DNA of 64,000 nucleotides from Serratia plymuthica (GTDB lineage Bacteria > Pseudomonadota > Gammaproteobacteria > Enterobacterales > Enterobacteriaceae). Shown here piece after piece: positions 1 through 64,000 of this stretch (positions are counted from its first letter, which is position 1; each line of letters opens with the position of its first letter). The DNA is taken from the NCBI RefSeq assembly GCF_018336935.1, contig NZ_CP068771.1, positions 4,092,001 through 4,156,000 on the forward strand, in the 5' to 3' direction. The translations under genes and the position numbers were made by a program. The notes under the pieces were generated by a model. That model ran no database searches. It was not told the DNA's origin and saw nothing but the letters and a program-made list of their open reading frames with translations.

Positions 1-342
1 GAAGGCATTGGGTATCCATTCTAACTGGCTACCGGTCATGGCCAAAACATCAAAACGGCAAGACGATGTGTCAAAGCTGGCTCCGCGCCCCGCCAACCAA
101 ACGGCGGCGGCATGCAGCAGCCGCTGCTGTTTACGGTAAGTCACGCTGGCGGCCGCGCCGCCAAAGGCGTCGCTGCGGCGGTAGCGGACTTCAACAAACA
201 CCCAGGTTTGGCCATCGCGCATGATGAGATCGAGCTCACCGCCGCGCAGCGTAACGTTGGCGGCGAAGAAGGTGAGCCCGGCGCGTTCCAGATAGCGGCG
301 GGCCTGTAACTCATAGCCCACCCCTTTGGCGCGTTGACTCAA
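1..342 (-). CDS. yraN: YraN/UPF0102 family endonuclease-like protein, 3' end cut by window
   Basis: Read on the minus strand from 342 this encodes 114 residues of a UPF0102 protein, a small restriction-endonuclease-fold family of uncertain function. Visible family features are the N-terminal [11 protein letters not shown] helix, the [12 protein letters not shown] strand pair with its Glu/Asp, and VFVEVRYR with the acidic residue and basic tail typical of a PD-(D/E)XK-type core; FDVLA follows near the C-terminus. The likely start is a TTG at 342 whose bases overlap the lpoA stop codon (cTTGA), which implies translational coupling to lpoA. E. coli YraN is 131 residues, so only the last few are missing. 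The lpoA-yraN order is the same as in E. coli. The start codon is an inference; the family call is firm. Confidence 0.85.
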
Positions 343-2363
343 GAGACCGGAACGACCATTCCCTGACGGTATTGCAGCCAAGGCAGTTTCCTGTTGATCA
401 CACAGCCCGGTGAGGCGGTCAGCGTGCCGGTGGTGCCGGACACCTGGAAACCGGGGAGCTGGCGCATTTCAGCAAAGTGATTGGCCAATGTCCAGGCATC
501 CATCCCCATTGCGTACAGACGCACCAGCGAATAGTCGTTGCGGAACCGGCTGCTCGCCTGCTGCAACAGCTGCGGGTTGGCCCCGGCCAGCAGCGGGATA
601 TCGCTGAACTGCAGGCCTTCCATTTCCAGGCGGAAGTCCGGGCCGGCGCCGGCCTGATAGCTGCGTGAGCTGGCGTACATTGCCGGTTTGCTGCGTGAGG
701 TGGTGGCCATGTCGATCATCGGTTTGATCAGCGTCAGCTGGGACTGGGTCGCCACGATATAGACCGCATCCACGTTACCGCCGGACTCGGCAGGCACATC
801 GCTTGGCGGCGCCGGAATGGTCAGCCCGGCAATGGTTACGGCCTGCGGAGCCGGCGCTGCGGAAATCGGCGTACCTGTCATGCGGATGCCGCCGCTGTTC
901 ACCGACTGACGCAGTTCGCCGGCAGAGCCGATGCCTTGCTGCAGCACGGTCTGACCGCCCAGCTTTTGCCATTCCTGGTTAAAGGCTTTGGCAATACGAT
1001 CGCCGAACGAACCGCGCGGGATCAGCAGCAGCGGCTGGCGCTTTTGTTGTTCCCACATATGGCGGGCCGCGTCGCGCGCTTCGTCTTCCGGCGACAAGGC
1101 GAAGTAACAGATGTTCGGATTGTCTTTCGGCGTTCCCGGCTGATTGAGCGCCAGCACGTTCAGCGTGGTGGTGGTGCCGGACAGTTGATCGACGTTCTCT
1201 TTCAGCAGCGGACCCACTACCAGCGTTGCGCCGTCCTGCTGCGCCTGCGTCAGTAACGCGGCCAGCGGTTGGCTGGTGGTATCATACACTTTAATTTGCG
1301 CATTGGTGGCCGGCGGCGTCATCGGCGCATTGGGCTGCGTGGAAGGCTGAGCCGCCGTCACGGGCGCGGCATCGGCAGACGGCGCCGAGGTGCTTACCGC
1401 ACCGTTGGCATTGGCGTCCGCAGGGGCTGCCGTCTGAACGGGGTTATTGGCAGTTTGCTGCTGTTGCTGTACCTGCGCCGGTACGGCCATGCCGTTTTTC
1501 GCCGCTTCAAAACCTTGTTGGATCGCATCGGCGAACACTTTTGCCTGGCCGTTCATCGGCAGCAGCAGGGCGATTTTGGAGGTGGAAGCCTGGGTAAAGT
1601 TCAGCACCTGATTCAGCTGCGTCGGCAACGTTTTCGCCGCCGGGTTCTGCGGGTAACGGTTTTGCCAGTCTTTGATGCCGGCTTTCAGCAGGCTGGGATC
1701 TTGCTTGTTATCTTGATAAACACGCAGCAAATCCAGCCAGCCTTGCAGCACATTTTCATTGGCGTTGATCACCAGGCTGTTCATGTCCTGCGGCGTCAAC
1801 TGCAGCAGCGCCAGCCAGGTTTGATCCAGATTGGTTTGATGAGCCTTGCCGGTCAGCAGCGGTTCCTGCGCAACGTAGGCGCGGATCAGCGGCAGAGAGG
1901 GTTTGCCCTGATTGGCGGCGATCTGCGCCTGGTAGAAGCGCACCAATTGGTTGGCGGACAGTGAGCCGCTATCCAATTGGCCCAAGGTGCTGCGGGCGCT
2001 CACGTAACTTTTGTTCGCCACCTGCAATTCTGCGGTCAGCAACTGGCGTTCAACCTGCTGAACGCCGCTGAGGTTTTTCGGCAGTTGGTTCAGTTGCTCA
2101 CCGGCCTGCGGCAGCTTTCCTTCGCGTAACAGCGCGCGAATAGCAAGTAATTGCCAGTCAGCCTTGTTATCATCGCTGCTTTGTTGCAACTGCTTCAGAT
2201 AGTAATCGGAGCTGGCGCTCGCTTCGTCCTGTATATTGGCGGGCGGCGTCTGTGGGGCCTGACTCGGACAGCCTGCGAGGAACAAGGCTGCCGCGATCAC
2301 TGCGGTAAGTCGGACAGGCTTTGAACGCCCTGCTTTGGTACGAACGAATGTTGAGGAAAGCAT
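339..2363 (-). CDS. lpoA: Penicillin-binding protein activator lipoprotein LpoA
   Basis: Outer-membrane lipoprotein that activates the transpeptidase PBP1A from the periplasmic side. The 674-residue product has a lipoprotein signal with lipobox LAGC (lipidated Cys32), an N-terminal helical repeat domain (about residues 35-270), a Gln/Ala/Pro-rich low-complexity linker (about 290-370), and a C-terminal periplasmic-binding-protein-like domain that includes [18 protein letters not shown] and [18 protein letters not shown]. The ORF is open to 2426, but the ATG at 2363 puts the signal peptide at the N-terminus and matches the E. coli protein. It is divergent from rsmI across only 62 bp and overlaps yraN at its stop. 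The linker is the variable part in this family; the rest is well conserved. Confidence 0.95.
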
Positions 2364-2425
2364 ACTGTATCCAGTGATGTTTTTTTCAAGATGCTCAATA
2401 TTAAATCGGCAACCCGGATGAAACA

Positions 2426-3289
2426 ATGAATCAACACCAACAATCAGTCATTTCTGCATCAACGCTGTATGTGGTGCCTACCCCCATCGGCAATTTGGGG
2501 GATATTACCCACCGCGCGTTAGAGGTACTGAAAAGCGTTGATCTGATTGCGGCCGAGGACACGCGCCACACCGGGTTGCTGTTGCAACACTTTGCGATTA
2601 GCGCGCGGCTGTTTGCGCTGCATGACCATAACGAACAACAAAAGGCGGACCAACTGCTGGCGAAACTGCAGGAAGGCCAGAGCATTGCGCTGGTTTCCGA
2701 TGCCGGCACGCCGTTGATCAACGATCCCGGCTATCACCTGGTGCGCCGCTGCCGCGAAGCCGGCATCCGCGTGGTACCGCTGCCGGGCGCCTGTGCGGCA
2801 ACCACCGCACTGTGTGCCGCCGGTGTTGCTTCAGACCGCTTCTGTTACGAAGGGTTCCTGCCGGCGAAAACCAAGGGGCGTAAGGATACGCTGATGGCGC
2901 TGGCAGAGGAACCGCGCACGTTGATTTTCTACGAATCAACCCACAGGTTGCTGGAAAGTTTGCAGGACATGGTCACCGTGTGGGGGCCGCAGCGCTATGT
3001 GGTGCTGGCGCGTGAGCTGACCAAAACCTGGGAGTCCATCACGGGTGCGCCGGTGGGTGAACTGCTGGCCTGGGTGCAGGAAGACGAAGTGCGTCGCCGC
3101 GGCGAAATGGTGCTGATCGTCGAAGGCCATAAGGCGCAGGATGACGCATTGCCGCTGGAGGCGCTGCGCACGCTGGCGTTGCTGCAAAAAGAATTGCCGC
3201 TGAAAAAGGCGGCGGCGCTGGCGGCGGAAATCCACGGCGTGAAGAAAAATGCGTTGTATAAATACGCGTTAGAGCAACAAGAACAGTAA
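2426..3289 (+). CDS. rsmI: 16S rRNA 2'-O-ribose C1402 methyltransferase RsmI
   Basis: SAM-dependent tetrapyrrole-methylase-fold enzyme that 2'-O-methylates C1402 in the decoding centre of 16S rRNA. At 287 residues it matches the E. coli enzyme (286). Family motifs seen are [12 protein letters not shown] near residue 17, [26 protein letters not shown], the glycine-rich [12 protein letters not shown] segment, and the conserved C-terminal [20 protein letters not shown] helices. The start at 2426 has no strong Shine-Dalgarno. An ATG at 2418 opens a three-codon reading frame (Met-Lys-Gln-stop) whose TGA overlaps the rsmI ATG. The gene is divergent from lpoA and is followed directly by rnpB. Confidence 0.96.
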
Positions 3290-3294
3290 AGCGG

Positions 3295-3323
3295 TTGACC
3301 TGCCGTGAGCGCAACGCTACTAT
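3295..3323 (+). promoter_or_regulatory. rnpB promoter
   Basis: A -35 hexamer TTGACC (3295-3300) and a -10 hexamer TACTAT (3318-3323) are separated by exactly 17 bp, and the mature RNase P RNA begins at 3331, seven bases past the -10. The discriminator CCGCGCC is G+C-rich, as at stable-RNA promoters under stringent control. Position and spacing make this a confident assignment. Confidence 0.85.
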
Positions 3324-3330
3324 CCGCGCC

Positions 3331-3707
<377 letters not shown>

Positions 3708-3719
3708 CTATAAAGGAAA

Positions 3720-3750
3720 CCCCGCGTGACGCAAGTTACGCGGGGTTTTT
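3720..3750 (+). terminator. Intrinsic terminator of rnpB
   Basis: The inverted repeat CCCCGCGT / ACGCGGGG (3720-3727 and 3737-3744) with a short loop is followed by a run of Ts (3745-3750), just after the mature end of the RNase P RNA. Confidence 0.9.
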
Positions 3751-3793
3751 TCTATTTGCATCCAGCGGGTTCGGTATGTCGCGCCCGCTTGAT

Positions 3794-4495
3794 TCACACC
3801 GGCAAATCAATCAGCAGCGCGCGCAGCGGCGTTTCGGCGCGGATCGTCAGACGGCTCTCTTCATGGATAAAAGCCCCGTCGCCGCAGGTCAAGCGTTGGC
3901 CTTCGTTACGGTCGCCATTGGCTTCAATGGTGCCGTGGATCGACTGCAGGTAAGCGCGTTGCCCGTTCAGCGCAAACGTCTGCTGTTCGCCCGGCCGTAA
4001 ATCCAAATGATGGATCCATACCTGCTGTCGCAGTTGCAGGCTGCCTTGCGCACCGTCCGGTGACGCCAGCAATGTCGAGCCGTTCTCCGGCAGCGCCAGG
4101 CGCTGCACTCGCTCGTTGTTGCGCTCCGGGCAGGCGTCCAGCCACAGTTGCAGACGGGTCAGCGGCGCATCGCTGCTGACGTTTTGTTCGCTGTAGCTCA
4201 GTCCGGGCTGGGTGGCCAACAACAAGGCCTCACCGGTCCCGGCCCGCACGGTATTGCCGTCGTTGTCGCGGTATTCTGCTTCCCCCTGCAAGATCAGATT
4301 CAGGATATCCACGCTGGGATAGGTGCGTGGCTGGAACGACGCACCTGGCGCCAGCACCTCCTGATTCAGCACCCGCAACGAGGCGTAGCCCATCAGTTTG
4401 GGGTCGAAGTAATGTCCAAAAGAAAAGGTGTAGCGAGCCTGCAGCCAACCAAAGTCAGCTTGCCCGCATTGTTGTGCTGTTCTGCATGTAATCAT
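3794..4495 (-). CDS. yhaK: Redox-sensitive bicupin YhaK (pirin family)
   Basis: Pirin-like bicupin of 233 residues, the same length as E. coli YhaK, a cytosolic protein reported to be redox-sensitive; its substrate is not established. The N-terminal cupin carries RYTFSFGHYFDPKLMGYASL and SVDILNLILQGEAEYRDNDG. The ORF stays open upstream to 4588, but those extra codons run into an ERIC repeat, so the ATG at 4495 (MITCRTAQQCGQADFGWLQ) is chosen; it aligns with the E. coli start. It is divergent from the LysR-type gene yhaJ, as in E. coli, with the ERIC copy lying between them. Motifs, length and context agree on the identity; the biochemical role is open. Confidence 0.93.
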   Translation of the reverse strand: MITCRTAQQCGQADFGWLQARYTFSFGHYFDPKLMGYASLRVLNQEVLAPGASFQPRTYPSVDILNLILQGEAEYRDNDGNTVRAGTGEALLLATQPGLSYSEQNVSSDAPLTRLQLWLDACPERNNERVQRLALPENGSTLLASPDGAQGSLQLRQQVWIHHLDLRPGEQQTFALNGQRAYLQSIHGTIEANGDRNEGQRLTCGDGAFIHEESRLTIRAETPLRALLIDLPV

Positions 4496-4518
4496 GGCAA
4501 TCGGCTCTCTAAATTCAT

Positions 4519-4646
4519 TCTTCCCTTCATCTTTCGGGCTGCTGCTGCGTTGGCCTCTCTCGGTCACCTCAGTCACTTGAATAACCAAGCTCCCGGGGAT
4601 TCTCTCGATTGCCGTCTTGCCGCTGCTCGAAATCTATTGGGTATAT
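4519..4646. repeat. ERIC element between yhaK and yhaJ
   Basis: About 127 bp imperfect palindrome of the enterobacterial repetitive intergenic consensus type. The centre reads CAGTCACTTGAATAACCAAGCT followed by CCCGGGGATTC, which matches the classical ERIC core (recalled ERIC primer sites). The right end is ATCTATTGGGTATA. It resembles the copies at 19852, 25722 and 38158. The central part is somewhat diverged. Confidence 0.85.
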
Positions 4647-4727
4647 TAAGATGGTAAGCATCTGGACGCCGGATTGTTAGCCAGTTAATCTGGTCGGCAT
4701 ATTCAAATTTCCTGACAGAGAGATTCG

Positions 4728-5633
4728 ATGACCAGAGATCGGGCGTTAACGCTTGAAGCGTTAAGGGTTATGGATGCGATCGACCGACGTGGCAGCTTTG
4801 CTGCGGCAGCCGATGAGTTGGGGCGGGTGCCCTCGGCGCTCAGCTACACCATGCAAAAATTGGAAGAAGAATTGGACGTGGTGCTGTTCGACCGTTCCGG
4901 CCACCGCACCAAGTTCACCAACGTCGGGCGTATGTTGCTGGAGCGCGGGCGGGTGCTGCTGGAGGCGGCAGACAAGCTGACCACGGATGCCGAAGCGCTG
5001 GCGCGCGGTTGGGAAACCCATCTGACCATCGTCAGTGAAGCGCTGTCGCCGGCGAGCAAGCTGTTTCCGCTGGTCGACAAGCTGGCGCTGAAGGCCAATA
5101 CCCAGGTATCGATCTTCACCGAAGTGCTGGCCGGCGCCTGGGAGCGGCTGGAACAGGGGCGCGCCGATATCGTTATCGCGCCGGACATGCATTTTCGCGC
5201 CTCGTCGGAAATCAACACCCGCAAGCTGTACAAAGTGATGAGCGTGTATGTCGCTGCACCGGATCACCCCATTCATCTGGAGCCGGAACCCTTGTCCGAA
5301 CTGACGCGCGTAAAGTACCGCGGCATTGCGGTGGCGGATACCGCCCGCGAACGGCCGGTATTGACCGTACAGCTGTTGGACAAGCAGCAACGCCTGACGG
5401 TCAGCACCATTGGCGACAAGCGCCTGGCGCTGCTGGCCGGCCTGGGCGTGGCGACCATGCCTTACCCGCTGGTGGAAAAAGACATCGAAGAAGGGCGGTT
5501 GAGGGTGGTGGGCCCGGAATACAGCCGTGAGGCCGATATCATCATGGCCTGGCGGCGCGACAGCATGGGAGAGGCGAAAGCCTGGTTCCTGCGCGAAATC
5601 CCACGGCTCTTCGCTCAGCAGGAACGGCAGTAA
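4728..5633 (+). CDS. yhaJ: LysR-family transcriptional regulator YhaJ
   Basis: DNA-binding regulator of 301 residues. The N-terminal winged helix-turn-helix (residues about 8-65: LEALRVMDAIDRRGSFAAAA, then LGRVPSALSYTMQKLEEELD) is followed by a linker helix and a LysR substrate-binding domain (about 95-295) with the RADIVIAPD and GLGVATMPYPLV segments. In E. coli, YhaJ binds upstream of yqjF and responds to dinitrotoluene-type aromatics. The same neighbours, yqjG and yqjF, lie directly downstream here on the opposite strand. The start has the purine-rich GACAGAGAG upstream. A hairpin terminator follows the stop. The inducer in this organism cannot be read from sequence. Confidence 0.93.
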   Translation: MTRDRALTLEALRVMDAIDRRGSFAAAADELGRVPSALSYTMQKLEEELDVVLFDRSGHRTKFTNVGRMLLERGRVLLEAADKLTTDAEALARGWETHLTIVSEALSPASKLFPLVDKLALKANTQVSIFTEVLAGAWERLEQGRADIVIAPDMHFRASSEINTRKLYKVMSVYVAAPDHPIHLEPEPLSELTRVKYRGIAVADTARERPVLTVQLLDKQQRLTVSTIGDKRLALLAGLGVATMPYPLVEKDIEEGRLRVVGPEYSREADIIMAWRRDSMGEAKAWFLREIPRLFAQQERQ

Positions 5634-5659
5634 CCGGGCCGTGTTCCGCCTTTGATCGC

Positions 5660-5702
5660 CAACGGCCCGCAGGTGGAAGCACGGCGGGCCGTTGACTGTT
5701 TT
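5660..5702 (+). terminator. Probable terminator of yhaJ
   Basis: An 11-bp perfect inverted repeat, CAACGGCCCGC (5660-5670) and GCGGGCCGTTG (5684-5694), is followed by ACTGTTTTA. It lies between the convergent yhaJ and yqjG genes. The T-tract is short, so efficiency is uncertain. Confidence 0.6.
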
Positions 5703-5732
5703 ACCCCTTCGCCAAACAAGGGGCAACGCGGG

Positions 5733-6719
5733 CTAACCGAAACCTTTGTCGCGGCCGTGCGGCTCGTCCAGATCCTGCGTCGGCCCGATGGAAATAATGC
5801 CGTGCGGATTGAGAGTGGTGTGGCTACGGTAATAGTGGTTGCGGATATGCGGCAGGCTAACCGTTTCGGCGATGCCCGGCATCTGGTAGATGTCGCGCAG
5901 GAAGCCGTACAGGTTGAGATAATCGCTGATGCGGCGTTTATCGCATTTAAAATGGGTGACATACACCGGATCGAAGCGCACCAACGTGGTCCACAGGCGC
6001 AGGTCGGCCTCGGTCAGGCGATCGCCGGTCAGGTAACGGTGTTGGCCCAGGATCTGCTCCAGCCGCGCCAGCGCGTCAAACAGCGCATTCACCGCTTCGT
6101 CATAGGCTTCCTGGCTGGTGGCGAAACCGGCCTTGTACACGCCGTTATTCACCTGATCATAAATCCAACCGTTCAGCTCATCGATTTTGCCGCGCAGGTC
6201 GTTGGGATAATAATCTCCCGCGCGAGCGCCGGCGCCGTCAAATGCACTGTTGAACATACGGATGATATCGGCGGATTCATTGCTGACGATGGTCTGCTGC
6301 TGCTTGTCCCACAGCACAGGTACCGTTACGCGGCCGGTATAGTGCTCATCGGCGCGCAGGTAAAGCTGATAGAGAAAATCTGAGTGATAAAGGCTGTCGC
6401 CGGTAGTTTCAGGAAAGTCCTGGCCGAAGGTCCAGCCGTTTTCCAGCATCAGCGGGTGTACCACGGAAACCGGGATAATCTGCTCCAGCCCTTTCAGCTT
6501 GCGCATCAGCAACGTGCGGTGTGCCCAAGGACAGGCGAGTGAAACATACAGGTGATAACGATCTTTCTCCGCTTTAAAACCGCCGGTGCCGTGTTCGCCC
6601 GGTTGGCCGTCTGCGGTCACCCAGTTGCGGAACTGGGAGGTTGAGCGTTTGAAACGGCCTCCGGTGGACGATGTGTCATACCAGATGTCTTGCCAAACGC
6701 CATCGACGAGTTGTCCCAT
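5733..6719 (-). CDS. yqjG: Glutathionyl-hydroquinone reductase YqjG
   Basis: Xi-class glutathione transferase that reduces glutathionyl-hydroquinones to free hydroquinones. It has 328 residues, exactly the E. coli length. The catalytic cysteine is Cys63 in SLACPWAHRTL. The C-terminal helical domain contains the family signature GDRLTEADLRLWTTLVRFDP and ends with the conserved NPHGIISIGP segment. The ATG at 6719 (MGQLVDGVWQD) is preceded by AAGGAGATCATC and matches the family start; upstream in-frame codons are unlike any homologue I know. It follows yqjF on the same strand, a pair YhaJ may control. Confidence 0.96.
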   Translation of the reverse strand: MGQLVDGVWQDIWYDTSSTGGRFKRSTSQFRNWVTADGQPGEHGTGGFKAEKDRYHLYVSLACPWAHRTLLMRKLKGLEQIIPVSVVHPLMLENGWTFGQDFPETTGDSLYHSDFLYQLYLRADEHYTGRVTVPVLWDKQQQTIVSNESADIIRMFNSAFDGAGARAGDYYPNDLRGKIDELNGWIYDQVNNGVYKAGFATSQEAYDEAVNALFDALARLEQILGQHRYLTGDRLTEADLRLWTTLVRFDPVYVTHFKCDKRRISDYLNLYGFLRDIYQMPGIAETVSLPHIRNHYYRSHTTLNPHGIISIGPTQDLDEPHGRDKGFG

Positions 6720-6792
6720 GATGATCTCCTTAGTGTCCGAGTGAAAAGCAGAAGGGTCCGGCATGCCGGACCCCTGAGTCGGTATTAGAAGC

Positions 6793-7188
6793 TTACCACT
6801 TTTTGTTCAGAATACGGTCGATGCTGAAACCGCCTGGGCCGGCAACGGCCAGTACGATATAGCCGCCGGCGATGGTCAGGTTCTTCATGAACATCAGCTG
6901 GTTTACGCCGTCCGCGAAGTTAGTATGGAACAGTACCGCGGTCAGAAGGGTAAAACCGGCGGTGAACAGCGCCACGGTGCGGGTCAGGAAACCGAACAGA
7001 ATCGCCAGGCCGCCACCAAATTCCAGCAAGATGGTCAGAGGCAACAAGAAGCCAGGTACGCCCATCGATTGCATGTACTGCTGGGTGCCGGCGTAGGCAT
7101 CACCCATTTTGCCGTAACCTGCCACGATAAACAGGATTGGCATCAGAATACGAGCAACCAGCAAACCTGCATCTTCTAATTTTTTCAT
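6793..7188 (-). CDS. yqjF: DoxX-family inner-membrane protein YqjF
   Basis: 131-residue DoxX/SURF4-type membrane protein with about four transmembrane helices (ARILMPILFIVAGYGKM, LPLTILLEFGGGLAILFGFL, ALFTAGFTLLTAVLF, NLTIAGGYIVLAVAG) and the conserved C-terminus FSIDRILNKKW. Two tandem ATGs exist (7191 and 7188); the second has GGAG six bases upstream and gives the E. coli start MKKLEDAG. In E. coli the gene responds to nitroaromatics through YhaJ. The upstream 300 bp holds two inverted repeats described separately. Its molecular function is unproven. Confidence 0.92.
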   Translation of the reverse strand: MKKLEDAGLLVARILMPILFIVAGYGKMGDAYAGTQQYMQSMGVPGFLLPLTILLEFGGGLAILFGFLTRTVALFTAGFTLLTAVLFHTNFADGVNQLMFMKNLTIAGGYIVLAVAGPGGFSIDRILNKKW

Positions 7189-7253
7189 CATCTACTCCAA
7201 AGTGATTTTAGTTCGCCAGTTTTGGCATTTACCATATCAGCAGGCGGTATGTT

Positions 7254-7266
7254 GGGTCTTAGACCC
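7254..7266. promoter_or_regulatory. Candidate operator upstream of yqjF
   Basis: Perfect inverted repeat GGGTCTTAGACCC (six-base arms, one-base centre) about 65 bp upstream of the yqjF start. Its position suits a regulator-binding site, and YhaJ is the obvious candidate by context. The binding partner is an inference. Confidence 0.4.
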
Positions 7267-7320
7267 TGTCCTGCCCGTTATGCGTTTGATGGAGTGGATG
7301 TTAATCGGGAAGCGATTCAG

Positions 7321-7381
7321 TTGTTAGCAAGTAAAACTGTCGTATTTTTTCAAAAAAACTGAATCTGTAGTCTGCTAACAA
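7321..7381. repeat. Long inverted repeat in the yqjK-yqjF intergenic region
   Basis: Nine-base perfect arms TTGTTAGCA (7321-7329) and TGCTAACAA (7373-7381) enclose 43 bp. The interior holds a second small inverted run, six T, one C, seven A (about 7345-7358). It could be a cruciform, a pair of operator half-sites, or part of the transcript end of yqjK. No T-tract follows in the minus direction in the usual place, so I do not call a terminator. Confidence 0.45.
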
Positions 7382-7485
7382 ATGATGGGGAATCAGAACG
7401 TTGCCCGGCCTTCATCGACAGAAAGAATGAATTTCTGTGAAAAAGGGGGCGAAACGACGGAAGCGTTGAATAAAGCAGGGTGGAT

Positions 7486-7773
7486 TTATTTGGAAGAAAA
7501 GGTTTTCTGGATCAATCGGATAGTACCGAAGACGCCAAAAGCGCGGCGTGACCAGCGAATCACTTTGCTTGGATGGCGGATGCCGTAAAGCGCCATCACG
7601 CTGGAGCCGACAGCCAGGTATTTGCGCAGGCCGAAAAGAGTTTGCCAGCCGCGATCGATGCGTTCGGTCTTTTCCAGCCACAGGGTTTTGTTTTCGGCCA
7701 AATCCAGCCGTTGTTGCTGGATCTGCCGAATCAGTTTCTCTTTTCTCCATTCCAGGTAGCGACGACGATTCAT
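7486..7773 (-). CDS. yqjK: YqjK-like family protein
   Basis: 95-residue basic protein of unknown function, last gene of the yqjC-D-E-K group. It shows the family pattern of an N-terminal charged helix (RKEKLIRQIQQQRLDLAENK) and a C-terminal hydrophobic segment beginning VGSSVMALYGIRHP, consistent with one membrane-associated helix. Its ATG overlaps the yqjE stop codon (ATGA), so translation is probably coupled. Same place and length class as E. coli YqjK (99 residues). Confidence 0.85.
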   Translation of the reverse strand: MNRRRYLEWRKEKLIRQIQQQRLDLAENKTLWLEKTERIDRGWQTLFGLRKYLAVGSSVMALYGIRHPSKVIRWSRRAFGVFGTIRLIQKTFSSK

Positions 7774-8171
7774 TTTTCGCCCTCCAGCTCGGAACGGTCG
7801 ATCTCCAACTGTTTGCGCGTAGCGCCCAACAGGGTGGAACGGCGTGCTTTGACCAGCGTCCAGATGGCGCCGAAAATGGCCAGGAACAGCAGTATGCCCG
7901 TGGTGACACCTAACGCCATCAGGCGGTAGATAGGGTCAATGGCCCAGAAAATCAGGATCAGCAGGCTCATCAGGCCGAATGCGGTGAACAGCAGGGTCAT
8001 GCCGGCCATGATCAGCAACTGAATGAGATTGGCTTTCTCCTCTTCCAGCTCGACAACCGCCAGGCGTACCCGGGTTTCAACCATACCCACCAGAATGGTG
8101 ATGATGCGCTGGCCGATATCCAGGACCCCTTTGGCGGGGCCCTGAGCACGAACTTGTGGTTGCTCTGCCAT
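7770..8171 (-). CDS. yqjE: Phage holin family / YqjE inner-membrane protein
   Basis: 133-residue membrane protein (E. coli YqjE, 134) with two strongly hydrophobic helices (about residues 55-75, LLIMAGMTLLFTAFGLMSLL, and 85-108, LMALGVTTGILLFLAIFGAI) and a charged N-terminal helix ETRVRLAVVELEEEKANL. The ATG at 8171 (MAEQPQVRAQGP) is two bases past the yqjD stop; a longer in-frame extension would overlap yqjD. Function is unknown; the PF07332 name does not imply lysis. Co-transcribed with yqjD and yqjK. Confidence 0.9.
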   Translation of the reverse strand: MAEQPQVRAQGPAKGVLDIGQRIITILVGMVETRVRLAVVELEEEKANLIQLLIMAGMTLLFTAFGLMSLLILIFWAIDPIYRLMALGVTTGILLFLAIFGAIWTLVKARRSTLLGATRKQLEIDRSELEGEK

Positions 8172-8173
8172 AA

Positions 8174-8479
8174 TTAGCGGCGCGCTAACAGAACGCCCAG
8201 CACCACGCCAACCGCAGCGCCGATACCGATGCCAGTCCACGGATTATCACGTACGTAATCATCCGCCTGGCCGGCGATTTGCTTGGTCTGGGAAGCAATT
8301 TTGTCCCCGGCGTCGCTCAGGCGAACGCGGGTATCTTTCAACGCGCTTTCTGCTTTGGAGCGCAGCTTTTCCAGCTCGGCTTTTGGCTTATCGGTGGAAG
8401 AGTTCAGCACTTCTTCCAGCGTATCGGCTAAGGATTTAAGTTCAGCGCGTAAGTTTTCTGCATTTGAATCATGTGCCAT
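8174..8479 (-). CDS. yqjD: DUF883 / ElaB-type membrane-anchored ribosome-binding protein YqjD
   Basis: 101 residues: an N-terminal soluble helical coiled-coil-like region (LRAELKSLADTLEEVLNS) and a C-terminal anchor DYVRDNPWTGIGIGAAVGVV ending in LARR. In E. coli, YqjD is a stationary-phase inner-membrane protein that binds 70S/100S ribosomes and inhibits growth when overproduced. The ATG at 8479 gives MAHDSN, with AAGGAAT upstream; the 37-codon extension to 8590 is rejected because it has no support in the family. First gene of a tight group with yqjE and yqjK. Confidence 0.93.
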   Translation of the reverse strand: MAHDSNAENLRAELKSLADTLEEVLNSSTDKPKAELEKLRSKAESALKDTRVRLSDAGDKIASQTKQIAGQADDYVRDNPWTGIGIGAAVGVVLGVLLARR

Positions 8480-8643
8480 GTGATTATTCCTTAACGTTAA
8501 CTTCGACAGACTTTCAACATAGCGGATTTTTTCGCCGGAGCAAAGGGTGAATGAGTAGCTGATATCACTAGACATCCATTCTATATGCAATAAAAATCCC
8601 GTGTGGCGCGGTTCTCATCGATAAATACGCTGGTGTAAAAAAA

Positions 8644-9015
8644 TTATTCCGCCTGGGCCTGCTCAAGCTCGGCTTGCGCTTCCGTCAGCTTTTTCTGCTT
8701 CTTGGCGACTTTATCCAGATTGCCGGTTTGCTGAGCTTTTTTCAGCTCTTGCTGACGTTCAGCGACCTTGCTCTGCTTCTCATCGATTTTTTTCTGGCGA
8801 TCGGCCTGCAGGCCCGCTTCCGTGCAGTGAGTCTGCACTTCACTCAGCGCCTTTTTCAGCCCGGCTATGCGGTCATGATTGCCATGTTGGGTAGCGTAAT
8901 CAATCTGTTGTTGAATGTTTTGCGCCTTGGCCGCACAACCGCCTTCGGCGGCAAACGACAGGGCCGGCAATGCGCATAGCGGGAGGGCCAGTAAGAGCGA
9001 GTGGCGTAATTTCAT
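8644..9015 (-). CDS. yqjC: DUF1090 periplasmic protein YqjC
   Basis: 123-residue secreted protein. Residues 1-22 form a signal peptide (MKLRHSLLLALPLCALPALSFA) ending at an AxA-type site. The mature part is a long charged helix rich in Lys, Glu and Gln (KIDEKQSKVAERQQELKKAQ), with two Cys (in GGCAAK and THCTEAG) that could form a disulfide. The function is unknown; the gene sits in the mzrA-yqjC-yqjD order found in E. coli. Confidence 0.9.
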   Translation of the reverse strand: MKLRHSLLLALPLCALPALSFAAEGGCAAKAQNIQQQIDYATQHGNHDRIAGLKKALSEVQTHCTEAGLQADRQKKIDEKQSKVAERQQELKKAQQTGNLDKVAKKQKKLTEAQAELEQAQAE

Positions 9016-9227
9016 ACTATCGGTTCCTTGTTAACTGGGATGCATTGGGACGCATCCGCTTTTCCTGACTGCTTGCAAAAGCAGTGCGACAGGGGTTCTA
9101 CGCAGCCAGCTTTCAGCATAGCCCTGAATCGCGCAGACCCCCAAAGAATCAGCCGCGGTTCGACGGCGATTGATGATTAATTGAGCGGGCGTAAAAACGA
9201 AATGAAAACCATTCATTCGAAGGGGGA

Positions 9228-9599
9228 TTATCCCAGATTGAGTGGGGCGCGTGCAAATTCACGCACCCAATGGGTTGGAACAGGGGATTCGCTCAGAGCG
9301 ATGATATAACCCGGCGGCAAAATCGTTTGCAGCGCTTCGCGCGCCAACAACTGCTGCTCCGGTGAATCCAGGCGGATCACCAGACCATCACCTTCGGGGG
9401 TAATGCTTTTGATGCGAATGCCGCGCTCATCCAGCCGCTGATAGACAAAAAACCCGTCAGGCAGCGAAAGGCCTTGCTGGCCGGCTCGGACGCGCAGCTC
9501 GCTTTCGGTACGCACCATACAGGGGACCAGCAGCGTTGCCAGCGCCAACAGGGCGAGTGCAATCAGCAAAACATACTGCCAGCGCGGGCGCTTTGCCAT
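9228..9599 (-). CDS. mzrA: EnvZ/OmpR modulator MzrA
   Basis: 123-residue inner-membrane protein with one N-terminal transmembrane helix (YVLLIALALLALATLLVP) and a periplasmic domain. In E. coli, MzrA contacts the sensor kinase EnvZ and links the CpxAR and EnvZ/OmpR envelope-stress pathways. The ATG at 9599 overlaps the yqjA stop as ATGA, which marks a coupled yqjA-mzrA operon, the same arrangement as in E. coli. A 16-codon extension upstream lies inside yqjA and is rejected. Confidence 0.92.
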   Translation of the reverse strand: MAKRPRWQYVLLIALALLALATLLVPCMVRTESELRVRAGQQGLSLPDGFFVYQRLDERGIRIKSITPEGDGLVIRLDSPEQQLLAREALQTILPPGYIIALSESPVPTHWVREFARAPLNLG

Positions 9600-10279
9600 C
9601 ACGCCCCTTTCCCCTGATTCTGGTTGTCGGCGCGTTTCTTGCGCCACAGCACGATCAGCGATCCCACCAGCCCAACGACCAGCAGCACCAGCGGCAACAG
9701 CATCAGGCAGAACATCAGTTGGTCTTCATATTTGCGGAACACCGGGGTTTTGCCCAAAGCAAAGCCCAGTGACGTCAGGATCACCACCCACAGCAGACCG
9801 CTCATCCAGTTAAAGAATTGGAAGCGGGCATTGCTCAGGCCGGAGAGACCGGCAATGGTAGGCAACAGGGTGCGGACAAACGCCAGAAAACGACCGACCA
9901 GCAGAGCGGAAAGCCCGTGGCGGTGGAACAGTTGGTGCGCGCGTTGGTGATAGTGCGCCGGCAGATGCGACAGCCAGCCTTGCACCGTTCGCGTATTGCC
10001 CAGCCATTTGCCCTGTATGTAACTGACCCAGCACCCCAGGCTGGCGGCGACGGTCAGGATCAGGATGGTGAGCGGGAAATTCATGGTGCCTTTGGCGATC
10101 AATACCCCAACCAGGATCAGCAGGCTGTCGCCGGGTAAAAATGCTGCCGGTAGTAGGCCGTTTTCCAGAAATAAAATCAGAAACAGCAGGACGTAGAGCG
10201 TCCAGACCAGCGACGGGTTCGCCAGCGTCTCAAAATCCTGCTGCCATAGGGCATGTAACAGTTCTTTAATGATGTCCAT
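9599..10279 (-). CDS. yqjA: DedA-family membrane protein YqjA
   Basis: 226-residue DedA/VTT-superfamily membrane protein, close to E. coli YqjA (220). It shows the family signature [20 protein letters not shown], the conserved [15 protein letters not shown] with its functionally important Arg, and several hydrophobic helices. In E. coli, YqjA and its paralogue YghB are needed for proton-motive-force maintenance, alkaline tolerance and resistance to some cationic compounds; DedA proteins are implicated in undecaprenyl phosphate or phospholipid flipping. First gene of the yqjA-mzrA pair; in E. coli the operon is Cpx-regulated, but no CpxR box was looked for rigorously here. Confidence 0.94.
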
Positions 10280-10419
10280 CCGGTGTTCCTAAAACGTCAT
10301 TGTTTGTCTTTATCTCAGCGGCGGATCAGGAGTGGGCTGAAAGCGCGCGGGCGATCCTGGCTGCTGATAACGATGAAACGGCGTTGCTTTTTAGTAAGTT
10401 CTCGTCGGTGCGACACCGG

Positions 10420-10866
10420 TCATGAGTGGTAAGTCAGCGTGCCACGATAAAGCATATTACTTTCTTTCCAGCCGCCGAGCCTGTTTTGCTGCTGCGGGGT
10501 GTGCAGCATCCAGTTGGCCTGGACAAGCCGGTTGGGCACAGATAAGTGCTGACGCGGAAATCTGGCGTTATGACCCAGCTCAGCGGCCAACGTATAGACC
10601 GGCTGCAATTGGATGGAGGCTGGCAGCGAACCGGGGTAAGAATGCATACGCGGCAACAGCAGCGGCAACTTGCCGGGCGCTTTGCGCTGTAACTCTGCCG
10701 GAGACCGATAAACCTGGTCATAAGAGGACAGCGCCGGGTTATCGAGCGATGGCAGGCTGCTCAGTGCCGTGGGGGTTGCTTTGGAGGGCGCCGCGCATAG
10801 TTTTTGGCCGGAGACCGAGCCGGTCCAGCAAAAAAGAGCAATAAGCATGGCAAACAACCAGCGCAT
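10420..10866 (-). CDS. Unrecognised secreted protein
   Basis: 148-residue ORF that I do not recognise. It starts with a convincing signal peptide (basic MRWLF, hydrophobic AMLIALFCW, small residues before QKLC; cleavage near residue 20). The mature part is Pro/Ser/Leu-rich without transmembrane segments (LPSLDNPALSSYDQVYRSPA, PLLLPRMHSYPGSLP), with a basic and aromatic C-terminal half (HLSVPNRLVQANWML). One Cys remains after cleavage. G+C and codon use look like the neighbours, so recent transfer is not suggested. It lies between exuR and yqjA, genes that are adjacent in E. coli, so it is an insertion relative to that order. Coding status rests on the signal peptide and frame length. Confidence 0.6.
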   Translation of the reverse strand: MRWLFAMLIALFCWTGSVSGQKLCAAPSKATPTALSSLPSLDNPALSSYDQVYRSPAELQRKAPGKLPLLLPRMHSYPGSLPASIQLQPVYTLAAELGHNARFPRQHLSVPNRLVQANWMLHTPQQQNRLGGWKESNMLYRGTLTYHS

Positions 10867-11052
10867 GTATTCGCGTTCCGCCCCGCAGCAAAGGGTAAAA
10901 AAAGTGGCCTAACTTTACCAAAATAGCACGATTGGCAACAGGGAAATCTACGTTGCCGCCGGTGAAATACTACACGGCAATCGGCGGTTCAGGCATCGAT
11001 TCAGCGGATTTTACATTACCTGACATAACCCAAGGTTTTTTGACCGCGTGCG

Positions 11053-11829
11053 CTATTTGTTTTCGGCGGTCACGCCGTCCAGATGCACCACCGGGTTTTC
11101 GGCGAACAGATAGCGGTCGGCGTTATATTCGAAATCGTCGCTGGTGGCGTTGAACAGCATTTGCTTGGTGTTTTCCAGGTGCTGCCACATCGCCAGTTTG
11201 GCGGCGTAAGGGTCTTTACGTATCAATGCCTTGAGGATCTGATCGTGATCGTCGCACCAACTGGCGATAGATCGCTCGTCGATATGCTCGTGCAGCTTGA
11301 TCCAGTAAGGGTTATTCACCCGCTGGCTCCACATTTTTTCCACGATAGTGGCCATTGCGGTATTTTGCGTAGCCAGCGCCACCTGCACGTGGAATTTCAG
11401 ATCCCATTGCGAATCGCGGAAGCGATCTTCCTTGCGCGCATGCTCCTGGATTTCCATCAGTTGGACGATATCTTGCTTGGTGACCTGGGTGGCGGCGAAT
11501 TCGGCGATGTTGCTTTCAATCAACTGGCGCGCCTGCAGCAGTTCGAACGGCCCGGCGGTGGCGAACTCGATGCTGTCACCCGGTACCACCAGATGTTTTT
11601 GCTGGTTGGACATCACGTGGATCCCGGACCCCTTGCGCACGTCAACGTAGCCTTCCACTTCCAGCATGATGATGGCTTCGCGCACTACGGTACGGCTGAC
11701 GTTCATCTCTTCAGCAATATAGCGCTCGGCCGGCAGCTTATCGCCCACCGGATAGCGGCCGCTTTCAATGCGCTGCTTAAGCTCGGCGGCCAGTTGCTGA
11801 TACAGGCGTCTGGTTTCAGTGAATTCCAT
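11053..11829 (-). CDS. exuR: Hexuronate regulon repressor ExuR
   Basis: GntR-family (FadR subfamily) repressor of 258 residues. Winged-helix DNA-binding domain at about 8-75 ([20 protein letters not shown], then [20 protein letters not shown]) and an FCD effector domain (about 90-235) with the conserved Asp/His metal-site pattern ([21 protein letters not shown]). In E. coli it represses exuT, uxaCA and uxaB and is released by galacturonate or fructuronate. It lies downstream of exuT on the same strand, as in E. coli. A partial palindrome TTGTTATACCACTTA just upstream could be an operator, but I could not verify it against the ExuR motif. Confidence 0.95.
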
Positions 11830-11914
11830 AGTGAATGCTCTTAGGGTAAGAAGGGGCGTGGCTGTCAGATTTGTTATACCACTTATTCGGCAGGGCTGCC
11901 AGTGGCCGCAGGGG

Positions 11915-11935
11915 CGCCCGGCGCGTGGCCGGGCG
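11915..11935. other. Intercistronic hairpin between exuT and exuR
   Basis: Perfect eight-base inverted repeat CGCCCGGC / GCCGGGCG with a five-base loop, six bases past the exuT stop and upstream of exuR. There is no T-tract, so it is more likely an mRNA-stabilising or partial-termination structure than a full intrinsic terminator. Confidence 0.4.
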
Positions 11936-11940
11936 GTGGG

Positions 11941-13239
11941 TTAACTGCGCGCCGGGGCCGGCTGCAGAGCGTCTTGCGTGGGCGGCGAGGCCGGCCTGTT
12001 TTGCAGGACGGTCCAGATAACGATGGCGCCGAGAATATCGAATACCGACAGCGCGGCGAACAGCGGGCTGAAACCCAGGGTATCCGCCAATGCGCCGACC
12101 ACCAGCGCAAACAGGGTGCTGGCGGTCCAGGCCGCCATGCCGGTCAGGCCGTTGGCGGTCGCCACCTCGTTACGGCCAAATACGTCTGAAGACAGGGTGA
12201 TCAGCGCGCCGGACAGCGCCTGGTGAGCAAAGCCCCCGACGCACAGCAGCGCGATGGCGGCATAGGGACTGGTGAACAGGCCAATCATACCGGGGCCAAT
12301 CATCAGCACCGCGCCCATCGTGACCACCAGTTTGCGTGAAACGATCAGGTTCACCTTAAAGTGTTTCTGGAAAAACGGCGGCAGATACCCGCCGACGATG
12401 CAACCGAGATCGGCGAACAGCATCGGCATCCAGGCGAACATGGCGATCTCTTTCAGGTTAAAGCCGTAGGCTTTGAACATGAATAACGGGATCCAGGCGT
12501 TGAAGGTGCCCCAGGCCGGTTCTGCCAGAAAACGCGGCAGCGCGATGCCCCAGAACTGGCGGTTGCGTACGATTTGCCAGGCGGACATTTTCTTGGCGTT
12601 GCTGGTTTGGTGCTGCGCTTCCTGGCCCTCGAGGATGTAATCTCGCTCTTCCTGGCTGAGTTTCTTCTGATCTTTCGGGTGCTTGTAGAAGATCAGCCAG
12701 CAGATGGCCCAAATCAGGCTCAGCACGCCGGTAATGATAAACGCCATTTCCCAGCTATGGGCGACAATGGCCCAGACCACCAGCGGCGGCGCGATCATCC
12801 CGCCGATCGACGAGCCCACATTGAAGTACCCCACGGCGATGGAGCGTTCTTTGGCCGGGAACCACTCGCTGCTGGCCTTCAGGCCGGCGGGGATCATAGC
12901 CGCTTCAGCCATGCCCACGGCGCCGCGCGCCAGCGCCAGCCCGCCCCAGCTGTTCGCCAGCGCGGTACCCATGCAAAACAGCGCCCACAGGATGGCGAAC
13001 ATGGCGTAGCCTACCTTGGTGCCCAGGACGTCCAGAACGTATCCCGCCACCGGTTGCATCAGGGTGTAGCAGGCGGAATAAGCGGCGACGATGTAAGAAT
13101 ACTGCTGCGTGGTGATATGCAGGGTGCCTTCCAGCGTCGGCGCCGCCACGGCAATGGCATTGCGGGTCAGGTAACCCAGCACGGTGCCGATGGTCACCAG
13201 CCCAATCATGTACCAGCGTAACCCTTTAATTTTACGCAT
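11941..13239 (-). CDS. exuT: Hexuronate transporter ExuT (MFS)
   Basis: Major-facilitator-superfamily proton symporter of the anion:cation symporter family, 432 residues, importing glucuronate and galacturonate. About 12 hydrophobic segments; the MFS loop appears as AEAAMIPAGLKASSEWFPAK followed by ERSIAVGYFNVGSSIGG. The start MRKIKGLRWYMIGLVTIGT has GGGAGATATTTCGG upstream. It is transcribed away from uxaC across a 384-bp regulatory region and is followed by exuR, the classical exu/uxa arrangement. Confidence 0.95.
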   Translation of the reverse strand: MRKIKGLRWYMIGLVTIGTVLGYLTRNAIAVAAPTLEGTLHITTQQYSYIVAAYSACYTLMQPVAGYVLDVLGTKVGYAMFAILWALFCMGTALANSWGGLALARGAVGMAEAAMIPAGLKASSEWFPAKERSIAVGYFNVGSSIGGMIAPPLVVWAIVAHSWEMAFIITGVLSLIWAICWLIFYKHPKDQKKLSQEERDYILEGQEAQHQTSNAKKMSAWQIVRNRQFWGIALPRFLAEPAWGTFNAWIPLFMFKAYGFNLKEIAMFAWMPMLFADLGCIVGGYLPPFFQKHFKVNLIVSRKLVVTMGAVLMIGPGMIGLFTSPYAAIALLCVGGFAHQALSGALITLSSDVFGRNEVATANGLTGMAAWTASTLFALVVGALADTLGFSPLFAALSVFDILGAIVIWTVLQNRPASPPTQDALQPAPARS

Positions 13240-13623
13240 CCGAAATATCTCCCAGTCTTGAATATGCGCGGCCGAGGTGGCGGCGTGTAGGGTGTGATTC
13301 CTTTTCGTTGCTCTGCACCGGCCCTTCCATCACCGCCGCATGCCCAACGCACCAGCGACGGGGTGGCGAGACAATAACTTGTCATACAGATTTAAAAGTT
13401 GAGTGATATCACAAAAGCCAAGATTCAATTGGGCAATAGACTTTGGCCTGCAATCGCGTGATTCAGGCCGCCTTTTGCTGCGAAACTGCGCGTTAATCGC
13501 CTTTTTAGAGGGGAAATGGTCGTAGGCTGGGGTAAGATTTTGCTGGACGCCTCGTATAATTGGTGTGATAACTTTGTCGTATTGAACACTGTGCCGAACG
13601 GTCAGCAAGGTGAGGAGCCTGAT
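13240..13623. promoter_or_regulatory. exuT-uxaC divergent control region with CRP-like site
   Basis: The 384 bp between divergent exuT and uxaC contain no gene I can support. A CRP-like site is visible at 13395-13416: GTTGA-N6-TCACA (13398-13402 and 13409-13413) inside A+T-rich flanks, and it includes the palindrome GTGATATCAC. A perfect -10 hexamer TATAAT lies at 13555-13560, without a good -35 at 16-18 bp, pointing to an activated promoter towards uxaC. The bases that follow, ATTGGTGTGATAACTT, form an imperfect dyad placed where an ExuR operator would be expected. CRP and ExuR assignments are inferred from motif likeness and pathway context. Confidence 0.5.
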
Positions 13624-15036
13624 ATGGCGACGTTTTTAAATGAAGATTTCTTGTTGGGCAGCGAATTTGCCCGGCGTTTGTATCATGACTATGCGGCGGA
13701 TCAGCCGATCTTTGACTACCACTGTCATTTGCCGCCGGAACAGATCGCCGAGAATACCCGCTTCAAAAACTTATATGACATCTGGTTAAAGGGCGATCAC
13801 TACAAGTGGCGGGCGATGCGTACCAACGGCGTGGCCGAACGTTTGTGCACCGGCGATGCCGGCGACCGCGAGAAGTTTGACGCCTGGGCCGCCACCGTGC
13901 CCCATACCATCGGCAATCCGCTGTATCACTGGACCCATCTCGAACTGCGCCGCCCGTTCGGCATCACCGGCACGCTGCTTTCCCCGGCGACGGCGGACGA
14001 TATCTGGCATCGCGGCAACGCGCTGTTGGCGCAGGACGATTTCAGGGCGCGCGGCATCATGCAGCAGATGAAGGTGAAAATGGTCGGCACCACCGACGAT
14101 CCGATCGACGATCTGCGCCACCACAAAGCGATTGCCGCCGACGACAGTTTCGATATCAAGGTGCTGCCAAGCTGGCGGCCGGATAAGGCGTTCAATATCG
14201 ATGCGCCGGGCTTTAACGATTACCTGAAAAAGCTGGAGGCGGCGGCGGATATCCATATCAGCCGCTTCACCTCGCTGTGCGACGCGTTGAAGAAACGTAT
14301 GGACCACTTCGCCGCTCACGGCTGCAAAGTGGCCGACCATGCGCTGGACGTGGTGGTGTATGGCGAAGCTAACGAAGCCGAGCTGGACGCCATTCTGGCC
14401 CAACGCCTGAGCGGCAAGCTGCCTGGGCCGGAGCAGAGCGCCCAGTTCAAAAGCGCAGTGCTGCTGTTCCTGGCCGCTGAATATCAACGCCGTGAATGGG
14501 TACAGCAGTATCACATCGGCGCATTGCGCAACAACAACAGCCGGATGCTGGCAAGCGTTGGCCCGGATATCGGCTTCGACTCCATTAACGACCGGCCGCT
14601 GGCAGAGCCGCTTTCCCGCCTGCTGGATGCTCAATCCCGGCAGGGAGGATTACCGAAAACCATCCTGTATTGCCTTAACCCGCGCGATAACGAAGTGATC
14701 GGCACCATGGTGGGTAATTTCCAGGGGGAAGGCACGCCAGGCAAAATGCAGTTTGGTTCAGGCTGGTGGTTCAACGATCAGAAAGACGGCATGCAACGCC
14801 AGATGACGCAGTTGGCGCAGCTTGGCCTGCTGAGCCGTTTTGTCGGCATGCTGACCGACAGCCGCAGCTTCTTGTCGTATACCCGCCATGAATATTTCCG
14901 CCGCATTCTCTGCCAGATGATGGGGCGCTGGGTGGACGAGGGCGAAGCGCCGGCGGATATCGCGCTGCTCGGCGAGATGGTGAAAAACATCTGTTTCGAC
15001 AATGCCAAAAATTATTTCGCCATTGAACTGGCGTAG
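13624..15036 (+). CDS. uxaC: Glucuronate (uronate) isomerase UxaC
   Basis: Isomerises D-glucuronate to D-fructuronate and D-galacturonate to D-tagaturonate, the first cytoplasmic step of hexuronate use. At 470 residues it equals the E. coli enzyme. Amidohydrolase-superfamily features include [18 protein letters not shown] near residue 23 (metal-binding HxH) and conserved blocks [28 protein letters not shown] and [18 protein letters not shown]. The ORF is open further upstream, but ATG 13624 has GAGGAG seven bases before it and yields [12 protein letters not shown]. uxaA follows after 20 bp, forming the uxaCA operon. Confidence 0.97.
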
Positions 15037-15056
15037 CCGCTTCCCGAGGTTGGTTT

Positions 15057-16547
15057 ATGCAAAGCATCGTAAAAATTCATTCGCAGGATAATGTGGCGGT
15101 GGCGCTGCGCGATCTGGCCGACGGCGAAACGCTGGCGCTGGACGCGCTGACCATTCGGCTTTCGCAACCGGTGGCGCGTGGGCACAAGTTTGCGCTGCAG
15201 CCGATCGCAGCCGGCGAGGCGATCGTCAAGTACGGGCTGCCGATCGGCCATGCGTTGGTAGCCATAGCGCCGGGCGTGCACATTCACTCGCAAAATGCCA
15301 AAACCAACCTGAGCGATCTGGACAGCTATCAGTACCAACCGGAATTTCCCGCGCTGCCGCCGCAGGCAGCGGATCGAGAGGTTCAGCTCTATCGCCGCAG
15401 CAGCGGCGAGGTAGGGATCCGCAACGAACTGTGGATCGTACCGACCGTCGGCTGCGTCAACGGCATTGCCCGGCAGATCCAGCAGCGTTTTCTGAAGGAA
15501 ACTCAGGATGCGCAGGGGATCGATGGCGTACACCTGTTCAGTCATCCGTTCGGTTGCTCGCAATTGGGGCAGGATCATGAAAATACCCGCACCATGCTGC
15601 AAAATATGGTGCGCCATCCGAATGCCGGCGCGGTGCTGGTGATTGGCCTGGGGTGCGAGAACAATCAGGTAGATGTTTTCCGCAGTACGCTCGGGGCGAC
15701 GGATGAGCGGCGGGTACGCTTTATGGTCTGCCAGCAGCAGGACGATGAGGTGGAAGCCGGGCTGGAGCAACTGCATGAGTTGTACCAGGTCATGCGCGAC
15801 GATCGTCGCCAGCCGGGCAAATTGAGCGAACTGAAGTTCGGCCTGGAGTGCGGCGGATCGGACGGGCTGTCCGGCATCACCGCCAACCCGCTGCTGGGGC
15901 GGTTTTCCGACTATGTGATCGCCAACGGCGGCACCACGGTGCTGACCGAGGTGCCGGAGATGTTTGGCGCAGAACGGATCCTGATGAGCCGTTGCCGCGA
16001 TCGGGCTACCTTCGAGAAAACCGTCAGCATGGTCAACGATTTCAAACAATACTTCATCGCCCACAACCAGCCGATTTATGAAAACCCTTCGCCGGGCAAC
16101 AAGGCGGGCGGCATTACCACACTGGAGGAAAAATCCCTCGGTTGCACGCAGAAAGCCGGGCAGAGCCGGGTGGTGGACGTACTCAAATACGGCGAACGGC
16201 TGCGGCAGCCAGGGTTAAACCTGCTCAGCGCGCCCGGCAATGACGCGGTGGCGACCAGCGCGCTGGCCGGCGCCGGCTGCCATATGGTGTTGTTCAGTAC
16301 CGGACGTGGCACGCCCTACGGCGGCTTCGTTCCCACGGTAAAACTGGCGACCAACAGCGAACTGGCGGCGAAAAAACCGCACTGGATCGATTTCGATGCC
16401 GGGCAATTGATCCACGGCACGCCGATGGATCGCCTGCTGGAACAGTTTGTCGATCTGATCGTGGCGATCGCCAATGGCAAAGCGGCGCGCAACGAAGCGA
16501 ACGATTTCCGCGAGTTGGCGATTTTTAAAAGCGGGGTGACATTGTAA
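15057..16547 (+). CDS. uxaA: Altronate dehydratase UxaA
   Basis: Fe-dependent dehydratase converting D-altronate to 2-keto-3-deoxy-D-gluconate in galacturonate catabolism; 496 residues (E. coli 495). An N-terminal SAF domain (about 1-95) with GHKFALQPIAAGEAIVKYG is followed by the large UxaA domain containing TVGCVNGIARQIQQRF, ECGGSDGLSGITANPLLG and the late AGAGCHMVLFSTGRGTPYGG. UxaB (tagaturonate reductase) is not in this window, so the pathway is completed elsewhere. Second gene of the uxaCA operon. Confidence 0.97.
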   Translation: MQSIVKIHSQDNVAVALRDLADGETLALDALTIRLSQPVARGHKFALQPIAAGEAIVKYGLPIGHALVAIAPGVHIHSQNAKTNLSDLDSYQYQPEFPALPPQAADREVQLYRRSSGEVGIRNELWIVPTVGCVNGIARQIQQRFLKETQDAQGIDGVHLFSHPFGCSQLGQDHENTRTMLQNMVRHPNAGAVLVIGLGCENNQVDVFRSTLGATDERRVRFMVCQQQDDEVEAGLEQLHELYQVMRDDRRQPGKLSELKFGLECGGSDGLSGITANPLLGRFSDYVIANGGTTVLTEVPEMFGAERILMSRCRDRATFEKTVSMVNDFKQYFIAHNQPIYENPSPGNKAGGITTLEEKSLGCTQKAGQSRVVDVLKYGERLRQPGLNLLSAPGNDAVATSALAGAGCHMVLFSTGRGTPYGGFVPTVKLATNSELAAKKPHWIDFDAGQLIHGTPMDRLLEQFVDLIVAIANGKAARNEANDFRELAIFKSGVTL

Positions 16548-16621
16548 AGCGCCGGCAGCGGGGGTAGCATAAAACAGCGTTTCACTTTTAACGCCATTGT
16601 CTCCCGCTTCAGGATCCCCTA

Positions 16622-17179
16622 ATGACGTTTTATTGGTTTGCCCAGGCCGTGGGCGTGCTGGCTTTTCTGGTAGGCATCACCAGTTTTTTCAATCGCGACG
16701 ACCAGCGCTTCAAACTGCAACTGTCAGGATACAGCCTGATCATTGGCATTCACTTCTTCCTGATGGGAGCGAGCGCCGCCGGCAGCAGCGCGTTGCTCAG
16801 CGCCTGCCGCAACCTGGTTTCAATGCGCACTCGCAGCCTGTGGGTGATGTGGCTGTTTATCGGTTTGACGCTGACCATCGGCCTGACGCGTTTCCAACAT
16901 CCCATCGAACTGCTGCCGATCTTCGGTACTTCGATCAGCACCTGGGCGCTGTTTCGCACCCGCGGGCTGACGACCCGTTGCGTGATGTGGTGTTCCACCG
17001 CCTGCTGGGTCACGCATAACATCTGGCTCGGGTCGATAGGCGGTTCACTGATAGAAGGCAGCTTCCTGCTGATGAACGGCTTCAACATTATCCGTTTCCG
17101 CCGCCTGCAACTGCGCGGCATCGATCCTTTTGCGGTAGAAAAAAAGGCGCCCATTGGGCGCCTTGCTGACGATAGTTAA
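16622..17179 (+). CDS. ygjV: YgjV-family inner-membrane protein
   Basis: 185-residue hydrophobic protein with about five to six membrane helices and the family features AVGVLAFLVGITSFFNRDDQ, LRTRSLWVMWLF-like segment and GSIGGSLIEGSFLLMNGFN. No function is known in E. coli. It lies between uxaA and sstT as there, convergent with sstT and only four bases from its stop. The last coding stretch (17139-17164) doubles as the intrinsic terminator of sstT on the other strand, which constrains the C-terminal residues (EKKAPIGRLADDS). Confidence 0.9.
   Translation: MTFYWFAQAVGVLAFLVGITSFFNRDDQRFKLQLSGYSLIIGIHFFLMGASAAGSSALLSACRNLVSMRTRSLWVMWLFIGLTLTIGLTRFQHPIELLPIFGTSISTWALFRTRGLTTRCVMWCSTACWVTHNIWLGSIGGSLIEGSFLLMNGFNIIRFRRLQLRGIDPFAVEKKAPIGRLADDS
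17139..17164 (-). terminator. Intrinsic terminator of sstT inside ygjV
   Basis: Read on the minus strand: AAGGCGCCC, loop AAT, GGGCGCCTT, then a run of about seven Ts. It starts 20 bases past the sstT stop and lies entirely within the 3' coding end of the convergent ygjV gene. Confidence 0.85.
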
Positions 17180-17183
17180 TCGC

Positions 17184-18419
17184 TTAACGCACGTTCAACG
17201 GGTCTTCATCCGCCAGGCGTTGATCTTCCGCCTGGCAGGCCGCCGCGGTGAACAGCACGTCGGTGGATGAGTTCAGTGCGGTCTCTGCGGAGTCCTGCAA
17301 CACGCCGATGATAAAGCCCACCGCCACGACCTGCATGGCGACGTCGTTCGGGATGCCGAACATGTTGCACGCCAGTGGGATCAATAACAGCGAACCGCCG
17401 GCCACGCCGGAAGCGCCGCAGGCGCAGATCGCCGCCACCACGCTCAGCAGCAGCGCGGTCGGGACGTCAACCGGAATGCCCAGAGTGTGCACCGCCGCCA
17501 GCGTCAGCACGGTAATGGTGATCGCCGCGCCGGCCATATTGATGGTTGCGCCCAACGGGATAGAAACCGAGTAGGTGTCTTCGTTCAGATTCAGCTTTTT
17601 GCACAGCTCCATATTCACCGGAATGTTGGCGGCCGAGCTGCGGGTGAAGAATGCGGTCACGCCGCTTTCACGCAGGCAGGCGAACACCAGAGGATAAGGG
17701 TTGCGGCGGATCTTCCAGTAAACGATCAGCGGGTTCAGCACCAGCGCCACCATCAGCATGCAGCCGATCAACACCATCAGCAGTTGCGCGTAGCCCCACA
17801 GCGCGCCGAAGCCGGTTTCCGCCAGCGTCGAAGCCACCAGACCGAAGATGCCGAGCGGCGCACAGCGGATCACCGCGCGCACCACCAAAGTGACCGCATG
17901 CGACATGTCGTTAATCAGCGATTTGGTGGTTTCCGAAGCGTGGCGCAGCGCCAGCCCCAGACCAATCGCCCAGGCCAGAATGCCGATATAGTTGGCGTTA
18001 ATCAGCGCGTGGAACGGGTTGGCGACCACGCTCATCAACAGGCTTTTCAACACTTCAACAATGCCGCCCGGCGGGTTGATGTCCGCATTGCCGGCAACCA
18101 GCGCCAGATTGGACGGGAACATAAAGCTGACCACCACCGCCACCAGCGCCGCAGCGAAAGTCCCCAACAGATAGAGGAACAGGATCGGGCGAATATTGGT
18201 TTTCTGCCCGTGCTTGTGGTTGGCGATCGAGGCCATGACCAGTACCAGAACCAACAGCGGCGCCACGGCCTTTAACGCGCCGACGAACAGCGCGCCAAGC
18301 AGCCCGACGGCGGAGGCCGTCGCCGGTGAAACCAGCGCCACGATAATACCGGCCGCCAGGCCGACCATAATTTGCTTAACCAGGCTGCCCTGTGTGATCC
18401 GTTTTAACAGTTTTTGCAT
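17184..18419 (-). CDS. sstT: Sodium:serine/threonine symporter SstT
   Basis: DAACS-family (SLC1-type) Na+-coupled serine/threonine importer of the inner membrane, 411 residues (E. coli 414). It shows multiple helices, the re-entrant loop region [20 protein letters not shown] and the conserved C-terminal [21 protein letters not shown] at 18419 ([13 protein letters not shown]) follows AGAG; the ten-codon upstream extension is unlike homologues. A probable CRP site lies upstream at about 18610. The terminator is inside ygjV. Confidence 0.96.
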
Positions 18420-18608
18420 AATGCTCTTCTTCCCGGTGAGGTTGCGCACAGACTGACCGCCTCGACAGGAACGCTGCCGGGCAATTTTTATTTCTATCTG
18501 TAACTAAGTATGTTTGCCAAACCAGTATTCAGTAAACAAATGGGGTTGGAAAGGGGAGGAAGTGAAATTCTGAGGGCGGATCAACTCTTGATAACATACT
18601 GGTTACAT

Positions 18609-18630
18609 TTGTGTGATCGCAATAACATTT
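18609..18630. promoter_or_regulatory. Probable CRP site upstream of sstT
   Basis: TGTGA (18612-18616), six bases, TAACA (18623-18627): one perfect and one three-of-five half-site with the canonical spacing and A/T-rich flanks. It is about 190 bp upstream of the sstT ATG. Assignment to sstT rests on direction and distance only. Confidence 0.45.
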
Positions 18631-18659
18631 GGCGTTTTGGACGAATTGCCAAACAATCA

Positions 18660-18678
18660 CGGGGCGGCTAGCGCCCCG
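18660..18678 (-). terminator. Probable terminator of alx
   Basis: Perfect seven-base inverted repeat CGGGGCG / CGCCCCG with a five-base loop, nine bases after the alx stop. The downstream tract on the minus strand is only GTGATTGTTTGG, so termination may be partial. Confidence 0.55.
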
Positions 18679-18687
18679 GATAACAGA

Positions 18688-19659
18688 TTATGGTGCTTTA
18701 TTCGCCAGGCGATCGTTGCGGCGGTTAACCCAGGCATTGATCAGCAGCGTTAATGTCAGAATACCGGCTACCACGCCGAGCGAAACGCCGATCGGGATAT
18801 GGAAGAAGTCGATAATCAGCATTTTGACGCCGATAAACATCAAGATGATCGACAGACCGTATTTCAGCATCGAGAAGCGCTCCGCCACGTTGGCCAGCAG
18901 GAAATACATGGCGCGCAGGCCCATGATGGCAAACAGGTTAGAGGTCAGGACGATAAACGGATCGGTAGTGACGGCAAAGATGGCCGGAATGCTGTCGACC
19001 GCGAAAATCACGTCGCTCAGTTCCACCAGGATCAACACCAGCACCAGCGGTGTTGCGAACAGCAACCCGTTGCGGCGCACGAAGAAACGTTCGCCTTCGA
19101 GGTTGTCTGTCATGCGCAGGTGGCTACGCAGCCACCTTACCAGCGGCTTGTCGCCAATCGCCGAATCGTCTTCCTTCGCCAGCGCCATCTTGATGCCGGT
19201 GAACAGCAGGAAGGCACCGAACAGATACAACAGCCACTGGAACTGGGTCACCAACCAGCTACCGGCGAAGATCATGATGGTACGCAGCACGATCGCACCC
19301 AATACGCCAAAAATCAGCACGCGACGTTGCAGGTTGGCCGGAACGGCGAAATAGCTGAACAGCATCAGCCAGACGAAGACGTTATCGACCGCCAGCGCTT
19401 TTTCGATCAGGTAACCGGTGAGGAAGGCGAGCGCCTGCGTATCGGCGACGGCGCGCCCGGCGGTTTGGTTCAGGTAGTACCAGAAACCCAGGTTGAACAG
19501 CAGGGAAAGGCTGACCCACACCAGCGACCAACTGGCGGCCTGCTTCAGCGTCATGGTGTGCGCGCCTTTGCGGCCCTGCAGCAGTAAGTCGATTGCGAGC
19601 ATCACAACTATGATGGCGGCGAAACTGCCCCATAACCAAGGTGTGCCAACGGTATTCAT
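18688..19659 (-). CDS. alx: TerC-family manganese/alkaline-response membrane protein Alx
   Basis: 323-residue TerC-family inner-membrane protein close to E. coli Alx, which is induced at alkaline pH and by Mn2+ and has been linked to manganese export. Helices carry acidic residues typical of the family ([40 protein letters not shown]). Two tandem ATGs exist (19662, 19659); the second aligns with E. coli [10 protein letters not shown], and GAAGGATA lies upstream. The earlier in-frame codons pass through the structured leader and are not coding. Expression is expected to be controlled by that leader. Neighbours sstT and ygjR are as in E. coli. Confidence 0.95.
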
Positions 19660-19662
19660 CAT

Positions 19663-19800
19663 CAGAGTATCCTTCAAAAACAAAAACGGCCAACGTCGGA
19701 AGACGCCAGCCGCTCTGTGAACGCTGCAAGCAAACCTCGCCTTCCGGCAAGGTCTCACTTACAACGTTGATGAAGGTGCACCCGCAGTGCCCGTCACATC
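19663..19800 (-). promoter_or_regulatory. alx structured 5' leader (yybP-ykoY-type Mn2+/pH riboswitch region)
   Basis: In E. coli the alx leader (PRE) is a yybP-ykoY-class riboswitch sensing Mn2+ and responding to pH. Here two hairpins are visible on the minus strand: ACCTTGCC-GGAA-GGCGAGGT (19753-19734), and GGCTGGCGTC-TTCC-GACGTTGGCC (19711-19688) followed directly by GTTTTTGTTTTTG, which has the form of an intrinsic terminator ending about 15 bases before the alx ATG. The arrangement suggests conditional termination or SD sequestration. I could not align the full class consensus by eye, so the class is taken from family knowledge and position. Confidence 0.65.
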
Positions 19801-19851
19801 ATGTTGCCCGGTAACCGGATGCTTGCGCATCGTAATGACGATTAACCGGCA

Positions 19852-19980
19852 AGATACCCTTCGTCTTTCAAGCCGCTGCAGCCTTGGCTGTCCTCTGTCA
19901 CTCCAGTCACTTAGTCAATCCAAGCTCCTGGGGATGCCTTCAGTTGCCGCCTTGCCGCACCTTGAAATTCATTGGGTATA
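19852..19980. repeat. ERIC element upstream of alx
   Basis: Near-canonical ERIC of about 128 bp. The left end ATACCCTTCGTCTTTCAAG is complementary in pattern to the right end CTTGAAATTCATTGGGTAT, and the core reads CCAGTCACTTAGTCAATCCA followed by AGCTCCTGGGGAT. It is the best-preserved copy in the window, located between the amidotransferase gene and the alx leader. Confidence 0.92.
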
Positions 19981-20045
19981 AAAGTTACTCCCCTTTGCAC
20001 CGCAAAAAGTAATGCAAAATGTGTCAGCGGTCAACGTTTATCACG

Positions 20046-20777
20046 CTAGCCGGCCAGGGCCTTTTGCGCGCCGAGGCTGACGACGAAACCTTGCAGCAAT
20101 AACCGACTGAAGGGCGTATCGCTAACCTGCTGTTGCTTAAGCTGATACTGCGTCTGCTGCTCGGGGTACAGTTCGCCGAGCCAGCTCAGGTATTGATGCA
20201 TCACCGCGCCGTTAAATTCCGGATGGAACTGGGTGGTCAGTACGTGATCGCCATAACTGAGGATCTGACAGGCGTCCTGTTGTGAACGCGCCAGCACCTT
20301 CGCGCCGGCAGGCGGCGTCAGTACGCTTTGCGAGTGGATCAGATTGGCCTTGAAATGCGGCGGCAGCATCGCCAGACGGCGATCGTTGGCGGCGGCGGGC
20401 AGCAGTTCAATATCCAGCGTACCGACCTCCATGCCCTGCGGGTGGTAGCCCACTTCACCGCCTAGCGCATAGGCCAGCAACTGGTGGCCATAGCAGGCGC
20501 CGAAAATCGGCAGCTTGATCTCCATCGCCTGACGCAGCCACTCGACGGCCTGTTCGCTCCACGGCAATTGTTCGGTGACCATCGCCGCCGATCCGGTAAT
20601 CACCACGCCGGCGTAGTTTTGCGGCGCCGGCAGCTGTTCGCCGGAAGGAAGATGCACGATCTGCACGCGATCGGCGGCAATGCTGCCCTGTTGCAGGAAC
20701 ATCCCGTCGAAATTGCCCTTATCGCGACGTATTGCCTCCGGCGCATCGCCGGTTTGCATCAGTAATAGCGGTTTCAT
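20046..20777 (-). CDS. Class I glutamine amidotransferase-like protein
   Basis: 243-residue stand-alone class I GATase domain. The nucleophile Cys95 is in FGACYGHQLLAYALGG and the His/Glu of the triad are in TTQFHPEF (His185, Glu187), so a glutaminase-type triad is intact. The closest family I know is the YfeJ/YxeL-type group near the GuaA amidotransferase domain; the ammonia acceptor is unknown. The ATG at 20777 has GGAG just upstream and begins one base after the ygjR stop TGA (20779-20781), so the two genes are translationally coupled. A partner synthetase is not evident. In E. coli this place is occupied differently. Confidence 0.85.
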   Translation of the reverse strand: MKPLLLMQTGDAPEAIRRDKGNFDGMFLQQGSIAADRVQIVHLPSGEQLPAPQNYAGVVITGSAAMVTEQLPWSEQAVEWLRQAMEIKLPIFGACYGHQLLAYALGGEVGYHPQGMEVGTLDIELLPAAANDRRLAMLPPHFKANLIHSQSVLTPPAGAKVLARSQQDACQILSYGDHVLTTQFHPEFNGAVMHQYLSWLGELYPEQQTQYQLKQQQVSDTPFSRLLLQGFVVSLGAQKALAG

Positions 20778-20778
20778 G

Positions 20779-21759
20779 TCATTCTCCATCGGCAGGGAAG
20801 GTCACGCCGGTCTGGCGGCGGATTTCGGTCAGCAACTGGGCGACGATCAGCGAGTTTTCTAACCCCGGATGTTCTACCTGCCGTTTTTCAACCAGCTCGG
20901 CGAAGGCTTGCGCTTCATACAGCATGGTATTGATATGCTGCGGTTGGGTCAGATCCTGACGATTGCCCCCGCGCGGCGTCAGCGTCACACCCTGACATTC
21001 CGAAATTTTATCGATGACCAGCGTTCCTTCTTCACCCTGGATCTCGCTCGGAATATCCGAGTTGCTGACCTTGGAATGAGAAATGGTTACGTCAAAATCC
21101 CCGTAATTGAGGCAGGCGGTTCCATGCGCATCAACGCCGGTGTCCAGCAGAGCGGCGCTGGCGATCACGGATTTTGGTGCGCCAAACAGCGCCACGGCGC
21201 TGGCCAGGCAATAGTAGCCAATGTCCATGATGGAGCCATTGGAAAACTGCGGGTTAAAGGTGTTTGGGTTCTCGCCGGCCAGATAACGCGGATAGCGCGA
21301 AGAGTATTGGCAGTAGTTGATAAAGGCTTTGCATAGCCGGCCGATTTTCGGCAGCGCTTGTTTCAGGGCCAGGAAATTCGGCAGGTGGGCGCTTTTGAAG
21401 GCTTCGAACAGCACCACCTGGTTTTCCCGCGCGCAGGCGACCAGTTGTTCTGCTTCGCGCAGGGTGGAGGCCAGCGGCTTTTCGCAGATCACGTGTTTTT
21501 TATGGCTGAGGAACAGCAGCGATTGCCGGCAATGCAGGGAATTGGGGCTGGCGATGTACACCGCGTCGATGGCGTCGGATTGGGCCAGCGCCTCCAGGGA
21601 ATCGAAAAACAGACTGACGTGATAATTGGCGCCAAACGCCTGCGCCTGCTCGAGCTTGCGCGAATAGATGGCGGTCAGCTTCAGTTTGCCACTTTCATGT
21701 GCGGCGTCGATAAAGCGTTCCGTAATCCAGTTGGTGCCAACAACGGCAAAGCGAATCAT
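20779..21759 (-). CDS. ygjR: Gfo/Idh/MocA-family oxidoreductase YgjR
   Basis: NAD(P)-dependent oxidoreductase of 326 residues with an N-terminal Rossmann fold (MIRFAVVGTNWITERFIDAA), the family motif HVICEKPLASTLREAEQLV with its catalytic-loop Lys, and a C-terminal alpha/beta domain with NGSIMDIGYYCLASAVALFG. The physiological substrate is unknown. The ATG at 21759 follows GGAGATATCT; the 14-codon extension upstream overlaps an ERIC-end-like sequence and is rejected. Coupled to the amidotransferase gene downstream. Confidence 0.92.
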   Translation of the reverse strand: MIRFAVVGTNWITERFIDAAHESGKLKLTAIYSRKLEQAQAFGANYHVSLFFDSLEALAQSDAIDAVYIASPNSLHCRQSLLFLSHKKHVICEKPLASTLREAEQLVACARENQVVLFEAFKSAHLPNFLALKQALPKIGRLCKAFINYCQYSSRYPRYLAGENPNTFNPQFSNGSIMDIGYYCLASAVALFGAPKSVIASAALLDTGVDAHGTACLNYGDFDVTISHSKVSNSDIPSEIQGEEGTLVIDKISECQGVTLTPRGGNRQDLTQPQHINTMLYEAQAFAELVEKRQVEHPGLENSLIVAQLLTEIRRQTGVTFPADGE

Positions 21760-21779
21760 AGATATCTCCGGTTCCCAAG

Positions 21780-21820
21780 CCCTATACCCTGTGAATTTCA
21801 AGTGCTGCCTAGGGTAGAAA
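21780..21820. repeat. ERIC terminus-like fragment upstream of ygjR
   Basis: The stretch CTATACCCTGTGAATTTCAAG matches the terminal 20 bases of the local ERIC elements (reverse complement of CTTGAAATTCATTGGGTATA at 19961-19980) with few mismatches. It is followed by TGCTGCCTAGGGTAG, as if the element's middle had been lost. Probably a deleted ERIC remnant. Confidence 0.45.
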
Positions 21821-21859
21821 GAATCAGATTATCACGGCAATTACCGAAGGCGAATCCCG

Positions 21860-22366
21860 CTATGCATACAGATCGCCAAATACGGAGAGGTGGGTCAGGT
21901 ACAGCCGGGTGTCGAATTCCAGCTGATGGTAATTCGGCTCCATATGGCAGCACAGGCTGTAGAAGGCTTTGTTGTGATCTTTCTCTTTCAGATGCGCCAG
22001 TTCATGCACCACGATCATGCGCAGGAACGGCTCCGGCGCCAGCTTGAACACCGTCGCCACGCGGATTTCCGCCTTGGCCTTCAGCTTGCCGCCCTGCACG
22101 CGTGAAATGGCGGTGTGCATGCCAAGCGCGTGTTTCATCACCTGGATTTTACCGTCGTAGGCCACTTTGCTCAGCGGCTGGGCGTTGCGCAGATACTGGT
22201 TTTTCAGATCGACGGTATACTGATAAAGCGACTTGTCGGTGGTGCAATCATGCACCTGCGGATAGCGCTGCAACAGCACATCACCCAGCCGTTGCTGGTC
22301 GATCAACTGCTGCACCTGGCTTTGCAGATGTTCAGGGTAACCCTGCAGGTAAGTCAGTTCGGACAT
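21860..22366 (-). CDS. ygjP: YgjP-like metal-dependent hydrolase
   Basis: 168-residue protein of the YgjP/WLM-type metallopeptidase family (DUF45). The zinc site HELAHLKEKDH is at about residues 121-131 (His121, His125 and His131, catalytic Glu122). The function in E. coli is unknown; related domains occur in SprT/Wss1-type proteases. Two tandem ATGs are present; the second is taken as start on family likeness. It is divergent from rlmG, the same order as in E. coli. Confidence 0.9.
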   Translation of the reverse strand: MSELTYLQGYPEHLQSQVQQLIDQQRLGDVLLQRYPQVHDCTTDKSLYQYTVDLKNQYLRNAQPLSKVAYDGKIQVMKHALGMHTAISRVQGGKLKAKAEIRVATVFKLAPEPFLRMIVVHELAHLKEKDHNKAFYSLCCHMEPNYHQLEFDTRLYLTHLSVFGDLYA

Positions 22367-22515
22367 CATCTTCCCGTATTGGCGGCAATTCAGCGGGCTA
22401 TTCTATGACGTTTTTTCGCGCAAAGCCCGCAAAGGGCAATTTATCCGAAAAAACATTTTACTGATGGACGTTTTTAGGGGATAAACAGCCCAAATTTTAT
22501 CAGTCAGGAGGGGCA

Positions 22516-23655
22516 ATGAGCCAACTCGATCTGGGAACACAGCAACTTGAGCTGGAGCGTTATCCCCAACAGGAAGAATCCACCCAATTGCAGGCGTGGG
22601 AAGCGGCGGACGAATATCTGCTGCAACAGCTTGAAAATGTAGACATCGGCGGTCGCCCGGTGCTGATTTTCAACGACAACTTCGGCACGTTGGCCTGTGC
22701 GCTGCACGGCCATCAGCCTTATAGCATCAGCGATTCATACATGAGCCAGCTGGCTACGCGCCATAACCTGAAGCTCAATGAGCTGGATCCGGAGCAGGTT
22801 ACGCTGCTGGACAGCCTCGCCGAACTGCCTGCATCACCGGCAGTGGTGTTGATCCGCATTCCCAAGGCGCTGGCGCTGCTGGAACAGCAACTGCGCTCGC
22901 TGCGCAACGTGGTGGCGCCGGACACGGTGATCATTGCCGGAGCCAAGGCGCGCGACGTGCACACCTCAACCATGCAGCTGTTTGAAAAGGTGCTGGGGCC
23001 GACGCGCACCAGCCTGGCGTGGAAGAAAGCGCGCCTGATCCACTGCGAAGTGGCGGACATCGCGCCGCCGACGGCGCCGGAAACCACCAACTGGACGCTG
23101 GACGGCACCGATTGGCTTATCCACAACCATGCCAACGTGTTCTCACGCAGCAATCTGGATATTGGCGCACGTCTGTTCCTGGATCACCTGCCGCATGACA
23201 TTGAAGGCCATATCATCGATCTCGGCTGCGGTAACGGCATCATCGGCATGGCTGCATTGATGCAGAACCCGCAAGCACAGGTCACCTTTACTGATGAGTC
23301 CTATATGGCGGTGGCGTCCAGCGAATTAAACGTGGAACACAACCTGCCGCAGGATCTGGATCGCTGTCAGTTTGAAGTGAATAACTCGCTGGCGGGGATT
23401 GAGCGTGAAAGCGTGCAGGCGGTACTGTGCAACCCACCGTTCCACCAGCAGCATGCGATCACCGATCATACCGCCTGGCAGATGTTCTGCGATGCCAAGC
23501 GTTGCCTGCAGGTGGGCGGCGAGCTGCGCATCGTCGGCAACCGTCATCTGGATTATCACCAGAAGCTGAAGCGTCTGTTTGGTAACTGCACGCTGGTGGC
23601 ATCCAACAAGAAGTTCGTGATCCTGAAAGCGGTGAAATCCGGCGCGCGCTACTGA
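22516..23655 (+). CDS. rlmG: 23S rRNA (guanine1835-N2)-methyltransferase RlmG
   Basis: SAM-dependent methyltransferase making m2G1835 in 23S rRNA; 379 residues (E. coli RlmG 378). A tandem-domain architecture: a degenerate N-terminal methyltransferase-like domain and a C-terminal catalytic domain with motif [16 protein letters not shown] (about residue 233) and motif [10 protein letters not shown] (about 305), the NPPF type typical for guanine-N2 methylation. The start at 22516 follows AGGAGGGGCA. Convergent with fadH through a terminator hairpin. Confidence 0.96.
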
Positions 23656-23662
23656 GTAACCG

Positions 23663-23683
23663 GGGGCGCAACGCGCCCCTTTT

Positions 23684-23685
<2 letters not shown>
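23663..23685 (+). terminator. Intrinsic terminator of rlmG
   Basis: GGGGCGC (23663-23669), loop AAC, GCGCCCC (23673-23679), then six Ts. Its T-tract reaches the fadH stop codon on the other strand. Confidence 0.88.
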
Positions 23686-25720
<2,035 letters not shown>

Positions 25721-25721
25721 T

Positions 25722-25849
25722 CATCCCCCGCCTCTTTCAATCTGCAGCGTTGTCGCCTGCGTTCGCTCGCCCCAGTCACTTACTTGAGTAAGCTCCTGGG
25801 AACGCCCTAACTTGCCGCCTGGCTGCAGGTTGAAAGCGATTGGGGATGA
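25722..25849. repeat. ERIC element immediately upstream of fadH
   Basis: About 128 bp with the classical core CCCCAGTCACTTACTTGAGT followed by AAGCTCCTGGGA, and mutually complementary ends CATCCCCCGCCTCTTTCAA / TTGAAAGCGATTGGGGATG. It ends right before the fadH ribosome-binding region. Past the element, 25850-26129 holds no gene I can support. Confidence 0.9.
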
Positions 25850-26129
25850 GCATCTGTTATTATTATGTGAACACAAGTGGTCGGATGAGATAAATCTAGC
25901 CGTTGTCGCGCCGCTTGGGAATCTGCGTTGTGCCGAATGTGATAGACGTCATGAATCTCAGGCACCGTTTGCATAACGAACAAAAGATCGGTTAACCTTT
26001 GCGCGTTGTAAATTCCTTCTCTCTGCGGAGCCATCACCGAAAATGAACAAACACGCCTGTTGATATCTTGTCCCATGCTGAGCACGCCGGTGCCGGATGG
26101 GGATGTTTTGATTTCATTCAGGAGTGCTT

Positions 26130-27749
26130 ATGGCTCATTTTGCGCAATCCCCTTATTTTGTTTTACACCAACTGACCTGCCAGTTTGCTAACGGCGAAAC
26201 GCTGTTCGGCCCGCTGGATCTCGCTTTCGATCAACAACACTGTGGCCTGGTTGGGCGTAATGGCGTCGGCAAAACCCGTTTGCTGCGCCTGATCGCCGGC
26301 CTGGATCAACCGGGGAGCGGACATGTGGAAACGCATGCTTCGCTGGCCTATGTGGCGCAACAGCCGGAGATCGCAGCGCAGATCACGCTGGCGCAGTTGC
26401 TGGGCTACGGCGAGGTGTTTGCCGCACTGGCCCGCATTGAGCAGGGGCGCCCGTGGGCGGACGACATCGATCGCCTGGAAGGGCAGTGGGATCTGAACGA
26501 TCGTCTGCACGCTGCCTTTGCCGCCGCCGGATTGCCTGAGTTCGATCCGCTGCGGCCGGCCGGCTCCCTGAGCGGCGGGGAGCGAATGCGTGCGACGCTG
26601 TGTGGCGCGATGCTGGGCGGTGCGGATTGCTTGCTGCTGGATGAACCGAGCAACCACCTTGATGCCGACGGGCGCGACTGGCTGTACCGGCAGTTGGCGC
26701 AGTGGCGCGGCGGGCTGCTGGTTGCCAGCCACGATCGGCAACTGCTGGCGCGTATGGCGCGCATCGTCGAACTGACGCCCGACGGGCTGCGCAGCTATGG
26801 CGGCAACTACGATGACTATCGTCGGCAGCGCGACCTGGAGCGGCAGGCGGCGCGAGCCGGCTGGGAACATGCGCGGCAGGAACGCAAACGCACTCGCGCC
26901 CGGCAGCAGAAGGAACACGACATCAGCCAGCGGCGCTCAGCCCAAACGCTGAAAACCGTCGATACGCTGAATATCGCCTCTTTCGAACGCGTGGCTTACA
27001 AAGCGGCGGCCAAAGAGAGCCTCGGCACGCTGCGCAAACAGCATCAGGACCAAAAAGGCAGCCTCGATGCCGCCGTGCGCGAGGCATACCAGCGGGTGGA
27101 AGAAGACAGCCCGGTGATGTTGACCCTGCCAGGCAGTGCGGTGATGGCGGGCAAGCAGGTGCTGGTGATCGAGCAGCTGCAACTGCCTTTTGTCGGTGCG
27201 CGGCCGCTGGATATGCGCATCGACGGCCCCATGCGCGTAGCGCTGACCGGCCCGAACGGCTGCGGAAAATCCACGTTGCTGAAGGTGATCCTCGGCCGGT
27301 TGGCGGCGGTGTCCGGTCACGTTCATTGTCCGCTGCCAATGGCTTACCTCGACCAAACCCTGTCGCAGTTCGATTCGCGATTATCGGTGATGGCGCTGCT
27401 GGGATTGCAGGATTCTCCGCTGGCCGAAGGGGCGTTGCGTACCCAACTGGCGCAGTTGCAACTCGGTGCGGAACGGATCACGTTGCCGTTGGCGGCGCTG
27501 AGCGGCGGAGAAAGGCTGAAGGCGGCGCTGGCCTGTGCGCTGTGGCGTAAGGAGCCGGCGCAATTGCTGTTGCTGGACGAGCCGACCAACCATTTGGATC
27601 TGGCTTCGTCATTGGCCATTGAGGCGGCGCTGGCGGAGTTTCCCGGTGCGATGCTGGTGGTCTCGCACGATGAAGCCTTCCTGCGGGCGCTGAAACTGAC
27701 TCATCGCCTGCATTGGCAGGACGGGGGCTGGCAGTTCAGGGCGCTGTAA
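26130..27749 (+). CDS. ABC-F family ATP-binding protein
   Basis: 539-residue protein with two ABC ATPase domains and no membrane segments, the ABC-F layout of translation factors. First domain: Walker A GLVGRNGVGKTRLLRLIAGL (about 40-60), signature LSGGERMRATL, Walker B LLLDEPSNHLD. A charged helical linker (residues about 230-310, ERQAARAGWEHARQERKRTR) separates it from domain two, with GPNGCGKSTLLKV, LSGGERLKAAL and LLLDEPTNHLD. It is shorter than EttA or YheS. The nearest group I know is the unnamed ABC-F ATPases of enterobacteria; whether it acts on ribosomes or in antibiotic protection is not known. ATG 26130 has AGGAG five bases upstream. Its stop overlaps the convergent regulator gene by 14 bp. 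Confidence 0.88.
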   Translation: MAHFAQSPYFVLHQLTCQFANGETLFGPLDLAFDQQHCGLVGRNGVGKTRLLRLIAGLDQPGSGHVETHASLAYVAQQPEIAAQITLAQLLGYGEVFAALARIEQGRPWADDIDRLEGQWDLNDRLHAAFAAAGLPEFDPLRPAGSLSGGERMRATLCGAMLGGADCLLLDEPSNHLDADGRDWLYRQLAQWRGGLLVASHDRQLLARMARIVELTPDGLRSYGGNYDDYRRQRDLERQAARAGWEHARQERKRTRARQQKEHDISQRRSAQTLKTVDTLNIASFERVAYKAAAKESLGTLRKQHQDQKGSLDAAVREAYQRVEEDSPVMLTLPGSAVMAGKQVLVIEQLQLPFVGARPLDMRIDGPMRVALTGPNGCGKSTLLKVILGRLAAVSGHVHCPLPMAYLDQTLSQFDSRLSVMALLGLQDSPLAEGALRTQLAQLQLGAERITLPLAALSGGERLKAALACALWRKEPAQLLLLDEPTNHLDLASSLAIEAALAEFPGAMLVVSHDEAFLRALKLTHRLHWQDGGWQFRAL

Positions 27750-29205
27750 TGCATTGCAGCAGCAGGGTAAAGGCGGCGGCCATCTGTTCCTCCGGCACGC
27801 AGGCGAAGCCCATCAGCAGCCCGCGGCGGTGGTTGGGCAGCATGTAGTAACGCGACAGCGGCCGCACCAGCACGCCGCGTGCGGCGGCGGCGGCGGCGAT
27901 CGCCACGTCGTCGGCTTCGTCCGGCAGGTTCAGGATCAGGTGCAACCCGGCGTTGTTGTTGAATTCGCTCAACGCCTGCTTGCCCAGATGCTGCTCAATC
28001 AAGGCGGTCAGAAACGCCCGCCGCCGGGCATACAGCAGCCGCATGCGGCGAATATGCACGCTGTAGTGGCCTTCCTGAATAAACTGCGCCAGCGCGGTCT
28101 GGATCAGCAGGTGACCGCCGCGATACAGTTCGGCGTGCGCGGTTTTCAGCTCCGTCATCAACGGCTTTGGCAGCACCACGTAACCTAGCCGCAGCGCCGG
28201 GTACAGCGTTTTGCTGAAGGTGCCGATATAAATCACCGGCGCATCGGCTTCCAGCCCTTGCAGCGCCGGGATGGGCTGGCCGGAAAAGCGGAACTCGCTG
28301 TCGTAGTCGTCTTCGACAATCCAACTGCCGCCGTTGCGCGCCAACGCCAGCAACCGCTGCCGCCGCGCCAGGCTCATCACCGATCCCAGTGGATACTGGT
28401 GCGATGGGGTGACGAAAATCAGCCGTGGCGCGCCGGTTGGCTGCTCCGGCGGCACCATGCCGGCCTCATCGACCCCCAGCGGGCAGATATTCACGTCGTT
28501 CATCCGCAGAATATTGCGGATCCCCCAATAGCCCGGTTCTTCAATCCACGCGTCGTCGCCCGGATTGCACAGCATGCGCGTCACCAGATCTATCGCCTGA
28601 TGAATGCCTTCGGTAATCAAAATTTGCTCCGGTGAGCAGCGAACCGAACGGGCGACGCGCAGATAGTCCACCAATGCATGCTGCAACTCCGGGCTGCCGC
28701 CCTGATTACTGTAGGTCAGCCGCTGCGGAGCGGGGCGGCGGCTGATGCGCGCCTGGATCTTGCTGAACAGCTGGTGAGGAAAGGCGTTGACGTCGGGTAC
28801 GCCGGGGATAAACGCGCCCCACTGTTTGGGGCTGGCACTGGCGTGATGCAGCAGGGTGGATCCTCGGGCCGACAGCTCAATGCGCCGTTGTTCTCCGTCA
28901 CTGCCTGCGGGGGCGCTGACGGTAGATAAACAGCTGTCCGGCACGGTTTCGGCGACGAATGTGCCGCTGCCTGCGCGTGCCAAAACATAACCTTCTGCCA
29001 AGAGTTGTTCATAAACGGTTAATACGGTGTTGCGTGACAGCCCGAGTTCCTGCGCCAGATCGCGCGAAGCGGGCAGGCGGCTGGAGGGCGGCAAACTGCC
29101 GTCCAAAATGCTGGTGCGGATCGCGTTATACAGCCGCTTGTGCAGCTTATCATCGGGCTGTTCGCCGAGGCGCTGCAATAACAGGTCACCACTCAGTGAG
29201 CGCAA
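27736..29205 (-). CDS. MocR/GabR-type PLP-binding transcriptional regulator
   Basis: 489-residue MocR-family regulator: an N-terminal GntR-type winged helix (about 15-85; LHKRLYNAIRTSILDGSLPP, then LGLSRNTVLTVYEQLLAEGY) fused to a fold-type I aminotransferase-like domain (about 120-480). The PLP lysine is expected in YIGTFSKTLYPALRLGY, with EDDYDSEFRF supplying the cofactor Asp. The gene is divergent from gabT-gabD, which strongly suggests a GabR-like role (GABA plus PLP as inducer), though PdxR-type control of vitamin B6 genes is an alternative for this family. The start is a TTG at 29205 with GAGGGATCCAA before it; no ATG fits the DNA-binding domain. Confidence 0.88.
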   Translation of the reverse strand: MRSLSGDLLLQRLGEQPDDKLHKRLYNAIRTSILDGSLPPSSRLPASRDLAQELGLSRNTVLTVYEQLLAEGYVLARAGSGTFVAETVPDSCLSTVSAPAGSDGEQRRIELSARGSTLLHHASASPKQWGAFIPGVPDVNAFPHQLFSKIQARISRRPAPQRLTYSNQGGSPELQHALVDYLRVARSVRCSPEQILITEGIHQAIDLVTRMLCNPGDDAWIEEPGYWGIRNILRMNDVNICPLGVDEAGMVPPEQPTGAPRLIFVTPSHQYPLGSVMSLARRQRLLALARNGGSWIVEDDYDSEFRFSGQPIPALQGLEADAPVIYIGTFSKTLYPALRLGYVVLPKPLMTELKTAHAELYRGGHLLIQTALAQFIQEGHYSVHIRRMRLLYARRRAFLTALIEQHLGKQALSEFNNNAGLHLILNLPDEADDVAIAAAAAARGVLVRPLSRYYMLPNHRRGLLMGFACVPEEQMAAAFTLLLQCITAP

Positions 29206-29326
29206 TTGGATCCCTCAATTAATCGTAACTGGCACTCGATTATAGGGCCACATCCTGTGTAAATAAACGTCATTGTTTCGCGAATGTGAACGAAACGTAC
29301 AACAGGCACCGGCCGGAGAGAACAGC
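29206..29326. promoter_or_regulatory. Divergent promoter region between the MocR-type regulator and gabT
   Basis: 121 bp. A TATAAT hexamer for the regulator gene lies on the minus strand (plus 29239-29244) with a weak -35 (TTTATT, 17 bp upstream). On the plus strand the overlapping bases read TATAGG with TTAATC 16 bp before. The two promoters would share the same few bases, so binding of one regulator could govern both. A hexamer-by-hexamer match to GabR sites was not verifiable. Confidence 0.4.
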
Positions 29327-30592
29327 ATGAAAAACGCAGAACTGAATCAACGTCGTCAGGATGCCACCCCACGCGGGATTGGCGTGATGTGCGGTTTTTA
29401 CGCCGAGCGTGCGGAGAACGCCACGCTGTGGGACGTAGAAGGTAATGAGGTTATCGATTTCGCTTCCGGTATTGCTGTTCTGAATACCGGACACCGGCAT
29501 CCGAAGGTGATCGCCGCCATTGAACGGCAACTGAAAGCCTTCACCCACACCGCTTACCAAATCGTTCCTTACGAAAGCTATGTCGCGTTGGCAGAGCGCA
29601 TCAACCAGCGCGCCCCGATCGAAGGCCCTTGTAAAACCGCGTTGTTCACCACCGGCGCAGAAGCGGTGGAAAACGCGGTCAAAATCGCCCGCGCCTATAC
29701 CGGCCGGCCGGGCCTGATCACCTTTGGCGGCGGTTTCCATGGCCGCACTTACATGACCATGGCGCTGACCGGCAAAGTGGCTCCCTACAAGCTGGGCTTC
29801 GGGCCTTTCCCCGGATCGGTGTTCCACGGCCAGTATCCGAATGCGCTGTATGGCGTGACCACCGAAGACGCGATGAACAGCCTGGAACGCATCTTTAAGG
29901 CGGATATCGATCCCAAACAAGTGGCCGCCATTGTGCTGGAGCCGGTGCAGGGCGAGGGCGGTTTCAACATTGCGCCGGCCGATTTTATGCAGGCGCTGCG
30001 CGAACTGTGCGACCAGCACGGCATTTTGCTGATTGCCGACGAAGTGCAGACCGGTTTTGCCCGTACCGGCAAGCTGTTTGCCATGGAGCATTACGCGGTG
30101 AAACCGGATCTGATCACCATGGCGAAAAGCCTGGCGGGCGGTATGCCGCTCTCGGCGGTGGCCGGCCGGGCCGACGTGATGGACGCCCCGGCGCCAGGCG
30201 GGCTGGGCGGCACCTATGCCGGTAACCCGTTGGCTGTGGCCGCGGCACTTGCGGTGCTGGACGTGATTGACGAAGAACAGCTGTGCCAGCGTTCCCAACG
30301 TTTGGGCCAGCATTTGGTAGAAGTGCTGCAACAGGCGCGCACAACCAGCCCGGCGATCGCGGATATTCGCGCGCAGGGATCGATGGTGGCGGTGGAGTTC
30401 AAGGATCCGGCGACCGGCAAGCCTTCGGCGGAGATCACCCGCCAGGTGCAGCAAAAGGCGTTGGAAGAGGGCCTGCTGCTGTTGAGCTGCGGTGTGAACG
30501 GCAACGTGATCCGTTTCCTGTATCCGCTGACCATCCCTGAGGCGCAGTTCACCCAGGCGCTGGGCATTCTTTCCCGCGCGTTGGCCCAATAA
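29327..30592 (+). CDS. gabT: 4-aminobutyrate--2-oxoglutarate aminotransferase GabT
   Basis: Class III PLP-dependent transaminase that converts GABA and 2-oxoglutarate to succinate semialdehyde and glutamate. 421 residues (E. coli GabT 426). Seen: FASGIAVLNTGHRHP near the N-terminus, FTTGAEAVENAVKIAR, GGFHGRTYMTMALTG, the cofactor Asp motif LLIADEVQTGFARTGKLFAM, and the PLP lysine in TMAKSLAGGMPLSAV. ATG 29327 has GGAGAG upstream; an in-frame extension to 29273 is unlike the family. gabD follows 13 bp after the stop. Confidence 0.95.
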   Translation: MKNAELNQRRQDATPRGIGVMCGFYAERAENATLWDVEGNEVIDFASGIAVLNTGHRHPKVIAAIERQLKAFTHTAYQIVPYESYVALAERINQRAPIEGPCKTALFTTGAEAVENAVKIARAYTGRPGLITFGGGFHGRTYMTMALTGKVAPYKLGFGPFPGSVFHGQYPNALYGVTTEDAMNSLERIFKADIDPKQVAAIVLEPVQGEGGFNIAPADFMQALRELCDQHGILLIADEVQTGFARTGKLFAMEHYAVKPDLITMAKSLAGGMPLSAVAGRADVMDAPAPGGLGGTYAGNPLAVAAALAVLDVIDEEQLCQRSQRLGQHLVEVLQQARTTSPAIADIRAQGSMVAVEFKDPATGKPSAEITRQVQQKALEEGLLLLSCGVNGNVIRFLYPLTIPEAQFTQALGILSRALAQ

Positions 30593-30605
30593 GGAGTGAC
30601 CGGCA

Positions 30606-32060
30606 ATGAAACTGAATAACCCCGAGCTGCTGCGCAGCCAGTGTTTGATTAACGGTGAGTGGTGCGACGCGTTGAGCGGCAAGCGTGAAGCGGTCATCAA
30701 CCCGGCAACCGGCGCAGAGTTGGCGAGCATTCCGCTGGTCAGTGAAGAAGAAACGCAGCAGGCGATTAACGCGGCGCAGTTGGCGCAGCAGGGCTGGAAA
30801 CAGCTGACCGCCAAACAGCGCTCCGTAGTGCTGCTGGCCTGGGCCGACAAGGTGCTGGCGGCCCAGGAGGATTTGGCGCAGCTGATGACCGCCGAGCAGG
30901 GTAAATCGCTGGCGGAAGCGCGCGGTGAAGTCGCCTATGCCGCTTCGTTCATTACCTGGTTCGCCGAAGAGGCCAAGCGGGTCGACGGTGCCGTGTTGCA
31001 GGCCCCCCTGGCTTCGCAGCGCCTGGTGGTAGTGAAACAGCCGATCGGCGTTTGCGCGGCGATCACGCCGTGGAACTTCCCGGCGGCGATGATCACCCGC
31101 AAGGTTGCGCCGGCGCTGGCAGCGGGCTGCGCGATGATCGTCAAACCGGCCGAACAGACGCCGCTGACCGCGTTGGCGTTGGCGAAGCTGGCGCAGGATG
31201 CCGGCATTCCGCCGGGCGTGCTGCAGGTGGTGACCGGCGACGCAGCGCAGGTGGGCAAGGTGCTGTGCGACAGCCCGGTGGTGCGCAAGCTGAGCTTTAC
31301 CGGTTCGACCGAGGTCGGCCGCATTCTGATGGCGCAGTGCGCGCCGACGATTAAAAAACTGTCGCTGGAGCTGGGGGGCAACGCGCCGGTGATCGTGTTC
31401 GACGACGCCAATCTGGACGCGGCGGTGGCGGGCATCATGGCCTCCAAATTCCGTAACAGCGGCCAGACCTGCGTCTGCGCTAACCGCATCTACGTGCAGG
31501 ACGGCATCTACGACCGTTTGGTGGACAAACTGGTGGCGGCGGTTGAGCAACTGAAGGTCGGCGACGGCAGCCATGAAGGCACCACTCAGGGGCCGCTGAT
31601 CGACCAGGATGCGGTGGATAAAGTGCAGAGCCACATTGACGATGCGCTGATCAAAGGCGCGCAGATTGCTGTCGGCGGGCAGCCGCACGAGCTGGGCCGT
31701 ACCTTCTTCCAGCCGACGGTGGTGACCGGCGTGACGCAAAAAATGCGCTTCGCCCGGGAAGAAACCTTTGGCCCGGTGGCGCCGCTGTTCCGTTTCCATG
31801 ATGAAGCGGAAGCCATCGCCATGGCCAACGACACCGAGTTTGGCCTGGCCGCTTATCTGTTTACGCAGAGCGCCTCGCGCCAGTGGCGAGTGCCGGAAGC
31901 GCTGGAATACGGCATGGTCGGCATCAACACCGGGCTGATCTCCAATGAAGTCGCGCCGTTTGGCGGTGTGAAGCAGTCAGGACTCGGACGTGAAGGATCG
32001 CGTTACGGCATTGAAGAATATCTGGAGCTGAAATACCTGTGTATCGATGTGAGCTGTTAA
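30606..32060 (+). CDS. gabD: Succinate-semialdehyde dehydrogenase (NADP+) GabD
   Basis: Aldehyde dehydrogenase of 484 residues (E. coli GabD 482) oxidising succinate semialdehyde to succinate. Family motifs: ITPWNFPAAMITRKVAPALA, FTGSTEVGRILMAQCAP, the general-base Glu in LSLELGGNAPVIVFDDA, the nucleophile Cys in FRNSGQTCVCANRIYVQ, and EETFGPVAPLFRF. Translation starts at ATG 30606 after AAGGAGTGACCGGCA. With gabT it gives the two-step GABA shunt entry to the TCA cycle; the permease gene follows after 58 bp. Confidence 0.95.
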   Translation: MKLNNPELLRSQCLINGEWCDALSGKREAVINPATGAELASIPLVSEEETQQAINAAQLAQQGWKQLTAKQRSVVLLAWADKVLAAQEDLAQLMTAEQGKSLAEARGEVAYAASFITWFAEEAKRVDGAVLQAPLASQRLVVVKQPIGVCAAITPWNFPAAMITRKVAPALAAGCAMIVKPAEQTPLTALALAKLAQDAGIPPGVLQVVTGDAAQVGKVLCDSPVVRKLSFTGSTEVGRILMAQCAPTIKKLSLELGGNAPVIVFDDANLDAAVAGIMASKFRNSGQTCVCANRIYVQDGIYDRLVDKLVAAVEQLKVGDGSHEGTTQGPLIDQDAVDKVQSHIDDALIKGAQIAVGGQPHELGRTFFQPTVVTGVTQKMRFAREETFGPVAPLFRFHDEAEAIAMANDTEFGLAAYLFTQSASRQWRVPEALEYGMVGINTGLISNEVAPFGGVKQSGLGREGSRYGIEEYLELKYLCIDVSC

Positions 32061-32118
32061 CCACCGGGAAATTAACCTGTCCCGGTGGCCGGAGCCGCCG
32101 GGCAACAAAGGATGCTGT

Positions 32119-33363
32119 ATGTCTGCTGATAACACCACTGTTTCTCCGGCGCTTGCCGCCGGGGTGCGAACGCCTGCACCCGCCAAATCACTGAGTTTCC
32201 TCGAAGGGGTGGCGATGATCGTCGGCACCAATATTGGCGCCGGCGTGCTGTCCATCGCCTATGCCTCCAGCAAAGCCGGTTTTTTACCGCTGTTGTTCTG
32301 GCTGGTGCTGGTGGGGAGCCTGACCACCATCACCATGCTGTACGTCGCCGAATCCACCTTGCGCACCCGTGCTCACTTGCAACTTAGCGGGCTGGCGAAA
32401 CGCTATGTCGGCGGTATTGGCGCCTGGCTGATGTTCGCTTCGGTGTGCGTCAACAGCGTCGGGGCGTTGACTGCCTATATGACCGGCAGCGGCAAGCTGC
32501 TGCAATCTCTGTTCGGTATCTCGCCGGCCATCGGCAGCCTGCTGTTTTTCGTTCCCGCCGCGGGGGTGTTGTACCTGGGGCTGAAGGCGATTGGTCGCGG
32601 CGAGAAATTTATCAGTATCGGCATGGTGGTGATGCTGACCGCGCTGGTGGCGGCTACGCTGCTGAAAGACACCACCCAGATGCGCAACCTGCTGGACGGC
32701 GACTGGCGCTTTATGGTGCCGGTATTCAACGTGGTGGTGTTCTGCTTCTCGGCGCAGTACATAGTGCCGGAAATGGCGCGTGGCTTCTCGGATAAGCCGG
32801 AACAGCTGCCGAAGGCGATTATCGTCGGCATGGCGGTCACCTTCGTGCTGCTGACGGCGGTGCCGATGTCGGTGATTGCCCTCAGTGGGCTGAATAATAT
32901 CTCCGACGTGGCGACTATTTCCTGGGGGCAGGCTCTAGGACAATGGGCGTTCTTCTCCGCCAATATCTTTGCGCTGTGCGCGATGCTGACCTCTTACTGG
33001 GGGCTGGGCGGCAGCTTCCTGACCAATATTTTCGACCAGTTCAGACTGGGCAATGACGAACAACCGCTGCGCCGCTTCGGCGTGCTGTTGCTGGTGGTGG
33101 TGCCTCCGTTCGCGCTGGCTTACAGCGGCCTGGTGTCGTTCGTTAACGCGCTGTATTTCGCCGGGGTGTTCAGCGGGGTGATCCTGTCGATTATGCCGAT
33201 GCTGATCCTGCGAGGGGCGCGCAAGCACGGTGACCAGACGCCGCGCTGGCAGTGCAACTGGATCACCCATCCGCTGTTGCAGATCAGCATCGTGCTGCTG
33301 TATCTGGCCAGTGCGGTATACGCTATTGCGTCGTTGTTAGGTTATCTGCCCTCTGGATGGTGA
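32119..33363 (+). CDS. HAAAP-family amino acid permease in the gab operon
   Basis: 414-residue inner-membrane protein with about 11 hydrophobic helices and the hallmark start of the hydroxy/aromatic amino acid permease family (PF03222), EGVAMIVGTNIGAGVLSIAY. E. coli members are TyrP, Mtr, TnaB, SdaC and TdcC. It is the third gene downstream of gabT-gabD and ends in a strong terminator, so it is probably co-transcribed. The context suggests uptake of GABA or a related amino acid, but family members transport aromatic or hydroxy amino acids and E. coli GabP belongs to a different family, so the substrate is open. Start: ATG after AAAGGATGCTGT. Confidence 0.85.
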   Translation: MSADNTTVSPALAAGVRTPAPAKSLSFLEGVAMIVGTNIGAGVLSIAYASSKAGFLPLLFWLVLVGSLTTITMLYVAESTLRTRAHLQLSGLAKRYVGGIGAWLMFASVCVNSVGALTAYMTGSGKLLQSLFGISPAIGSLLFFVPAAGVLYLGLKAIGRGEKFISIGMVVMLTALVAATLLKDTTQMRNLLDGDWRFMVPVFNVVVFCFSAQYIVPEMARGFSDKPEQLPKAIIVGMAVTFVLLTAVPMSVIALSGLNNISDVATISWGQALGQWAFFSANIFALCAMLTSYWGLGGSFLTNIFDQFRLGNDEQPLRRFGVLLLVVVPPFALAYSGLVSFVNALYFAGVFSGVILSIMPMLILRGARKHGDQTPRWQCNWITHPLLQISIVLLYLASAVYAIASLLGYLPSGW

Positions 33364-33405
33364 CTTGCCTTCCCTCAGAAAGTGATGTTGTTTCTCAGTT
33401 GAGAA

Positions 33406-33431
33406 CGGCGGCGTCGTGGCCGCCGATTTTT

Positions 33432-33433
<2 letters not shown>
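33406..33433 (+). terminator. Intrinsic terminator of the gab operon
   Basis: CGGCGGC (33406-33412), loop GTCGTG, GCCGCCG (33419-33425), A, then seven Ts. It lies between the permease and the convergent yfcF, overlapping its stop. Confidence 0.88.
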
Positions 33434-34959
<1,526 letters not shown>

Positions 34960-35118
34960 TGTCGGCGAGCGGCAAGAGGGTACCGGTACACAAACCCACT
35001 GTTTTAACCATACAGAATCACAGAATGCCGATCTGTGTGGTTTTGATTGTTAGTCGTTGAATCTGTCTTGTGTTTGTGACCTGAGTCACCCTATTACTTT
35101 ACGTGTAATTGGGGTGAC

Positions 35119-35316
35119 ATGATGGAAAAGACGCTAGATTTACCCGCTGCCCGCGAAGGCTTGTGGCGCAAATTATGCCGGTATTGCCGCCGTGGGTATT
35201 TTACGTATACCCGCAGAAAGTCTTTGCGCTCGATGAGCCGTTGTCAGTTGCGTGACATCGGGCTGCGGCGCTGCGACGTGCATCAGGAGGGGCGGGATTC
35301 GCTTTGGCAGCGCTGA
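35119..35316 (+). CDS. DUF1127 small basic protein
   Basis: 65 residues (64 from the second ATG at 35122), rich in Arg. The C-terminal half fits DUF1127, SMSRCQLRDIGLRRCDVHQE, matching the family pattern of LxxMSxxxLRDIGLxRxDI. Known DUF1127 proteins of alpha-proteobacteria bind RNA and affect phosphate and carbon metabolism; in enterobacteria the role is unknown. GGGGTGAC precedes the first ATG. It stands alone between the HPP gene and the tRNA gene, with a hairpin shortly after its stop. Confidence 0.8.
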   Translation: MMEKTLDLPAAREGLWRKLCRYCRRGYFTYTRRKSLRSMSRCQLRDIGLRRCDVHQEGRDSLWQR

Positions 35317-35324
35317 GTGAGCGG

Positions 35325-35354
35325 AAACAAAAAACCACCTGCATAGAGGTGGTT
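35325..35354 (-). terminator. Terminator of the tRNA-Ile transcript (possibly bidirectional)
   Basis: On the minus strand: AACCACCT, loop CTATGC, AGGTGGTT, then TTTTGTTT. It lies 28 bp beyond the tRNA 3' end, and from the plus side it follows the DUF1127 gene without a T-run. Confidence 0.8.
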
Positions 35355-35381
35355 TGATGCGCCGTTATGTCAGCGAGAATG

Positions 35382-35458
35382 TGGTGGCCCCTACTGGACT
35401 TGAACCAGTGACCAAGCGATTATGAGTCGCGTGCTCTAACCAACTGAGCTAAGGGGCC
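35382..35458 (-). tRNA. ileX: tRNA-Ile2 (anticodon CAU, AUA-decoding after lysidine modification)
   Basis: Reverse complement of 35382-35458 folds as a tRNA: acceptor GGCCCCT pairs with AGGGGCC, followed by encoded CCA; D-loop with AGCTCAGTTGGTTAGAGC; anticodon loop CTCATAA with CAU; T-arm GGTTCAAGTCC. The sequence is almost that of E. coli ileX, whose CAU anticodon is modified to lysidine by TilS so that it reads AUA as isoleucine. Its neighbour mug is the same as in E. coli, which supports isoleucine rather than methionine identity. Confidence 0.95.
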
Positions 35459-35468
35459 AAGCGGCGAG

Positions 35469-35498
35469 ATTATACGGTAATCCTCCGGTGCAGGTCTA
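35469..35498 (-). promoter_or_regulatory. Promoter of tRNA-Ile2
   Basis: On the minus strand: TAGACC (plus 35493-35498), 18 bp, perfect -10 TATAAT (plus 35469-35474), then a G+C-rich discriminator CTCGCCGC leading to the tRNA 5' end about ten bases on. Typical stable-RNA promoter geometry. Confidence 0.72.
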
Positions 35499-35606
35499 CT
35501 GTTTGCCGCCTGTATGTTGTTTTTCTGCGCAGTTCTAGTCTGTTGTAATTGCTGGCGGATTTTGCGATAACCGGTGTAAATCCCTTTTATTGGACCTCAC
35601 AGACCC

Positions 35607-36095
35607 ATGAATCTTTTGGCGCCAAACTTGCGGGTGGTGTTTTGCGGCATCAATCCCGGCCTTTCCTCCGCCCATCAGGGCTATCCCTTTGCCAATGGCA
35701 GCAACCGTTTCTGGAAGGTCCTGCATCAGGCCGGTTTCACCCAGTGCCAACTGGCGCCGGAGCAGTGGCAGCAGTTGCAGGACACCGGTTGCGGCATCAC
35801 CGCTTTGGTGGCGCGCCCGACGGTAGCGGCGAGCGAAGTGACGCGTGAAGAGTTGCGCAGCGGCGGTGAAGCGCTAAAAGACAAAATCCTGCAATTCCAG
35901 CCGCGTGCATTGGCGGTTCTGGGCAAGCAGGCGTTCAGCAGCGCCTTCGGGGTGAAAAATGCGCCCTGGGGGCGGCAGGAGATGACGATCGGCAAAACCG
36001 AGGTGTGGGTATTGCCTAATCCCAGCGGGCTGAACCGCGCCACGCTGGAGCAGCTTACCGAGAGCTACCGCGAGCTGTTCCTGGCGCTGGAGTGA
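35607..36095 (+). CDS. mug: G/U mismatch-specific DNA glycosylase Mug
   Basis: Uracil-DNA-glycosylase superfamily family 2 enzyme removing uracil or ethenocytosine from mismatches; 162 residues (E. coli 168). Catalytic motif [20 protein letters not shown] (Asn16-like residue of the family) near the N-terminus and the intercalation/recognition loop [15 protein letters not shown] at the C-terminus. Start ATG 35607 yields [18 protein letters not shown], aligning with the E. coli protein. Convergent with rpoD through a shared terminator. Confidence 0.95.
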
Positions 36096-36116
36096 TTCTC
36101 CAGGATTTCAGGCAAT

Positions 36117-36144
36117 AAAAAACCCCGGCAGGCCGGGGTTTTTT
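36117..36144. terminator. Bidirectional terminator between mug and rpoD
   Basis: AACCCCGGC (36121-36129), loop AG, GCCGGGGTT (36132-36140), followed by Ts on the plus strand and preceded by As that give a T-run on the minus strand. It serves mug (+) and the end of the rpsU-dnaG-rpoD operon (-). Confidence 0.9.
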
Positions 36145-36165
36145 GTTTGCGGCTAACCGCTGGCC

Positions 36166-38004
36166 TTAGTCGTCCAGGAAGCTGCGCAGCACTTCGGAAC
36201 GGCTTGGGTGGCGCAGTTTACGCAGTGCTTTGGCTTCGATCTGACGAATACGCTCACGGGTAACGTCGAACTGTTTGCCCACTTCTTCCAGCGTGTGGTC
36301 AGTGTTCATATCGATGCCGAAACGCATGCGCAGCACTTTCGCTTCACGGGCGGTCAGGCCGGCCAATACGTCGTGCGTCGCAGAGCGCAGGCTTTCCGAG
36401 GTGGCAGAATCCAACGGCAGCTCGAGGGTGGTATCCTCGATGAAATCGCCCAGATGTGAATCTTCATCATCACCAATCGGCGTTTCCATGGAGATCGGCT
36501 CTTTGGCGATCTTCAGCACTTTGCGGATTTTGTCTTCCGGCATCAGCATACGTTCAGCCAGCTCTTCCGGCGTCGGTTCGCGGCCCATCTCTTGCAGCAT
36601 CTGGCGCGAAATACGGTTGAGTTTGTTGATGGTCTCAATCATATGCACCGGAATGCGGATGGTACGCGCCTGGTCGGCGATAGAGCGGGTGATGGCCTGA
36701 CGGATCCACCAGGTGGCGTAAGTTGAGAACTTATAACCACGGCGGTATTCGAACTTGTCTACCGCTTTCATCAAACCGATGTTGCCTTCCTGAATCAGAT
36801 CCAGGAACTGCAGACCGCGGTTGGTGTATTTCTTGGCGATAGAGATAACCAGACGCAAGTTGGCTTCAACCATCTCTTTCTTCGCACGGCGGGCTTTCGC
36901 TTCGCCGATAGACATGCGACGGTTGATGTCCTTCACCTGCTCGATGGTCAGGCCGGTCTCTTCTTCGATCTGACGCAGTTTTTGCAGGCTGCGCTGTACG
37001 TCATCCGTTACGTCTTTCAGCTTTTCTGACCATGGCTTGGCCATCGCCAGCGCCGCTTCGAACCAGGAGTTGCTGGTTTCGTTGCCGGCGAACAAAGTGA
37101 CGAAGTTTTTCTTCGGCATTTTGCACTGTTCAACGCACAGCTTCATGATGATACGTTCCTGGGTGCGAACGCGGTCCATCATGATGCGCATGCTGTTGAC
37201 CAGGAAGTCGAACTGTTTTGGCACCAGGCGGAACTGCTTGAACACCTCAGACAGCTTCAGAATTTCTTCTGCTGCGCTGGCGTGGCTACGGCCGTTCTTT
37301 TTGATGACCAGACGGGTCGCTTCATACTGATCGCGCAGGTCGGTGAATTTCTGACGTGCCAGCTCCGGATCGATGCTGTTGTCGTCTTCAGCGTCGTCGT
37401 CTTCATCTTCGTCTTCTTCGTCGTCGTTCTGCTCTTCGGTCGACAGCTCAGAACCGACGTGCGTTGCGGTTGGGGCGATGTCCTCTTCCGCATTAGGATC
37501 GACGAAGCCGGTGATCAGGTCGGACAGGCGAGCTTCGCCGGCTTCAACGCGATCGTACTGCTCCAGCAGATAGGTAATGGCTTCAGGGTATTCGGCAACC
37601 GAGCACTGAACCTGGTTGATACCGTCTTCAATACGCTTGGCGATGTCGATTTCGCCTTCGCGCGTCAGCAGTTCAACGGTACCCATTTCGCGCATGTACA
37701 TGCGCACCGGGTCGGTGGTACGGCCAATTTCAGATTCAACGCTGGACAGGACTTGAGCGGCAGCTTCTTCCGCATCTTCGTCTGTGCTGTTTGAGTTTTC
37801 AGCCAGCAACAGGTCATCGGCGTCCGGGGCTTCTTCCATCACCTGGATGCCCATGTCGTTAATCATCTGGATGATGTCTTCGATCTGATCGGAGTCGACG
37901 ATATCTTCCGGCAGATGGTCATTGACCTCAGCATAGGTCAGATAGCCTTGCTCCTTACCACGTTGGACAAGAAGTTTAAGCTGTGACTGCGGGTTTTGCT
38001 CCAT
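36166..38004 (-). CDS. rpoD: RNA polymerase sigma-70 factor RpoD
   Basis: Housekeeping sigma factor, 612 residues (E. coli 613). Regions in order: 1.1 ([20 protein letters not shown]), the acidic non-conserved insert (about 190-210, [12 protein letters not shown]), 1.2/2 with [40 protein letters not shown] and the -10-melting [20 protein letters not shown], region 3, and region 4.2 with the [23 protein letters not shown]. The ATG at 38004 is the E. coli start; an upstream extension to 38145 is in the intercistronic region. Last gene of the macromolecular synthesis operon; an ERIC lies between it and dnaG. Confidence 0.98.
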
Positions 38005-38157
38005 AAGACGGTATCCACACTTCAGAGTATTTAGGTTGGTGTCGGTCGGCGAAACCGCCAACAATAGCATTTGGGGCGTTTTTGTTGTTGCCGCGGCCCA
38101 CTGTGGCGGCATATTGCAGGGCTCTGCCCTCGCATTTATCGGCACTTAAGCCGTTGT

Positions 38158-38270
38158 ATCCTTTATTCTTCACGCCTCAGGGGGGCTGCCTTCTCTCACC
38201 CGAACCACTTACCTGAGTAAGCTCATCGAGATTCGTTCAGTTGCCGCCTACCTGAAACGCGAATAATTTT
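38158..38270. repeat. Degenerate ERIC element between dnaG and rpoD
   Basis: Core CCACTTACCTGAGTAAGCTC and the flank CAGTTGCCGCCTACCTGAAA follow the ERIC pattern, but the ends are diverged and the element is about 113 bp. It sits inside the rpsU-dnaG-rpoD transcription unit, in the intercistronic region that E. coli uses for mRNA processing. Confidence 0.75.
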
Positions 38271-38278
38271 GGCTAATT

Positions 38279-40027
38279 TCAGTTTTTCTTCGCTAAAACC
38301 TGATTGAGAGAACGGACTTCTTCACGTTCTTCCGGGCTCAGGCCGTGCGTTCTGGCCTGCGCGATCAATGTCTCCAGCCGTTGCTCCAGTACGGAGTCGT
38401 ACAGGCTGGCCAAGGTATCCAAAAATGTCTGCTCGACCCTGTCCTCAACGATCATATGGTTCCATGTCGCCAAGGTTTCAAGCTGCTGGCTCAATTTGTT
38501 GTCGCGATACTGCTCCAGCAATTGGCCGGTTGTCAGCCCCGGCTGAGCCAGGCAGGTCTGCACCAGCTCGACAAATAGCGGTAAACCCGCCTGTTTGGTC
38601 TGCTCCAATCCCTCGAGTGAAGGGATAAGTGTAGCCAGTTGCGGATTTTGTACCAGTAACCCTATCAGTATACGCATGGTTGTGCGTTTTAGCTGGGGCG
38701 CCTGATAAGTATTCGCATTTTCAGCCTGTTTGGGCATCAGCTTGTCGAGCTGGCTGTCATCGAGCAGGCCAAGCTTGCTGCCGAGCTGTTGGCGCAGGTA
38801 CAAGCGCAACGTTTCGCCCGGCACCTGAGTAATCAGCGGTAGCGCCAGCGTGCTCAGCTTGGCGCGGCCGTCCGGGCTGCTCAAATCCACCTGCGGCATC
38901 AGCGTTTCGAACAGGAAAGTGGAAAGCGGCTGCGCCAGCTCCATTCGCTGCTCGAAGGCGTCTTTGCCTTCTTTTCGGACCAATGTGTCCGGGTCTTCGC
39001 CGTCGGGCAAAAACATAAACCGCAGTTGGCGCCCGTCGTTCAGATAGGGCAGCGCGGTTTCCAGTGCGCGCCAGGCCGCTTCGCGACCGGCTCTGTCACC
39101 GTCATAGCAGCAGACAACGTTGTCGGTGGCGCGGAACAGCAGCTGAATATGTTCAGCCGTCGTTGAGGTTCCGAGCGAGGCGACGGCATAATCGATGCCG
39201 TATTGCGCCAACGCCACCACGTCCATATAGCCTTCCACTACCAGCAAACGTTGCGGGGTAGGGTGGTTCTGCTGCGCTTCATACAGGCCGTACAACTGAC
39301 GACCCTTGTGGAATACTTCGGTTTCCGGCGAGTTCAGGTATTTCGGCATGCCGTCACCCAATACGCGCCCGCCAAAGGCGATCACTCGCCCGCGTTTGTC
39401 GCGAATAGGGAACATCACGCGCTCACGGAAACGATCGTACGATCGGCCTTGATCGTTAGTCACCAGCATGCCTGCATCGTTCAATGCGAGACGCGCGTCG
39501 GCATCACGACCAAAACGTTTCAATGCGTTATCCCAACCGGCAGGTGCAAAGCCGATGGCAAAATGGCGGATAACGTCGTCACTGAGCCCGCGCTGTTGCA
39601 GATAATTGCGCGCCGGCGTGCCGGAAGGCTGATGCAGTGACTGTTGATAGAACGCACTGAGCTGTTCCATCAGTTGATACAGGCTCTGACGCTGATGACG
39701 TTCGATCTGGGTCGGCCCGGTTCCTGCCTCGTAAGGCACTTCCAGCCCGTGCATGGTCGCCAGCTCTTCGATGGTTTCGACAAACTCGAGTCTGTCGTAA
39801 TTCATCAGAAAGTCGACGGCGTTACCGTGCGCACCACAACCAAAACAGTGGTAAAACTGCTTATCGCCATTAACGGTAAATGAAGGCGTTTTTTCGTGGT
39901 GGAACGGACAGCACGCGTGATAGTTCTTGCCTTGCTTCTTGAGCTTTACCCGCGCGTCGATCAGATCGACGATGTCGGTGCGAGCCAGCAAGTCATTGAT
40001 AAATACACGCGGAATTCGTCCAGCCAT
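38279..40027 (-). CDS. dnaG: DNA primase DnaG
   Basis: Primase of 582 residues (E. coli 581) that makes RNA primers at the replication fork. N-terminal CHC2 zinc-binding domain (CCPFHHEKTPSFTV, HCFGCGAHGNAVDF; residues about 39-65), the TOPRIM polymerase core (LLVVEGYMDVVALAQ, then GDRAGREAAWRA, about 260-330), and a C-terminal helicase-binding domain interacting with DnaB. Start MAGRIPRVFINDLLARTDIV. Middle gene of the rpsU-dnaG-rpoD operon; an attenuator-like hairpin lies between rpsU and dnaG. Confidence 0.98.
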   Translation of the reverse strand: MAGRIPRVFINDLLARTDIVDLIDARVKLKKQGKNYHACCPFHHEKTPSFTVNGDKQFYHCFGCGAHGNAVDFLMNYDRLEFVETIEELATMHGLEVPYEAGTGPTQIERHQRQSLYQLMEQLSAFYQQSLHQPSGTPARNYLQQRGLSDDVIRHFAIGFAPAGWDNALKRFGRDADARLALNDAGMLVTNDQGRSYDRFRERVMFPIRDKRGRVIAFGGRVLGDGMPKYLNSPETEVFHKGRQLYGLYEAQQNHPTPQRLLVVEGYMDVVALAQYGIDYAVASLGTSTTAEHIQLLFRATDNVVCCYDGDRAGREAAWRALETALPYLNDGRQLRFMFLPDGEDPDTLVRKEGKDAFEQRMELAQPLSTFLFETLMPQVDLSSPDGRAKLSTLALPLITQVPGETLRLYLRQQLGSKLGLLDDSQLDKLMPKQAENANTYQAPQLKRTTMRILIGLLVQNPQLATLIPSLEGLEQTKQAGLPLFVELVQTCLAQPGLTTGQLLEQYRDNKLSQQLETLATWNHMIVEDRVEQTFLDTLASLYDSVLEQRLETLIAQARTHGLSPEEREEVRSLNQVLAKKN

Positions 40028-40062
40028 AAGCCCTTACTTTACTAGCCTATAAACGAGAACAA

Positions 40063-40090
40063 GCCGCGCATTCCTTTCGGAAAGCACGGC
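40063..40090 (-). terminator. Attenuator-like hairpin between rpsU and dnaG
   Basis: On the minus strand GCCGTGCTTTCC, loop GAAA, GGAATGCGCGGC: a long stem with one wobble and one mismatch, followed by TTGTTCTCG. In E. coli a partial terminator (T1) here lowers dnaG expression relative to rpsU. The weak T-tract fits a partial terminator. Confidence 0.55.
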
Positions 40091-40163
40091 CTTCGTATGC
40101 AACTACACGGTCTGCGCGATTTTTAAAATCAGAAATTCACGCGGCGGGGTTACCCCCGAAGAA

Positions 40164-40705
<542 letters not shown>

Positions 40706-41719
40706 ATGCGAGTACTGGGTATAGAAACCTCCTGCGATGAAACCGGAATTGCAGTGTATGACGATCAGGCCGGTTTATTAGCGAATCAGTTGTACAGCCA
40801 GGTGAAGCTGCATGCCGATTACGGCGGCGTAGTGCCGGAGCTGGCCTCCCGCGATCACGTGCGTAAAACCGTGCCGTTGATTCAGGCGGCCTTGAAAGAA
40901 GCGAACCTGACCGCCGCCGACATCGACGGCGTCGCCTACACTGCCGGGCCTGGCCTGGTGGGGGCGTTGCTGGTCGGCGCCACCGTCGGTCGTGCGCTGG
41001 CGTTTGCCTGGAACGTGCCTGCGGTGCCGGTGCACCACATGGAAGGCCACCTGTTGGCGCCGATGCTGGAAGACAATCCGCCGGCATTCCCCTTTGTCGC
41101 GTTGCTGGTTTCCGGCGGCCACACGCAGTTGATCAGCGTGACCGGCATTGGGCAGTATGAACTGTTGGGCGAGTCGATAGACGATGCGGCCGGTGAAGCC
41201 TTCGATAAAACCGCCAAGCTGCTTGGGCTGGATTACCCCGGCGGGCCAATGCTGTCGAAGATGGCGCAACAGGGTATTGCGGGCCGTTTCACCTTCCCGC
41301 GTCCGATGACCGATCGCCCGGGGCTGGATTTCAGCTTCTCCGGGCTGAAGACCTTTGCCGCCAACACCATCCGTTCTAACGGCAATGATGACCAGACGCG
41401 TTCGGACATCGCCCGCGCGTTCGAAGATGCGGTGGTGGATACGCTGGCGATCAAATGCAAACGTGCGCTGGAGCAGACGGGCTTCAAACGCCTGGTGATG
41501 GCCGGCGGCGTCAGCGCCAACCGCACTCTGCGCAGCAAAATGGCGGAAATGATGCATAAACGCGGTGGCGAGGTGTTCTACGCCCGTCCGGAATTCTGTA
41601 CCGATAACGGCGCGATGATCGCCTATGCGGGCTTGGTGCGATTGAAAAGCGGCGCCAACCCGGAACTGAGCGTTTCGGTGCGCCCGCGCTGGCCGTTGGC
41701 TGAACTGCCTGCGGTATGA
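40706..41719 (+). CDS. tsaD: tRNA N6-adenosine threonylcarbamoyltransferase TsaD
   Basis: Catalytic subunit of the TsaBDE complex that puts the threonylcarbamoyl group on A37 of ANN-decoding tRNAs (t6A). 337 residues, identical in length to E. coli. ASKHA-fold motifs: [20 protein letters not shown], metal-binding histidines in [14 protein letters not shown], the [11 protein letters not shown] phosphate loop, [22 protein letters not shown], and [13 protein letters not shown] near the C-terminus. GGGAAAGGGTA precedes the ATG. The downstream neighbours are two unrecognised genes instead of the ttd genes known in E. coli. Confidence 0.97.
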
Positions 41720-41780
41720 AAAAACGGCAGTAAACCAGCATTGTTCTGAATCACATTTTGCATTAATGGATGGAACCAAA

Positions 41781-42350
41781 ATGCCAAATATTTCAATACG
41801 TCAGCATGGAGCTGACGCCATTGACACAACCAATCGATATTTTCTCGATACGGGCTTGCCTCTTATTGCAAATACGCTGAGTCAACAAGATTTGGCATGG
41901 TGTATGGCGATGGTGCGTAATTTACCAGAGGAAAAGAGGTTGCCCTGGGAAACGGTGAACGCTTCTTTAGATGATGACGAAGCGTTCAATTTTGCTTTCA
42001 AGCTCTTGGATGCAATGGATCGACCAGCAGGGGCCTGTGCGTGTGATTATATTCAGGCAGAGCAGGTTCTGAACGTTAACATGTTGCAGAATTTCTCACC
42101 GGAAGGCTCAGTGCTTGATGGAAGGATGTTGACCTATGCACTTGTCACTATCGTCTTTTTTTTGGCTGATACTGAAGGGACTGGGGTGCGATTGATGTTT
42201 CCGGTTAACGATGGAGTCGCCGATTACTATATCAATCGCCACCAATTTGTCGATATCACCGGTGGGGCAAAGTTAATACTGTATCGCTCAGCCGATGAGC
42301 TTTCGGCATGGTTCTCGACGCTTCAGCTACCTTTGGTTGATGGTGAGTGA
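41781..42350 (+). CDS. Unrecognised protein, possible degenerate 2OG-Fe(II)/prolyl-hydroxylase fold (islet gene A)
   Basis: 189 residues from ATG 41781, which has GGA five bases upstream; a 41766 ATG would add five residues but has no visible ribosome-binding site. The N-terminal half is mixed helical (LPLIANTLSQQDLAWCMAMV). The C-terminal half has the order of a double-stranded beta-helix: LNVNMLQNFSPEGSVLDGR, LTYALVTIVFFLAD, GVRLMFPV, FVDITGGAKLILYRSADELS. This resembles prolyl-4-hydroxylase strands around DGR..T..YYL and the LLIF.S strand, but the iron-binding HxD and distal His are not seen (VLD and a His-free DELSAWF). The fold call is inference from pattern only. Base composition is visibly A+T-richer than tsaD and plsY, a sign of acquisition. 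Gene B follows directly. Confidence 0.6.
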   Translation: MPNISIRQHGADAIDTTNRYFLDTGLPLIANTLSQQDLAWCMAMVRNLPEEKRLPWETVNASLDDDEAFNFAFKLLDAMDRPAGACACDYIQAEQVLNVNMLQNFSPEGSVLDGRMLTYALVTIVFFLADTEGTGVRLMFPVNDGVADYYINRHQFVDITGGAKLILYRSADELSAWFSTLQLPLVDGE

Positions 42351-42401
42351 AATATGAGCAATAATAAAAGCAGTAACAACCTATGCAAAAAGGAGTTAGG
42401 T

Positions 42402-42677
42402 ATGGTCGGTCAAACAACTAAAGTCAAAACACCTAAATCCTCTTACAAAGTGGTTTCTACTATTGTAACCGCAGAAGGTTCTACGTTAGTTATTGAGGAT
42501 GGTGAAGGGTTGAAAACCATAGCCATTACTCCTCGCGGTAAAAAAATCAGCGCATCGAAAAGTGAGTTGTACACGGCGATGGTTCGAGCTGCGCCTGCCT
42601 TGAAGGTGGCTGAATGTTTACCGGAACCTGAGGGCGTCTGTAATACGTCAAAGTATCCTGTAAAAGTTAAAGCGTGA
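42402..42677 (+). CDS. Unrecognised small basic protein (islet gene B)
   Basis: I do not recognise this protein. The frame is open from ATG 42354, three bases after gene A, but ATG 42402 has a strong AGGAG six bases upstream and is preferred, giving 91 residues. Sequence features: a Lys/Thr-rich N-terminus (TTKVKTPKSSYKV), alternating hydrophobic residues suggesting beta strands (VVSTIVTAEGSTLVIEDGEG, KTIAITPRGKKISA), a short helix SELYTAMVRAA, and a C-terminal segment with two Cys, AECLPEPEGVCNTSKYPVKV. No signal peptide or membrane helix. It is A+T-rich like gene A, and both end before a shared palindromic terminator, so the two probably form one operon. It could be a substrate, antidote or subunit of gene A's product; nothing in the sequence decides this. 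Confidence 0.55.
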   Translation: MVGQTTKVKTPKSSYKVVSTIVTAEGSTLVIEDGEGLKTIAITPRGKKISASKSELYTAMVRAAPALKVAECLPEPEGVCNTSKYPVKVKA

Positions 42678-42683
42678 TTGTAA

Positions 42684-42705
42684 AAGGCCGGAAATTTCCG
42701 GCCTT
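42684..42705. terminator. Bidirectional terminator between islet gene B and plsY
   Basis: Perfect 22-base palindrome AAGGCCGGAAATTTCCGGCC+TT. On the minus strand it continues TTTTAC, so it most clearly terminates plsY; on the plus strand ATAACTT follows. Confidence 0.8.
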
Positions 42706-42711
42706 ATAACT

Positions 42712-43350
42712 TCAGGATTCTTTCTTTTCTTCCGGCTCCGCCGCATCCGCTTTTTTCTTGCGGAACTTGTCCCAGATTTTCCCTTCCTGCCCACGCCACA
42801 GGCGTTGGATATTGTCATGGTGCCGCATCAAAATCAGGCAAGAAAGCATCGCCACCGGGAAGGTGAACTGCGGCTTGAACCACCAAACGTAAAAAGGGGC
42901 AATCAAGGCGCTGATAATCGCGCCCAGCGAGGAGTAACCGCTAAGCAGCACGGTCAGCAGCCAGGTGCCGGTCATCAGGCCGGTAAGATCCCAGCCTATC
43001 GGCGCTATGGCCCCAAAGGCAGTCGCCACGCCTTTGCCGCCGCGGAAATGGAAGAACACCGGGTAGATGTGCCCGACGCAGGCGGCGATCGCCGTCAGCC
43101 CCAGATACAGCGGCGGTATCTCCAGCTTGTACGCCAGCCAAACCGGCAACATTCCTTTGAGAATATCGAACACCAGCACCGCCGCCGCCGCCAGGCGACC
43201 GCCGATGCGCAGGACGTTGGTGGCTCCTGGATTCCCTGAGCCATGTTCACGCGGATCGGGCAGCCTGGCGATCCGACAAACCAGGATCGCACTGGAAACT
43301 GAGCCACACAGATACGCGAAGATAATCATGCCAAGCGCGGTAGCACTCAT
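42712..43350 (-). CDS. plsY: Acyl-phosphate:glycerol-3-phosphate acyltransferase PlsY
   Basis: Integral membrane acyltransferase starting phospholipid synthesis from acyl phosphate; 212 residues (E. coli 205), about five to seven helices. Conserved motifs: [36 protein letters not shown] (motif 1), [20 protein letters not shown] (motif 2) and a charged cytoplasmic tail [15 protein letters not shown]. The ATG at 43350 ([17 protein letters not shown]) is chosen; the 28 codons upstream overlap the promoter region shared with folB and are not membrane-like. Divergent from folB. Confidence 0.95.
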
Positions 43351-43457
43351 AACGCGGTTCCGTTTAATAATGGTCGTTTTACTAGCAACATCTATGGATA
43401 ATACGCATATTCCGCTGGAAGTGGTATCCGGCAAGGCTAAAAACAGAGAATGACGTG

Positions 43458-43817
43458 ATGGATATCGTATTTATTGAAGAGCTTACCGTTATTACTACCA
43501 TTGGCGTTTATGATTGGGAACAAACCATTCGCCAGAAGCTGGTGTTCGATATCGAAATGGGCTGGGACAACCGTCAGGCCGCAGCCAGCGACGACGTAAA
43601 CGACTGTCTGAGCTATGCCGATATCAGCGAAGCCATCATCCAGCACGTAGAGCCGAATCGTTTTGCGTTGGTGGAGCGGGTGGCAGAGGAAATATCTGAA
43701 ATTTTACTCCAGCGCTTCAATTCCCCGTGGGTCCGTATTAAGGTCAGCAAACCGGGCGCAGTTGCACACGCCAGCCGGGTAGGGGTCATTATTGAGCGTG
43801 GCACTCGGCCGGTGTGA
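43458..43817 (+). CDS. folB: Dihydroneopterin aldolase / epimerase FolB
   Basis: Folate-pathway enzyme converting 7,8-dihydroneopterin to 6-hydroxymethyldihydropterin and glycolaldehyde. 119 residues (E. coli 122), tetramer-forming T-fold. Motifs: [20 protein letters not shown], the catalytic region [28 protein letters not shown] with the substrate Glu, and [23 protein letters not shown] 43458 is used; a GTG one codon earlier is less likely. Confidence 0.96.
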
Positions 43818-43948
43818 TTTCCTGTCATACGCGTGCAACTAAAGACCGTTAACCTGGTCTGAACCTGAGAATTGTTTTAGCGGCAATGTATTGAACACTG
43901 TCGCTTTTTTATGTTGGTAGGCGCAAATTTATAGGGTGAGCGAAACAC

Positions 43949-44773
43949 ATGGCGGACTTGCATTCACTGTTTATCGCATTTGTTCTTGGGGTGGTCGAAG
44001 GGTTAACTGAATTCTTGCCGGTATCCTCTACCGGGCACATGATTATTGTGGGCGAATGGCTGGGCTTTACCGGCGACAAGGCCAAAACTTTTGAAGTCAT
44101 TATTCAACTGGGGTCGATTCTGGCGGTGGTGGTGATGTTCTGGCGCCGTCTGTTCGGCCTGATCGGCATTCACTTTGGCGGCAAGCCGGTGGAGCACGAA
44201 GGCAAGACCGCAGGGCGGTTAAAACTGGGCCATATCCTGCTGGCGATGATCCCGGCGGTGGTGCTGGGGCTGTTACTCCACGATTTCATCAAGTCGCTGT
44301 TCGCGCCAAAGAACGTGATGTATGCGCTGGTGGTCGGTGGTTTCCTGCTGCTGGCGGCGGAATGGCTGAAGCCGAAGAAACCGAGTGCGGAAGGGCTGGA
44401 TGACATTACCTACCGTCAGGCGTTTATGATTGGCTGTTTCCAGTGTCTGGCGTTGTGGCCGGGCTTCTCCCGTTCAGGCTCCACCATTGCCGGCGGTATG
44501 TTGGTGGGCGTGAACCGTTATGCGGCTTCCGAGTTCTCCTTTATTTTGGCGGTGCCGATGATGATTGGTGCCAGCGGCCTGGATCTGTATAAGAGCCTGC
44601 ACTTCCTGACGATGGGCGATCTGCCGATGTTCGCCGTCGGTTTTGTGACCGCTTTCGTGGTGGCGCTGATCGCGATCAAAACCTTCCTGTCGCTGATTAA
44701 GCGCATCTCGTTTGTGCCGTTCGCCATCTACCGCTTTATCGTTGCCGCCGTGGTTTACATGGTCTTCATGTAA
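43949..44773 (+). CDS. uppP: Undecaprenyl-diphosphatase UppP (BacA)
   Basis: Membrane phosphatase recycling undecaprenyl pyrophosphate to the lipid carrier for peptidoglycan; overexpression gives bacitracin resistance. 274 residues (E. coli 273). Catalytic signature [20 protein letters not shown] (the E-rich [14 protein letters not shown] motif) near residue 14 and the second motif [19 protein letters not shown] at about 170. Multiple hydrophobic helices. In the folB-uppP-cca order of E. coli, followed by a bidirectional terminator. Confidence 0.96.
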
Positions 44774-44791
44774 GCGACAGCGTCAATAAAA

Positions 44792-44815
44792 AACCCTGCT
44801 TTGCGGGGTTTTTTT
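44792..44815. terminator. Bidirectional terminator between uppP and cca
   Basis: AACCCTGC, loop TTT, GCGGGGTT, then six or seven Ts on the plus strand; the A-run before it (44786-44793) provides Ts for cca. The T-tract overlaps the end of cca. Confidence 0.85.
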
Positions 44816-46058
44816 ATGCCTGATCGAGAGGGATATCCTGGGTGAGTTTCCAGTCGGCCAGTACCTGCTGGCGGCGGCGTTTCAGCTCATCGCGGATCGC
44901 CAGCCCCTGCAGACCGCTGGCCACGACCTCTTTTACCGAGACAGCATTTGCCACCTGGAAAGCCTGGCGCAAATAGTCGCCCTGCGGATAGGGATTGTTT
45001 TCAAACCCGGTACGGCCGCGTGCGTCCGCCTCGCTGGTCAGGATCATCTGTTCCAGCCTCTGCGGTTTACGCCAGACGTCTATCGCATCGAAAAGCTTCA
45101 GCAGGGTTTCCGGGCGCAGCTTGTTTACGGTATGGATCAGATCATGGTATTCGGCCACCAGTTTGGCCAAATCGCGCACCGGGTTGGGCACCCGTAAACG
45201 TTGGCAGAGTTCTTCGACCAGCTTGACGCCGGTCAGGCCGTGACCGTGATGATGTGGCCAGAGTTCTTGCGGCGTCAGCCCCTTGCCGAGATCGTGGCAC
45301 AGGGCCGCGAAGCGTATGTCGACGTCAGGGCTGAGCCGGGCGGCAATAGCCAGCGTCATCAGGGTATGAATGCCGGTGTCGATCTCCGGGTGCCATTTGG
45401 CCGGGGCCGGCACGCCGAACAGGGCGTCGATCTCGGGGAACAGCACCGCCAGCGCATCACAGTCGCGCAGAACCTGGAAATACACTTGCGGGCTCTGGCT
45501 TTGCAGCGCTTTTTCGGTTTCTTTCCATACCCGCTCGGCGGTCAGCGCCGCCAATTCACCGCTGCGGGCCATTTGGCGCATCAGCTCAGCGGTTTCCGGG
45601 GCAATGGTAAAGCCCAGATGGGCAAAGCGGGCGGCAAAACGGGCTACGCGCAACACGCGCAGCGGATCTTCACCGAAGGCATCGGAAACGTGGCGCAGCA
45701 AGCGCGCTTGCAAATCGGCCACGCCGTGGAAAGGGTCTATCAGCTCACCGTCGGTGCCGCGGGCTATGGCGTTGATGGTCAAATCGCGGCGCTGCAAATC
45801 TTCTTCCAGCGTCACGTCCGGTGCGGCGTAGCAGGTAAAGCCGGTATAGCCCTGGCCGGATTTACGTTCGGTGCGCGCCAGCGCATATTCTTCATGGGTC
45901 TCAGGGTTGAGAAACACCGGGAAGTCTTTACCGACCTGTTGATACCCCAGCGCCAGCAGTTCTGCAGGCGCTGCGCCCACCACCACCCAGTCGCGGTCGA
46001 AAACCGGTATCTCAAGCAAACTGTCGCGGACGGCGCCGCCGACCAGGTAGATCTTCAC
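44814..46058 (-). CDS. cca: Multifunctional CCA-adding enzyme with HD phosphohydrolase domain
   Basis: Class II tRNA nucleotidyltransferase that builds or repairs the 3' CCA without a template; 414 residues (E. coli 412). Nucleotidyltransferase head: [20 protein letters not shown] (RNA/NTP binding) and the metal pair in DRDWVVVGA. Motif [20 protein letters not shown] is present. The C-terminal HD domain (about 228-330) has [20 protein letters not shown] and [10 protein letters not shown], giving phosphatase and phosphodiesterase activity seen in gamma-proteobacterial enzymes. Confidence 0.96.
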
Positions 46059-46132
46059 TATTATGCTCCTGCATGATTCTGGGACTCTGTTGACCAGATT
46101 ACCTCAATTAGCCGGGCCGTGCCGAAGCCAAT

Positions 46133-46154
46133 AAAAAAGGCGCCCGCAGGCGCC
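46133..46154 (-). terminator. Intrinsic terminator of ygiM
   Basis: On the minus strand GGCGCC, loop TGCG, GGCGCC, then TTTTTTA. It lies just beyond the ygiM stop and before cca. Confidence 0.85.
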
Positions 46155-46179
46155 AATCTCAAACTGAACGATACTGAAA

Positions 46180-46800
46180 TCAGTTCATCCAGCGATTGTT
46201 GTTCTTGCGACGCGGGATCAGGTGCGGCAACAGCAGGCCGAGCAGCAGACCAACGCCGGCAACGCCGCCGCCGTACATGAACCACTGCAGGATAATGGTG
46301 CGCTGTTTGTCGTCGAGCTGCAGGTTAACCGCGTTAACCTTCTTCTGGGCTACGACCAGTTGGTTTTTCAGATCTTGATTTTCCTGCTGCAGGCCGCTGA
46401 TGGTGCCGTCGCTTGCAGCCACTTTTTGCTGCATTTCCGCCGTGCGCTGGTTCCAGCTGTTGTCGATATTGGCCAGCTTGTCGGTCAGGGTTTTCACCTG
46501 CTGCTCCAGCGCAGGTACGCGAGTGCGCAGGCTTGGCGTTTCGCTGAGCTGATCGAGAGGGATCCAGATATTGCGGCCTTTCGGATCGCGGATTTGGCCA
46601 TAATTGGTGCTGTCATTTACGCTCAACAGGGTGACTTCTTCACCGGCGTTCAGCGTACCGACAATACGGTACTGATTACCCGGGCCGCTGTGGACGTAAG
46701 TACTCAATTCATCGGAGATATAGCGCTTATCTTCGGCATGTGCGCCCCAAGTGATGCTGAAGCTCAGCACGGCAAGGCAAATTAGGCGTAATTTCTGCAT
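46180..46800 (-). CDS. ygiM: SH3-domain inner-membrane protein YgiM
   Basis: 206-residue envelope protein. A signal peptide (MQKLRLICLAVLSFSITWGA, then HA) leads to a bacterial SH3 domain (about 24-95; DELSTYVHSGPGNQYRIVGT, VTLLSVNDSTNYGQIRDPKG), a coiled coil (about 100-165; LEQQVKTLTDKLANIDNSWN), and a C-terminal membrane helix WFMYGGGVAGVGLLLGLLLP ending in a basic tail RRKNNNRWMN. The function is unknown; it is divergent from ygiF as in E. coli. Confidence 0.92.
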   Translation of the reverse strand: MQKLRLICLAVLSFSITWGAHAEDKRYISDELSTYVHSGPGNQYRIVGTLNAGEEVTLLSVNDSTNYGQIRDPKGRNIWIPLDQLSETPSLRTRVPALEQQVKTLTDKLANIDNSWNQRTAEMQQKVAASDGTISGLQQENQDLKNQLVVAQKKVNAVNLQLDDKQRTIILQWFMYGGGVAGVGLLLGLLLPHLIPRRKNNNRWMN

Positions 46801-47079
46801 TAGTTCATCGTTTCTGTGTGAATTTATGGAACGATAGTAGAGCGTTCAGTCTGACGACGCAACGCAAAAACCGGAATGAGAACTATCTTACTGTGGCAGA
46901 TTCTGTGAGTTGCGCAGCGTTTTATAACGTAACAGGTTTTTTCTGCAGTTAGCAGGGTTAAGGCGTCGGGAATCGCGGTAAGATAACGGTAACTGTGCGT
47001 CATCGGGCAGAGCGTGGCTGGCAGCGCTCGCCGCCGTGAAGGCTGACGCGAATGCGTAACTTATTGGTGTAAAAGACTT

Positions 47080-48387
47080 ATGACCGTTGAAATAGAATTG
47101 AAATTTATTGCTACCCCGGATGCGGTCGCCGCTTTGCCGCAGCAACTGGCCGCCTGGCCGCATCAGCATTCGGCGCCGCAAAAGCTGACCAATATTTACT
47201 TCGAAACCGCCGACAATTTTTTGCGCAACCATGATATGGGACTGCGCATTCGCGGTTTTGACGACAGTTACGAAATGACCATCAAAACCGCGGGCAAGGT
47301 GGTGGCAGGTTTGCACCAACGTCCGGAATACAACGTGGCGATCGCCAAGCCGGAGCTGGCGCTGGATTTGTTCCCGGCGGATATCTGGCCGCAGGGCTGC
47401 GACATCCAGGCGCTGCAGCAGCAATTGCAGCCGCTGTTCCGCACCGATTTCGTGCGCGAGAAGTGGGTGGTCACTTACGGTAAGAGCGAGATTGAGGTTG
47501 GTCTGGACCTGGGTGAGGTGAGCGCAGGTGAACTGAATGAAGCGCTGTGCGAGATCGAGCTGGAGCTTAAAGCAGGCAACACCGCCGATTTGCTGGCGTT
47601 GGCCAACGCGCTGGCAGAACACGGCGGCCTGCGTCAGGGTAGCCTGAGCAAGGCGGCGCGCGGTTATCATTTGGCGCAGGGCAACCTCCCACGCGAGCGC
47701 CATCCGCTGACGGTATTGAAACCCGCAGCCAAATCCAGCGTTGAGCAGGGGATGGTTGCCGGCTTTGAACTGGGGCTGAGCCATTGGCAGTATCACGAAG
47801 AATTGTGGCTGCGCGGCGATGGCCAGGCCCGCCGTTCGGTAATGGAGGCGATTGCCCTGATCCGCCAGGCGCTGGTTGTCTTCGGCGGCCTGGTGCCGCG
47901 CAAGGCCAGCGCCGATCTGCGCGCCCGGCTGACTGCGCTGGAACCGCTGCTGGTCGATAAAACCACCAAACCGCAGGTGCTGTGCTACAGCGCAGAATAT
48001 CTGCAATGTAAGTTGGCGCTCACATCATGGTTGGTGACCGGTGCCTGGCGACCGTTTATCGACGCCAAAGCCCAGACCAAGCTCGACGGCTCTTTCAAAC
48101 GTTTCAGCGACATTATGCTTGGGCGCAGCGCCGCCGAGCTGAAAGAAGCCTTCACCCGCACGCTCAATGACGACGAGTATGAAGAACAGCTGCCGCGTCT
48201 GACGCGCCAGGTCTCGGCATTTATTCTGCTGTCGGGCGCGTATCCGGACGACGAAACCGGCCCCTATATCGAAAGCTGGCGCGAGCTGCAGCTGGCGGTG
48301 GCTGAACGGCGTCAGGGTTGGTACGAGGCCACCCGCAAGCAGGCCTTATCGCATGCGCCATTCTGGTTAAACGGCGCGCTCCGCTAA
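47080..48387 (+). CDS. ygiF: Inorganic triphosphatase YgiF (CYTH-CHAD)
   Basis: 435-residue protein (E. coli 433) hydrolysing inorganic tripolyphosphate. The N-terminal CYTH domain (1-200) has the signature start MTVEIELKFIATPDAV and tunnel residues in NIYFETADNFLRNHDMGLRI; Lys/Arg/Glu-rich strands bind triphosphate and Mg2+. The C-terminal CHAD helical domain (about 215-430) contains basic helices such as VLKPAAKSSVEQGMVAGFEL, thought to bind polyphosphate. Neighbour glnE follows after 45 bp. Confidence 0.94.
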   Translation: MTVEIELKFIATPDAVAALPQQLAAWPHQHSAPQKLTNIYFETADNFLRNHDMGLRIRGFDDSYEMTIKTAGKVVAGLHQRPEYNVAIAKPELALDLFPADIWPQGCDIQALQQQLQPLFRTDFVREKWVVTYGKSEIEVGLDLGEVSAGELNEALCEIELELKAGNTADLLALANALAEHGGLRQGSLSKAARGYHLAQGNLPRERHPLTVLKPAAKSSVEQGMVAGFELGLSHWQYHEELWLRGDGQARRSVMEAIALIRQALVVFGGLVPRKASADLRARLTALEPLLVDKTTKPQVLCYSAEYLQCKLALTSWLVTGAWRPFIDAKAQTKLDGSFKRFSDIMLGRSAAELKEAFTRTLNDDEYEEQLPRLTRQVSAFILLSGAYPDDETGPYIESWRELQLAVAERRQGWYEATRKQALSHAPFWLNGALR

Positions 48388-48432
48388 TCAAGCCGGCCTG
48401 CGAGGCGCAGGCCGCAGGACGGATCATTCATT

Positions 48433-51270
48433 ATGTTGCCACTCTCGTGCGCGTTACAGGCTCAGGCACAGAACATCGTGCAGCGTTTTCAGGAAACTCA
48501 GGGCGCGGATTGCGCGCTCAGCAGTCAGGAACAGGGGGTTTTAGCGTCAAGCGACTTTGTCAGCGACATGTTGCTCAACCAGCCTGCATGGCTGGAGACG
48601 CTGCGCAAGCAACCGCCGGTGGCGGACGAGTGGCAACACTATGCCGCCTGGTTGCAGGACTCTCTGGAGGAAGTGCGTGACGAAGCGCAACTGATGCGCG
48701 CGTTGCGCCTGTTCCGCCGCGAGACGTTGGTGAGGATCGCCTGGGCGCAGGCGCTGAACCTGTGCAGTACGGAGGAAACGCTGCTGCAACTGAGCGGGCT
48801 GGCAGAAACGCTGATCGTCAGCGCCCGCGACTGGCTGTACCAAACCTGTTGCCGCGAGTGGGGCACGCCTTGCAACGCGCAGGGCGTTCCGCAGCCGCTG
48901 CTGATCCTCGGCATGGGGAAATTGGGCGGTGGTGAGCTGAACTTCTCGTCCGATATCGATCTGATCTTCGCCTACCCGGAAAACGGCCAGACCCAGGGCG
49001 GGCGGCGTGAGCTGGATAACGCCCAGTTCTTCACCCGTCTGGGGCAGCGGCTGATCAAAGCGCTGGACCAGCAAACCATTGATGGCTTTGTTTATCGCGT
49101 GGACATGCGGCTGCGCCCTTTCGGCGACAGCGGCCCGCTGGTGATGAGTTTTGCCGCGCTGGAAGATTATTATCAGGAGCAGGGTCGTGACTGGGAGCGT
49201 TACGCCATGGTAAAAGCGCGGCTGATGGGCGGATCTGAAGACGCTTACAGCCAGGAGTTGCGCAAAACCCTGCGGCCGTTCGTGTTCCGTCGTTACATTG
49301 ATTTCAGCGTGATCCAGTCGCTGCGCAACATGAAAGGCATGATCGCGCGTGAAGTGCGGCGGCGCGGTTTGAAAGACAACATCAAACTGGGCGCCGGCGG
49401 CATTCGCGAAATTGAATTTATCACCCAGGTGTTCCAACTGATCCGCGGCGGGCGCGAGCCGATGCTGCAAGGGCGTTCGCTGCTGCCGACATTGCAAGCG
49501 GTGGGGGAATTGGGGCTGCTTGAGCCGCAACAGACCCAGGCGCTGAGCACCAGTTATCTGTTCCTGCGCCGGCTGGAAAACCTGCTGCAGGCGATTGCCG
49601 ATCAACAGACCCAAACGCTGCCGCAGGATGAACTCGATCAGGCGCGTCTGGCCTGGGGCATGGGGTTCAGCGACTGGCAGGCGTTGCTGGCGGCGCTGGA
49701 AACCCATATGCAGGCAGTAAGAGCGGTATTTAACGACCTGATTGGCGACGATAGCCCCGATGTGGGCGAAGATCCCGATTATCAGCACTATCACAGTCTG
49801 TGGCAGGATGCGCTTGAAGAGAACGAACTGGCACCGCTGACCCCGCATCTGGATGAAGAAGCGCGCAGGCAGGTGCTGCGCATCATTGCCGAATTCCGCC
49901 ATGACGTAGACAAACGCACCATTGGCCCGCGCGGCCGCGACGTGCTCGATCAACTGATGCCGCGCTTGTTGGCCGAGGTGTGCCCGCGTCGGGATGCGCC
50001 GACCGCGCTGCTGCGTTTGACGCAACTGCTGCTGAGCATTGTGACCCGCACCACCTATCTTGAGCTGCTGGTGGAGTACCACGCGGCGCTTAACCATTTG
50101 ATTCGCCTGTGCGCCGCTTCGCCGATGGTCGCCAATCAGCTGTCGCGCTACCCGCTGTTGCTGGATGAACTGCTGGAACCGGCGACGTTATATCAGCCGG
50201 TGGCGCCGGACGCCTACCGCAGCGAGCTGCGCCAGTACCTGCTGCGGGTGCCGGAAGACGACGAAGAACAAAAGCTGGAAGCGTTGCGCCAGTTCAAACA
50301 GGCCCAGCAACTGCGTATCGCCGCCGGGGATATTTCCGGCGCGCTGCCGGTGATGAAAGTCAGCGATCATCTCACCTATCTGGCAGAGGCGATCATCGAC
50401 GTGGTGGTGCAGCAGGCATGGAGCGACATGGTGGCGCGCTATGGCCAGCCAACCCATTTGCAAGAGCGGGAAGGGCGTGGTTTTGCGGTGATTGGCTACG
50501 GCAAATTGGGCGGTTGGGAACTGGGTTACAGTTCCGATCTGGACCTGGTGTTTATCCTCGATTGCCCGCCGGACGTGATGACTGACGGCGAACGCTGCAT
50601 TGATGGCCGCCAGTTCTATCTGCGCCTGGCGCAGCGGGTGATGCACCTGTTCGGCACTCGCACCTCGTCCGGTATTTTGTATGAGGTGGATGCTCGCCTG
50701 CGGCCTTCGGGCGCGGCCGGCATGCTGGTCAGCACCGTCGAGGCGTTTGCCGATTATCAACAAAACGAGGCCTGGACCTGGGAACATCAGGCGCTGGTGC
50801 GGGCGCGCATCGTGCACGGCGATCCGGTTTTGCATCGACAGTTTGACGTCATCCGCCGCGAAATCCTGTGCAAACCGCGCGACCCAGAAACCTTGCGGAA
50901 GGAGGTGCGCGAGATGCGCGAGAAAATGCGCAATCACCTCGGCAGCAAGCAACGCGAACTGTTTGATATCAAAGCCGACGAGGGCGGCATCACCGATATC
51001 GAATTTATTGCCCAGTATCTGGTCTTAGGCTATGCGGGCGCCGAGCCGCGTTTGACGCGCTGGTCGGATAACGTGCGCATTTTCGAGCTGATGGCCAATT
51101 ACGACATCATGCCGGAAGAGGAAGCGCGCGCGCTGACCCAGGCTTACGTCACCATGCGCGATGAGATCCATCATCTGGCGTTGCAAGAGCATTCCGGCAA
51201 GGTCAGCAGTGAGCTGTTCGCCGCCGAACGTGAGCAGGTACGCGCCAGTTGGGCGAAGTGGCTGGGCTGA
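48433..51270 (+). CDS. glnE: Bifunctional glutamine synthetase adenylyltransferase/deadenylase GlnE
   Basis: Regulates glutamine synthetase by adenylylation and by phosphorolytic removal of AMP, in response to GlnB (PII) and glutamine. 945 residues (E. coli 946). Two nucleotidyltransferase domains are visible: the N-terminal deadenylase ([20 protein letters not shown], about residue 160) and the C-terminal adenylylase ([20 protein letters not shown], about 690), each with the G-G-x-E-L-x-x-S-S-D-x-D metal site. Between them is a helical regulatory region. The gene precedes hldE as in E. coli. Confidence 0.96.
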
Positions 51271-51363
51271 CAAGGCCGCTTGCGCAATACGTTTTGCAGG
51301 TATTACGGACGTCTGTGGTAATATCTGCGCCACTAAAATTTTGGACTTTTTTGGAGTTATCGG

Positions 51364-52794
51364 ATGAAAGTTACGCTGCCTGATTTTCGCCGCGCCGGGG
51401 TATTGGTGGTGGGTGACGTCATGTTGGATCGCTATTGGTATGGCCCGACCAGCCGCATTTCACCGGAAGCGCCGGTGCCGGTGGTCAAGGTTGATACCAT
51501 CGAAGAGCGTCCGGGCGGTGCGGCTAACGTGGCGATGAACATTGCTTCGCTGGGTGCCAACTCACGCCTGGTGGGCCTGACCGGCATTGATGACGCGGCG
51601 CGGGCGCTGAGCGCCAAGCTGAACGAAGTGAACGTGCGCTGTGATTTTGTCTCGGTGCCGACGCACCCGACCATCACCAAGCTGCGCGTGCTGTCGCGTA
51701 ATCAGCAACTGATCCGTCTCGATTTCGAAGAAGGTTTTTCCAATGTCGATCCGCAGCCGATGCTGGAACGCATCCAGCAGGCGCTGCCGCACATTGGCGC
51801 GCTGGTGCTGTCTGACTACGCCAAAGGCGCATTGAGCCAGGTGCAGAGCATGATCCAACTGGCACGCGCCGCCAAGGTGCCGGTGCTGATCGATCCAAAA
51901 GGCTCCGATTTTGAGCGCTATCGCGGCGCGACGTTGCTGACGCCAAACCTGTCCGAATTTGAAGCTGTGGTAGGCCACTGCAAAGACGAAGCCGAACTGG
52001 TTGAACGCGGCATGAAACTGGTGGCGGATTTTGAGCTTTCCGCACTGCTGGTTACCCGTTCCGAGCATGGCATGACGCTGCTGCAACCGGGCATAGCGCC
52101 GCTGCATCTGCCGACGTTGGCGCAGGAAGTGTTTGACGTGACCGGTGCCGGCGATACCGTGATTGGCGTGTTGGCTGCTGCTCTGGCCGCCGGTAATACG
52201 CTGGAAGAATCCTGTTTCCTGGCCAATGCCGCCGCCGGCGTGGTGGTGGGCAAGCTGGGGACCTCGACCGTTTCGCCAATCGAACTGGAAAACGCGGTGC
52301 GCGGCCGTGCCGAAACCGGCTTTGGCGTGATGACCGAAGCCCAGCTGAAAACCGCCGTGGCGCAGGCTCGCCAGCGTGGTGAGAAGGTGGTGATGACCAA
52401 CGGCATCTTCGACATTCTGCATGCCGGCCATGTTTCCTATCTGGCTAATGCCCGCAAAATGGGCGATCGCCTGATCGTGGCGGTGAACAGCGATGCGTCC
52501 ACCAAACGTCTGAAAGGCGAAACCCGCCCGGTCAACCTGCTGGAAAACCGCATGATCGTGCTCGGCGCGCTGGAAGCGGTGGACTGGGTCGTGCCGTTTG
52601 AAGAAGACACCCCGCAGCGCCTGATCGCCGACATCCTGCCGGATCTGCTGGTGAAGGGCGGTGACTACAAGCCTGAAGATATCGCCGGCAGCGCCGAGGT
52701 GTGGGCCAACGGCGGCGACGTCAAGGTACTGAACTTTGAAGATGGCCTGTCGACCACCAACATCATCAAGGCAATCAAAGACGGGCGTGGTTAA
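51364..52794 (+). CDS. hldE: Bifunctional heptose 7-phosphate kinase / heptose 1-phosphate adenylyltransferase HldE
   Basis: Makes ADP-D-glycero-beta-D-manno-heptose for the LPS inner core. 476 residues (E. coli 477). The N-terminal ribokinase-like kinase domain (about 1-320) has [20 protein letters not shown] and the anion-hole motif [20 protein letters not shown]; the C-terminal cytidylyltransferase-like domain (about 345-476) has [20 protein letters not shown] with the HxGH motif. Start ATG has TTGGAGTTATCGG upstream. Downstream of glnE. Confidence 0.97.
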
Positions 52795-52819
52795 CGCCTG
52801 CTGAAAATGGCGGTGGTCA

Positions 52820-54064
52820 GTGAGTGGATTGAAACAGGAACTGGGGTTGGCGCAGGGCGTCGGGTTATTGTCCACTTCGTTGCTGGGCACCGGGGTGTTT
52901 GCCGTTCCGGCGCTGGCGGCACAGGTGGCGCAGGGCGATAGCTTGTGGGCCTGGCCGGTGTTGATTGCGCTGGTATTTCCTATCGCCATCGCCTTTGCGG
53001 CTCTGGGCCGCCACTTCCCCAGCGCCGGGGGCGCCGCGCACTTTGTCGGTATGGCCTTTGGCCCGCGCATGGCGAAGGTCACCGGCTGGTTGTTTCTGTC
53101 GGTGATCCCGGTCGGCCTGCCGGCTGCCTTGCAAATTGCCGCCGGGTTCTGGCAGGCCACGCTCGGTTGGAGCGCCAACGGCCTGCTGCTGGTACAGATC
53201 GCCACGCTGGTGGCGATTTGGCTGTTGGGGACGCGCAGCGCGGGTTCCAGCGCCAATATTCAAACGCTGATCGCCATTCTGGTGGTGGGGTTAGTGGCCG
53301 CTATCTGGTGGCGAGGCGATATCTCGCCTGCCCAAATCCCCTGGCCTGCGATAGACGACATTTCTCCCCCCAATCTGTTCCATGCGCTGGCGGTGATGTT
53401 CTGGTGTTTTGTCGGCCTTGAGGCCTTCGCGCATTTGGCGACCGAATTCCGCAACCCCGAGCGCGATTTCCCGCGTGCGCTGCTGCTTGGCATGTTAGTC
53501 GCCGGGGCGGTCTACTGGGGTTGCACCGTGGCGGTGCTGCATTTCCATGCTTACGGCGAGCATCAGGCTGCCGCCGCGTCGCTGCCCGGCATCGTGGTGC
53601 AACTGTTTGGGCAGCATGCGCTGTGGGTCGCCTGCATCATTGGCTATCTGGCCTGCTTCGCCAGCGTGAATATCTATACGCAGAGCTTTGCCAGGCTGGT
53701 GTGGTCGCAGGCGCAGGATCGGCCGTCCAGCGCATTGGCCAAGCTGTCTGCCGGGCAGGCGCCGGTCAATGCATTGAGCGCGGTGGTGGGCTGCTGCCTG
53801 CTGTTCACCTTGCTGATTTATACGCTGAAGCTGCCGCTGGATGCGCTGCTGGTGTATGCCAATGGCATCTTTGTGCTGATTTATCTGCTGTGCATGCTGG
53901 CGGGGTGCCGAATTTTGCACGGGCGTTCGCGGCTGATGGCGGTGGCGGGTTTGGCGCTGTGCCTGTTACTGATGGTGATTATCGGCTGGAAAAGCCTGTA
54001 TGCGTTGGGGATGTTCGCGCTGATTTGGCTGGTGCTGCCGCGCAGAGCGCGGGCGGCTATCTAA
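52820..54064 (+). CDS. yjeH: L-methionine/branched-chain amino acid exporter YjeH
   Basis: 414-residue APC-superfamily membrane protein with about 12 helices, close to E. coli YjeH (418), which exports methionine and branched-chain amino acids. Similarities include the start SGLKQELGLAQGVGLLSTSL, the LGTGVFAVPALAAQVAQGDS loop and FWCFVGLEAFAHLATEFRNP. Translation starts at GTG 52820 with no strong Shine-Dalgarno. In E. coli yjeH lies elsewhere, next to groL, so its place between hldE and ubiK marks a rearrangement. It ends against the ubiK terminator. Confidence 0.88.
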   Translation: MSGLKQELGLAQGVGLLSTSLLGTGVFAVPALAAQVAQGDSLWAWPVLIALVFPIAIAFAALGRHFPSAGGAAHFVGMAFGPRMAKVTGWLFLSVIPVGLPAALQIAAGFWQATLGWSANGLLLVQIATLVAIWLLGTRSAGSSANIQTLIAILVVGLVAAIWWRGDISPAQIPWPAIDDISPPNLFHALAVMFWCFVGLEAFAHLATEFRNPERDFPRALLLGMLVAGAVYWGCTVAVLHFHAYGEHQAAAASLPGIVVQLFGQHALWVACIIGYLACFASVNIYTQSFARLVWSQAQDRPSSALAKLSAGQAPVNALSAVVGCCLLFTLLIYTLKLPLDALLVYANGIFVLIYLLCMLAGCRILHGRSRLMAVAGLALCLLLMVIIGWKSLYALGMFALIWLVLPRRARAAI

Positions 54065-54070
54065 CCCTAA

Positions 54071-54092
54071 AAGGGCGCGGTATCGCGCCCTT
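54071..54092. terminator. Bidirectional terminator between yjeH and ubiK
   Basis: AAGGGCGCG, loop GTAT, CGCGCCCTT: a nine-base perfect stem. TTTTAG follows on the minus strand, so it fits ubiK best and can serve yjeH. Confidence 0.82.
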
Positions 54093-54100
54093 GTTAAGTC

Positions 54101-54379
54101 TTATTCTGCGTCTGGCTGTTGCGCTGCCGGTGCGGCGTTCAGCTTGCTTTCCAGCTCGCTCATACGCTGTTCCAGCAACGCCAGTTTTTCACGGGTGCGC
54201 AGCAGCACCTGGGTTTGCACGTCGAACTCTTCGCGGTTGACCAAATCCAGGCGAGTGAGCTGTGACTGCAGCACCTGACGGATTTTCTTCTCGACGTCTT
54301 CCCCGAATTCACGAACGCCTTTAGGCATGGACTCATGAACCTGGCGTGCGATCTGTTCAATTTTTTTCGGGTCAATCAT
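54101..54379 (-). CDS. ubiK: Ubiquinone biosynthesis accessory factor UbiK
   Basis: 92-residue BMFP-fold protein (formerly YqiC), a trimeric coiled-coil that binds UbiJ and membranes and supports ubiquinone synthesis. The N-terminal amphipathic helix is [20 protein letters not shown]; the C-terminal coiled coil is [20 protein letters not shown] and [12 protein letters not shown]. Divergent from the ribB leader, as in E. coli. Confidence 0.93.
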
Positions 54380-54489
54380 GGCGTATCCCTTTCAGAGTTT
54401 AATAGCTGTTGCCTAGTGTAATGCGAGTTGCCCGCCGGATAAACCAATAACCGCATTCTCCGCAGGGGGCAGAATTGTGCTTTTGCCAA

Positions 54490-54518
54490 TTGCCCTGATT
54501 AATCATTAGCGTTATAGT
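54490..54518 (+). promoter_or_regulatory. Promoter of the ribB riboswitch transcript
   Basis: TTGCCC (54490-54495), 17 bp, TATAGT (54513-54518). The predicted transcript start is near 54525, directly before the FMN aptamer. Confidence 0.75.
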
Positions 54519-54526
54519 CAGAATGC

Positions 54527-54687
54527 TTATTCTCAGGGCGGGGTGCAAGTCCCCACCGGCGGTAAATCACCTTCTACGGTGAAAGCCCGCGAGCGCTCAG
54601 CCAGTCTCTTGCAGTTTGGTTAGAGGTCAGCAGATCCGGTGTAATTCCGGGGCCGACGGTTATAGTCCGGATGGGAGAGAGTAACGG
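54527..54687 (+). promoter_or_regulatory. FMN riboswitch (RFN element)
   Basis: The conserved RFN blocks are present in order: CTTATTCTCAGGGCGGGGTG, then AGTCCCCACCGGCGGTAAAT, AAAGCCCGCGAGCGC, CAGATCCGGTG, AATTCCGGGGCCGACGGTTA and TAGTCCGGATGGGAGAGAG. FMN binding lowers expression of the downstream riboflavin gene. The leader continues into a terminator hairpin, so this copy probably acts at transcription termination as well as translation. Confidence 0.96.
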
Positions 54688-54724
54688 TATCTGCCGGGTT
54701 TGCGCCCGCTTGCGTTATTTTTTT
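54682..54724 (+). terminator. Riboswitch expression-platform terminator
   Basis: TAACG (54682-54686) pairs with CGTTA (54713-54717) and an inner CGGG (54695-54698) with CCCG (54705-54708), followed by seven Ts. The left arm overlaps the end of the aptamer (GAGAGTAAC), which lets ligand binding decide between structures. Confidence 0.7.
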
Positions 54725-54798
54725 AGCTATTGTTGTAGCTACTCCTCAAGATCGCCCTGGTTCTGGTAATCCATAATTTTCTAATGAGGTTTTTTACC

Positions 54799-55452
54799 AT
54801 GAATCAGACGCTACTTTCAGATTTCGGCACGCCGGTAGAACGCGTTGAACGCGCTCTTGAAGCATTGCGCAACGGGCGCGGTGTGATGGTGCTTGATGAT
54901 GAAAATCGTGAAAACGAAGGTGATATGATCTTCGCCGCAGAAACCATGACCGTTGAGCAAATGGCGCTGACCATTCGTCACGGCAGCGGTATCGTGTGCC
55001 TGTGCATCACCGAAGACCGCCGTCAGCAGCTTGAGCTGCCGATGATGGTGACCAACAACTCCAGCCAGTTCCAGACTGCCTTCACCGTGACTATCGAAGC
55101 GGCGCAGGGCGTGACGACCGGCGTTTCCGCCTCCGACCGCCTGACCACCATCCGTGCGGCGGTGGCCGATAACGCCAAGCCGAGCGATCTGAACCGCCCT
55201 GGCCATGTGTTCCCGCTGCGTGCGCAGCCGGGCGGGGTGCTGAGCCGCCGTGGCCACACCGAAGCGACCATCGATCTGGTGGCCATGGCCGGTTTCAAAC
55301 CTGCCGGCGTGCTGTGCGAGCTGACCAACGACGACGGCAGCATGGCGCATGCCCCGGAAGTGATCGCGTTCGCCAGGAAGCATGATATGACTGTGCTGAC
55401 CATCGAGGATCTGGTGGCTTATCGCCAGGCCCACGAGCAGAAAGCCAGCTGA
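54799..55452 (+). CDS. ribB: 3,4-dihydroxy-2-butanone 4-phosphate synthase RibB
   Basis: Converts ribulose 5-phosphate to 3,4-dihydroxy-2-butanone 4-phosphate and formate for riboflavin synthesis. 217 residues, the E. coli length. Motifs: [20 protein letters not shown] (Mg2+ acidic loop), [53 protein letters not shown] with the catalytic His, and [14 protein letters not shown] 54799 ([10 protein letters not shown]) is the family start; an ATG five codons upstream lies at the ribosome-binding region. Controlled by the FMN riboswitch. Confidence 0.97.
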
Positions 55453-55471
55453 TTCAGCCTGGTCTTCGACG

Positions 55472-55499
55472 AAAAAAGCCGCGTAATGCGGCTTTTTTT
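55472..55499. terminator. Bidirectional terminator between ribB and the alkaline phosphatase gene
   Basis: AAAAAAGCCGC, loop GTAAT, GCGGCTTTTTTT (55472-55499). Strong on both strands. Confidence 0.92.
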
Positions 55500-55516
55500 A
55501 TCGGCGTAACAATGGG

Positions 55517-57049
55517 CTACAGATTTGACAGACGTTCGCCGATACGGCTGGCGTAGTTCATCACATGAAACGTGTAGTTCTCCTCGACCGTGCCCTGGAA
55601 CAGATGCGACCAAGGGCCGATGGCGTAGATGCCAAGATCCTCACCTCCGTGCGTTTCGCTCTTCATCGGCACCAGCGCCGGCTGGATAAAGTCGGGTGCG
55701 CTGGCCTGCTCCATGGTGAGTGTCGGGCGCTCCGGTAGCGGAATGACACCGCCGGGGCCGTTGGCGAAGCTGACCGTGGTATAGGGCTTGCCGTCGCTAC
55801 CCAGCAGCGGTTTGCCGTTGACGCCAACTGAGATGCCGAGGATCGGGTTACCCCGTTTGGCATAGCCGGCAAGGGTGAGCGTATGGCTATGATCGCCGGT
55901 CACCACCACCAGCGTCTCGTCCAGGTCAACTTTGCCGATGACGGTTTTTACCGCCTCATTGAGGGCCACCGTATCGGTCAGGGTGCGATAGGCATTGCCG
56001 TTATGGCTGCCGTGGTCAATACGTCCGCCCTCAACCAGCAACAGATAGCCTTCGGGGTTCCTGGCCAGAATGTCGATGGCCTTGCCGGTCATTTCGGCCA
56101 GAGAAGGTTCACCTGCGGCATCTTCCCGCCGATCGTGCTCGAAGTTCATATGCGACGGTTCAAACAGGGCCAACAGATGATCAACCTTAGTGGGATCGAT
56201 CCGATCGAACTGCGATTGATTCCACACGTAGCTGCCGCGTTCACCATAGCGTTTTAGCCAGGCTTGCGTCAGGTCGCGGCCATCCTTCCTGTTGCCTTTT
56301 TTAGCGGAGTATTCAGGGTCGGTTGCGCTCTCCGGCAGAAAGTTGGCGCGCCCGCCGCCCATGGCTACGTTGAGGCCGTTGCCGAATTTCATCTCAACCA
56401 ACTGGCGAGCGATATCGCTGCAGCCGGCGGCCAGGGCTTCGGCCGGCATTTTTGCATCGGATTCCCAGTCTCGGTTGGCGATATGGGCATAGGTGGCGCC
56501 GGGAGTGGCATGGGTGATGGTCGCGGTGGTGACGGCGCCGGTGGACATGCCGAGGGAGGCGGCCATCTCCCACAGGGTGGTGACCGTTTTGGTTTTCTGA
56601 TCCTCGCAGTTGTTAAGGCTTGCCGTATGGTCCAGCCCCATCAGGTCATTGAGGGTTTTGACGCCGGTGGTCATGGCGACTGCGCTGGGGGCGGAGTCGG
56701 TTATCTGGGCATTGGCAGAGTAAGTTTTGGCTGCGGCCAGGTAGGGGAAGGCTTCCCAGGCCAACACGTTAGATTCGCCGTCGACGCCGCGTTGTTGCCC
56801 TTCGAAAATGCGTGCTGCGGTAACGGTTGAAAACCCCATCCCGTCGCCAACGATCAGGATGACGTTTTTCGCCCGATGGGTGTTCTTAGGCTGTGCCAGC
56901 CTTTGTTGCAACTGCTCCTGCGCCTGTTTGAAGTAAGGATCTTCGTGCTGTACCAGCTGCGCTTTTTCCTCTGCGCAGACGGGTGCTACCCACCCGGTGC
57001 ATAAGGTAACGGAAAGAGCCAGGTGGGTTGCCAGTGTGGATTTGAACAT
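55517..57049 (-). CDS. phoA: Alkaline phosphatase family protein (periplasmic)
   Basis: 510-residue secreted phosphatase. A signal peptide (residues 1-26, ending PVCA) precedes a catalytic domain with ILIVGDGMGFSTVTAARIF (metal-binding Asp69), the phosphoserine nucleophile Ser119 in TDSAPSAVAMTTGVKT, a metal-binding LLLVEGGRIDHGSHNGNAYR block, and VVVTGDHSHTLTLAGYAKRG. The DHSH..GY.LRG pattern is closer to animal-type and marine gamma-proteobacterial enzymes than to E. coli PhoA; the symbol is used for activity class. It lies between ribB and zupT, where E. coli has other genes. No Pho box was recognised upstream. Start ATG has AAGGAGGAATTC. Confidence 0.85.
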   Translation of the reverse strand: MFKSTLATHLALSVTLCTGWVAPVCAEEKAQLVQHEDPYFKQAQEQLQQRLAQPKNTHRAKNVILIVGDGMGFSTVTAARIFEGQQRGVDGESNVLAWEAFPYLAAAKTYSANAQITDSAPSAVAMTTGVKTLNDLMGLDHTASLNNCEDQKTKTVTTLWEMAASLGMSTGAVTTATITHATPGATYAHIANRDWESDAKMPAEALAAGCSDIARQLVEMKFGNGLNVAMGGGRANFLPESATDPEYSAKKGNRKDGRDLTQAWLKRYGERGSYVWNQSQFDRIDPTKVDHLLALFEPSHMNFEHDRREDAAGEPSLAEMTGKAIDILARNPEGYLLLVEGGRIDHGSHNGNAYRTLTDTVALNEAVKTVIGKVDLDETLVVVTGDHSHTLTLAGYAKRGNPILGISVGVNGKPLLGSDGKPYTTVSFANGPGGVIPLPERPTLTMEQASAPDFIQPALVPMKSETHGGEDLGIYAIGPWSHLFQGTVEENYTFHVMNYASRIGERLSNL

Positions 57050-57125
57050 GAATTCCTCCTTGTGGTGCCTGCGTTCCGTGTTGCCTGGCGCGGAGGGTAC
57101 GACGTTTTCACCGTAGCGCCGGAAC

Positions 57126-57146
57126 CTGCCGGCGGGGAGCCGGCAG
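57126..57146. other. Hairpin in the 5' region of the alkaline phosphatase gene
   Basis: Perfect eight-base inverted repeat CTGCCGGC / GCCGGCAG with a five-base loop, about 75 bp upstream of the ATG. If transcribed it makes a very stable stem in the leader. Confidence 0.5.
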
Positions 57147-57185
57147 AGAAATTCATTGTATATTTTGAATTAACAAATCATACGC

Positions 57186-57201
57186 AAATTGTTCACAATT
57201 T
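57186..57201. promoter_or_regulatory. Candidate operator upstream of the alkaline phosphatase gene
   Basis: Perfect inverted repeat AAATTGT-TC-ACAATTT, about 137 bp upstream of the start. It contains TTCACA and, on the other strand, TGTGAA, so it resembles a CRP-type half-site but lacks the TGTGA-N6-TCACA spacing. The binding protein is unknown. Confidence 0.4.
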
Positions 57202-57304
57202 AGACCTGTGTGGCAGTAATACTTTGATATTCATATAGGTTATGAATTGATTTGAAGGCATTCGATTTAGCGGGGTTGGCTGGCCCCGCCAGTCAGAATC
57301 GGCA

Positions 57305-58072
57305 TTAACCGATGCCGCCGCTTTGCAACAGCGTCAGGCTGAACCCCATAACCGTCATCCCGCACAGCACGCCGTAGCTGGGGTTATTGTGCGGGTCGAT
57401 CTCTTTGGCCAGCGGCATCAATTCATCTACCGACAGCGCCACCATTATACCGGCCACCGCGGCCATAATCGACGCCATCACTACCGGCGAGATCATCGGG
57501 CCGAGCAGCAGGAACGCCAGCACGCCGCCGAGAATTTCCGCCATGCCGGAAATGCCCGACCACAGCAGCGCTTTGGTTTTTGAGCCGGTGGCGGCATACA
57601 CCGGTCCGGCAACCGCCAATCCTTCAGGAATATTGTGGATGGCGACCGCCAGCGCGACGCCCATCCCCAATTCCAGATCGGCGCTGGCGGTGACGAAGGT
57701 AGCGATGCCTTCCGGGAAATTGTGCAGGCTGATGCCGAGCGTCAACAGCATGGCGGTGCGTTTCAGGTTATAGGGCGTGAGCGGCTTTTGCTGCAAATCC
57801 TGTGGGTGCTGATGCGGCAGCAGGCGGTCCAGCGCAAAATACCCCAAAAGACCGAGCATGAACATGCCGTAGCCCAGCATCGGCGACATACCCTGGGTAT
57901 GCAGCGCCGCAGGCAGCATTTCCATCAATGAAATCAGCAGCATAATCCCGGCGGCAAAGCCGAGGGCAAAAGCCAGCATCCGGTTGGACGGTTTTTGGCC
58001 GATGATGCCGAACAGGGCGCCGACAAAGGTGGCTCCGCCGGCCAGCAAGGTCAGGATCAGGGGTACTGACAG
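57305..58072 (-). CDS. zupT: Zinc/divalent-metal importer ZupT (ZIP family), non-ATG start
   Basis: Inner-membrane ZIP transporter for Zn2+, also Fe2+, Mn2+ and Co2+. About 255 residues (E. coli 257), eight helices, with the metal-site motifs [17 protein letters not shown] and [17 protein letters not shown] in helices 4 and 5, and [20 protein letters not shown]. The E. coli protein begins MSVPLILTILAG; here the matching codons are CTG-TCA-GTA-CCC-CTG-ATC-CTG, with CTG at 58072 or ATT at 58075 as the only possible starts in register. A perfect TAAGGAGG (plus 58078-58085) precedes CTATTCTG, leaving five bases before CTG and two before ATT. No ATG, GTG or TTG fits; the TTG at 58048 would truncate helix 1. 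CTG is chosen by spacing. Confidence 0.88.
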
Positions 58073-58280
58073 AATAGCCTCCTTATATGCTGATGATTAT
58101 CGTTTATTTTCTGATACTAACAGAGTCACAGCTGAAATCGAGCGGGTTTGACGGATGATTTCGATTGTTTAAACCGTTCAAATTTATTGAAGATCATCAT
58201 CATGGTTATCCGGCTGTGTTGCTGTGGCAAACGGCGTAATCTGGTTAACAGAACCTAAGATGACTAACCAAGGATTATGT

Positions 58281-59063
58281 ATGAACACCTCTCGTATGCC
58301 TGCTCTTTTCCTCGGCCACGGTAGCCCGATGAACGCGCTGGAAGAAAATCGCTACACCCTGGCATGGCGTACGCTGGGTGAAACGCTGCCGCGTCCAAAA
58401 GCCATCGTCGCCGTTTCTGCGCACTGGTACACCCGCGGCACTGCGGTTACCGCGATGGAAAAGCCAAAAACCATCCATGATTTTGGCGGTTTCCCGCAGG
58501 CGCTGTTTGATACTCGGTACCCGGCGCCGGGCTCTCCTGAACTGGCGGCACAGTTGCAACAGTTGCTTGCGCCGATTGAGGTCACGGCGGATGTCAGCGA
58601 GTGGGGGCTGGACCACGGCACCTGGGGAGTCTTGATCAAGATGTACCCCGACGCGGATATCCCGATCGTACAGCTCAGTATCGACGGCACCCAACCGGCT
58701 GAATATCATTACCAGCTGGGCCGCAAACTGGCGGCGCTGCGTGAGCAGGGGGTGATGATTGTCGCCAGCGGCAACGTGGTGCATAACCTGCGGATGGTGA
58801 AATGGCAGGGGGATACCACCCCTTATCCGTGGGCGGAATCCTTTGACAAGTTCGTGCGCGATAATCTGAATTATCAGGGGGATAACCATCCTCTGGTGAA
58901 TTTCATGCAGCATCCGGGGGCGGCGTTGTCGAACCCGACGCCGGAACATTATCTGCCGCTGCTGTACGTGCTGGGCAGTTGGGATGGCGAAGAAGCGATA
59001 TCCGTGCCTGTGGACGGCATCGAGATGGGCGCTTTGAGCATGCTGTCGGTGCAGGTCGGTTAA
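58281..59063 (+). CDS. ygiD: 4,5-DOPA extradiol dioxygenase YgiD
   Basis: Zinc/iron-dependent extradiol dioxygenase of the DODA/LigB family, 260 residues (E. coli 262). The E. coli enzyme cleaves L-DOPA to a betalamic-acid precursor. Metal ligands are in LFLGHGSPMNALEENRY (His), VVSAHW-like IVAVSAHWYTRGTAV, and VASGNVVHNLRMVKWQ. The ATG at 58281 (MNTSRMPALFLGHGSP) has AAGGATTATGT upstream; longer ORFs from 58224 are unlikely. Divergent from zupT and convergent with ygiC. Confidence 0.94.
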   Translation: MNTSRMPALFLGHGSPMNALEENRYTLAWRTLGETLPRPKAIVAVSAHWYTRGTAVTAMEKPKTIHDFGGFPQALFDTRYPAPGSPELAAQLQQLLAPIEVTADVSEWGLDHGTWGVLIKMYPDADIPIVQLSIDGTQPAEYHYQLGRKLAALREQGVMIVASGNVVHNLRMVKWQGDTTPYPWAESFDKFVRDNLNYQGDNHPLVNFMQHPGAALSNPTPEHYLPLLYVLGSWDGEEAISVPVDGIEMGALSMLSVQVG

Positions 59064-59068
59064 ATAAA

Positions 59069-59093
59069 AAACGCCAGTCTCGGACTGGCGTTT
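59069..59093 (+). terminator. Terminator between ygiD and ygiC
   Basis: AAACGCCAGTC, loop TCG, GACTGGCGTTT: an eleven-base stem immediately after the ygiD stop. The following bases GCATTTC give only a weak T-tract on the plus strand, while the A-run before it supports termination of ygiC. Confidence 0.75.
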
Positions 59094-59120
59094 GCATTTC
59101 AGGTCTCTGGCGAGTCTTGG

Positions 59121-60281
59121 TCAGCCGAGGATGATATGCGGATAGAAACGCGACAGATCCTGAGTGATCAGCTCGCGATCTTCACGCAGGCCGATACCGC
59201 AGGGTTGATCGTCCACCAGCCAACTGCCGATCAGCGTATAGCTGCCCTCGAACTGCGGCAATGGGTGGAACTGTTGCACAATCATGCCTTCTTCGCCGTA
59301 CGGGCCGTCAACGCGCGCCACTTCCTGGCCGTTCTGCACGATCTGGATATTGGCGCCTTCGCGTGAGAACAGCGGCTTGGTGACGTAGTGATCCAGTTGC
59401 GGATGTTCGTCCTGCGCGAAGTAGGCCGGCAGCAGGTTCGGGTGATCCGGGAACATTTCCCACAGCATCGGCAGCAGCGCCTTGTTGGAGATAATGCTTT
59501 TCCAGGCCGGCTCCAGCCAGCGCACACCGGCATCTTCCAGCTTGGTGGAAAACATCTCGCGCAGCATAAACTCCCATGGGTAGAGCTTGAACAGATTGCC
59601 GATGACCTGGTCTTGCAGATCGGTAAACTGGCCCTTCTCGCCGAGACCAATCTCTTCCATAAACAGGAACTCGGTTGGCACGCCGGCTTCCTGCGCGCAG
59701 TCCTGCAGATATTGCACCGTACCGCGATCTTCTTCGCTGTCCTGGCAGCAGGCCAGATGCAGCAGGCCGAAGCCGTGGTGCGCTTTCAGATCGGCAAAAC
59801 GCTCAATCAGCTTTTCCTGCAGGCTGTTGTACTGATCGGACTCCGGGCTGAGATTGCCGGCGTTGATCTGGTCTTCCAGCCACAGCCATTGGAAAAAGGC
59901 CGCTTCATACAGCGAGGTTGGCGTATCGGCATTATTCTCCAGCAACTTGGGCGGATTGACGCCGTCGTAAGCCAGATCGAGACGCGAGTACAGCGAAGGT
60001 TGGCTGGTGCGCCATGAGCTGCGCACGAAATCCCAGGTGTGTTTCGGGATCTGGAATTTAGCCATCAGCGCATCGCTGTTGACCACTTTCTCCACCACTT
60101 GCAGACACCTCTGATGCAGCTCGGCGGTGGCGCTTTCGATCTCTTCGATTTGCGCCAGCGTAAACTGGTAATAGGCATCCTCACACCAGTACGGCTCGCC
60201 ATACATGGTGTGGAATTTGAAGCCGAACTCGGTCGCTTTTTCGCGCCAGTCCGGGCGCTCGGTAATCGCAACGCGTTTCAT
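59121..60281 (-). CDS. ygiC: Glutathionylspermidine synthase-like ATP-grasp protein YgiC
   Basis: 386 residues, the E. coli length. Homologous to the C-terminal ATP-grasp amidase-synthetase of the bifunctional glutathionylspermidine synthase, but with no amidase domain. Signature segments: [60 protein letters not shown] and [20 protein letters not shown] (ATP binding). The substrate is unknown. Three bases separate its ATG from the ygiB stop, so the two are co-transcribed. Confidence 0.93.
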
Positions 60282-60284
60282 GCC

Positions 60285-60950
60285 TTAACCGCCCATGCTG
60301 CGTGAGCTGCCGGAGGTCGCGCTGCTGCGCTGCATGCTGGTCTGCTTGGCCACGGATTCGCCAAAGCCGCCGCGGGTAACGGTGCTGGTTACCGCCGGTT
60401 TTGGCGCCATCGCGGTTTTCGGCACCGTCATGGTGCGGCCGCCGGCGGTAGCCGGACCATAGCTCTTGCCGGTGGCGTCAACGAACTTGCCGTTGGCCGG
60501 GCTGGCGGCGTTTTTGGAGGTGAACAGCGGCTGTTGGGCAAAGCCGGAGCCGCCCATCATGCGGCCCATCATGTAGCCTGCCATCAACGGCATCCAGAAG
60601 CTGCCGCTGCTTTGCGATTCTGCCGCCATGCCGGCCTGCGCCGGAGCGGGAGCCTGAGTACACTGCGCTTCACCGAACTCGGCCACGCAGTCTTCGCGGC
60701 TGGCGTATTTAGGCGCGGTTTTTGCGGCTTCTTTCAGGGCGTTGTTATAGGCAGTGGTGCACTGCTCGCTCATGGAGGGGTTAGTGCGCGAACACTCGTC
60801 GGCATTTTGATACATAGAGACCGTTTCATCCGCTTTTTCACAGCCGGCCAGCATAAAGACTCCGCTGATTGCCAAGGCTACGGGCGCAACGCGGTAGCTG
60901 CGCCAGGATTTGCGGAACGTCTCTTGGTTGATGTTTTTTGTCCGTTTCAT
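60285..60950 (-). CDS. ygiB: DUF1190 lipoprotein YgiB
   Basis: 221-residue DUF1190 protein (E. coli YgiB 223). Begins [20 protein letters not shown], then a hydrophobic stretch with lipobox LAGC, so a lipoprotein or membrane anchor is likely. Conserved features: [20 protein letters not shown] with paired Cys, [13 protein letters not shown], a Gly/Met-rich centre [18 protein letters not shown], and a Ser-rich tail. Function unknown. ygiB-ygiC are adjacent to tolC in E. coli; here the tolC position is not in the window and the gldA-dhaK genes stand next to ygiB. Confidence 0.9.
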
Positions 60951-61122
60951 CGTTATTAATCCCATCAGTCGGGCTGTTTTCGCCCTTTCCCAGTAGTGGC
61001 GGTAAGAATAGGGGAAAGATGGTCAAAATTAAAGCTGAAACGCCCGTGGAATCCACTCTTTACGCAGTTATACGTTAGGCTGTGCGCCAGCTCGCTTTAC
61101 CGGTTAAAAAAGTGGCGGCAGA

Positions 61123-61169
61123 GTTCCATTATGAAACGGCAGAGCCGTTGTCATGTTCCATAATGGAAC
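61123..61169. promoter_or_regulatory. Tandem palindromic operator upstream of gldA
   Basis: Two copies of a 15-base palindrome: GTTCCATTATGAAAC (61123-61137, one mismatch in the arm) and GTTCCATAATGGAAC (61155-61169, perfect). Their centres are 32 bp apart, about three helical turns, so one protein could bind both on the same face. A -10-like TATAGT follows at 61206-61211 without a good -35, consistent with an activated promoter for gldA-dhaKL. The regulator is unknown; DhaR is a candidate by pathway. The rest of 60951-61303 shows no gene. Confidence 0.5.
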
Positions 61170-61303
61170 AAAAACGCGGTCTGTCGCAAAGCTCTCCGTA
61201 AGCCCTATAGTCAGTGCATAACAACGCGACGGCACAAGACCGGGCGCATCATCACCTGATATCTGAACGTTACCATCGCCAATTTCCCTACAAGGATCCG
61301 GTT

Positions 61304-62410
61304 ATGTTGAGAATCATCCAGTCTCCATGCAAGTACATTCAGGGCGCCAATGCACTGGTCGCCGTGGGTCAATACGCTAAAGCGTTTGCCGACCATTATT
61401 TCGTGATTGCCGACGACTTCGTCATGAAGCTGGCGGGCGATACCCTGATGGGCAGCCTGCAACAGCACGGGGTGAAACATCACGCCAGCCTGTTCAACGG
61501 CGAATGCTGCCATAAGGAAATCGACCGCTTGGGGCGCGAACTGAAAGCCCATGGCTGTCGCGGCGTGATTGGCGTCGGCGGCGGCAAAACCCTCGATACC
61601 GCCAAAGCCATCGCGCACTACCAGCAAGTGCCGGTGGTGTTAATCCCCACCATTGCTTCCACCGATGCGCCGACCAGCGCGCTGTCGGTGATCTATACCG
61701 AACAGGGCGAATTTGCCGAGTATCTGATCTACCCGCGCAACCCGGATATGGTGGTGATGGACAGCGCGATTATCGCCAAGGCACCGGTGCGCCTGTTGGT
61801 GGCGGGAATGGGCGATGCGCTTTCCACCTATTTTGAGGCCCAGGCTTGTTTCGACGCTCAGGCCACCAGCATGGCGGGCGGCAAATCGACGCTGGCGGCG
61901 CTCAGCCTGGCACGGCTGTGCTATGAGACGCTGCTGGCAGAAGGCGTCAAAGCCAAACTGGCGGTTGAGGCCGGGGTGGTGACGGAAGCGGTTGAACGCA
62001 TTATCGAGGCCAATACCTATTTGAGCGGCATTGGTTTTGAAAGTAGCGGGCTGGCGGCGGCGCACGCTATTCACAACGGTTTCACCGTGCTGGATGAGTG
62101 TCATCACCTGTACCACGGCGAGAAAGTGGCTTTCGGCACGCTATCGCAACTGGTGCTGCAAAACAGCAGCATGGCGCAGATCGAGACGGTGCTGGATTTC
62201 TGCCACCGCATCGGCCTGCCTGTCACGCTGGCCGAGATGGGCGTTAGCGGCGATGCGGCAGAGAAAATCATGGCGGTTGCCGAAGCCAGCTGCGCCGCCG
62301 GCGAAACCATCCACAACATGCCGTTCAGGGTGACGCCGGCCAGCGTGCAGGCCGCAATCTTGACGGCAGACCGGCTGGGCAGCGCCTGGCTGCAACAACA
62401 CCAACGCTGA
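61304..62410 (+). CDS. gldA: Glycerol dehydrogenase GldA
   Basis: Iron-type alcohol dehydrogenase family, NAD+-dependent and Zn2+-binding, oxidising glycerol to dihydroxyacetone. 368 residues (E. coli 367). Seen: NAD-binding GVIGVGGGKTLDTAKAIAHY, PTIASTDAPTSALSVIYTEQ, AGMGDALSTYFEAQAC with the metal Asp, GLAAAHAIHNGFTVLDECHH and YHGEKVAFGTLSQLVL with the metal His residues. ATG 61304 (MLRIIQSPCKYIQG) follows AAGGATCCGGTT; the 30-codon extension is not family-like. dhaK follows after about 50 bp, making a glycerol/dihydroxyacetone operon. Confidence 0.95.
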   Translation: MLRIIQSPCKYIQGANALVAVGQYAKAFADHYFVIADDFVMKLAGDTLMGSLQQHGVKHHASLFNGECCHKEIDRLGRELKAHGCRGVIGVGGGKTLDTAKAIAHYQQVPVVLIPTIASTDAPTSALSVIYTEQGEFAEYLIYPRNPDMVVMDSAIIAKAPVRLLVAGMGDALSTYFEAQACFDAQATSMAGGKSTLAALSLARLCYETLLAEGVKAKLAVEAGVVTEAVERIIEANTYLSGIGFESSGLAAAHAIHNGFTVLDECHHLYHGEKVAFGTLSQLVLQNSSMAQIETVLDFCHRIGLPVTLAEMGVSGDAAEKIMAVAEASCAAGETIHNMPFRVTPASVQAAILTADRLGSAWLQQHQR

Positions 62411-62462
62411 TACTGCAGGGACGCAGCAGGCTGCGTCCCATTGGCTAAACGAGGAAATGACC

Positions 62463-63533
62463 GTGAAAAAACTGATCAATAAGGTTGAGTCGGTACTGGA
62501 AGAGCAACTGCTGGGGCTGGCGGAGGCGCACCCTGAACTGTTGGTGCATCAGGAGCCGGTGTTCGTTACCCGCGCCGACGCGCCGGTAGCGGGCAAGGTG
62601 GCTATCCTGTCCGGCGGCGGCAGCGGCCACGAACCCATGCACTGCGGCTTTGTCGGCGAAGGTATGCTCGACGGCGCCTGCCCCGGGGAGATTTTTACCT
62701 CGCCGACGCCGGATAAAATGTACGAGTGCGGCCAGGCTATCGACGGGGGCGCCGGAGTGTTGTTGCTGATCAAAAACTACACCGGCGACGTGCTGAATTT
62801 CGAAACCGCCACCGAATTGCTGCACGACAGCGGCACCCAGGTGGCGACGGTACTGGTGGACGATGACGTGGCGGTCAAGGATAGCCTGTTCACCGCCGGC
62901 CGACGTGGCGTGGCGAATACCGTACTGATGGAAAAACTGCTCGGCGCAGCGACGGCCCGCGGCGACGATCTGGACAGCGTGGTGACGTTGGGCCACAGGA
63001 TCAACAATCAAGGGCATTCGATTGGCATCGCGCTGGGGGCCTGTACCGTGCCCGCAGCCGGCAAGCCCTCGTTCGTGCTGTCGGAAAACGAGATGGAGTT
63101 CGGCGTCGGTATTCACGGCGAGCCGGGCATTGCGCGGCGTCCGTTCAGCGGCCTCAATGCGGCGGTGGATGACATGTTCCATACCCTGATCGAACACGGC
63201 CATTACCAGCGCACCATTCGCGCCTGGGATCGCCGGCAGGGCGAATGGCGCGATGAAGTGCAGACCAAGCAGCCGCTGACGCGCGGCGACCGGGTGATTG
63301 CGTTGGTGAATAACCTGGGGGCGACGCCTCTGTCCGAGCTGTACGGCGTTTATCACCGGCTGGCGGAGCGCTGCGCCGAGGCGGGCATGATCGTTGAACG
63401 CAGTCTGGTGGGCGCCTATTGCACCTCGTTGGACATGCAGGGGGTATCGATCACCTTGCTGAAGGTGGATGACGAGCTGTTGGCATTGTGGGATGCGCCG
63501 GTGAAAACGCCCGCGCTGCGTTGGGGTTGTTGA
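62463..63533 (+). CDS. dhaK: PTS-dependent dihydroxyacetone kinase subunit DhaK
   Basis: Dihydroxyacetone-binding subunit of the PTS-dependent kinase that phosphorylates dihydroxyacetone with phosphate from PEP via DhaM and DhaL. 356 residues from GTG 62463, exactly the E. coli length. Motifs: LSGGGSGHEPMHCGFVGEGM (substrate pocket) and the covalent-binding His in EFGVGIHGEPGIARRPFSG. An ATG two codons earlier (62457) lies only two bases after GAGG; the GTG has GAGGAA eight bases before it and gives the E. coli N-terminus MKKLINKV, so it is preferred. Confidence 0.95.
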   Translation: MKKLINKVESVLEEQLLGLAEAHPELLVHQEPVFVTRADAPVAGKVAILSGGGSGHEPMHCGFVGEGMLDGACPGEIFTSPTPDKMYECGQAIDGGAGVLLLIKNYTGDVLNFETATELLHDSGTQVATVLVDDDVAVKDSLFTAGRRGVANTVLMEKLLGAATARGDDLDSVVTLGHRINNQGHSIGIALGACTVPAAGKPSFVLSENEMEFGVGIHGEPGIARRPFSGLNAAVDDMFHTLIEHGHYQRTIRAWDRRQGEWRDEVQTKQPLTRGDRVIALVNNLGATPLSELYGVYHRLAERCAEAGMIVERSLVGAYCTSLDMQGVSITLLKVDDELLALWDAPVKTPALRWGC

Positions 63534-63542
63534 GGAGGATCT

Positions 63543-64000
63543 ATGGCATTAACGAAACAGCAGGTAGTGGACTGGCTGATGCGCTGTGGCGAGGTGTTTA
63601 CCCGGGAACGTGATTTTTTGACCCGGCTGGATACCGAAATCGGCGACGCCGACCATGGTCTGAACATGAACCGTGGCTTCAACAAGGTGGTGGAAAAACT
63701 GCCTTCGGTGGCGGATAAAGACATCGGTTTTATTCTTAAAAATACGGGCATGACGCTGCTGTCGAGCGTCGGCGGCGCCAGCGGCCCGCTGTTCGGCACG
63801 TTCTTTATCCGCGCGGCGCAGGCGGCCAATGCCAAGCAAAGCCTGGATCTGGCGGAGCTGCATCAGATGATGCAAGAGGGCGTCGAGGGCGTGGTGATGC
63901 GCGGCAAGGCGGAGCCGGGCGACAAAACCATGTGCGACGTCTGGTGGCCGGTGGTGGAAAGCCTCGGCCAGTCGGCGCAGCAGCAGTCGAGCGTGGCAGA
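63543..64000 (+). CDS. dhaL: PTS-dependent dihydroxyacetone kinase subunit DhaL, cut by window end
   Basis: ADP-binding, phosphate-relaying subunit: 152 complete codons before the window ends (E. coli DhaL 210). The Asp-rich nucleotide and Mg2+ site is seen in LDTEIGDADHGLNMNRGFNK, with LSSVGGASGPLFGTFFIRAA and GKAEPGDKTMCDVWWPVVES. Starts nine bases after dhaK with GAGGAGGATCT. dhaM (multidomain PTS subunit) is expected next but lies outside. Confidence 0.95.
   Translation, partial: MALTKQQVVDWLMRCGEVFTRERDFLTRLDTEIGDADHGLNMNRGFNKVVEKLPSVADKDIGFILKNTGMTLLSSVGGASGPLFGTFFIRAAQAANAKQSLDLAELHQMMQEGVEGVVMRGKAEPGDKTMCDVWWPVVESLGQSAQQQSSVA

Follow-up and report, generated by a model that had tools for sequence, protein, structure and literature searches.

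What are two small, A+T-rich genes doing between tsaD and plsY in Serratia plymuthica, and what kind of system do they form? An earlier note on this DNA had described an A+T-rich islet with two closely spaced ORFs at this junction, and had read it as a small, horizontally acquired system at a site where cassettes are swapped. We have analysed the islet within its window (the whole stretch of 64,000 nucleotides under study) together with relatives of its genes elsewhere. In 300-base windows, the G+C content is 43-48% across 41700-42750, 60-66% within tsaD and 57-63% within plsY. Comparable dips (46-49%) occur in the nearby gene-poor stretches 40200-40799 and 43350-43649, so the comparison of ORF with ORF is the telling one. 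ORF A has a G+C content of about 46.6-46.7% (GC3 46.8%) and ORF B of 44.2% (GC3 38.0%), as against 61.4% for tsaD and 59.0% for plsY; ORF A is the lowest of the 52 non-overlapping ORFs that were called mechanically across the window with a minimum length of 120 aa (mean G+C 58.6%, sd 3.5), a set for which ORF B is too short. ORF A also lies below the rest of its own locus in all of 14 hand-chosen loci. The islet and its two closely spaced ORFs on the + strand are thus as the earlier note had them, and the features are as follows.

40706..41719, + strand (same strand as the islet): tsaD, left flank, an ORF of 337 aa, named from the earlier note and from synteny with E. coli K-12
41720..41780, + strand: A+T-rich leader from the tsaD stop to ORF A, with no listed + strand promoter-like site
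41781..42350, + strand: ORF A, 189 aa, GNAT-fold, phrog_4350 family, putative toxin-like effector; alternative ATG at 41766
42390..42395, + strand: Shine-Dalgarno AAGGAG ahead of the likely ORF B start, read from the sequence
42402..42677, + strand: ORF B, 91 aa, small basic partner, putative neutraliser
42684..42705, no strand: perfect 22-base palindrome, ancestral element of the tsaD/plsY junction, putative terminator
42712..43350, - strand: plsY, right flank, convergent, start codon picked by eye within the ORF 42712-43434

The promoter scan listed no + strand promoter-like site directly upstream of ORF A, so the two genes, which would share one transcript, may ride on tsaD; one weak + strand match, at 42337-42365, lies ahead of ORF B. 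Promoter-like sites on the - strand were listed at 42389-42361 and 42253-42226, and an Rfam search of 41000-43500 found no RNA family. An upstream in-frame ATG at 42354 offers a longer ORF B (42354-42677, 107 aa), and in one related locus (L043) an in-frame stop sits just upstream of the matching ORF B start. In Proteus (L005) and in G084 (L026, L088) the stretch of 16 codons between ATG 42354 and ATG 42402 is open as well, with no change in length, and a longer isoform or a coupled start is possible. ORFs A and B lie in the same reading frame, separated by TGA-AAT (42348-42404 of the window). Readthrough into a fused product was considered and was not adopted as the default, since ORF B has its own Shine-Dalgarno and a stop intervenes in L043. 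The 146 bp over the A-B junction (42262-42407) are identical to those of S. plymuthica NBRC 102599 (L001), while the entire aligned stretch differs at about 4% of sites, which perhaps reflects an overlapping signal or an antisense promoter.

The junction itself is a swap site, as had been proposed. Among 30 Serratia species genomes, all of which have plsY, A+B occupies the tsaD-plsY junction in two, the window's genome and G016 (gaps of approximately 995 and 994 bp), and 22 have a short gap without A+B (approximately 33-91 bp); the gap extends past the stretch covered in five, and plsY is broken in one. Those five (L128-L132) have at the junction three large ORFs, one of 733 aa and two of 567-615 aa; where tested, in a single genome, the one of 733 aa is a TonB-dependent receptor and a 580-aa ORF an ABC transporter, giving these five loci the look of an iron-uptake cassette. 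In E. coli K-12, ttdR-ttdABT lies between plsY and tsaD, just as the earlier note stated. The site is thus filled by A+B, by ttd or by a TonB receptor and its two large companion ORFs, and it also has a defined short form. The palindrome 42684-42705, perfect across its 22 bases, is likewise as described; the claim that it is the islet's own terminator has to be given up, since the same kind of palindrome is found in all 22 short Serratia gaps (GGCCGG...CCGGCC in 19, diverged in 3, counted by eye). Its presence in these gaps without A+B, 22 among the 30 genomes, makes it an ancestral element between two convergent genes, and A+B sits between the tsaD stop and this element. The terminator scan did not score the palindrome, so its role as a terminator is putative.

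What does ORF A encode? No Pfam, NCBIfam or PADLOC match was found, and to that extent the description of it as unrecognised stands; it does not stand altogether, as ORF A matches phrog_4350, a PHROGs family of unknown function (E 2.9e-11, residues 24-151 of 189), and several of its relatives are already named N-acetyltransferases in UniRef. All 81 members of the ORF A alignment, the window's included, match phrog_4350 at E<=0.001 (best 1.3e-102). Searched against Pfam and NCBIfam, these 81 gave scattered single-member matches only (E>=0.0085), which we take as chance, and none matched a Pfam acetyltransferase at E<=0.1; a profile search of PDB sequences returned 19 rows (E 0.068-5.7), none of them a GNAT. 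The predicted structure (pLDDT 93), on the other hand, has a GNAT fold, with the reverse-order toxin PacT as its nearest match and TacT3 tied, and by this modelled fold ORF A belongs to the GNAT superfamily, an assignment that the UniRef names show not to be new in itself.

The acetyl-CoA P-loop, defined in a passage of PMC7180214 as R/Q-x-x-G-x-G/A, is present at the aligned columns in none of the 81 members; a search of residues 81-135 of every member found it in one of the 81. The loop of the family mostly reads H-P-L-x-G-x-M (H in 62, P in 60, L in 80, G in 81 and M in 71 of 81). In addition, W56, G84, F105 and G114, the last being the middle glycine of the P-loop, are kept in 81 of 81, K74 in 79 of 81, and Y150 in each of the 79 rows that are not gapped at its column. 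The aligned family thus lacks the classical signature and keeps one of its own, and because the acetyl-CoA signature is missing, we refer to ORF A as a GNAT-fold protein and not as an acetyltransferase.

Homologues of ORF A numbered 15 in the first search and 117 in a profile search. Those with a named source are mostly called 'hypothetical protein' and come from Enterobacterales, among them Klebsiella, Proteus, Citrobacter, Cronobacter, Photorhabdus, Edwardsiella, Yersinia and E. coli, with Moritella outside that order. A frame in Pyxidicoccus (L002, 28% over residues 56-184) was discounted, as it reads unlike A by eye, and a scan of viral contigs with a close subset of A found no relative. 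Whole-genome searches (E<=0.001, own genome included) gave relatives in 17 of 30 Serratia, 17 of 149 family and 16 of 394 order genomes, a patchy distribution, and the window's genome has a single copy. Identity to ORF A reaches 55% in Klebsiella and 50% in Proteus, and is only 44-47% for the full-length Serratia copies elsewhere in the genus. In a tree of 30 rows, the window's ORF A forms a group (95/95) with a metagenome protein and the copy of S. plymuthica NBRC 102599, and the other Serratia copies fall in a separate nine-row clade (100/100, non-Serratia rows included) or on distant branches; from these scattered branches, the genus has probably acquired such modules several times. A further chromosomal A+B lineage was seen in Serratia (L020, L022, L023, L025), adjoining a LysR-type regulator named by eye; its copy in G022 (L023) is broken. 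The tree and the identities, together with two occupied and 22 short junctions in 30 genomes, support the proposal that the two genes are a small system gained by horizontal transfer. The earlier note would have given up its reading if every Serratia carried both genes, unremarkable in composition and with a function already assigned; this is not what was found.

Neutral decay, the other outcome named there, is not seen in ORF A. Against the NBRC 102599 copy it is 98% identical with a dN/dS of 0.08 (tsaD, as a yardstick, 0.03), and across seven comparisons dN/dS ranges from 0.05 to 0.16, with silent sites saturated in some; by this measure, ORF A is under purifying selection. ORF B evolves faster (0.70, 0.42, 0.20 and 0.27 in four comparisons), the value of 0.70 against NBRC 102599 resting on 13 changes only (9 replacement and 4 silent) and being uninformative as to decay. 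These data bear on the idea that A+B is an inert passenger, the relic of a past insertion, now functionless and tolerated in its place past the tsaD stop and ahead of the ancestral palindrome. Those replacement changes in B would fit such a relic, as would the broken ORF A of five relatives (G017, G022, G062, G100, G169), where sequencing error in draft genomes is a possible cause; ORF B is open in three of these (G017, G062, G100), looks damaged in G022 and was not seen in G169. However, neither the window nor NBRC 102599 has a disrupted frame for A or B, A differs little between the two and has the low dN/dS given above, and the four residues kept throughout the 81 relatives point the same way, which makes an inert passenger very improbable.

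ORF B gave no family at E<=10 in Pfam, NCBIfam, PHROGs or PADLOC, and thus neither an HTH family nor a DUF1778/RHH match, so that for B the word unrecognised holds throughout these collections; a protein-database search returned only itself. Its relatives as separate genes have 48-94 aa, and most of those aligned consist of a helix followed by an E-x-x-G-basic tail. Wherever the A frame reaches 140 aa or more, the locus has a match to the B profile downstream on the same strand, or fused, and among these surveyed loci no intact A stood without B; the match is lacking in L039, L040, L041 and L047, in which A is represented by pieces of 68-79 aa. Since the profile was built from 25 B and many loci are near copies, this count is not one of independent pairings. 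When clusters were left out one at a time (18 clusters), 20 of 32 B still scored E<0.01, and for the other 12 kinship rests on position and motif; the background here retained unfiltered B copies, no B beat its best row, and only E-values were used. As for specificity, 3109 distinct small ORFs were compared across all loci, of which 44 match at E<0.01, 42 of these lying downstream of A. B scored outside the profile gave 8e-10 (L027), 1.2e-7 (L113), 1.2e-7 (L116) and 1.6e-7 (L115), and more weakly 1.3e-3 (L114), 1.5e-3 (L111), 4.5e-3 (L117) and 0.07 (L081). Nine remote A-like relatives (L118, L119, L121-L127) have a small ORF without a B match within about 20 bp past the end of A, and such pairs possibly form a wider class.

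The two proteins are fused into one in Providencia (246 aa) and in G118 (250 aa), and a single-chain model of the A-B stretch is good for A and places B without confidence. The Providencia fusion would suit a system in which A is an acyltransferase or binding protein and B its substrate, the basic C-terminal tail of B being modified or held and no toxicity being involved. The E..G and basic tail, by eye the most shared part of B, would be in keeping with this, and the best Foldseek matches to the ORF A model include NatD, also with a histone-tail peptide. A resistance role would be a variant of such a non-toxic function, and a passage of PMC2701414 (2009) held antibiotic resistance to be likelier than a toxin-antitoxin function for GNAT-RHH and GNAT-Xre pairs. 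However, ORF A is without the acetyl-CoA signature, B changes faster than A (dN/dS 0.20-0.70 in the four comparisons), and NatD is one GNAT among many; we consider B as a substrate improbable.

In phage mEp460 the pair is gp23/gp24, between the annotated integrase and excisionase; L081, judged by eye, has A close to an ORF resembling an integrase. Escherichia phage Eeyore carries A as the first + strand gene past the annotated Q-like antiterminator, and A takes the same place in the locus L085 and the viral contigs L048-L050, where Q was identified only by eye. Sites after Q or beside the integrase are classical places for cargo, and A might accordingly be a phage-born accessory effector (a moron) directed at the host or at rival phages, for instance in superinfection exclusion, counter-defence or the tuning of late expression, with B as its assembly or adaptor partner and without any toxin-antitoxin relation. 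Against this, many genomes carry the pair in the chromosome, flanked by unrelated genes among which no phage gene was recognised (neighbours named by eye), and a conjugative Citrobacter plasmid has it near a tyrosine recombinase and a RelE/ParE-type toxin gene. We regard such a phage-born effector as rather unlikely.

A+B also occurs in prophages of E. coli O157:H7, and it was here that the most suggestive contextual evidence was obtained. The mEp460 pair matches 563 records of complete E. coli genomes, 361 over at least 80% and the other 202 partially, and A alone matches 361 records, a set not compared one by one with the pair's 361; many of these genomes are clonal, and such counts are not numbers of independent events. 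The seven partial matches shown, out of the 202, cover B only. In the two such prophages that were opened, B is retained, and A's slot is filled by a gene confirmed by Pfam as SocA_Panacea and a 128-aa gene without a Pfam match. DNA of this Panacea gene and its partner is present in 205 E. coli records. An antitoxin-type domain thus swaps with A in one slot, which is suggestive of a toxin-antitoxin connection for A. The Panacea gene and its 128-aa partner (L095 4986-5974, L097 3986-4974) are themselves a candidate toxin-antitoxin pair. The Eeyore pair, used as a query against E. coli genomes, gave no match.

How does A+B compare with known systems? A conserved effector gene with a small-partner gene on mobile DNA is the layout of type II toxin-antitoxin systems, and A+B shares it. 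In PacTA, the GNAT-Xre system of Pseudomonas aeruginosa (PA3270/PA3269), the order is the same, with the GNAT gene first and the partner downstream, A being the putative toxin. However, PacA carries an HTH domain, for which ORF B gives no match; a conserved CoA-binding motif is reportedly present in PacT, whereas ORF A lacks the classical one; and the structural alignments of PacT with ORF A have only 8-10% identity. The GNAT-RHH systems (TacAT, AtaRT, ItaT, KacAT) have a DUF1778/RHH antitoxin, whereas in A+B there is none and the partner lies downstream, and the acetyl-CoA motif is missing from all 81 A members. In layout A+B therefore resembles PacTA and TacAT, and by antitoxin domain and acetyl-CoA signature it belongs to neither. 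Panacea (DUF4065) antitoxins accompany GNAT and other toxins, GNAT-DUF4065 pairs being a toxin-antitoxin family described in PMC9177977, and a Panacea gene pair takes A's place in the two prophages, but ORF B, having no Pfam match, is not a recognised Panacea domain. That paper also mentions acetyltransferases preceded by short divergent ORFs as possible pairs with unidentified antitoxins; there the short ORF precedes the acetyltransferase, whereas in A+B it comes after. As for phrog_4350, it covers A only and has no function assigned, with B and the chromosomal spread outside it. Among open-licence PMC papers, none naming phrog_4350 was found, and in the literature there around GNAT toxins, Panacea and prophage cargo, no title or abstract opening among the matches listed describes A+B.

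Taken with these likenesses, the evidence favours, at a probability of about one half, the reading that A+B is a compact mobile two-gene module working like a reverse-order toxin-antitoxin system, with the gene order of PacTA. The free GNAT-fold protein encoded by ORF A would modify or bind a host target, and ORF B would bind it and keep it harmless, inhibition presumably running from B to A. Phages, plasmids and chromosomes alike might profit from the module through addiction or through defence against other phages.

More specifically, and only as a tentative and rather doubtful proposal, A+B may represent an undescribed class of mobile modules that have no transposase of their own. In this class, the gene for a GNAT-fold effector would come first, without the acetyl-CoA signature but with its own invariant residues (W56, G84, F105 and G114, and almost always K74 and Y150), followed by that for a small, mostly basic neutraliser with no known DNA-binding domain. 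It would be carried by lambda-like phages, plasmids and Enterobacterales chromosomes, would serve addiction or anti-phage functions, and would perhaps use a donor other than acetyl-CoA. If the toxin-antitoxin-like reading of A+B is true, the mobile DNA of enterobacteria and of the phages that infect them would gain a widespread effector-partner family without assigned function, and the question would arise whether a GNAT fold without the acetyl-CoA loop signature can act as a toxin, and by what chemistry.
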